IMG/VR virus record: IMGVR_UViG_3300046777_002218
Coordinates: 1 to 26,844 of that record
From: a virus
Direction: 5' to 3' (one strand)
DNA length: 26,844 nt
Both the position numbers and the translations under genes were made by a program. Under the pieces are notes generated by a model, which ran no database searches, was not told the origin of the DNA, and saw only the letters and a program-made list of their open reading frames with translations. Of the stretch, positions 1-26,844 are shown in pieces (position 1 is the stretch's first letter; each line of letters opens with the position of its first letter).

Positions 1-3
1 TGG

Positions 4-27
4 GGGCTGAGGAGCCTCCTCAAGCCC
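4..27. other. Stem-loop at window edge
   Basis: GGGC-TGAGGA pairs with TCCTCA-GCCC around a three-base loop, with one bulged A. No T-run follows, so it is not a typical intrinsic terminator. The rest of 28-202 shows no convincing gene. Confidence 0.4.
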
Positions 28-202
28 GCCCCACCTTACGGGAGGGGCCGACCAATGCCCAAGCATCGTAGCACGGTGGCAAGCAGGGGAGCGATGGAAG
101 GGGCAGGGCGGGCTGCGAATCGACACCACCGGCCATCACGGGCTACAGTGGGCGTTGCCAGCAGGAGACTCGCTGGCCCTCAGTAGTTACTTTCTCTTTA
201 CA

Positions 203-565
203 ATGCTTCGCTCTATTCTCCTTTCCGCTTCTGTCGCCCTCCTGCCTTTTGTGGGGGCGCCAGGGGCGCAAGCCGCTGCGTGCGGCAATGCCAGCCACTA
301 TGGAGCCGGTGACGGCTTCCACGGGCGCATTGCTGCCGATGGCTCCCGCTTCTCCGCGCACGCTCTCACTGCCGCCTCTCCATCGCTCCCCTTCGGCACC
401 TACGTGCGCGTGGTGAACCAGAGCAATGGGAAAGGCGTGACAGTGCGCATCACTGACAGAGGCCCCTTCGTTGGCGGGCGCATTCTCGACTTGAGCAGTG
501 GTGCCTTCTCGCGCATTGCCAGCCCCAGCCAGGGCATTGCTTCTGTGTGCTGGCGGCGCGTCTGA
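203..565 (+). CDS. Secreted RlpA-like double-psi beta-barrel protein
   Basis: A 120-residue protein. The start at 203 is chosen because it gives a clean signal peptide (MLRSILLSASVALLPFVGAP, cleavage likely after AQA near residue 25); an upstream in-frame start at 155 would bury it. The mature part is one domain, with the RlpA-type features ASHYG, ADGSRFS, LPFGTYVRVVN, VRITDRGPF and RILDLSSGAF. The aspartate of DRGPF is the conserved acidic residue of the double-psi barrel in RlpA lytic transglycosylases and expansin-like proteins. A secreted cell-wall-acting protein could help lysis or envelope remodelling, but RlpA activity varies across the family and the usual SPOR domain is missing, so enzymatic function is inference. 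It stands alone, followed by two GNRA-loop hairpins. Confidence 0.8.
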   Translation: MLRSILLSASVALLPFVGAPGAQAAACGNASHYGAGDGFHGRIAADGSRFSAHALTAASPSLPFGTYVRVVNQSNGKGVTVRITDRGPFVGGRILDLSSGAFSRIASPSQGIASVCWRRV

Positions 566-649
566 GAACTAGCTAGGGACCGGCTAGTGCGCAGATGGCA
601 ACAAAACGGCCACGCACTAAGCACTATTGCCTAGCCTGCCAAGGCCGAA

Positions 650-665
650 CGCCCCGAAAGGGGCG
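650..665 (+). other. GAAA-tetraloop hairpin
   Basis: CGCCCC-GAAA-GGGGCG is a perfect 6-bp stem with a GNRA loop, just upstream of a second GAAA hairpin. An alternative pairing of AGCCTGCC (about 633-640) with the GGCGGGCT segment is possible, so the two structures could compete. No known RNA class was recognised. Confidence 0.5.
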
Positions 666-687
666 GGCTGGTGAGAACGGAAACACG

Positions 688-710
688 AGGGGGCGAAAGC
701 CCCCTTTTCT
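688..710 (+). terminator. Rho-independent terminator
   Basis: GGGGGC (689-694), loop GAAA, GCCCCC (699-704), then TTTTCTTT. It ends the transcript of the RlpA-like gene and separates it from the small membrane-protein gene at 758. Confidence 0.8.
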
Positions 711-757
711 TTGCCTAGCCCGCATGAAGAATTGTAACGGCGCGGGAACCGGCCAGC

Positions 758-964
758 ATGGGACTAACTGGCTTTGGTATTGTGGCTGCGCTCTTTTCTC
801 TCACCATGCGCGACAATCTTCTCTGGGGCCTGATCGTGGCCGCAGTGGCAACGGCAGCTTACTTCGCTCCTGGCCCCGCTCCCGATAAGGCAGCCTACCG
901 GCGCTGCATCGAACAGCACCATCCTGCCCGCTATTGCTCGCGGGAACACCTTGAGCGGTGGTGA
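758..964 (+). CDS. Small membrane protein, unknown function
   Basis: A 68-residue ORF with one or two hydrophobic segments, about residues 4-15 (FGIVAALFSL) and 22-37 (LWGLIVAAVATAAYFA). A short polar tail contains two cysteines (RRCIEQHHPARYCSREHLERW). The hydrophobic N-terminus with a charged tail suggests an inner-membrane peptide. Small size and membrane character could fit a holin-like or spanin-like role, but no family signature is visible and no endolysin is adjacent. A competing ORF on the same strand from 595 runs through a terminator and looks non-coding. Confidence 0.5.
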   Translation: MGLTGFGIVAALFSLTMRDNLLWGLIVAAVATAAYFAPGPAPDKAAYRRCIEQHHPARYCSREHLERW

Positions 965-1020
965 CAGGCCATAAGCAGCTCTGATGGAAGGAGGCGATGG
1001 AAAGGGCGGGGGATTGGTGG

Positions 1021-1069
1021 TATTGTTCTTTCAACGGCAGCGATGCCGCCCCACACTTTTCCCTTTCCC
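1021..1069 (+). promoter_or_regulatory. Leader with TATTGTTCTTTCAA box and GNRA hairpin
   Basis: The clamp-gene leader reads GTGGTATTGTTCTTTCAA, then the perfect hairpin CGGCA-GCGA-TGCCG (1035-1048), then a pyrimidine-rich run to the ATG at 1070. The same box and a hairpin precede the genes at 1759, 2120, 2532 and 3640. It could be a promoter whose transcript begins with a 5' stem-loop, or a translation or stability element. Confidence 0.5.
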
Positions 1070-1660
1070 ATGGCTCCGCTCACCACTGAACTTCCCGCTT
1101 TCATCCTGCAGGCCGCTGCACAGTTCGCTTCCACCGATGAATACAAGGGAGCTATCGTTGGCATCCACCTTCAGCGCCGCGAAGATGGCATCCGCGTGGC
1201 TGCGACGAACGGCCACTTTGCCTTCCGTGCCGTTGCCCCGTTTGGGCAGCATTGCTCCATGGACGTGGAGGAGCTGCTGATTCCTGCTTCCACTTTCAAG
1301 AAGAAGGTGGCCTATGCCAAGAAGGCTATCATTGGCGATGGGCAAGTGAGCTGGGCTGGCGGCAAGAAGGAGGCCATGGAAATGCTGGAGAGTCGCCCCA
1401 CAGGCTCCATTTCCAAAGCATTTCCGCAGTTCGACAATTTGTTCCCGGCAGTGGAGCAGATGAAGAACCTTCCTGGCCTGCCCATTGGAATCAGCGCGGA
1501 CTACCTGCGCACCATTTGCGACGTAGTGGCCAAGCATGGCGATAGCAGCACTCTGCGCATGTTCACGGCAGATTCGCCCCATCGCCCCCTGCTGTTCCTG
1601 GCGGAAGCGGAAGGCATCACCATGGAAATGCTGCTGATGCCCGTGCAGATCCGCCAGTGA
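1070..1660 (+). CDS. Sliding-clamp-like protein (DnaN/beta-clamp related)
   Basis: A 196-residue protein. The start at 1070 (MAPLTTE) follows the shared leader; an upstream in-frame ATG at 1043 lies inside the leader hairpin and is less likely. Clamp-like features are the alternating hydrophobic strands, the VAATNGHFAFR segment near residues 52-62 (compare the ATDGHRL signature of DnaN), an LLIPASTFKKKV segment, and a C-terminal RMFTADSPHRPLLFLAEAEGITMEMLLMPVQ resembling the last DnaN strands before the C-terminal MPMR/MPVR. It is about half the length of bacterial DnaN (about 370 residues), so it would need more subunits per ring, as in trimeric clamps, or has lost a domain. Role inferred: processivity factor or clamp modulator in phage replication. 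Confidence 0.65.
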   Translation: MAPLTTELPAFILQAAAQFASTDEYKGAIVGIHLQRREDGIRVAATNGHFAFRAVAPFGQHCSMDVEELLIPASTFKKKVAYAKKAIIGDGQVSWAGGKKEAMEMLESRPTGSISKAFPQFDNLFPAVEQMKNLPGLPIGISADYLRTICDVVAKHGDSSTLRMFTADSPHRPLLFLAEAEGITMEMLLMPVQIRQ

Positions 1661-1681
1661 CTGTGTGACGAACTGTGAAGC

Positions 1682-1705
1682 GAGGGGACGGTGCTCCCCT
1701 CCTTT
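1682..1705 (+). terminator. Terminator-like hairpin
   Basis: GAGGGGA (1682-1688), loop CGGTGC, TCCCCTC (1695-1701), then CTTTC. It lies between the clamp-like gene and the next leader box; the T-run is short, so termination may be partial. Confidence 0.55.
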
Positions 1706-1707
1706 CG

Positions 1708-1758
1708 TGGTATTGTTCTTTTCAGCGGGGCGATCCCGCTTCCACCGCTTCTCTTTCC
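1708..1758 (+). promoter_or_regulatory. Leader with TATTGTTCTTTTCA box and hairpin
   Basis: GTGGTATTGTTCTTTTCA is followed by AGCGGG-GCGAT-CCCGCT (1724-1740) and a pyrimidine-rich run to the ATG at 1759. The box is nearly identical to that at 1021 while the stem sequence differs but still pairs, which suggests selection on structure. Confidence 0.5.
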
Positions 1759-2016
1759 ATGGCCACCATTCCCACCCTCCACCTCAACGGGACCGGGCGC
1801 ACCACGCTGCGCGATGAATATGCCGCTGCCTACGATGCCCTGCTCAAGGCTCGTGATGCCTTTGCAGCTTCCACGCTGAACGGCCGCGACTTCTACCCTC
1901 AAGGCCCCGATGCCTACTATCAGGCCCGCGACGAGCGCACTACAGCATTCGCCTCCTTGGAGCAGGCCATCACCTACGTGGGCGAGGTGCTTGCTGGCAT
2001 CTGCGACCAAATGTGA
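1759..2016 (+). CDS. Small conserved-looking phage protein, unknown
   Basis: An 85-residue protein (MATIPTLHLNGTGRTTLRDE...). The start at 1759 matches its neighbours: hairpin leader, TTTCC, ATGG. It opens with a short strand (TLHLNGTG), then is mostly helical and rich in Ala, Tyr and charged residues (EYAAAYDALLKARDAF, YYQARDERTTAFASLEQAITYVGEVLAGI). It resembles small alpha-helical phage proteins with an N-terminal LHLNGT strand that sit near replication genes. No catalytic motif is seen and function is unknown. Confidence 0.7.
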   Translation: MATIPTLHLNGTGRTTLRDEYAAAYDALLKARDAFAASTLNGRDFYPQGPDAYYQARDERTTAFASLEQAITYVGEVLAGICDQM

Positions 2017-2026
2017 AGAAAGGCAA

Positions 2027-2065
2027 CGATGGAGGGAAAGGGCTTAACGGCTTGCCCCTCCATCG
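2027..2065 (+). other. Long inverted repeat downstream of small gene
   Basis: CGATGGAGGG (2027-2036) and CCCTCCATCG (2056-2065) are perfect 10-bp arms around a 19-base loop. It may act as a 3' mRNA-stability element or weak terminator before the next leader box; CTAACTTTCTTTTCAA follows. Confidence 0.6.
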
Positions 2066-2119
2066 CCTAACTTTCTTTTCAACGGCTCGACACCGTTTCC
2101 TTCCCCTCTTTCTCCTTCC
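2066..2119 (+). promoter_or_regulatory. Leader with CTTTCTTTTCAA box and hairpin
   Basis: CTAACTTTCTTTTCAA leads into AACGG-CTCGACA-CCGTT (2081-2097), then a pyrimidine-rich run to the ATG at 2120. It is a third copy of the shared leader design, with a variant upstream half (CTAACT in place of TATTGT). Confidence 0.45.
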
Positions 2120-2419
2120 ATGGCTTCCTCTGCTTTCACTTCCTCCCGCACCGACGCTGTGCGCTCCTTCTTGCGCAACGCTGGCTCTCGTGTGGTGAGC
2201 GTCACCTTCCGCAAGGAAGACGGCTCCCTGCGCTCCCTGCAGTTCAACCCTCGTGATCGCCAAGAGATCAAGGGCACTGGCACTGCCACGCCCCCGGCCG
2301 ACGTTGTGCGCTGCCGTGACTTCCGCATCGCCCGCACGCAAGGCAATGGCGCCTGGCGCTCCTTCCGCACTGATCGCGTGGTGAGCCTGCGCACTGCTGG
2401 CGTGACGCTCACCTTCTGA
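2120..2419 (+). CDS. SH3-like (DUF2693-like) small protein
   Basis: A 99-residue basic protein. After a Ser/Thr-rich start, the core SRVVSVTFRKEDGSLRSLQF and the later VVRCRDFRIARTQGNGAWRSFRTDRVVSLRTAGVTLTF predict beta strands. The VTF-K-DG-R layout resembles DUF2693, a small SH3-barrel family common in phages; that match is by eye and tentative. Many Arg and Lys residues suggest nucleic-acid binding. It sits among replication-type genes under the shared leader, so a DNA- or RNA-binding accessory role is a reasonable guess. Confidence 0.65.
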   Translation: MASSAFTSSRTDAVRSFLRNAGSRVVSVTFRKEDGSLRSLQFNPRDRQEIKGTGTATPPADVVRCRDFRIARTQGNGAWRSFRTDRVVSLRTAGVTLTF

Positions 2420-2473
2420 GCATTGTGACGGCCCGTTAAGCGGCCTCAGTCCCATTTGACTTTTCCGCCAACT

Positions 2474-2531
2474 GGGGCTAACTTTCTTTTCAAGCGGCTC
2501 GACCCCGCTCCTTCCTCTCCCCCCTCCTCCC
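2474..2531 (+). promoter_or_regulatory. Leader with CTAACTTTCTTTTCAA box and hairpin
   Basis: GGCTAACTTTCTTTTCA precedes AGCGG-CTCGACC-CCGCT (2493-2509) and a C/T-rich run to the ATG at 2532. Box and loop match the 2066 leader; the stem bases differ. Confidence 0.45.
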
Positions 2532-3542
2532 ATGGCTCACCAATTCTCTTCCGGCGCTTTCTTCCACGGTCAAGCTGCATGGCATGGCCTCGGTCACGTT
2601 GTGGACAGCACGCTCCCGGCCCGTGAGGCTTTCGCCCTTGGCAACGCCGACTGGGAAGTGCTCTCCACGCCCATCTTCGACCCCGCAGGCCAGCCCATCA
2701 AGGGCTACCAAGCCATCAGCAGGGGCGACAATGGGAAGGTGCTCAGTGTTCAGAAAGATTCCTATACCATTGTCCAGAATGAGCAGTTAATCAAACTGGC
2801 TGAAGCCCTGCATGAAGATGCAGAAATCAGCGCAGTGTGCGTGCTTGATGAAGGCCGGAAAGTCACTTTCACGGCTCGCATCAACGACAGCGCCAAGGAA
2901 GTGGTGAAGGGCGATGAAGTGGAGCAATACATTGTGGGCGCCACCAGCCACGACGGCTCCATTGCTTTCCAAACCCTCTTCACGCCCGTGCGCGTAGTGT
3001 GCCAGAACACGCTTAGCGCCGCTCTCGGCCACGCCGATCGCACTGGCGCCACTGACAAGGGCAAGCGCCTCAGCATCCGCCACACGCTCAACTGCAACGC
3101 CATGATCGAACGGCTCCCCGAAATTATTGATGTGAAGCGCCGCCAGTTCACTGCTGGCCTCGCTGAGCTGGAAGCCATGGCTGCTAAGCCCTGCACCTCC
3201 GCTCAGTTTGCCCAGTACTGCCGCGACGTGTTCAGCGAGCAGCTTCAGGGGCTCACCAACGACAAGCGAGGGGACCGCTCCACTGCTCGCCCGAAGGTGC
3301 TGGCCGATCTTCCCCAGTGGGACTCCATCGCCAACAAATTTGCTGGCGACGGCATCGGCTTTGACATTCAGGGGGTGCAGGGCACCTACTGGGGCGCCTA
3401 CAACGCCGTGACGGAGTGGGTGACGCACGAAGCTGGCCGTGGCACCGACGTGGAGGCTGCCCGTCGCCGTCTGGAGAGCCAATGGTGGGGCACCGGTGCT
3501 GCCACCATCGCCAAGGCTCATTCCCTGGCACTGGCCGCCTGA
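2532..3542 (+). CDS. DUF932 / phage-plasmid-like protein (TIGR03299 type)
   Basis: A 336-residue protein of the DUF932 family, widespread in phages and plasmids. Recognisable features are the N-terminal AHQFSSGAFFHGQAAWHGLGHVVDS (compare H--W-GLG), YTIVQNEQL near residue 80, an EQYIVGATSHDGSIAFQTLFTPVRVVCQNTLSAAL core, and a late TYWGAYNAVTEWVTHEAGRG helix (WGA-NAVTE-V-H). Length fits the family. Its biochemical function is unknown; members lie near recombination and replication genes and have been proposed to act in DNA metabolism. It has its own hairpin leader and a strong terminator 24 nt after the stop, so it is probably transcribed alone or with weak read-through from upstream. Confidence 0.9.
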   Translation: MAHQFSSGAFFHGQAAWHGLGHVVDSTLPAREAFALGNADWEVLSTPIFDPAGQPIKGYQAISRGDNGKVLSVQKDSYTIVQNEQLIKLAEALHEDAEISAVCVLDEGRKVTFTARINDSAKEVVKGDEVEQYIVGATSHDGSIAFQTLFTPVRVVCQNTLSAALGHADRTGATDKGKRLSIRHTLNCNAMIERLPEIIDVKRRQFTAGLAELEAMAAKPCTSAQFAQYCRDVFSEQLQGLTNDKRGDRSTARPKVLADLPQWDSIANKFAGDGIGFDIQGVQGTYWGAYNAVTEWVTHEAGRGTDVEAARRRLESQWWGTGAATIAKAHSLALAA

Positions 3543-3565
3543 GGCCATAAGCACAACTCATGGGC

Positions 3566-3590
3566 AGGGGGCTTTACAGCCCCCTCTTTT
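3566..3590 (+). terminator. Rho-independent terminator
   Basis: AGGGGGCT, loop TTAC, AGCCCCCT, then CTTTT. It closes the DUF932 gene; the next leader box (TATTGTCCTTTCAAC) starts immediately after. Confidence 0.9.
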
Positions 3591-3595
3591 CGTTC

Positions 3596-3639
3596 TATTG
3601 TCCTTTCAACGGGCCGAGAGGTCCACCACCTTGATTCCC
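3596..3639 (+). promoter_or_regulatory. Leader with TATTGTCCTTTCAA box and GAGA hairpin
   Basis: TATTGTCCTTTCAAC is followed by GGGCC-GAGA-GGTCC (3611-3624, one G-U pair, GNRA loop) and TTGATTCCC before the ATG at 3640. It is the fifth copy of the shared leader. Confidence 0.45.
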
Positions 3640-3810
3640 ATGGCCAATCCCTCCCCCATTGACATTCCCCGCACCTACGCCGAGTATTTCATGCTGGAAG
3701 GCTTCAGCCCTGCTGAAGCAAAGCGCATGGAGCGCGAAATGATCGCGCAGAAACTGGCCGAAGAGGCCCTGTACGATGCCATGGAAGGCGACGCTTGCGA
3801 TTGGCTGTGA
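3640..3810 (+). CDS. 56-residue acidic protein, unknown
   Basis: The start at 3640 fits the leader pattern; an in-frame upstream start at 3439 would overlap the DUF932 gene and pass through a terminator. The product [20 protein letters not shown]... looks like one helix-turn-helix-sized helical unit ([35 protein letters not shown]). Its stop overlaps the next gene's start (TGATG at 3808-3812), indicating translational coupling to the variable-repeat protein. Function unknown. Confidence 0.65.
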
Positions 3811-4334
3811 TGGACACTTCTTCCTCCGACAGGCTGCTGCGCGGCGGCTCCTGGAACAACAACCCCAGGAACTGCCGCTCGGCCTACCGCAACCACAACG
3901 AGCCCGACAACGCCAACAACAATGTCGGCTTCCGCGTGGTCTGCCTCCCCCAAAAGGGCGCAGCAGGCTTGTCTTCTCCCCTTTCTCCTTACAGGCTACT
4001 GCGCGGCGGGTCGTGGAGCAGCTTCCCCAGGCTCTGCCGCTCGGCTTACCGCCTCAACGGCCTCCCCCCGGTCAACCGCGTCAGCAACTTCGGTTTCCGC
4101 GTCTGTTGCCTCCCCCAGGAAGGCACGGCAGGCTTGTCTTCTCCCCTTTCTCCTTCAGCCTTCAGGGAAAGAATAAAGGCCGACATTGCGAAGGTCCGTT
4201 CCCATGGATGGGGCATTGATGCCGCTCAGCTCCAGCGCGATCTAGACGCTTGCGCTGACTCCCTAAAAGAGCTGTCCGTCGTGAAGCAGGATACAAAGGC
4301 TTTCCTTGATGCCATTTATGAGGATGCGCAATGA
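3810..4334 (+). CDS. Tandem DGR-like variable-repeat protein (two modules)
   Basis: A 174-residue protein starting at 3810 by TGATG overlap with the upstream stop. Residues 9-48 and 63-103 are two copies of a module: LLRGGSW, variable positions, CRSAYR, more variable positions, then GF-R and CLPQ. This is the hallmark C-terminal end of FGE-sulfatase/C-type-lectin-fold proteins diversified by DGRs. The linkers (AGLSSPLSP) are near-identical. Module 1 is Asn-rich, encoded by AAC runs, and looks like a template-state sequence; in module 2 most of those codons are other NNC codons. The rest (about 105-174) is an unrelated helical domain ([34 protein letters not shown]). Only the last 40 or so residues of the lectin fold are present, so neither module should fold as a complete C-type lectin alone. 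Function unknown; possibly ligand display or a sequence reservoir. Confidence 0.8.
3834..3953 (+). repeat. DGR-like variable repeat, copy 1 (AAC-rich)
   Basis: Forty codons from LLRGGSW to CLPQ. Nine AAC codons and one AAT fill the variable positions, as in DGR template repeats, where A-directed mutagenesis of AAC gives almost any residue without creating stops. It is nevertheless in frame in the 3810-4334 gene. Used as the reference for the other copies. Confidence 0.85.
3996..4118 (+). repeat. DGR-like variable repeat, copy 2
   Basis: Forty-one codons, 162 nt downstream of copy 1, with the same 3' linker. At the variable positions AAC is replaced by AGC, TTC, CTC, GTC, CGC or GGC, all keeping the third-base C, while the framework codons are nearly unchanged. 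One extra codon lies in the second variable stretch. Confidence 0.85.
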
Positions 4335-4591
4335 TGCCGGAGCCCGTGATTCTCTCCATTGAAAGCGCAAAGGAGAGCAATGGGAAGGTGACGGTAGTGG
4401 CCGTCATTGAAGATGCCTTGCAAGTGCTACCAAAAACGCTCTGGTGGCCTGCTGAATACGGGCCTGGCTTGTGCCAGGCTACGATCATGCTTTATGAAAC
4501 AGAATGGCCAATGGAGGAGAGCGAGCAAAAGGCTCTCCTGCGGGAGCTTCAGCCTGAATGGCTGCCTGTGGAAGACTGGGAAATGCTATGA
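4331..4591 (+). CDS. 86-residue protein, unknown
   Basis: It starts with ATGATG overlapping the previous stop (ATGA, 4331-4334). The product is acidic with predicted strands ([30 protein letters not shown]) and a Trp-rich second half ([26 protein letters not shown] ... LPVEDWEML). No family recognised. Overlaps at both ends put it in one translational unit with the variable-repeat gene and the gene at 4588. Confidence 0.65.
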
Positions 4592-5028
4592 CTCCTATCT
4601 GGAAAGCCTTTGCTTCAGTGGACATTCAAGAAGTGGGCGACGAAGGAGCCATGTGGACAGGGCATCAAGCCAATCCCAACGCCCTTCCATTGCTCATGCC
4701 TGTCTACGTGGTGTCAGCAGCCAACCCACGAGGCATGAGAGCCAGCGATGGCTACAACGATTCTGTTCATAGTCTCCTGGAAACTGCCGTTCGTGACACT
4801 CTTCCACGTGCTCAAGTCATGCAAGTAGTGAGCTATTCCCCAGATGGACAATGGAGGGAACAAGGGCTAGCTCTTTCTGGCATCAGCAAGGCAGAAGCTC
4901 TTGTGCTTGTGCGCCAGTTCTACCAACTGGCCATGTTCGCCCTCACGAGAAAGTGGAAGATGGTGGTGAATATAGAGGGAGGCGTGGAAGCTATTGTGCC
5001 CCGGCTAGGAACCGGCTGGAAAGCATAG
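4588..5028 (+). CDS. 146-residue protein, unknown; C-terminus enters a repeat array
   Basis: The start at 4588 overlaps the previous stop (ATGA). The sequence begins [20 protein letters not shown], has a central segment (MRASDGYNDSVHSLLETAVRDTLPRAQVMQVVSYSPDG) and a hydrophobic helix (AEALVLVRQFYQLAMFALTRKWKMVVNI). No family recognised. The last residues (LGTGWKA) and the stop codon come from the first copy of the 20-bp repeat at 5008-5027, so the original C-terminus may have been altered when the repeats expanded. Confidence 0.6.
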   Translation: MTPIWKAFASVDIQEVGDEGAMWTGHQANPNALPLLMPVYVVSAANPRGMRASDGYNDSVHSLLETAVRDTLPRAQVMQVVSYSPDGQWREQGLALSGISKAEALVLVRQFYQLAMFALTRKWKMVVNIEGGVEAIVPRLGTGWKA

Positions 5029-5136
5029 TAGGAACCGGATGGAAAGCATACGGAGAACCGGCTGAAAACTGTATGCCTGGAACCGGCCTGGAACCGGCTG
5101 GAAACCGTATGCTTGGACCCGGCTGGAAAGCGTATG
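5008..5136 (+). repeat. Degenerate 20-bp direct-repeat array
   Basis: About six copies of GGAACCGGCTGGAAAGCATA or shortened and mutated forms, at 5008, 5031, 5052, 5079 (truncated), 5090 and 5115. The first overlaps the 3' end of the gene ending at 5028. The units contain ACCGGC and often end in GTATG or GCATA. Confidence 0.85.
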
Positions 5137-5185
5137 TTTCCTGGCTTTTATGCGCATGGGCGCATAATGGTACAAATGTACTACT

Positions 5186-5379
5186 ATAAGCTAGGCCTAT
5201 CATTCGGCTCCCATTCATAAGCTGCGCTTATCATATAAGCCAGGCTTATCATTCCGGCCCGTCCCATAAGCTGCGCTTATCATATAAGCCGCCCTTATGG
5301 TTTGCCGTTCCATTCATAAGCTGGGCTTATCGTATAAGCTGGCCTTATGATTTGCCGTTCTCCCATAAGCCGAGCTTAT
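5186..5379. repeat. Array of eight ATAAGC-N3-GCTTAT palindromes
   Basis: Fifteen-bp palindromes start at 5186, 5217, 5235, 5266, 5284, 5316, 5334 and 5365. Three pairs have an 18-bp internal spacing (5217/5235, 5266/5284, 5316/5334) and the pairs recur every 49-50 bp; a single copy lies at each end. Copies at 5186, 5284 and 5334 carry one mismatch in the arms. This periodicity indicates cooperative protein binding, as at iteron origins, centromeres or multi-operator repressor sites. No matching Rep or ParB-like gene is in the window. Confidence 0.9.
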
Positions 5380-5447
5380 AGTAGTACGGGCGTACTATTC
5401 TACGGTTTCCCGATGGGAAATAGGGTGATACAAACGTACTACTCTCC

Positions 5448-5472
5448 TGCAGTGTGAAGAAATGTGACAATG
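5448..5472. promoter_or_regulatory. TGTGA-N5-TGTGA element (copy A)
   Basis: CTGCAGTGTGAAGAAATGTG plus ACAA; a close match (CTACAGTGTGAAAAAATGTT plus ACAG) occurs at 7073-7096. The TGTGA half-sites are 10 bp apart, one helical turn, consistent with a tandem-binding regulator. A weaker copy lies at 1664-1678. Confidence 0.45.
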
Positions 5473-5704
5473 GCCGCGCCATGGGGCCGTACCGTGCTAG
5501 TGGGCGACCAGCCTGGCCGCCTTGTGATCAGCCTGGCTTATGGCGGATGGCCGTTTCCGCCTGCCATAAGCGTAGCCGCTTATCAGTGGCCTGTCTGCCC
5601 GTTTTCCTGCAGAATTTCTGATCAGTGGCGGCCGTCCGATCGGCTCTTCTGCTGCTACTGTTTGTGGGCGCCAGCGATGGCGTTCCCTTCCTTTCTTTAC
5701 TGCC

Positions 5705-6154
5705 ATGCTTGCCGCCAGGCTTGCCGCTCTATATGCGGCCTCGCCCACAGTTCCGTCACAGTCCGAAATTTGGGCTTTAGAAAATTGGATCATGATTGAG
5801 TACAGTAAAATCCCCTGCCGCGTTCAGTATGTAAACTACGATTTAGATTTGCCCACTACAGTAAAGCAATACGAAAAGCTAGGCGCTCTGTTTATTTCTG
5901 TTGCGCACAATACCCACCCCTACTTGTGCCCATGGATTAACGCTAGATTCCGCGCTGTTCATGACTGGCATCATATACAATCCGGCGCAGACTCTACACT
6001 AAGAGGTGAAATTGCTACGTTTAACGTAGCCAAACGTACTGCTCCGCGTACTATTTGGTGGCTGTTATTCAGTGAAATAGCGTTACAGGCTGCGGCCTGT
6101 ATTTATCATGGCAGCTTCCAGCTCCAGAAAACTGTACGCGCTGGGGGGTTCTGA
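5705..6154 (+). CDS. Phage protein with VHDWHH motif, unknown
   Basis: A 149-residue protein. The start at 5705 follows a C/T-rich leader; an internal ATG at 5792 (MIEYSKIPC) is possible. The core INARFRAVHDWHHIQSGADSTLRGEIATFNVA resembles a family in actinophages and cyanophages whose members carry FRAVHD---H and EE/GE motifs, suggesting a metal site formed by His and acidic residues. A hydrophobic helix follows (WWLLFSEIALQAAACIY). Codon use is more AT-rich (ATA, TTA, GTA, AAT) than in flanking genes. It is followed after 2 nt by the 6157 gene, a pairing that suggests a joint role, perhaps in nucleotide or DNA modification; that is inference. Confidence 0.65.
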   Translation: MLAARLAALYAASPTVPSQSEIWALENWIMIEYSKIPCRVQYVNYDLDLPTTVKQYEKLGALFISVAHNTHPYLCPWINARFRAVHDWHHIQSGADSTLRGEIATFNVAKRTAPRTIWWLLFSEIALQAAACIYHGSFQLQKTVRAGGF

Positions 6155-6156
6155 CA

Positions 6157-6759
6157 GTGATCACATACGGGCAAATTTTGGCCACATTCTTCCTAGCCTC
6201 GCCGTCGGAACTAGTGGACGGCGAGCGATTCTATCCTGACGCGTTAGCGCACTGTCAGAATCTGGCACGCGCCTACAGTCTGCCTGTCGAGACTGTGGCT
6301 GGAGTAGTGGCCGCATTGTCGCCGAACAACAAATGGAGCCGCAATCTGCAGGATGCCCACAATATTTGCCGCGCCTATGTTGTGGGCGGATACGCTGACG
6401 CGGAGCAAATTAAATGCTCCACATACAATAGGAACAAAATAAAGGCTTTAACTATTCTAGGTGGAGCCGATCCTTCGACCGTTCTAGGTGGGTTAAAAGT
6501 AAGGGCATTCTATGGTTGTATCATGGGAGATCCGTACGCTGACGTATGCGTCGACGGCCACGCGTATTCAGTGTGGCTTGGCCAATATGTACCCACTACT
6601 AAAACACCTAAGATTTCCCCCAAACTCTATGCGGCAATCTCCGCTGATTATGCCATGGCGGCCGAGCAGATAAACATTATACTAAACACCGCCTATTTGC
6701 CGTGTCAGATACAGGCGATCACGTGGTTAGCGTGGCGACGTATTGCAAAGGAGAATTGA
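6157..6759 (+). CDS. HhH-glycosylase-like phage protein (DUF7178-like)
   Basis: A 200-residue protein with a GTG start at 6157, two bases after the upstream stop. Motifs match a family common in mycobacteriophages: FYPDALAHCQNLARAYSLPVETVAGVVAALSPNNKWSRN, then YNRNKIKALTIL, LGGLKVRAFYGCIMGDPYADVCVDGHAYSVWLG. The LGG-KV-AFY---I......V-VDGHA pattern resembles the helix-hairpin-helix and active-site region of DNA-glycosylase folds, where an Asp follows the HhH; here VCVDGH may play that part. A base-excision or modified-base role is plausible but unproven. Base composition is AT-richer than most of the window, as in the upstream gene, suggesting co-acquisition. Confidence 0.65.
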   Translation: MITYGQILATFFLASPSELVDGERFYPDALAHCQNLARAYSLPVETVAGVVAALSPNNKWSRNLQDAHNICRAYVVGGYADAEQIKCSTYNRNKIKALTILGGADPSTVLGGLKVRAFYGCIMGDPYADVCVDGHAYSVWLGQYVPTTKTPKISPKLYAAISADYAMAAEQINIILNTAYLPCQIQAITWLAWRRIAKEN

Positions 6760-6762
6760 GCC

Positions 6763-6921
6763 ATGCAAATTCTTGTCTACCATGCTCACGGCCGTTACAC
6801 GGTCAACGTGCCGGAATCCTGCCCTACGGAAGCCCGTCAGATTGCCAGGGAAGCCGCCCTGGCCGATGGTCTGATCCTGTATAGGGTGGTTGTCGCTGAA
6901 GGGCCCCAGACAGGCTGCTAG
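6763..6921 (+). CDS. 52-residue small protein, unknown
   Basis: ATG at 6763 lies 7 nt after a good ribosome-binding site (AAAGGAG at 6747-6753) and 3 nt after the previous stop. The product MQILVYHAHGRYTVNVPESC... reads as a small alpha/beta protein (QILVYHAHGRYTVNV strands, TEARQIAREAALADGL helix, ILYRVVVAEG strand) and ends GPQTGC. Probably the third gene of the 5705 operon. Function unknown. Confidence 0.65.
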   Translation: MQILVYHAHGRYTVNVPESCPTEARQIAREAALADGLILYRVVVAEGPQTGC

Positions 6922-7027
6922 GAGTCTCCTAGGCGGTGCCGGTTGACGCTAGGGGGTGGGCTAAGGTCTGCCTCCTTTCTATGTGCGGTGGTTTGGGAGG
7001 GAAAATCACCACCTCCACTCCACAATC

Positions 7028-7070
7028 CTGATACGAATCCGTATTGCATCCTGATACGAATCCGTATCAG
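7028..7070. promoter_or_regulatory. Tandem GATACG...CGTATC operators
   Basis: CTGATACGAATCCGTATCAG (7051-7070) is a perfect 8-bp-arm palindrome; a copy 23 bp upstream (7028-7047) keeps the left arm and most of the right (CGTATTGC). Two tandem dyads two helical turns apart, just upstream of a TGTGA element, look like operators for a dimeric regulator such as the XRE protein at 26509-26814 or a host factor. Confidence 0.65.
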
Positions 7071-7072
7071 CC

Positions 7073-7105
7073 TACAGTGTGAAAAAATGTTACAGGGGGT
7101 TGACA
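7073..7105 (+). promoter_or_regulatory. TGTGA element (copy B) and TTGACA box
   Basis: CTACAGTGTGAAAAAATGTT plus ACAG matches the 5448 element. A consensus -35 hexamer TTGACA lies at 7100-7105, but the best -10 at proper spacing (TAAATG) is poor, so an unaided sigma70 promoter is doubtful. Confidence 0.35.
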
Positions 7106-7238
7106 GGGAGCAATAACACGGTAAATGGAAGCATGTGGGGGCGGAGTACCCCCTCCCAAGTGGCGCGTAATTTTGCGTCAAACTTTTTCCCTTCCTACAT
7201 CCGCCCACAATCTTCGCTCATTTCTTTATGCTTTTCCC

Positions 7239-7385
7239 ATGCGCGAGCCAGTGCGCACTGCGCGAACGATCGAGCAGTTTACGAGCGTGAGTGAGCGCAC
7301 TACGCCCTGCGCGAAGGAAGGAAGGCTTACGACAATGGAGCGCCCCAAGCGCGTTCCTTCATTAGCCTTCCTGAGCAATAGTTGA
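7239..7385 (+). CDS. Possible 48-residue protein
   Basis: ATG at 7239 follows a C/T-rich run ending TTTTCCC like the leaders of real genes in this window. The product (MREPVRTARTIEQFTSVSER...) is basic and Thr/Ser-rich with no recognised motif. Part of it overlaps palindromic GCGC-rich DNA, so it may be spurious. Confidence 0.25.
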   Translation: MREPVRTARTIEQFTSVSERTTPCAKEGRLTTMERPKRVPSLAFLSNS

Positions 7386-7479
7386 AAAGCTGATAATTGC
7401 CAGCTATTAAGATTACGACTAAGGCATGATTCTCGCCAGTTTCCTTCCATTGTTCTTCTGGAGCGGCTTTCCAGCATGA

Positions 7480-7503
7480 GCCCCCCTCAAGGGGGCGCTT
7501 TTT
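7480..7503 (+). terminator. Rho-independent terminator
   Basis: GCCCCC, loop CTCAA, GGGGGC (7491-7496), GC, then TTTTT. A 17-codon ORF (MILASFLPLFFWSGFPA, 7427-7480) ends at the stem base; a leader-peptide attenuator is conceivable but unproven. Confidence 0.75.
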
Positions 7504-7518
7504 CATTCAGCCGCGTTT

Positions 7519-7534
7519 TTCAACATTTGTTGAA
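7519..7534. promoter_or_regulatory. 16-bp palindrome, possible operator
   Basis: TTCAACA-TT-TGTTGAA is a perfect inverted repeat just after the terminator. Its size suits an HTH dimer site. Confidence 0.45.
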
Positions 7535-7657
7535 CATGGTATTGCTTTGAAAAATGCTTGCCCCCTCATGCTGCGCACACTACGAACGTCCCCGCACGGT
7601 CGTTCCTGCACAAGAAGGAACTGCGTCACGGAAGAAAGTATGAAAGAAGATCGCCAG

Positions 7658-7860
7658 GAACAATCGCCTTGGGGGCTTCCCGCTCGTGCGATCTTCTCAA
7701 GAGCAAGCACAAGATAATGGAGGGGAGCCTTTGTTCATAGGCGCTTGGGGCTCAGCTCGTACGGCTCCCTTGCAGAGGCTGCTGAAAAGAAGACCATGCA
7801 AAGGGAAGTGGTGGAGCTGAGCCGCTTGAACAATCGCCTGGGGGGCTCCCCGATCGTGCG
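7658..7860. repeat. 33-bp imperfect direct repeat pair
   Basis: Segments 7658-7690 and 7828-7860 (GAACAATCGCCT...TCGTGCG) match at 30 of 33 positions by hand count. In one frame they encode NNRLGG-P-VR in both copies, but neither sits in a convincing ORF, so this may be a decayed duplicated gene. Confidence 0.5.
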
Positions 7861-8002
7861 GCTTGCGGAGGCTTGTGCCTGCTCGCTCAGGCTTGAGCGT
7901 GAACGAAAGCTGCTCGTAAGCTGCTGAAGGTCATGCTGCGCCTGTCCATAGTGTAACGGAAAGACGGGCAGGAGTGTGGGGGTGTGGGGTCCAAGACAGT
8001 GG

Positions 8003-8030
8003 TTGCAACGGAAGTGAGGGGGTGTATGAT
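8003..8030 (+). promoter_or_regulatory. Sigma70-like promoter candidate
   Basis: TTGCAA (8003-8008), 16-bp spacer, TATGAT (8025-8030), ending 24 bp before the ATG at 8055. It is placed to drive the winged-helix-like gene. Confidence 0.45.
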
Positions 8031-8054
8031 TGTGAGCGATCTCTGATTCGTGAC

Positions 8055-8561
8055 ATGCCTGCCAGTCTTGAGCAATGGTTTGATGCCCTGGAGGAACTGA
8101 CGGCCCAGCACAGTGGCCGGCCACTGCCTGTCCATGCCGTTTACAAAGCCTGTGGCCTACCTTCTCGCGCTGATCGTCGTCGTCCTCAGGACGTGGAGGA
8201 CGTGCGGCACATCATGCAGCTCCTTGGCTGGAGCTTTCGTCGCAGCCCCACGCGCCCCGTGTTCATCGAAAAGGAGGAACGGCAGATCGTGGCCGTGATT
8301 GGTCGGGACTATGGCAAGCCCCTTCTCACGGAAAGACAGAAGCAAGTGCTCGCTGTTCTTCGCACTCTTGACTATCGAGACGGCATCCACACACTGGGCG
8401 CTACCGGCCAGTCCGTGGCGGCAGAATTAGGCTTTGACGGTGACAATGGCCTGCGCATTGCCCGCAAGCAGCTTGATGCGCTCGTGAAGAAGGGCTATGC
8501 GAAGAAAACGATGGCCGCTTGCAGCGTCGGCGGTCGCAGGGCCTTGTATCTTCCCCTGTAG
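8055..8561 (+). CDS. Winged-helix-like DNA-binding protein
   Basis: A 168-residue protein starting at 8055 (MPASLEQWFDALEELTAQHS); upstream in-frame starts overlap the promoter candidate. The N-terminal half (residues about 1-72) has helix-rich LPVHAVYKACGLPSRADRRRPQDVEDVRHIMQLLGWSFRR followed by PVFIEKEE. The C-terminal half (about 90-168) reads as a winged helix: LTERQKQVLAVLRTL, TGQSVAAELGFDGDNGLRIARKQLDALVKKGYAKK, then a basic wing (CSVGGRRALYLPL). Such two-part proteins are typical phage replication or transcription accessory factors that bind DNA. Function is inferred from fold only. Confidence 0.7.
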   Translation: MPASLEQWFDALEELTAQHSGRPLPVHAVYKACGLPSRADRRRPQDVEDVRHIMQLLGWSFRRSPTRPVFIEKEERQIVAVIGRDYGKPLLTERQKQVLAVLRTLDYRDGIHTLGATGQSVAAELGFDGDNGLRIARKQLDALVKKGYAKKTMAACSVGGRRALYLPL

Positions 8562-8582
8562 CACCTTTCCTCCATTGTTCCC

Positions 8583-8837
8583 ATGGCTAGAGGCGACATT
8601 TACAATCGGCCGGTGCATTGCACTGTGCGCTTGGAGGCCGTGTGGCGCGTGCATGTGCCACTAGCGCGATGCCTTGCGCCGTCCATTAAAGCCTTCATGC
8701 GGGCTGTGCCCTTGGCTGGCGTGTGCAAAGGCTTTTACAGCCCGCAGAAGAATCGCCACAGTCCTGGCTACCACGCAAGGCTGGTGTGGCATGGCTTTGA
8801 GCAAGTGGAGCCAGAAGATCACTGGCCGGAATGGTGA
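8583..8837 (+). CDS. 84-residue basic protein, unknown
   Basis: It starts at 8583 after a CCTCCATTGTTCCC leader typical of the window. The sequence MARGDIYNRPVHCTVRLEAVWRVHVPLARCLAPSIKAFMRAV... is His-, Arg- and Trp-rich and ends HARLVWHGFEQVEPEDHWPEW. No family recognised. It lies between the DNA-binding protein and the variable-repeat protein. Confidence 0.6.
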   Translation: MARGDIYNRPVHCTVRLEAVWRVHVPLARCLAPSIKAFMRAVPLAGVCKGFYSPQKNRHSPGYHARLVWHGFEQVEPEDHWPEW

Positions 8838-8906
8838 GCTTGACAATGGGAGAGAAGGGGCTTAGGCTTGCTCGTGCCCTCAGCGCCCTTTCCATTGTCT
8901 TCCTCC

Positions 8907-9722
8907 ATGTCCATGCTGCTGCGCGGCGGCCCCTGGGACGGCGGCCCCTGGCACTGCCGCTCGGCCTTTCGCTACTACAGCGGGCCCGACTTCGCTAACT
9001 TCGATGTCGGTTTCCGCCTAGTGGCTTCCGCCGTCCATCCGTCGCCCTACAAGCTGCTGCGCGGCGGCTCCTGGGACTTCTACTCCAGGGCCTGCAGCTC
9101 GGCCCACCGGTACAAGTGTGAGCGCGAAAACACCGACTACGACAATGGCTTCCGCCTAGTGGCCCCCGTCACCCCTTCATCGCCTGTGTTCGTGCTGCTG
9201 CGCGGCGGCTCCTGGTGCACCTGCACCCCCAAGCTCTGCCGCTCGGCCTTCCGCGGCCATTACGAGCCCGACGACGCCATCGACGATGTCGGCTTCCGCC
9301 TAGCAGCCCCTTCTTCCCCTTCCATTGCTTCTCCTTCCATGCCTGTTCTTTCCGACGCCTTCTGGGAATCTTTCAACATTGATGCCGCTCGTAAAGCCCT
9401 GGAATTGCCGCTTGGCAAGCAAACGTACGAGTGGGAGAGCCCGCTGGCCTCCATGTGTCTCTGGAGTACAAGCCCCCAAGGGCACGGCCACTGGAGAGAC
9501 ATGCGCCATGGCAAAGCCCCCTTCACCGCCGAAGACAAAGCCATCATTCAAGGATGGGTGGAGGCATGGGAGGCCAGGCAAGCCAAGGAGGCTCCTGCTC
9601 TTTCCCTTCGTGAAGATGCCCTTCAGGCGCTGTTTGACATTGCCTTGGCGCTGCCGCCTGACGCTTGCGTGAAAGATGCAATGATGCGCGTGAAGACAGC
9701 CTTGGAGAGCTTGCCACAATGA
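8907..9722 (+). CDS. Triple DGR-like variable-repeat protein
   Basis: A 271-residue protein. The start at 8907 (MSMLLRGGPW) follows CTTTCCATTGTCTTCCTCC. Residues about 4-40, 50-86 and 97-134 are three copies of the RGG-W ... C-SA-R ... GFRL module, joined by short Pro/Ser/Val linkers. They differ at positions that are AAC in the 3834 copy. After module 3 comes a Ser/Pro linker (PSSPSIASPSMP) and then an unrelated domain from about residue 145 (MPVLSDAFWESFNIDAARKALELP ... AMMRVKTALESLP), helical with several Trp. An in-frame ATG at 9339 preceded by a leader-like TTCCATTGCTTCTCCTTCC could be the ancestral start of that domain, so the modules look added in front of an existing gene. Its stop overlaps the next start (ATGA). 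Confidence 0.8.
   Translation: MSMLLRGGPWDGGPWHCRSAFRYYSGPDFANFDVGFRLVASAVHPSPYKLLRGGSWDFYSRACSSAHRYKCERENTDYDNGFRLVAPVTPSSPVFVLLRGGSWCTCTPKLCRSAFRGHYEPDDAIDDVGFRLAAPSSPSIASPSMPVLSDAFWESFNIDAARKALELPLGKQTYEWESPLASMCLWSTSPQGHGHWRDMRHGKAPFTAEDKAIIQGWVEAWEARQAKEAPALSLREDALQALFDIALALPPDACVKDAMMRVKTALESLPQ
8916..9026 (+). repeat. DGR-like variable repeat, copy 3
   Basis: Thirty-seven codons. Aligned without gaps to copy 1 over codons 3-34, 16 of 21 substitutions fall on copy-1 adenines by hand count (25 of the 96 compared bases are A). The others are mostly C-to-T and silent. Confidence 0.85.
9054..9164 (+). repeat. DGR-like variable repeat, copy 4
   Basis: Thirty-seven codons. The most diverged copy: CRSAYR has become CSSAHR and the second variable stretch includes non-A changes, suggesting older ordinary drift on top of A-directed changes. 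Confidence 0.8.
9195..9308 (+). repeat. DGR-like variable repeat, copy 5
   Basis: Thirty-eight codons, one extra in the first variable stretch (TGC ACC TGC ACC for AAC AAC AAC). Downstream of that, 10 of 12 differences from copy 1 lie at copy-1 adenines by hand count. Confidence 0.85.
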
Positions 9723-10348
9723 AGCTGATCAATGCTGTGCGCGGAGGATCGTGGTTCAGCCCTCCCTGGAACTGCCGCTCGGCCTGCGGCGAGCACTTCA
9801 AGCCCGGCAACGCCTACTTCTATGCCGGCTTCCGCCTAGCAGCCCCTCCCTCTCTTTCCATTGCTTCCTTTCCCATGCCCATCATGTCCGATGTCTACTG
9901 GGAAGCCCAGTTCCGCTCTCCTTCTCCCCCTTCTCCAATGTCTTCCTCCCCCAGCATCACTCACGCCACTCTTTTCAGCCTTGCTCTTGACCACACTGGC
10001 GCCAAGCAGGCCGACCTTGCCGCGCTGAAGCTGCGCCTGTCAGCTTGCGAAGCCTGTGCCGATAAACTCACTGCCGCAGCATTTGGCTACCTCCTGGCCA
10101 AGAAAGAGCTTGACAATGGAGAGGCCAGGGAAACAAGCCACAAAGACCACCCTCTCTGGCAAGCCATCAGCAAAGCCATTGCCGATCCCCTGCTCGGCAA
10201 GGATCAAACCACTGGACAGATCATCAAGGAAGTGTTTATGTGGCTGAAAGAGCAGCATGAAGATGATCACTGGGGAAGCGACTTTGACGAAAGCATTGCC
10301 TATGGCGCTCTTGTCTACGCGTTTCCCTTCTTGAAGCTCCTTCCATAA
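9719..10348 (+). CDS. Single DGR-like variable-repeat protein
   Basis: A 209-residue protein with its start overlapping the previous stop (ATGA). Residues about 6-42 are one module (AVRGGSW ... CRSACG ... AGFRLAAP) with a different lead-in (MKLINAVRGG). A Pro/Ser linker follows, containing an in-frame ATG at 9875 preceded by a leader-like TTTCCATTGCTTCCTTTCCC. From about residue 53 the unrelated helical region begins (MPIMSDVYWEAQFRS), similar at its start to the MPVLSDAFWE of the preceding protein, so the two are probably paralogues. Later segments (LAALKLRLSACEACADKLTAAAFGYLLAKKEL; HPLWQAISKAIADPLLGKDQTTGQIIKEVFMWLKEQHEDDHWG) recall [15 protein letters not shown] in the 3810 protein. Function unknown. 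Confidence 0.75.
   Translation: MKLINAVRGGSWFSPPWNCRSACGEHFKPGNAYFYAGFRLAAPPSLSIASFPMPIMSDVYWEAQFRSPSPPSPMSSSPSITHATLFSLALDHTGAKQADLAALKLRLSACEACADKLTAAAFGYLLAKKELDNGEARETSHKDHPLWQAISKAIADPLLGKDQTTGQIIKEVFMWLKEQHEDDHWGSDFDESIAYGALVYAFPFLKLLP
9734..9844 (+). repeat. DGR-like variable repeat, copy 6
   Basis: Thirty-seven codons. The framework RGGSW, CRSA and GFRLAA is kept. Variable codons include TTC, AGC, CAC, TAC and TAT in place of AAC or AAT; the opening GCT GTG replaces CTG CTG. Confidence 0.8.
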
Positions 10349-10386
10349 TGCAGCCCTTGCTACTGCCTTTCCATTGATTCCTTCCT

Positions 10387-10411
10387 AGCCTTGGTCAAGC
10401 CAAGGCTTTTT
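10387..10411 (+). terminator. Terminator hairpin abutting next start codon
   Basis: AGCCTTGG, loop TCAAG, CCAAGGCT (10400-10407), then TTTT, with the next ATG at 10414. So close to a start codon, it may double as the 5' leader stem of the small gene. Confidence 0.8.
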
Positions 10412-10413
10412 CT

Positions 10414-10602
10414 ATGTTCGACGATCTTCCGGCGCCTTTTATGGTGGGAGCCATCAAGGTGTGGCCGTGCGCTAGCCGTCCTGGCTTCTCATGGTTCATT
10501 GCGCATGAAGGCAAGCCTTTTTACTTTCGCAGCAAGGACAATGCCGTGCTGTTTGCCAGGGATCGTCAAGCCATGGAGGACAGTGAAGGCATGTGCGACT
10601 GA
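10414..10602 (+). CDS. 62-residue protein, unknown
   Basis: MFDDLPAPFMVGAIKVWPCASRPGFSWFIAHEGKPFYFRSKDNAVLFARDRQAMEDSEGMCD. The IKVWPCASRPGFSWFIAHEGKPFYFRSKDNAVLFA stretch reads as three or four short strands and a helix, like small phage proteins of the DUF2188/KTSC size class, but no family can be assigned. It starts just after a terminator-like hairpin and lies upstream of nrdA. Confidence 0.6.
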   Translation: MFDDLPAPFMVGAIKVWPCASRPGFSWFIAHEGKPFYFRSKDNAVLFARDRQAMEDSEGMCD

Positions 10603-10650
10603 GCGGCTTGAGCAGGCCAGTTCTGCGCTAGTGTGCTCTTGTTGACTTTC

Positions 10651-10672
10651 AGCCCGCTTGACGGGCTTTTTT
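10651..10672 (+). terminator. Terminator hairpin upstream of nrdA
   Basis: AGCCCG, loop CTTGA, CGGGCT (10662-10667), then TTTTTT, 7 bases before the nrdA ATG. It is preceded by GACTTTC, resembling the hairpin leaders at 1021-3639, so it could regulate nrdA as well as end upstream transcription. Confidence 0.8.
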
Positions 10673-10678
10673 CATCCC

Positions 10679-12103
10679 ATGGCATTGAAGGACAAGGCGA
10701 AGTGCGAGAAGATTGCCCGCACGGGAAGGGTGCAAGACTGGCTCGATAATCCTGAAGGACGCCTGCCTGTGAGCTGTTGCGTGATGGTGGTGGATGATGC
10801 CATGGAAGGGGCTGATGGCATTGAGGCGTCTTGGCGTTTCACTTCTCACGGACTGCGCAATGGTGCCGGTGTTGCCATCCATTTGTCCAATCTGCGCCCA
10901 CGCGGGGATGAAAATAACAAAGGGCTTATTGCATCTGGCCCTTGCTCTTTCGCAAAAATCTATTCCACGCTGAATGAAATCCTGCGACGGGGCGGACTCT
11001 ACAAGAATGGGGCTGTTGTCATTCATTTGGACTATGACCATCCTGATGCAATGGAACTGGTGTCCATGCCTCGCCATGAGCTGCAATGGGCGAAGCGTGC
11101 CATCAATGTGGACGAACAGTTCTTTGAGCGCACCACGCCTGAGTTTCGCGCTGCTCTGATCAAAGCCATTGCCAATGGTGACGCATGGCTGGTCAAGAAG
11201 AAGTACGACCGCTTCGGCAACAGGGTGTATTTCCAAGTATGCATCGAGGTGGCAATGCCGTCTCGTGGCACTTGCCTGTTGGAGCACATCAATCTAGGCG
11301 CATGTGGCATTGGCGACTTGAGCGAAGCGTTCAAGCAAGGCATGACAGAGCTTTGCGAGCTTCACGGACGCACAGGCGTGGGCGACACTGGCGAATACCT
11401 GCCGCCGGAAAAGGATCGGCAAGTGGGCCTGGGGATGCTTGGCCTGGCCAACTTCCTTTCCATTCAAGGTGTCACCTACGAGGAGTTTGGTAATGCGCTG
11501 GAGGCTTTCACCACTGCCAATGGCGACTGGGACTTCTGGTATGAGACGAAGGCTGGCGACATTGTTGGCGCTCTGCAAGATGCCATTGAAGATGCTGCGG
11601 AGATCGCCCGTGAGCATGGCATGGAACGTGCCTTCGCCATTGCCCCCACTGCTTCCTGCTCCTACCGCTACCTTGACACTCGCGGCTTCACTACTGCCCC
11701 AGAAATTGCCCCTCCCATTGCTCGGCTTGTGGACCGCGACAGCGAAACCATGGGCGTAGAACGGTTTGACTATGGCCCGGTGGAAGTGGCAGAGGAAGTG
11801 GGCTGGCAGGCTTTCCGCAAAGTGGCTGATGGCATCATGCGCCTGCTTGCCGACACCGGCCTTCTACATGGATATTCGATGAATTGGTGGGCGGACATGG
11901 TGACGTGCGATGAAGACTTCCTGCGTGAGTGGCTGCAAAGCCCGCAAACATCGCTGTACTATTCCCTGCAAGTGCAAACTGGCACGCAAGCCAAGGACGA
12001 CGTGGGGGTAGAATTGGGAGAGAGCCTGACCGATTTCTTCGGACTGGACGAACCGCAAGCCTGCTCCCTTGATGGCGGGTTCTGCGCTTCCTGCGCTGAA
12101 TGA
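10679..12103 (+). CDS. nrdA: Ribonucleotide reductase class I-like large subunit
   Basis: A 474-residue catalytic subunit that reduces ribonucleotides to deoxyribonucleotides. The start at 10679 follows the hairpin leader. Motifs: LPVSCCVMVV (about 29-38, first redox Cys), FTSHGLRNGAGVAIHLSNLRPRG, RRGGLYKNGAVVIHLDYDHPDAMEL, FQVCIEVAMPSRGTCLLEHINLG with putative radical Cys188 and Glu190 and second redox Cys199, PTASCSYRYL, and a C-terminal CASC pair (469/472) for thioredoxin or glutaredoxin. The N-terminal ATP cone is absent and the protein is far shorter than E. coli NrdA (about 760), as in the small RNRs of cyano-podo/siphophages. The Asn normally two residues before the radical Cys appears to be Gln186. 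Adjacent nrdB supports class I rather than class II. Supplies dNTPs during infection. Confidence 0.9.
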   Translation: MALKDKAKCEKIARTGRVQDWLDNPEGRLPVSCCVMVVDDAMEGADGIEASWRFTSHGLRNGAGVAIHLSNLRPRGDENNKGLIASGPCSFAKIYSTLNEILRRGGLYKNGAVVIHLDYDHPDAMELVSMPRHELQWAKRAINVDEQFFERTTPEFRAALIKAIANGDAWLVKKKYDRFGNRVYFQVCIEVAMPSRGTCLLEHINLGACGIGDLSEAFKQGMTELCELHGRTGVGDTGEYLPPEKDRQVGLGMLGLANFLSIQGVTYEEFGNALEAFTTANGDWDFWYETKAGDIVGALQDAIEDAAEIAREHGMERAFAIAPTASCSYRYLDTRGFTTAPEIAPPIARLVDRDSETMGVERFDYGPVEVAEEVGWQAFRKVADGIMRLLADTGLLHGYSMNWWADMVTCDEDFLREWLQSPQTSLYYSLQVQTGTQAKDDVGVELGESLTDFFGLDEPQACSLDGGFCASCAE

Positions 12104-12169
12104 TTTAAGCGTAATCATGGGCGGCGTAATGCTGCCCATTCTTGTCAGTTTTTCCATTGCACATTCACC

Positions 12170-12898
12170 ATGGCTGTTAAGGACTATTTCTCTGCTGTTG
12201 CCGCTAAGCGTCCGTGGCAGGCTGTGCCCGTGACGAAAGGCGCTGTCGTGGAAGGCGCTCAGGAAACGCTTGCGCGTGCGCTGGCCATTCGCCACCTTGA
12301 GCTGCCCGTGAAGGACATGCTGCTTGATGGCATGAAGCGCGACCTGCCCGCCACGCCTGGCCTGATGGAGAGCATTGAAAGCAACATCAAAGATGAAGAG
12401 CGGCACGATGAGGCGCTGAACTACGTGGCCGCTGCTCATGGCGTGGACGAAAAGGCTGAAGCGGAGGCCATGCGTATCCGCCAAGCATGGGTGGAACACC
12501 CTGCTTTCCCCATTGCCAAAGTGGCCGTGCTGGAGCGCAGCATCTTCTTCACCATCCTGCCGTTCTTCCGCTTCACTGGCGACAAGGGCCTGCGCACTGT
12601 CGCGTCTGACATCAGTCGCGATGAAATCTGTCACGCCTATTGCCATACTAAAATCAGCGAAGAAATGGGAGAAAAGTATGGCGAAAGCCTGAACAAGCTC
12701 CGCAAGATGACTGCACTGTGGATTTATGATAAGCTCGGCAAGTCGTCCAACAAGCACTTGGACAAGGACTTCTGGCTCAGGGCAAGCGACAATCTCTTTT
12801 ACCATGGCAAAGCCCCTGAACTCGCAGAGACAAGAGCATCAGTTATGCCAGCGTTCTTTGAAAGTAATTCACTAAACTTGGCATCCTACGGTAGGTAG
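12170..12898 (+). CDS. nrdB: Ribonucleotide reductase class I small subunit
   Basis: A 242-residue ferritin-like radical-generating subunit, 66 nt after nrdA, starting ATGGCT at 12170. Metal-ligand motifs are E76-x-x-H79 (DEERH), E122 (VLERS) and E152-x-x-H155 (DEICH); the first carboxylate is not certain. The position four residues after the first His, which is the radical tyrosine in E. coli NrdB (Y122), is Leu83; Tyr85 lies two residues on. That suggests a metal-centred radical (as in Tyr-less class I subclasses) rather than a tyrosyl radical. The protein is shorter than typical NrdB (320-370). The C-terminus (SNSLNLASYGR) would dock into NrdA. The pair forms one operon. Confidence 0.88.
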   Translation: MAVKDYFSAVAAKRPWQAVPVTKGAVVEGAQETLARALAIRHLELPVKDMLLDGMKRDLPATPGLMESIESNIKDEERHDEALNYVAAAHGVDEKAEAEAMRIRQAWVEHPAFPIAKVAVLERSIFFTILPFFRFTGDKGLRTVASDISRDEICHAYCHTKISEEMGEKYGESLNKLRKMTALWIYDKLGKSSNKHLDKDFWLRASDNLFYHGKAPELAETRASVMPAFFESNSLNLASYGR

Positions 12899-12921
12899 AA
12901 ATACCTATAGACAGCGCAGCG

Positions 12922-12950
12922 TTGCCTCGGAGGGCGGCGCGTGCTATAGT
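12922..12950 (+). promoter_or_regulatory. Sigma70-like promoter
   Basis: TTGCCT (12922-12927), 17-bp spacer, TATAGT (12945-12950). No ORF follows directly, so it may start a non-coding RNA. Confidence 0.55.
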
Positions 12951-13085
12951 TTCCACGCGCAGGCAACGGCGCCTTGCGGAAAAGAGGCCCCTTCCATCAC
13001 TATGCCACCGGCCAGTGGCGATTGAAGGTTCCCATAATGCCACACTTACCGTCGTTAGTAGTTTGCCTGCCGATCGCCAAGGCCC

Positions 13086-13114
13086 TTGCTCCGGCAGGGG
13101 CTTTGTGCTATGGT
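13086..13114 (+). promoter_or_regulatory. Second sigma70-like promoter
   Basis: TTGCTC (13086-13091), 17-bp spacer, TATGGT (13109-13114), sharing GTGCTAT-GT around the -10 with the element 164 bp upstream. It overlaps the hairpin at 13082-13101, which would lie in the -35/spacer. Confidence 0.45.
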
Positions 13115-13191
13115 GACAAGCGACGGAGGGCAAGCCTCTGTACGCGCTGAGCCGCATGGCCTGGCTGGCGGCACGCTTGCTCCATCGTCCC

Positions 13192-13209
13192 GGCGACCGG
13201 AAGGTCGCC
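13192..13209 (+). other. Perfect GNRA hairpin
   Basis: GGCGACC-GGAA-GGTCGCC: 7-bp stem with a GGAA tetraloop, downstream of the promoter-like element at 13086-13114. No T-run follows, so this is more like part of a structured RNA than a terminator. Confidence 0.55.
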
Positions 13210-13563
13210 TCTAAGTCCCCGGCTCGTCGCCTGGGCACTTCCCTCCATTGCTCCGTCGATGGAGAGCAGCCAGTTCAGGAACCTGCGTCGTCAGGGTGTG
13301 GTCTTGCTGGTCTGTGTTCAAATCCCGTGTTTGCGGGTCGGGAGGACGCTCCCGCTAGTTTGGTCCGCTAGTGCGCCCTCGACCCACTTGGCAAGCGCAA
13401 AGGACTAGCTCCCCCAAGCCTCTCAACGATGCTCAAACAGGGGGACTTCTGGGAGGAGCGTGAAGGCGCTCACTCGTGGTTCGATGCCATGGCCTCCCCT
13501 GCTAGTTGACACGACAAGGGCTCCTGTTAGATTGCTCGGGAGTTCAACACCCTCCTCCTCTCA

Positions 13564-14220
13564 ATGGAACTGCTCAGCCTTGGTCGCCTTGCGCTCACCA
13601 CTGGGGCCGTTGCTGCAGCTTCTGCTGCCACGCTTCTCTCCCCCGTCAGCGCCAGTGCCGACAGCTTCCCGCTTGCTTCTGAAAGCGTGTTTTCCGCGCC
13701 TTCCATCAGCAGCACCTCCGGCAGTGCCTCGCTGGTGATCAGCAACCCTGTCACCACTGGCATCATTGCCCCCACTGTGCTCAATACCAACTCCTCCGGC
13801 CTCTGCGCCTGGACGATCGTTGGCGGCAGCAATGGTCGCTGCAGCTACGACAAGGGCGACCCCACCGTGGGCATTCGTGGCTTCAGCCTTGCCTTTGATC
13901 GCCCCGTGAAGATCACTGGTTTCACCACTGCCGGCCTCCAGAACGTGGTGGCTGGCACCGTCAGCTTCTCGCGGGACAACGTTGTGTTCAGCGACTATGG
14001 CTTCTCCACTGCCGGCACTGTTCCCGTGGCATTTTCTGCGCGGGCCAATGAGCCGGTGTTTGTGAAGACTTCCGCTGAGCTGCCCGTTGGCGCCAGTAGT
14101 GGCGTGTTCCGCATTGCCTCCATTGATGCCACTCCCGTGCCAGGCCCGCTGCCTGTACTGGGCGGCATGGCCGCCTTCGGCTTTGCCCGTCGCATTCGCC
14201 AGCGCATCACTGCTGGCTGA
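13564..14220 (+). CDS. Secreted protein with PEP-CTERM-like sorting tail
   Basis: A 218-residue protein. The N-terminus is a signal peptide (LALTTGAVAAASAATLLSP, cleavage near SASA/DS around residue 32). The mature part is Ser/Thr/Gly/Val-rich and probably an all-beta domain (GIRGFSLAFDRPVKITGFTTAGLQNVVAGTVSFSRDNVVFSDYGF), with one Cys pair (GLCAWTIVGGSNGRCSYD). The end, VPGPLPVLGGMAAFGFARRIRQRI, has a Pro-rich motif, a hydrophobic stretch and an Arg-rich tail: the layout of PEP-CTERM/exosortase-type sorting signals in the PGPLP variant seen in cyanobacterial surface proteins. This predicts export and processing at the host envelope during infection or lysogeny. A strong terminator follows. 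Family of the central domain unknown. Confidence 0.75.
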   Translation: MELLSLGRLALTTGAVAAASAATLLSPVSASADSFPLASESVFSAPSISSTSGSASLVISNPVTTGIIAPTVLNTNSSGLCAWTIVGGSNGRCSYDKGDPTVGIRGFSLAFDRPVKITGFTTAGLQNVVAGTVSFSRDNVVFSDYGFSTAGTVPVAFSARANEPVFVKTSAELPVGASSGVFRIASIDATPVPGPLPVLGGMAAFGFARRIRQRITAG

Positions 14221-14242
14221 TCGACAAGGCCATGGGGAAACG

Positions 14243-14270
14243 AGCGAGGGAGCTTTCCCTCGCTTTTTTT
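14243..14270 (+). terminator. Strong rho-independent terminator
   Basis: AGCGAGGGA, loop GCTT, TCCCTCGCT (14256-14264), then seven Ts. It ends the sorting-signal protein gene. Confidence 0.92.
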
Positions 14271-14288
14271 GTTGCCTGAGCGGGAGCG

Positions 14289-14753
14289 ATGGCTGTCATG
14301 TGGTACGATGGCAGCGTTCACGCTCTCACTTCCATGCCGCATTCGCAACTAGGCGACAATCCTTGGCGAGACGCAATAGATGATGCCTTGGTGTGCCGCT
14401 TCCTGCTCACAGAAGAACTGGAAACCAATCCCCGAAAGGCTCTCAATGCAATCATTGAATGGGAAGTGGCTGTGTCCAAAGATCCACGGGTGTCCTCCGA
14501 TGCGCTTCCCAAGCCAGTGCCAATCAGTGAGCGATTGCCAGGGGCTGAAGATTGTGCGCCATGGCCTGATGAGCAAGACGCGACGTGGTGGTGCTGGCTT
14601 GCGAGGGAAGATGCCGACTGTGAAGCCTGGGAGTGGTCCCAAGTGAGTGCGCAAGAAGTGGACAGACAATCTCTTATGGGGGACATTGGAGGTGGTGGCT
14701 GGCTCTACTGGCTCCCTTACTGGGCGCTGCCGCTCCCGGCATCCGAGGCGTGA
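14289..14753 (+). CDS. DUF551-like phage protein
   Basis: A 154-residue acidic protein starting ATGGCTGTCATG at 14289. The N-terminal part is helical (DAIDDALVCRFLLTEELETNPRKALNAIIEWEVAVSKDP). From about residue 75 it resembles DUF551 and related phage proteins: PVPISERLPGAEDC, ATWWCWLAREDADCEAWEWSQVS, then a closing WLYWLPYWALPLP (compare VSERLP ... THWMPLP). DUF551 proteins are small, frequent in phages, and of unknown function. Its end lies 2 nt before the next start. Confidence 0.65.
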   Translation: MAVMWYDGSVHALTSMPHSQLGDNPWRDAIDDALVCRFLLTEELETNPRKALNAIIEWEVAVSKDPRVSSDALPKPVPISERLPGAEDCAPWPDEQDATWWCWLAREDADCEAWEWSQVSAQEVDRQSLMGDIGGGGWLYWLPYWALPLPASEA

Positions 14754-14755
14754 CA

Positions 14756-14968
14756 ATGACCACACTTCCCTCCATCGCATCCTCTTTCGTGGTGCTCACC
14801 ATTGGCGCATGGCTTGGTTACTACGCAGGCCGCAGCGATGCCCGCAGTATGAGACGCTACAGGCCAGGCATTCGCTATCGCTCCATGCCGACCACGCCCA
14901 AGCCCTCCATTGTTCCCAAGCCGCAGTTTCCTGCCCCTCGCGTCATTCGTGAGGACTTCCTTCCATGA
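14756..14968 (+). CDS. Small membrane-anchored protein
   Basis: The start at 14756 lies 2 nt after the previous stop. Residues about 5-25 (PSIASSFVVLTIGAWLGYYAG) form one membrane helix, followed by a basic Pro-rich tail (RSMRRYRPGIRYRSMPTTPKP). 70 residues. Its end overlaps the next gene by 4 nt. Possibly an inner-membrane accessory or holin-type peptide; unproven. Confidence 0.65.
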   Translation: MTTLPSIASSFVVLTIGAWLGYYAGRSDARSMRRYRPGIRYRSMPTTPKPSIVPKPQFPAPRVIREDFLP

Positions 14969-15480
14969 CCCACTTCGTCACTGCCGACACGCACTTCGGC
15001 CACGAAGCCATCCTCAAGTTCAAGAATGAGAATGGTTCTCAAGTGAGGCCATTTGCCAATCTCACAGAAATGCACCATGAGCTGATTGAGCGATGGAACA
15101 GCGTGGTGGGCATGAAAGACACTGTGTACCACTTGGGCGACGTGGCAATGTCAAAGCCGGGGCTTTCGTTCCTTCGTTATTGCAATGGAAGGAAAGTGCT
15201 TATCAGGGGCAATCACGACATTTACTCCCTAAAGGACTACACGGCCTATTTCAGCGACATTCGCGGGTGCTTCTACCGTGACAAGCTAGTGTTCTCCCAC
15301 ATTCCCCTCCATCGTGACTGCCTTTGTCGTGGCTATCGCGGCAACGTGCACGGCCACCTTCACAGTTATCAAGTGATGCTTGACAACTCCCCCGACCCCC
15401 TCTATTTCAGTGCCTGCGTCGAACAGCACAACTACACGCCAGTAGCATTGGAAGAGGTGAGGGCATACTTTGGGCTATGA
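14965..15480 (+). CDS. Calcineurin-like metallophosphoesterase
   Basis: A 171-residue protein with the complete signature: D8-x-H10 (TADTHFGH), GD (YHLGDVAM), GNHD (LIRGNHDIYSL), an H (FSHIPLH) and GHxH (VHGHLHS). These residues bind two metal ions in phosphodiesterases and phosphatases. Length and the THFGH variant fit the compact single-domain phage and bacterial group; the substrate (cyclic nucleotide, RNA 2'3'-cyclic end or phosphoprotein) cannot be read from sequence. It could counter nucleotide-signalling defences, which is speculation. ATGA overlaps couple it to the genes on both sides. Confidence 0.92.
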   Translation: MTHFVTADTHFGHEAILKFKNENGSQVRPFANLTEMHHELIERWNSVVGMKDTVYHLGDVAMSKPGLSFLRYCNGRKVLIRGNHDIYSLKDYTAYFSDIRGCFYRDKLVFSHIPLHRDCLCRGYRGNVHGHLHSYQVMLDNSPDPLYFSACVEQHNYTPVALEEVRAYFGL

Positions 15481-15737
15481 CTTCCGAACGGCGCACTTGG
15501 GACACGCCCATTAGGCAGCCCTGGAACGCGCCCATTCATCATTGTCTCCGCGCCATTGACAATCACACCGCTCTGTTCCTCTCCACTGGCGACAAGTGGC
15601 ACGAGGAGCAAGCGGCTTTTTTGCGTGCCTACGTGCATCGCCTCAAAACGTGGATACACGCCACGGAAGCGCATGAAAAAAGAGCGGCATTGCCGCTCTC
15701 AGGAGAATCAACGTGTGCAAATTATGCACAGCAGTGA
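15477..15737 (+). CDS. 86-residue protein, unknown
   Basis: The start overlaps the previous stop (ATGA). The product MTSERRTWDTPIRQPWNAPIHHCLRAIDNHTALFLSTGDKWHEEQAAFLRAYVHRLKTWIHATEAHEK is His- and Trp-rich and helical. The last 20 or so codons run through a hairpin at 15681-15699 and may not be conserved. No family recognised. Its 3' end overlaps the end of the opposite-strand small ORF at 15722-15820. Confidence 0.6.
   Translation: MTSERRTWDTPIRQPWNAPIHHCLRAIDNHTALFLSTGDKWHEEQAAFLRAYVHRLKTWIHATEAHEKRAALPLSGESTCANYAQQ
15676..15699 (-). terminator. Leftward rho-independent terminator
   Basis: On the minus strand AGAGCGG, loop CAATG, CCGCTCT is followed by TTTTTT (the plus strand shows AAAAAA at 15676-15681). 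It would end the leftward terminase transcript, although it lies inside the rightward gene ending at 15737. Confidence 0.8.
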
Positions 15738-15820
15738 CTGTTGAGCAATGAAGCCAACTGAGCTTCCCGCAGGCGAGCAGCCTTGAGGATGCGCTGCTGA
15801 ATGAGCAGAAGATGGTTCAT
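15722..15820 (-). CDS. 32-residue small protein, leftward
   Basis: MNHLLLIQQRILKAARLREAQ... plus a short tail; one amphipathic helix. The ATG at 15820 has GGGAGAA about 6 nt upstream on the minus strand. An in-frame ATG at 15862 would give a 46-residue form. It sits just upstream of the leftward terminator, consistent with being the last gene of that unit. Function unknown. Confidence 0.4.
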   Translation of the reverse strand: MNHLLLIQQRILKAARLREAQLASLLNSHCCA

Positions 15821-15912
15821 GGCGTTCTCCCATGACACTGGCCCCGTTCCGTGCCAGCCTTTCATGCGCTCCCGAAGGAGTGAACGTAGAGACAGTGTAT
15901 CACACTGCCCAA

Positions 15913-15957
15913 GACCTTCTGACGGAATCGAACCGTCCAGAGCCACCAGGCGAAGGC
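15913..15957 (-). other. tRNA T-arm/acceptor-like element
   Basis: On the minus strand GACGGTTCGATTCCGTC forms a perfect 5-bp T-stem with a consensus TTCGATT loop (plus coordinates about 15921-15937), followed by A-GAAGGT, which can pair with an upstream GCCTTC (15952-15957). No D-arm, anticodon arm or 5' acceptor for a full tRNA was found. It may be a phage attachment core copied from a host tRNA 3' end, or a tRNA remnant. Confidence 0.4.
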
Positions 15958-16091
15958 ATGAAGCGGGACTTCTCCGCAATAGGAGACAAGCGGGTGCGGC
16001 CTGCGTCCCGCCTCGCCACAACGCAGCCTGATCTACGAAGTGGCCCTCCTGAGACCGTTGGCCAACGGGCTTCGGCCGAAGCGGAGCAATG

Positions 16092-16247
16092 TTAGCACGC
16101 CTCCTTGCCTTCCTCCATCGCCTTCTCCTTCCATGCGCTTAGCGCCTGTTGAGCCAGGCGGGCCTCTACGCTGCGCTGCCCATAGCGCCTCTGTGACGCC
16201 TCAATGGCGCTCAGAGCAGCCTCCTGCTGGCCAGTGGGGTCTTCCAT
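16092..16247 (-). CDS. 51-residue small protein, leftward
   Basis: MEDPTGQQEAALSAIEASQR..., then a charged Gln/Ala/Glu-rich helix (SVEARLAQQALSAWKEKAMEEGKEAC). The start at 16247 lies just downstream of the neighbouring ORF's stop at 16250. Strongly helical composition and tight spacing with 16250-16420 argue that both are real. A small helical protein beside TerL could be a terminase accessory factor, but nothing proves it. Confidence 0.55.
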   Translation of the reverse strand: MEDPTGQQEAALSAIEASQRRYGQRSVEARLAQQALSAWKEKAMEEGKEAC

Positions 16248-16249
16248 TG

Positions 16250-16420
16250 TCACGGGCTCCCATGCGCCTTAGCTTCCCGCCTAGCCCTCTCCAGTTTGGG
16301 CAGGAGCGATGGACGGAAGAAATGCTCAGCAGCAAGCAGTTGCAGTGCCGTTTGTCGATCGCTGTTGAGCAGGGCAACGAGGTAGACAAGCTCATTTTCG
16401 GACAAGGGCACGTCAATCAT
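16250..16420 (-). CDS. 56-residue small protein, leftward
   Basis: MIDVPLSENELVYLVALLNS... continuing DRQTALQLLAAEHFFRPSLLPKLERARREAKAHGSP: helical, with a pattern typical of real small phage proteins. It lies 80 bases downstream of TerL in the same direction and 2 nt before the next small ORF. Function unknown. Confidence 0.6.
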   Translation of the reverse strand: MIDVPLSENELVYLVALLNSDRQTALQLLAAEHFFRPSLLPKLERARREAKAHGSP

Positions 16421-16500
16421 TGCACTGCTCGCTAAGTTTCAATGGAAAGGACTGCAGGAATGTTAGCCAGCGTTGCCTGCCTCGCCCATTGCTTGTTCCT

Positions 16501-17877
16501 TTACCGAACCAAGCTGTTCAGCCAATCTATGTCGGAATCTTTGGAGGCTTCAAGAACGGCCCCGGCCAGTGCAAAAGCGTAGTCGTCAACGCCAGTTTCC
16601 TTGCCACCAGTAACCGTCCACTGTCCGCTAGCTCTATAAAGTACGCCAAGGTTCTTGAGTTGCCAGATGGCTTTCTTGTGAGGATACAGCTCAATTAGTC
16701 CCGCATTAAATAACTCTTTAATTTTGGAAAATGCTTTCATTTTTGTGCTAACCGACCACGCAAGTTCTGACACGGGAAATTCTTTCGCCAAAGTTTGGAT
16801 GGTGCCCGCGCTATTGAACTGGTCTAGCACGATGCTCTCAAACTCGTAAATGCGATGATGCTCCCTAATCCAGTCTTCTACTTTCGCAATGTTCACTTCC
16901 TTCTTTCCACCAATGTCAAAATCGGGATCAAAAGAGTGAAACTTGTCTACCACTAAACGCTGGCCTTCGTAATGCACAAGGCACGCCGTGTAGTCGTCTC
17001 TGCCGACGCCGCCACGAGCGGGGTCAAGGGCCAAGACATAAGTGCCTTTGTAGTCGCCCTTGGGAGGCAGAATGGTTCTATCTTTGTTGATTGCCACGTC
17101 AACAATCTCAGGCGCAAGCAGGACTGAATTGCTGGCCCTAAACTGCGCACCAAACTCCACCCAGAAGGTTTCCTCGTCTTTCTTTCTTGCGTTCTCAAGG
17201 AAGTCGCATCCCCAGGGAAGGAAGATATTCACTTCCCAAGTAGGAATTTGACGCGCCTCCATGCCGGGAAACTCGCCACTTTGAGCTTGTTTGAAGTGCT
17301 GATAAAACAAGCCTGACGTTAAGTACGGAGATGATAGTTCAATGATTTTGCCATACTTGCCAAACTGAGCAATGGATGGGGCGAGGGCGGTGTACATGGC
17401 TTCCGCGCCCCTGTTCGCATCGCCTTCGATAGAGAACGCCAATTCGTCTTGGAGGATTGCTACAACGGCCTTACCCCGCGAAGCGCGAGCTGATGCTGGG
17501 ATTGCTTGGAAAATACAGCCATTGCTAATCTCAATTTCTAGGCTAGTCTCCCTGACAATCTCTTCTCGAAAAGGACTATTTAGTATAAGTTGCCTGATAT
17601 TGTCAAGAGCAATTTTAGACTGTCCGAGATCATTGGCCACCGTCACAATATACCATTTTTCGCCTTTTCTCACCTTCTTAGTAAAGTATTCGTCTTGAAC
17701 AAAGCACATATACACTGCTGCCACTGCGGCCATAAAAGTCTTGCCGCTCCGCCTACCCAGCACCCAAATGGCGTGGTTTACATTATTGTCAAAGAGATTG
17801 TTTAATATCTCTTGCTGCTTGGGCCAAAGCTCTACGCCTAGAGCGTGCTTGGCGAAGTCACTGCAGGAAAGTCTCAT
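16501..17877 (-). CDS. terL: Terminase large subunit
   Basis: A 458-residue DNA-packaging motor. ATPase domain: Walker A GRRSGKT at 41-47, Walker B VVAILQDE with D144/E145, coupling-type SS at about 182-183 (ELSSPYL). Nuclease domain of RNase H fold: LALDPARGG with D285, VLDQFNS with D352 and GVDDYAFAL near 438. Length is normal. It cuts concatemeric DNA and pumps it into proheads through the portal encoded divergently at 18431. Base composition is AT-richer than most neighbours. It overlaps the upstream leftward gene by 4 nt (ATGA-type), so the two are co-translated. No small terminase subunit was recognised. Confidence 0.96.
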   Translation of the reverse strand: MRLSCSDFAKHALGVELWPKQQEILNNLFDNNVNHAIWVLGRRSGKTFMAAVAAVYMCFVQDEYFTKKVRKGEKWYIVTVANDLGQSKIALDNIRQLILNSPFREEIVRETSLEIEISNGCIFQAIPASARASRGKAVVAILQDELAFSIEGDANRGAEAMYTALAPSIAQFGKYGKIIELSSPYLTSGLFYQHFKQAQSGEFPGMEARQIPTWEVNIFLPWGCDFLENARKKDEETFWVEFGAQFRASNSVLLAPEIVDVAINKDRTILPPKGDYKGTYVLALDPARGGVGRDDYTACLVHYEGQRLVVDKFHSFDPDFDIGGKKEVNIAKVEDWIREHHRIYEFESIVLDQFNSAGTIQTLAKEFPVSELAWSVSTKMKAFSKIKELFNAGLIELYPHKKAIWQLKNLGVLYRASGQWTVTGGKETGVDDYAFALAGAVLEASKDSDIDWLNSLVR

Positions 17878-18362
17878 CCCAAGGTGTCCATAGAGCGCAA
17901 TGCGGACTGGGGAACAAAATAGGCTGGCCTGCCCCTGGCATAGTCAGCCCAATACTTCTCATCCATTGCTTCATGTCCCCAGCACCAGCCATGGAGGAAA
18001 GTGGTGCCGCTTTCTATCGTAACCAGCACATACTTCTTATGCTCATCGGAACGCTTCTGCACAATCAAGTCGTACGAGTGCTTGCTGCGTGTCTTCACGT
18101 CGATGCCGGGAAGATCGTCTGATCCTCGCTTGGCTTCCGTTTCTTGGTAGAGCTTGTCCTTCATACCAAGGAACGATGCCACTGCCATTTCGCCTGCCGC
18201 GCCTAGAAGATGCACGTCTAGTGCCTTCTGGCCAAAGCGTGGCCCTCTATTCCGTCCACGCAAGCCCTTGGCTTCATTAACGGCCTGCCTGCGCTGCCCT
18301 TCCTCCATCGCCTGCTGCCGCTCTTCGCCAGAGAAGGTGAAGAGAATGGGAGAAGTGGCCAT
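17874..18362 (-). CDS. PD-(D/E)XK nuclease-like protein next to TerL
   Basis: A 162-residue protein. After a charged N-terminus (FSGEERQQAMEEGQRRQAVNEAKGLRG), LLGAAGEMAVASFLGM supplies a conserved Glu, and SDDLPGIDVKTRS provides the D...(D)xK core of PD-(D/E)XK nucleases; YDLIVQKRSDEHKKYVLVTIE continues the beta strands. The ending HGWCWGHEAMDEKYWADYARGRPAYFVPQSALRSMDTLG has the WGH/aromatic features of phage-borne members of this superfamily. Often found near packaging genes; it may act in DNA processing or degradation. First gene of the leftward unit; ends in a 4-nt overlap with terL. Confidence 0.7.
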   Translation of the reverse strand: MATSPILFTFSGEERQQAMEEGQRRQAVNEAKGLRGRNRGPRFGQKALDVHLLGAAGEMAVASFLGMKDKLYQETEAKRGSDDLPGIDVKTRSKHSYDLIVQKRSDEHKKYVLVTIESGTTFLHGWCWGHEAMDEKYWADYARGRPAYFVPQSALRSMDTLG

Positions 18363-18430
18363 GATGGGTGTGCTGACGGGCGCATGTTAGCCACCATTAG
18401 AATGGGCGAAGTGTGGAATAGCATGGTGCC
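18363..18430. promoter_or_regulatory. Divergent intergenic region
   Basis: Sixty-eight bases between the leftward terminase unit and the rightward portal gene must hold promoters for one or both directions. A TAGAAT -10-like hexamer (18398-18403) points right; no convincing -35 was found. Confidence 0.35.
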
Positions 18431-20257
18431 ATGAGCGAAGAGGCGCAGAATCTCGGCCATTTTGCTGGTGGCGATCCACGGTTTGACGGTCTGGCCAATG
18501 CTCTGACGGGCATGGGCACGTCCCGTGACAAGAGCCTCTACACAGCTTCCAAGCCCATTGAGTTTTTGAGCCAAGAGGAGCTGGAAGGGCTCTATGGCAT
18601 GTGGATTCCAAAGCGCATTGTTGACATTGTGCCCGAGCAGGCCACGCGCAAGGGCTTCAAGGTGCTGTTCGGCGGTGAAGGAGCAGCGGCGGACGAAGTG
18701 ACGGGCATTGAGCAAGTGATTGAGGACTTATACATCCTTGAACACTTCATGCTGGCGGGCAAGAACGCACGGCTATACGGCGGCTCGTGCATCGTGCTGT
18801 TCATCAATGATGGAAGATCGGCAGATCAGCCAGTTGACTGGGCCAACATCAAGAGCGTGGAAGGCATGGAAGTGCTTGACCGCTGGCAGATTGCGCCCGT
18901 CATTGAAGAAGAGAATCTATACGACTATTCCAAGGCCACGTACTATCAAGTGATTTCAGGCGACCTCATCCGCCAGCCACAGCTCCAGAAGATTCACCGT
19001 GACCGCATACTGCGATTTGACGGAGAATGGCTGCCCTATCGCATTAGGCAGAGGAACTATGGATGGGGAATGAGCAGCCTGCAAAGCGTCTATGACAGCT
19101 TCCGTCACTACTGGTCTGGCCTCAATGCTGCGGCAACAGTGCTGGTGGAGTTTGACGTGTTTGTGCATAAGCTGCAAGGACTTGCAAACATGCTCCTGGC
19201 AGGCAAGGAAGGCGATGTGCGGGCACGGCTTGTGCTGAACGACATGAGCAAGAGCGTCTATCGCGGCTACGCGATTGACAAAGACAAAGAAGAGCTTGCC
19301 TATATCACGCGCAACGTGGCAGGCATTGGCGACGTGTTGGAAAAGCTCCGCGTTGACATTATTGGCGCCTCGCAAGTTCCCCATACGATTCTGTTTGGCG
19401 AAAGCCCAAGCGGCCTTGGCGCCACTGGCCGGAGCGAGGAGCGCGACTTTGCAAAGTCCCTAGGCGACTACCAAACCGCCCACCTCAAGCGCCCGTTGAA
19501 GCATCTGATGCGCCTGATAATGATGAGTAAGGACGGGCCAACAAATGGCAGGGTGCCCGAGTCGTGGCGTGTGCAATTCAACAATCTGTTTGAACTGAAT
19601 GAGCGTGAGGCCGCAGACGTAAGGGCACGCGTGGCTGCCGTGGACGGGCGCTACATCCAACTGGGCGTGCTCCACCCGAAGGAAGTGGCAGAGGCACGCT
19701 ACGGAGGCAGCGAGTGGTCAATGGAAACCATCCTCGACCCATCACTCCCCCGAGAGCTGCCCGTGCAGCCAGGACAGAAGGTGGTGCCGCCTGGTGGGCG
19801 CGACCCATTGAACGAACAGAACGGCACGCTGCCTATTGATGGTGGGCGTGAAGTGGCGGACGAAGCGGGCTTGTTCCTGCCCCGCGACCTGGAAGAAACG
19901 AAAGAGGATGCTGGCTTCACGGACAAGGCACTGCATCAGCAGGCCGTCGCCGCTGCTAAGAGCAAGTTCACCACTTGGCCTAGCGCCGTTGCCGGTGCTT
20001 ACGTGACGCGGAAGTACAAGGAGCTGTACAAGCGGAAGCACGGTTCGATGGAAGGGGCGTTCAAGGGCAAGAAGACCACTGCTGCCTATCTCAAGGAGGA
20101 TGCCATTGATCCGCTGAAAGTGGAAGGCATGGTGCTTGCTGGCGGCGACGAAGCTGCGTTCATTTCGGAAGAGGACGTGCAGCAGGCAATGGAGCAATGG
20201 AAGGAGCAAGTGCCGCCGCGCTTTGCGGAGCTTCTGGAAGCTGACAATGCTGAATGA
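18431..20257 (+). CDS. Portal protein (DUF1073 type) with C-terminal extension
   Basis: A 608-residue protein. The N-terminal 430 or so residues follow the DUF1073 portal pattern: YGMWIPKRIVDIVPEQATRKGFKV (45-70 region), LAGKNARLYGGSCIVLFINDG, LDRWQIAP, an IHRDRILRFDGEWLP strand, WGMSSLQSVYDSFRHYW, and late VPHTILFGESPSGLGATGRSEERDFAKSL. The portal forms the dodecameric DNA channel where terminase docks. From about 490 an extension includes AAAKSKFTTWPSAVAGAYVTRKYKELYKRKHGS, similar to the KYK-WPSAYA motif of small phage DUF5872-like proteins, so this looks like a fusion. First gene of the rightward structural unit; overlaps the next gene by 11 nt. Confidence 0.88.
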   Translation: MSEEAQNLGHFAGGDPRFDGLANALTGMGTSRDKSLYTASKPIEFLSQEELEGLYGMWIPKRIVDIVPEQATRKGFKVLFGGEGAAADEVTGIEQVIEDLYILEHFMLAGKNARLYGGSCIVLFINDGRSADQPVDWANIKSVEGMEVLDRWQIAPVIEEENLYDYSKATYYQVISGDLIRQPQLQKIHRDRILRFDGEWLPYRIRQRNYGWGMSSLQSVYDSFRHYWSGLNAAATVLVEFDVFVHKLQGLANMLLAGKEGDVRARLVLNDMSKSVYRGYAIDKDKEELAYITRNVAGIGDVLEKLRVDIIGASQVPHTILFGESPSGLGATGRSEERDFAKSLGDYQTAHLKRPLKHLMRLIMMSKDGPTNGRVPESWRVQFNNLFELNEREAADVRARVAAVDGRYIQLGVLHPKEVAEARYGGSEWSMETILDPSLPRELPVQPGQKVVPPGGRDPLNEQNGTLPIDGGREVADEAGLFLPRDLEETKEDAGFTDKALHQQAVAAAKSKFTTWPSAVAGAYVTRKYKELYKRKHGSMEGAFKGKKTTAAYLKEDAIDPLKVEGMVLAGGDEAAFISEEDVQQAMEQWKEQVPPRFAELLEADNAE

Positions 20258-20924
20258 CTTGTCCAGCCTGTCAGCAGCAGTGTTGGCCACGCGTCTTGAT
20301 GCGCAGTGGTCGTACGATCGCCGCACCAATCGCTACCGCGACGAGAAGGGCCGCTTCCTGAGCCAGAAGGGCGTGGAGGCCCTAGTGGACGGGCGCATTG
20401 ATCGGCTCAAGGCTGATCTTGTGCGCTTCACGAAGATGCTGGCCGAAGGGAACTTGACGCTCAATCAATGGCAGGGCAGCGTGCAGGAAGCAATCAAGGC
20501 TGCTCACATTCAGGCCACGATTGTTGGTCATGGCGGGAAGGCAGGCATGGGCTCCGCTGAATACTGGCGCATTGGTCAGAGGCTACGGCAGGAATACGCC
20601 TTCCTCCAGGGGTTTGCGCTTGACCTGCTGGAACAGCGTGTGTCGGCGCCAATGGCGCTGGCGAGGGTGGGGCTCTATGCAGAGAGCGTGCGGGGCTCCT
20701 TCTGGGAAGGCACGTCCATTCGCAAGGAGCAGCAAGGCTTCTCGCTCATGCGCCGGATTCTCGATCCACAGGCTCAACATTGCGCTGATTGCCCAGGCTA
20801 TGCCTCAAGGGGGTGGGTGCCCATTGGCAGCGTGCCCCTGCCGGGACAGCGTTGCGCTTGTCGCGCAAGGTGTCGGTGCAGCGTGGAATACGCCAGGCAG
20901 CAACCCGCTACGGTGCCGGTGTAG
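20247..20924 (+). CDS. Minor head / Mu gpF-like morphogenesis protein
   Basis: A 225-residue protein starting at 20247 inside the portal 3' end. The N-terminal region has a YRDEKGRFLSQ strand (NPSGRF-like start common in phage head proteins), then long helices (LKADLVRFTKMLAEGNLTLNQWQGSVQEAIKAAHIQATIVGHGG). The C-terminus ends in a Cys cluster, CADCPGYASRGWVPIGSVPLPGQRCACRARCRCSVEY, characteristic of phage minor capsid proteins related to Mu gpF/SPP1 gp7 (CADCP ... G--W-P----P-PG---C---CRC-L). Likely joins portal and capsid during prohead assembly; the cysteines may bind zinc. Confidence 0.8.
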   Translation: MLNDLSSLSAAVLATRLDAQWSYDRRTNRYRDEKGRFLSQKGVEALVDGRIDRLKADLVRFTKMLAEGNLTLNQWQGSVQEAIKAAHIQATIVGHGGKAGMGSAEYWRIGQRLRQEYAFLQGFALDLLEQRVSAPMALARVGLYAESVRGSFWEGTSIRKEQQGFSLMRRILDPQAQHCADCPGYASRGWVPIGSVPLPGQRCACRARCRCSVEYARQQPATVPV

Positions 20925-20950
20925 GCTGGGGCGCCGTTCATCCTCAGGCC

Positions 20951-21232
20951 ATGGGCGTTTACTTGGAAACCAACGACTTGCGCGGCGTGATCACTGGCGA
21001 AGTACCCGTGCGACGATGCGCAGATTGTGCTGGCACTGGATTGTCTTCTTGGATGCACTACTGCCTCAAGGAACGCCCGCATGACGAATTGGAGCGATTG
21101 CTGACTCCCGAACAGGCCGCCGCTTTCAGCCCGTCCGACTGGCCCGATTTTTCTTGGGTGGAGCTGGAAGAAGACACTTGCGACTCTTGCAAGGGCATCG
21201 GCTATGTGTGCCACCTGTGGAATGACGAATAA
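20951..21232 (+). CDS. DnaJ-type zinc-finger-like small protein
   Basis: A 93-residue protein. The start at 20951 (MGVYLETNDLRGVITGEVPV) is preferred over an in-frame start at 20789, which would overlap the upstream gene. Two CxxCxGxG-like knuckles, CADCAGTG (about 23-30) and CDSCKGIGYVC (about 77-87), flank a helical insert; together they would bind one zinc as in DnaJ zinc-ribbon modules. In phages such proteins are often small assembly or regulatory factors; the role here is unknown. 26 nt follow to the next start. Confidence 0.7.
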   Translation: MGVYLETNDLRGVITGEVPVRRCADCAGTGLSSWMHYCLKERPHDELERLLTPEQAAAFSPSDWPDFSWVELEEDTCDSCKGIGYVCHLWNDE

Positions 21233-21256
21233 GATGGTGACAGTTTTTTCTTCACC

Positions 21257-22477
21257 ATGGCGAAGATCCTCTATTGCGGCGACGTTGGCTGTCAAACCGG
21301 CTTCGGGCGCGTTGCCGAATACCTAATCCCAGCGTTGTCGCAGGAGCATGAAGTACATGCCTTGGCAGTGAACTGGCATGGTGATCCTTCGCCCATGCAG
21401 CAGCATTGCTTCATGTATCCGGCCCAAGCGTATGGCTCCGACCCATTCGGCTCCCATCGCATTGCCGAGCTTGTGCAAGCACTGCGCCCCGACGTGGTGT
21501 TTTTCGTGAATGACATTTGGGTGGTCATTAGCCTGCACGATGCCATTGAAAAACTCAAGCAAGACATTGGCTTCAAGGCGGTGGTCTACACGCCCATTGA
21601 TTCCTACGGGCTGTTCCCTGAGCTGCTTCCTGCCGTCAACAAGTGGGATGCCGTGATCTCCTACACGCAGTTTGGCGCCACCGAACTGCTCAAGATGGGC
21701 TACCAAAAGCCCATTCACATTGTTGGCCATGGTACGGACTTCACTAAGTTCTTCCCCATGGACAAAGTCGAGTGCCGCAAGGAGTTTGGCATTGATGAAA
21801 ATGCGTTCATCGTATTCAATGGCAACAGGAACCAGCCCCGCAAGCGCATCGACTTGACCATCAAGGGCTTTGTAGAGTTTGCCAAGGACAAGCCCGATGC
21901 CCGTCTGTGGCTCAACATGGGCCAGAAGGACATGGGCTGGGACATTGTGCCGCTGTTCAAGCGCGTGGCGCGAGACATGGACTATGACCCTGCCGGCAAG
22001 CTCATTCTCTCCGGCGCCAACTTCTCCACCTTCAACTGCCTCCCCATTGACAAGCTCAACAAGGTGTATAACGCCGTGGACGTGGGCGTGAACACTTGCG
22101 TGGGCGAAGGCTGGGGCCTCGTCAACACTGAGCACGCCGCCACGGGCACGCCGCAGCTTGTGCCCGACCACACCAGCCTCAAGGAAATTTTCAACAACGT
22201 TCCCCGCATTGACGTGGAGAGTTGGGGCACCGATACGAACTACGGTCTGGAGCGTGGCCAGCCCTCGCCGCATCACCTTGCCACGCTGCTTTCGCACTAC
22301 TACGGCAACAGGGAGGCGATGGACTACGACGGTGATCTCTGTCGTCAGCGCATCAATGAGGAACAGTTCACCTGGCCGTTCATCACCAAGCAGATGCAGG
22401 ACATTGTGACTGGTGTGCTTCGCACTCCCTCCAATGCCGTTACGATCACCTCCGGCAAAGGCTTCGGCAAGAAATGA
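21257..22477 (+). CDS. Family 4-like (GT-B) glycosyltransferase
   Basis: A 406-residue protein. N-terminal GT-B domain: AKILYCGDVGCQTGFGRVAEYLIPALSQEHEVHALAVNW with a Gly-rich acceptor loop. C-terminal donor domain: FIVFNGNRNQPRKRIDLTIKGFVEFA (Arg/Lys of the RK-D motif), LILSGANFS, then GEGWGLVNTEHAATGTPQLVPDHTSL, the E-x7-E motif of GT4-type retaining enzymes. It would transfer a sugar from a nucleotide donor to a protein, glycan or capsid component. First of four sugar-related genes; overlaps the next by 4 nt. Confidence 0.85.
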   Translation: MAKILYCGDVGCQTGFGRVAEYLIPALSQEHEVHALAVNWHGDPSPMQQHCFMYPAQAYGSDPFGSHRIAELVQALRPDVVFFVNDIWVVISLHDAIEKLKQDIGFKAVVYTPIDSYGLFPELLPAVNKWDAVISYTQFGATELLKMGYQKPIHIVGHGTDFTKFFPMDKVECRKEFGIDENAFIVFNGNRNQPRKRIDLTIKGFVEFAKDKPDARLWLNMGQKDMGWDIVPLFKRVARDMDYDPAGKLILSGANFSTFNCLPIDKLNKVYNAVDVGVNTCVGEGWGLVNTEHAATGTPQLVPDHTSLKEIFNNVPRIDVESWGTDTNYGLERGQPSPHHLATLLSHYYGNREAMDYDGDLCRQRINEEQFTWPFITKQMQDIVTGVLRTPSNAVTITSGKGFGKK

Positions 22478-23169
22478 CGCTTCCACTGGTCAAGGTGGGC
22501 ATTCCCACTCTCCATCGCTATGACCTTCTGCTCCGCTTTATTCAGGCGCTGGCAGATGATCCAAGCCCCTGCATTGAGCCGCAGATCACGGTGGTGGACA
22601 ATGGCGGGCAATTCCTGAACAGCCCGCAGGCGGCGGCATTGGCGGCAATGGAAGGGGCGCCGTTGGTGCATGTGCATGTGCCCGATTACAACTTGGGCGT
22701 GGCAGCAAGCTGGAACTGGCTCCTGCGGGAGCTTGGACGGTGCGTGTTGTGTAATGACGACATTGTGCTCAGCACCGCTTCGCTCAAGGCGCTTGTGGAC
22801 GCTGGGGACGCCGCTCCTGAAGCGTTCCTCGTGCAGCACTCCCACCCCGTGTCAGGCATGGCTTCCATGCTGGTGAACCGCCCGCAGGACTGGCTGGCCA
22901 CTGGCGGCTTTGACGAGGGCTTCTGGCCTGGCTACTTTGACGACAATGACACGCGCTATCGGCTCAAGCTGATGGACGGGCAGATTGTCACCATTGACGT
23001 GCCCGACTGGCACCACGACAACTCCTCCACGCTGGCCGCTGGTGATGCCATGTATCACCGTAACCACTGGGGGAGCTTCTTCCGTAATCAGCGGTACTAC
23101 GAACAGAAGTGGGGCGGTCCTCCTGGTGGTGAGCGTTTCTTGCTGCCTTTCAATGCTGCGCCCGTTTGA
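22474..23169 (+). CDS. GT2-like glycosyltransferase
   Basis: A 231-residue GT-A-fold protein starting with an ATGA overlap. Motifs: VKVGIPTLHRYDLLLRFIQAL (N-terminal nucleotide-binding strand and helix), ITVVDNGG, HVHVPDYNLGVAASWNWLL, and LCNDDIVLS as the DxD-like metal-binding motif near residue 92. A later GGFDEGFWPGYFDDNDTRYRLKLMDG matches the acceptor-loop pattern (GGFDE-FWPGYFEDND-R-RL) of GT2 rhamnosyl- and galactosyltransferases. Likely acts with the neighbouring GT4 in building a short glycan. Confidence 0.88.
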   Translation: MTLPLVKVGIPTLHRYDLLLRFIQALADDPSPCIEPQITVVDNGGQFLNSPQAAALAAMEGAPLVHVHVPDYNLGVAASWNWLLRELGRCVLCNDDIVLSTASLKALVDAGDAAPEAFLVQHSHPVSGMASMLVNRPQDWLATGGFDEGFWPGYFDDNDTRYRLKLMDGQIVTIDVPDWHHDNSSTLAAGDAMYHRNHWGSFFRNQRYYEQKWGGPPGGERFLLPFNAAPV

Positions 23170-23202
23170 CAGTGCTACCATGCGGCCTCTGACTGGCTTT
23201 CC

Positions 23203-24342
23203 ATGGAAAGAACGCTGCTGGACTTAGGCACGCAGCCTTTAGTAAACAATCTGCTGCCCACAGCGGAAGCAGCCTTGGCGGCGCCGCAATTCCCTTTGCG
23301 AGCCGTCTACGACGATTCCCTTCGCATCCACCTGGACTACGAAGTGGAGCCGTCTGTGCTGTACGAGCACTATTTGTATCGCAGCGGCGTGAATGGCCCA
23401 TACTTCCGCCATTGCTCCAAGATGTTTCAGAGCTTCCGGCACCTCCAGCATGATGTGGTGATGGACATTGGCGGCAACGACGGCACGCTGCTCAAGGCTT
23501 TCCAAGAGGCCAGCGACAAGCCAATGCGCCGCATCAACGTGGACGCCAGCGCATCATTCCACGAACTGAATGAGGCGGCGGACATTGAATACGTGCATGG
23601 CATGTTCAATGATGCCATGGATCTGCCGAAGGCCAATATCATCACTTCCACTAATGTATTCCAGCACACGAAGGATGTGGACGCCTTCATGCGAGGCATC
23701 TGCAAGTTTCTTGACGGCATCTGGATTCTGGAGTTTCCCTACACCTACACCACGCTCCTTACTGGCCAGTTTGACCAGTTCTATCACGAGCACTATTACT
23801 ACTGGCTTGTTACGCCACTGGTGAAGCTGTTTAATGACTATGGACTGACAATCATTCACGTTAGCGACCAGTCCATCCATGGCGGAAGCCTGCGAATGGC
23901 TATGACCAATAAGCAGCACTGCGCCCCTCTTGATGATGACATTCTCGCAGCGTATTTGCAGCGAGAATCAATGCTGGACCTGGCCGGCTTTAATCGCACG
24001 GCCCAGAGCGTCATTCGTCGCTCCAAAGACTTCCTCTCCACGATTGAGGGCGACACGGTGTTCTTTGGGGCTGCCGCAAAGGGCTGCGTGTTTCTTAACG
24101 CCCTTGGCCTTTCCATTGAAAACATGCCCAATGCCTACGTGGTAGACGACACTGTTGAAAAGCAGGGGCTGTTCGTGCCAGGCACTGGCTTTGAGGTGTG
24201 CTCGCGGCAAAGGCTCATCGACAATCCGCCCGCCAATGTAGTGATCCTGGCTCACAACTTTGCCGGTCACATCGCTCAGTCGCTGCGCTCATCTTTTGAT
24301 GGTCGCATCTACTCCTGTTTGCCCACTGTCACTTCCTTCTGA
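23203..24342 (+). CDS. SAM-dependent C-methyltransferase (sugar type)
   Basis: A 379-residue protein. The N-terminus LLDLGTQPLVNNLLP and YEHYLYRSGVNGPYFRH are those of the Methyltransf_13/14 family (NovU, TylCIII: sugar C-methyltransferases); SAM-binding motif I is VVMDIGGNDGTLLKAF (85-100). FQHTKDVDAFMRGICKFLDGIWILEFPYTYTTLLTGQFDQFYHEHYYYWLVTPL holds the H-EH active-site pattern. The C-terminal part (VFFGAAAKGCVFLNALGL ... YVVDDTVEKQGLFVPGTG) is the second domain. The zinc-binding Cys cluster that normally precedes DLG-QP-AN is missing: the ORF opens with MERTLLDLG. An in-frame codon for one Cys lies upstream but no start precedes it. Likely modifies the sugar added by the neighbouring transferases. 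Confidence 0.88.
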   Translation: MERTLLDLGTQPLVNNLLPTAEAALAAPQFPLRAVYDDSLRIHLDYEVEPSVLYEHYLYRSGVNGPYFRHCSKMFQSFRHLQHDVVMDIGGNDGTLLKAFQEASDKPMRRINVDASASFHELNEAADIEYVHGMFNDAMDLPKANIITSTNVFQHTKDVDAFMRGICKFLDGIWILEFPYTYTTLLTGQFDQFYHEHYYYWLVTPLVKLFNDYGLTIIHVSDQSIHGGSLRMAMTNKQHCAPLDDDILAAYLQRESMLDLAGFNRTAQSVIRRSKDFLSTIEGDTVFFGAAAKGCVFLNALGLSIENMPNAYVVDDTVEKQGLFVPGTGFEVCSRQRLIDNPPANVVILAHNFAGHIAQSLRSSFDGRIYSCLPTVTSF

Positions 24343-24344
24343 CC

Positions 24345-25691
24345 ATGCAACGCCCCATCTACGTCTTCTACCACCTCTATCAGGCTCGTCGCTGGGAGCA
24401 ACTGTTCCTTGAGCAAATGGGCGCACTGTTCACGAGTGGGCTCGCGGAGGAAGCCCAAGATGTTTTTATTTGCGTCAATGGCGACAAGCCATTGCCAACA
24501 GCGCGTGATTGTATCGTCTGGCGCCATGGTGGCAACGATCACGAGCGGGCTACGCTTTTGGAGATTCATAAGCTGGCCAAGGAAGAGCCGGATGCTCGTA
24601 TCTTCTACTTCCATTCCAAGGGCATTTCACATCCCACGCGCAATCAAGACGACTGGCGCATGATGATGCAGCACTTCCTGATTGCGGGCTGGCGTGAAGC
24701 GATCAAGCTACTTAATGGCAATGACATTGTGACCGTGAACTGGCGCACCCATCCCGTGTCCCACCCATCGGGCAACTTCTGGTGGGCAAATGCCTCCTTC
24801 CTGGCCAGCCTTGATCCCGACTTCCTTGCCCCCAACGATCGCACCACTAATGAGTTTTGGCTGGGAAGCCAGCCTAGTAGCGTTACGTGCCTGCATGAAA
24901 GCGGCATTGAACACTACACGCACGAATACCCACCGTCGCGCTATTGCGACAGTTTCTTCTCTCCCGCCCCCCTGAGCATGACCCCTTCAGCCACGCTGGG
25001 CATTGCCCACGAACTTGCCGAAGCCACTGACGCCTCCTCCATTGATGCCATTCTTGCCAAGCGTGGCATTGGCAGTTTTGATTGCGATGGAGGGACGGAC
25101 AAGCAGGATCTGCATTCCTACGGGCCTGTCTACGAAACACTGCTCCAGCCACTGATGGTCGGTGGCGAGTCTGCTGCCATTCTGGAAGTGGGCGTGCAAT
25201 ACGGGGGCTCCATGCTCCTGTGGAACGATCTGTGCCCGTCCGCGAAGGTGATTGGCGTGGAGATCGAGAATAAGGTGCATCCGTCCATCTTTGATCGCCT
25301 GGACGCTTCTCGCTGCTCTTTGCTAGTGGGCGACGCCTATACGGAAGCCATGGTGGAGCGCGTGAAGGAAAAAGCCCCTGACGGCCTGGACTTTGCCATT
25401 GACGATGGCCCGCACACGCTGGAGAGCCAGCAGCAATTCTTATTGTTCTATCTTCCCCTCCTGAAGCCCAATGGCATCGCCGTGATTGAGGACATTCAGG
25501 ATTATTCATGGATGGCCATGCTGGCTCCATTCGTAGGCGAAGGCTTTGCCTGCGAAGTGGTGGATCGTCGCAAAATCAAGGGGCGTTATGATGATCTGAT
25601 GTTGATTGTCTACCGCGATGAACGCCAAGCAGAAGCAGGCCAAGATTCGCAAGGTGATGCGGGAGTATCAAGCAGGCACACTCAAGAGTAG
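24345..25691 (+). CDS. Glycosyltransferase-like / methyltransferase fusion
   Basis: A 448-residue two-domain protein, 2 nt after the previous stop. Residues about 1-215: QRPIYVFYHLYQARRWEQLFLEQM ... IFYFHSKGISHP ... DDWRMMMQHFLI ... NGNDIVTVNWRTHPVSHPSGNFWWANASFLASLD, a pattern seen in glycosyltransferase-like proteins of cell-surface loci (FHSKG and H-SGNFWWA). Residues about 255-430: YGPVYETLLQPLMVGGESAAILEVGVQYGGSMLLWNDLCPSAKVIGVEIE, then LDFAIDDGPHTLESQQQFLLFYLPLLKPNGIAVIEDIQ, a SAM-methyltransferase of the CmcI/MycE-like group (EVG--YGGS, DDG-H, EDI). The fusion may add and methylate one residue. Ends after the next gene has begun. Confidence 0.82.
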   Translation: MQRPIYVFYHLYQARRWEQLFLEQMGALFTSGLAEEAQDVFICVNGDKPLPTARDCIVWRHGGNDHERATLLEIHKLAKEEPDARIFYFHSKGISHPTRNQDDWRMMMQHFLIAGWREAIKLLNGNDIVTVNWRTHPVSHPSGNFWWANASFLASLDPDFLAPNDRTTNEFWLGSQPSSVTCLHESGIEHYTHEYPPSRYCDSFFSPAPLSMTPSATLGIAHELAEATDASSIDAILAKRGIGSFDCDGGTDKQDLHSYGPVYETLLQPLMVGGESAAILEVGVQYGGSMLLWNDLCPSAKVIGVEIENKVHPSIFDRLDASRCSLLVGDAYTEAMVERVKEKAPDGLDFAIDDGPHTLESQQQFLLFYLPLLKPNGIAVIEDIQDYSWMAMLAPFVGEGFACEVVDRRKIKGRYDDLMLIVYRDERQAEAGQDSQGDAGVSSRHTQE

Positions 25692-25881
25692 CAGTGGCGG
25701 GAAGGTGACCAGCCCCAAGCAGGCTCTCGCCATTGCGCTTTCCGAGGCCGGAATGTCGCGCAAGCCCAAGGCCGACATGAGCGACGAATACTACATGGGC
25801 TTCTTTGCTCAGCTCGCGGAAGAAGAAGAGGGAGAGGAGGAAGAAAATGAAGCGATGGAGGACAGCCAGGGAAAGCCCTAA
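25618..25881 (+). CDS. DUF6496-like small protein (zero-frame product)
   Basis: An 87-residue protein with ATG at 25618, inside the 3' end of the fusion gene in another frame; the TTG at 25606 is less likely. The N-terminal KQKQAKIRKVMREYQAGTLKSSSGGKVTSPKQALAIALSEAGMSRK matches the DUF6496 pattern (KVM-E---G-LKS--G--V---KQAIAIALSEAG) common in phages. An acidic region (LAEEEEGEEEENEAMED) follows. Near the end the codons CAG GGA AAG contain the slippery heptamer GGGAAAG, followed by TAA and a hairpin, so a fraction of ribosomes should shift -1 into the 25875-26228 frame. Confidence 0.8.
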   Translation: MNAKQKQAKIRKVMREYQAGTLKSSSGGKVTSPKQALAIALSEAGMSRKPKADMSDEYYMGFFAQLAEEEEGEEEENEAMEDSQGKP

Positions 25882-25907
25882 GGGGAGACGCCGAATCGTT
25901 CTCCCCT
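25869..25907 (+). promoter_or_regulatory. Predicted programmed -1 frameshift signal
   Basis: Slippery heptamer G GGA AAG (25869-25875) in the correct register, then spacer CCCTA, then an 8-bp stem AGGGGAGA (25881-25888) with TCTCCCCT (25900-25907). The zero-frame stop TAA is at 25879-25881. GGGAAAG is the heptamer used for the phage lambda gpG/gpGT frameshift. Confidence 0.8.
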
Positions 25908-26228
25908 CCATCGTCCGTCCGCTCCGCAGCCCGTAGAGGGCTGGAACTACGCAAGAAGCACGGCAAGGGCGGCCTGTCCACGCAAGAGGCTGGCAAGCAG
26001 GGCATCGGCAGTGGTGTGGCTCGCGCAACAAGCCTGTCGAATGGAGAGGCGGTGAGCTACGAAACCATCAAGCGAATGGCAGCATTCTTCTCTCGCCATG
26101 CCAAGAACTTTGCTGGTGGCGAAGATGATGCTGGTTACATTTCAGGGCTGCTATGGGGAGGGCGTGCTGGTGAAGCGTGGGCGAAACGGATTATTAAGAT
26201 GGTGGAAAGCCGCCGCAAGGAGCAATGA
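25875..26228 (+). CDS. -1 frame extension of the DUF6496-like protein
   Basis: The -1 frame is open from 25851 to the TGA at 26226. It has no plausible start before the conserved-looking part (SSVRSAARRGLELRKKHGKGGLSTQEAGKQ from about 25911); a GTG at 26016 would cut that part off. It continues GIGSGVARATSLSNGEAVSYETIKRMAAFFSRHAKN ... ISGLLWGGRAGEAWAKRIIKMVE, a pattern found in many phage proteins (VARA--L--G--VS--TI-RM--FFSRH ... GY--WLLWGG--G--WA). The frameshift product would be about 203 residues: DUF6496-like head plus this tail. Function unknown; perhaps a structural or scaffolding-type protein needed at two lengths. Ends in a 4-nt overlap with the next gene. Confidence 0.75.
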   Translation, partial: ALRGDAESFSPPSSVRSAARRGLELRKKHGKGGLSTQEAGKQGIGSGVARATSLSNGEAVSYETIKRMAAFFSRHAKNFAGGEDDAGYISGLLWGGRAGEAWAKRIIKMVESRRKEQ

Positions 26229-26545
26229 GCGACTACGTGCAGATCGTTGAAACCGACGAAGATGGCATGGATGTCATGCAGGCCATGGCCATCCTGTCTT
26301 CTCACGAACACCGCGATACGTCGCAGTGGCGGCTAGTGGAGCAGCAGCATTTCAAGAATGGGCGCTTGTCCGAGTCCTACATCTTCGTCGAGAATTACTA
26401 CGACAGGCCGCACGAGCAATTCGCGCCAGTCAAACTCCTCACCCTCGAAGCCAGGGCGATTGCCAATGCCTACGTGATGGAGGGCATTGAAGCCCAGATG
26501 CGAGAGATTCAGGACGAGGACGACAAAGAGGAAGAGGCTGCCTGA
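26225..26545 (+). CDS. 106-residue acidic protein, unknown
   Basis: The start overlaps the previous stop (ATGA). The sequence MSDYVQIVETDEDGMDVMQAMAILSSHEHRDTSQWRLVEQQHFKNGRLSESYIFVENYYDRPHEQFAPVKLLTLEARAIANAYVMEGIEAQM ends in a Glu/Asp-rich tail. No family recognised. It is coupled to the frameshift gene, so probably part of the structural module. Its 3' end overlaps the convergent XRE gene by 37 nt. Confidence 0.7.
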   Translation: MSDYVQIVETDEDGMDVMQAMAILSSHEHRDTSQWRLVEQQHFKNGRLSESYIFVENYYDRPHEQFAPVKLLTLEARAIANAYVMEGIEAQMREIQDEDDKEEEAA

Positions 26546-26814
26546 TTCACCACAAAGGCAGGCATCCCCAGAAACCAAAGCACCGACAGTCCATAGAGGC
26601 CACTGAGCGTTGCCAGTTGCACGGCTGAGGGTTCTGTGATGCCGCGCTCAATGCGGCAGTACGTGGATGCTCCGATGTGCAGCTCCCGCGCTACGTCGCG
26701 CTGCGTGAGGCCACTGTTGAGTCGTGCGCCTTTGAGCCGATGGGCTACCAGCAGGCGCCGTTCTGGATGGGGCATCCGCATGGCATTGGCCTTGTCAGTG
26801 GCTAAGTAGCGCAT
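26509..26814 (-). CDS. XRE/Cro-CI family HTH regulator
   Basis: A 101-residue protein read leftward from 26814, with an AGGTGAAACGAA ribosome-binding region upstream. After an N-terminal RMPHPERRLLVAHRLKGARLNSG, the helix-turn-helix is LTQRDVARELHIGASTYCRIERGITEPSAVQLATLSGLYGLSVLWFLG, with the Q of helix 2, the S/T-YxxIERG recognition helix and PS after it, typical of CI/Cro-like regulators. No C-terminal peptidase domain, so it is not a RecA-cleaved CI. It may control lysogeny or late-gene expression; the dyads at 7028-7070, 7519-7534 or 5186-5379 are candidate sites, unproven. Confidence 0.88.
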   Translation of the reverse strand: MRYLATDKANAMRMPHPERRLLVAHRLKGARLNSGLTQRDVARELHIGASTYCRIERGITEPSAVQLATLSGLYGLSVLWFLGMPAFVVNQAASSSLSSSS

Positions 26815-26844
26815 TTCGTTTCACCTATGGCACGCACATCGTAG

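Follow-up and report, generated by a model that had tools for sequence, protein, structure and literature searches.

Phased palindromes in a virus related to Synechococcus phage S-CBS4 match a host Rubisco/carboxysome promoter element and may titrate host regulators

The question raised by this locus is which protein recognises a phased run of short palindromes in viral DNA, and to what end. The window, i.e. the whole 26,844-base stretch of a virus record analysed here, encodes ribonucleotide reductase subunits, a terminase and a portal protein, the last of which is 62% identical to the portal of Synechococcus phage S-CBS4; judged from such comparisons, the window is a relative of that phage. 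The host assignment is based on this kinship and on motifs common to phage and host. A distance of 13 kb separates the array from the portal gene downstream. The first downstream open reading frame of useful length (5705–6154, plus strand) encodes a protein of 149 amino acids without a confident family, at a place where the neighbours differ among phages, and is followed by a gene (6157–6759, plus strand) for a DUF7178 protein, which is frequent in cyanopodoviruses. A search of 50,697 annotated phage records with the window and the array region returned no similar DNA.

The array (5186–5379), proposed here to be a tandem of host RbcR operators (LysR-type, T-N11-A), consists of eight 15-bp palindromes of the form ATAAGC-N3-GCTTAT, which begin at 5186, 5217, 5235, 5266, 5284, 5316, 5334 and 5365. 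Five of them match all 12 fixed bases and three carry one mismatch. The start-to-start steps are 31, 18, 31, 18, 32, 18 and 31 bp, and the pairs at 18 bp (5217 and 5235, 5266 and 5284, 5316 and 5334) recur with a period of 49–50 bp, so that the number, positions and pair spacing given in a preliminary description of this DNA are borne out. At no more than one mismatch, the window contains nine matches, namely the eight of the array and a lone outlying site, ATCAGCCTGGCTTAT (5527–5541), an ATCAG variant used also by hosts and other phages; 300 dinucleotide-preserving shuffles of the window averaged 0.03 matches and never exceeded one. The spacers, described earlier as divergent in sequence, are not fully so, as the 16-nt spacer tends to have its own dyad (CATTC-N6-GAATC/G) across phages.

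The first and last palindromes of the array are without an ATAAG partner and have a GTAC-N4-GTAC palindrome at the partner position instead. These LexA-box-like palindromes, GGTACAAATGTACT on the left (5169–5182) and AGTACGGGCGTACT on the right (5383–5396), are each 17.5 bp centre to centre from the nearest array palindrome. As aligned with the cyanobacterial LexA box consensus AGTACWNWTGTACT, a 14-mer (PMC3091678), the left site is one base off in the arms, while the right site has perfect arms and a deviating core (GGGC). A third, degenerate LexA-box-like site (GATACAAACGTACT) can be seen at 5427–5440. Direct repeats of about 23–27 bp of the GGAACCGGCTGGAAAGCATA type (5001–5134, plus strand) correspond to the GGGTCCGGCTAGNGGCGTATCTA repeats that precede the array in relatives, and such repeats of about 22–27 bp (CCGGCT...CGTAT) are kept across S-CBS4-like phages. 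They were considered as a fourth host motif and rejected, as the core motif of the 22-bp repeats of relatives occurs in 0 of 61 host genomes.

The search of relatives for the same motif and spacing, which the preliminary description had named among its checks, found both to be conserved. A pattern scan detected paired palindromes in 12 IMG/VR contigs with the same 18/31 spacing and adjoining LexA boxes, and the array with this spacing and adjacent LexA boxes was found in 33 non-redundant viral contigs. When the distances between adjacent sites in these 33 arrays are taken without constraint, 31 bp occurs 31 times and 18 bp 22 times, followed by 49, 32 and 22 bp. A scan for LexA boxes within 24 bp of an ATAAG palindrome yielded 41 viral stretches, and the scan matches include cyanopodovirus-related contigs, in one of which (L448) the terminase DNA is 75% identical to that of P-SSP10. 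The stretches read of the Prochlorococcus podovirus isolates P-SSP10 and 9515-10a contain neither a LexA box nor an array.

The relatives are mostly metagenomic, and some short contigs were oriented by their flanking repeats. Where a portal gene is present, the array is about 10.5–12.3 kb from it, and among S-CBS4-like contigs its position is fixed at 10–13 kb from the portal, between variable genes and ribonucleotide reductase. In the common order, a small gene is followed by direct repeats of about 22 bp, by one to three LexA boxes, which in several relatives have a TGAGAATNATTCTCA-like palindrome before them, and by the ATAAG array; beyond it lie, often after one more LexA box, other repeats and variable genes. 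The LexA box is perfect in many of these relatives, and LexA, Zur-type and ATAAG sites are packed 2–3 bp apart. Four phage genomes of 61–74 kb have LexA boxes (at most one mismatch) only at the array; one of them (G001) is apparently circular, as judged by its terminal repeat. An initial reading that S-CBS4 lacks the array was withdrawn. Its record (NC_016766.1) falls about 5 kb short of the length of the circular relative, what is missing corresponding to the array region, and its last 210 bases break off within a gene that lies just upstream of the array and is 68% identical to the gene at G001:3842. The apparent absence thus looks like a gap of the record and is no evidence of loss.

The TGAGAATNATTCTCA-like palindrome adjoins the array in G001, G002 and several other relatives, and no such Zur/Fur-type box is found at the array of the window. 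Exact copies of it are found in 8 of 61 host genomes, and two of these copies precede a znuA-like and a COG0523-like gene (genes named by reading their sequences). Zur is known to control znuA in Synechococcus WH8102 (PMC9337993), and the palindrome is tentatively designated a Zur-type box.

A counterpart of the array motif exists in the hosts. Among 390 cyanobacterial genomes searched, many small (picocyanobacterial) ones contain one or two perfect ATAAGC-N3-GCTTAT sites, and a reversed control motif has almost no matches. Twenty host loci chosen for perfect sites comprise 10 upstream of csoS1-rbcL, 6 between prmA and petF, close before petF, and 4 elsewhere. As a test with no pre-selection for the motif, 61 genomes were searched for the csoS1 protein, and the DNA upstream of it was read in 50 cases. 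An AT(A/C/T)AG-N5-CTTAT-like site was present 57–59 bp before a TTGAC −35 element in 50/50 picocyanobacterial csoS1-rbcL upstreams, from genomes of Prochlorococcus size to 3.7 Mb that are related and hence are not 50 independent events. Mismatches (of 12) number 0, 1, 2 and 3 in 15, 12, 21 and 2 genomes, respectively, i.e. at most two in 48/50, and shuffled csoS1 upstreams reach this level in 0.7%. The host site is centred about 86 bp ahead of the start inferred for the carboxysome-Rubisco operon, and a second ATAAG palindrome at a distance of 31 or 18 bp is not clearly recognisable in the host promoter.

The perfect palindrome between prmA and petF, which encodes a ferredoxin, occurs in many picocyanobacteria and suggests that petF belongs to the same regulon as the carboxysome-Rubisco operon. 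One 5.3-Mb cyanobacterial genome contains 113 perfect sites, which are probably a dispersed repeat. A pattern scan of all bacteria was set aside, as it returned mostly unrelated repeats from Prevotella and Thioclava: many rumen Prevotella genomes have tandem ATAAG-N5-CTTAT sites with 6-bp gaps and a 21-bp period, which form a dispersed repeat without relation to the array of the phages, and in Thioclava genomes several pairs of ATAAG-N5-CTTAT sites, with 30 bp between the members of a pair, lie at different loci.

Synechocystis RbcR recognises the motif ATTA(G/A)-N5-(C/T)TAAT and activates from about −90, as reported by Bolay et al. 2022 (cited in PMC13249358), and a LysR-type RbcR is encoded by Prochlorococcus MED4 (PMC6778093). 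The array shares the AT-n-AG-N5-CT-n-AT dyad with T-N11-A of cyanobacterial RbcR/CbbR operators (Synechocystis rbcLXS and ccmK2K1LMN). Its ATAAG-N5-CTTAT form differs from the Synechocystis consensus by one base per half-site, the third base being A (or C/T) rather than T, and equals the picocyanobacterial form; the ATAAG, ATCAG and ATTAG variants are common to host and phage. As the motif coincides with the host Rubisco/carboxysome promoter element and matches the published RbcR format, the array is taken to consist of RbcR operators, and the sites are very probably host operators. The sequence, spacing and conservation of the sites and their identity with the host element are established, and from these RbcR binding and function are predicted. 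The phage arrangement is distinct from the known RbcR/CbbR operators in having up to nine sites in a phased 18/31 array and in being without the host promoter spacing. The comparison also predicts what an RbcR operator looks like in picocyanobacteria, organisms that are difficult to manipulate.

As tandem host RbcR operators beside host LexA sites, joined in relatives by Zur-type sites, the array would most likely serve to titrate these regulators; this reading as a whole is held with slightly less than even confidence, and its titration part is much less certain than the identity of the sites. One RbcR tetramer may occupy each pair spaced by 31 bp, with tetramers packed every 49 bp. LysR proteins form tetramers on two dimer sites about 30 bp apart and give a footprint of 50–60 bp, a geometry which fits the 31 + 18 = 49 bp of the array. 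Multiplication of the phage genome would create hundreds of sites, which could pull the activator RbcR off the host rbcL/carboxysome promoter and so lower carbon fixation, and pull the repressors LexA and Zur off SOS and metal genes, with derepression of repair.

Titration is favoured because the sites are many, the mixed regulators are of opposite sign, no phage regulator was detected and the host-type promoter geometry does not recur, TTGAC at the host −35 distance being found at 0 of 242 phage sites (both strands), where 1.7 would be expected by chance. This last result is also why the sites are claimed as RbcR-type operators and not as RbcR-activated promoters. The more specific proposal of a phage-borne natural DNA sponge for RbcR, LexA and Zur, which by copy number would shut Rubisco/carboxysome transcription and derepress repair with no phage protein, is advanced more tentatively. 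Several observations weigh against this reading, besides the half-site difference from the Synechocystis motif and the host promoter's lack of a clear second palindrome at the array spacings: the strict 18/31 phasing is not obviously needed in a decoy, certain contigs possess no more than one or two sites, which are few for a sponge, the Zur-type box is absent at the array of the window, and the fixed genome position and the downstream promoter-like element suit cis-regulation as well.

Titration is ranked first with cis-regulation close behind as a serious rival, in which the same host operators, together with the Zur-type sites, would adjust a phage promoter some hundreds of bp further downstream to the state of the host, RbcR responding to its carbon status and LexA to damage of its DNA. 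This alternative is possible, and it accounts for the fixed position of the array upstream of a rightward gene set and for the dense packing of LexA, Zur-type and ATAAG sites; cyanophage genes under host PhoB control (PMC10976474) offer a precedent. A TTGAC...GCGC element, a pattern chosen after the sequences were read, is present downstream in 12/27 arrays, mostly at 190–430 bp, compared with 1.7 expected and 1/25 upstream; a strict sigma-70 pattern is found downstream in 3/29. However, the window itself is without the TTGAC...GCGC element, the host spacing from RbcR site to −35 is absent from all 242 sites, the genes downstream differ among phages, and the promoter stands far from the array, at a distance that varies.

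The preliminary description had suggested cooperative binding of a multimer, as at an iteron-like origin, a phage centromere or a silencer. Cooperative binding to conserved sites fits the 33 viral arrays well, while the three named functions are unsupported because the motif is that of the host Rubisco/carboxysome promoter. An iteron-type origin, with an initiator that would bind the palindromes as well as the 22-bp direct repeats upstream of them, is improbable. Many short repeats do lie within one non-coding stretch, and G001 and G004 have their global GC-skew minimum at 2–5 kb from the array, but G002 and G003 have no global minimum there, so that the suggested skew check gives no consistent origin signal; moreover, no initiator gene was recognised near the array, and the LexA boxes would be left unexplained. 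For a centromere, Pfam and PHROGs scans of the main neighbouring ORFs revealed no gene for a ParA/ParB-type or centromere-binding protein.

A slightly less probable reading still is that the sites serve a repressor or partition protein encoded by the phage, with a motif shared with the host by chance. Phage repressors typically have tandem spaced operators, and an ORF of the window (7974–8561; 195 aa) has a sub-threshold match to LexA_DNA_bind (E 0.0045). However, no family resembling a DNA-binding regulator is among those present in all four long array genomes, no LysR helix-turn-helix was detected in 14 array-bearing phage records, where control genomes gave matches, and the same ATAAG, ATCAG and ATTAG variants are found in host and phage. 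The binder is therefore most likely a host protein, which explains why, as noted from the outset, no cognate gene is obvious in the window. That the palindromes are RNA or DNA hairpins (terminators, packaging or recombination signals) rather than protein sites is very improbable in spite of the perfect inverted repeats, as the 6-bp arms lack T-tracts, the region shows no excess of terminator-like sites over chance, both half-sites and the 18/31 phasing are conserved while the loops vary, and the host copies lie upstream of promoters.

Host-regulator sites in cyanophage DNA have a parallel in PhoB boxes (P-SSM2 pstS; S-PM2d, PMC10976474), which stand at individual phage gene promoters, whereas the array belongs to a dense cluster of sites for several regulators that makes no clear contact with a promoter. 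Synthetic decoy arrays engineered in E. coli (PMC7826281) likewise consist of operator copies, and the phage array, proposed here to titrate its regulator, differs in being natural and phage-borne. In the open-access literature searched, no report linking RbcR with cyanophages was found. Cyanophages shut down host carbon fixation, an effect generally ascribed to proteins that they encode, such as CP12. If true, titration would be a protein-free route to this shutdown via DNA copy number, and cis-regulation a viral read-out of host carbon status; under either function, the connection of infection to aquatic CO2 fixation could be probed with a single plasmid.

Host LexA boxes also lie in the control regions of the LexA-controlled phage switches of coliphage 186, CTXphi and GIL01, whereas the boxes here flank operators of a CO2-fixation regulator; the circular 74-kb relative encodes no tyrosine integrase. 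In Synechococcus phage S-CRES3, LexA-box-like palindromes 48–50 bp apart (1859–1970 and 4760–4790), with an overlapping GTAC-N4 run, occur without ATAAG sites. Three podovirus-like contigs contain non-coding stretches rich in LexA-like boxes and in the palindrome (T/G)AGTAT-N2-ATAC(T/C), which suggests a further host regulator site.
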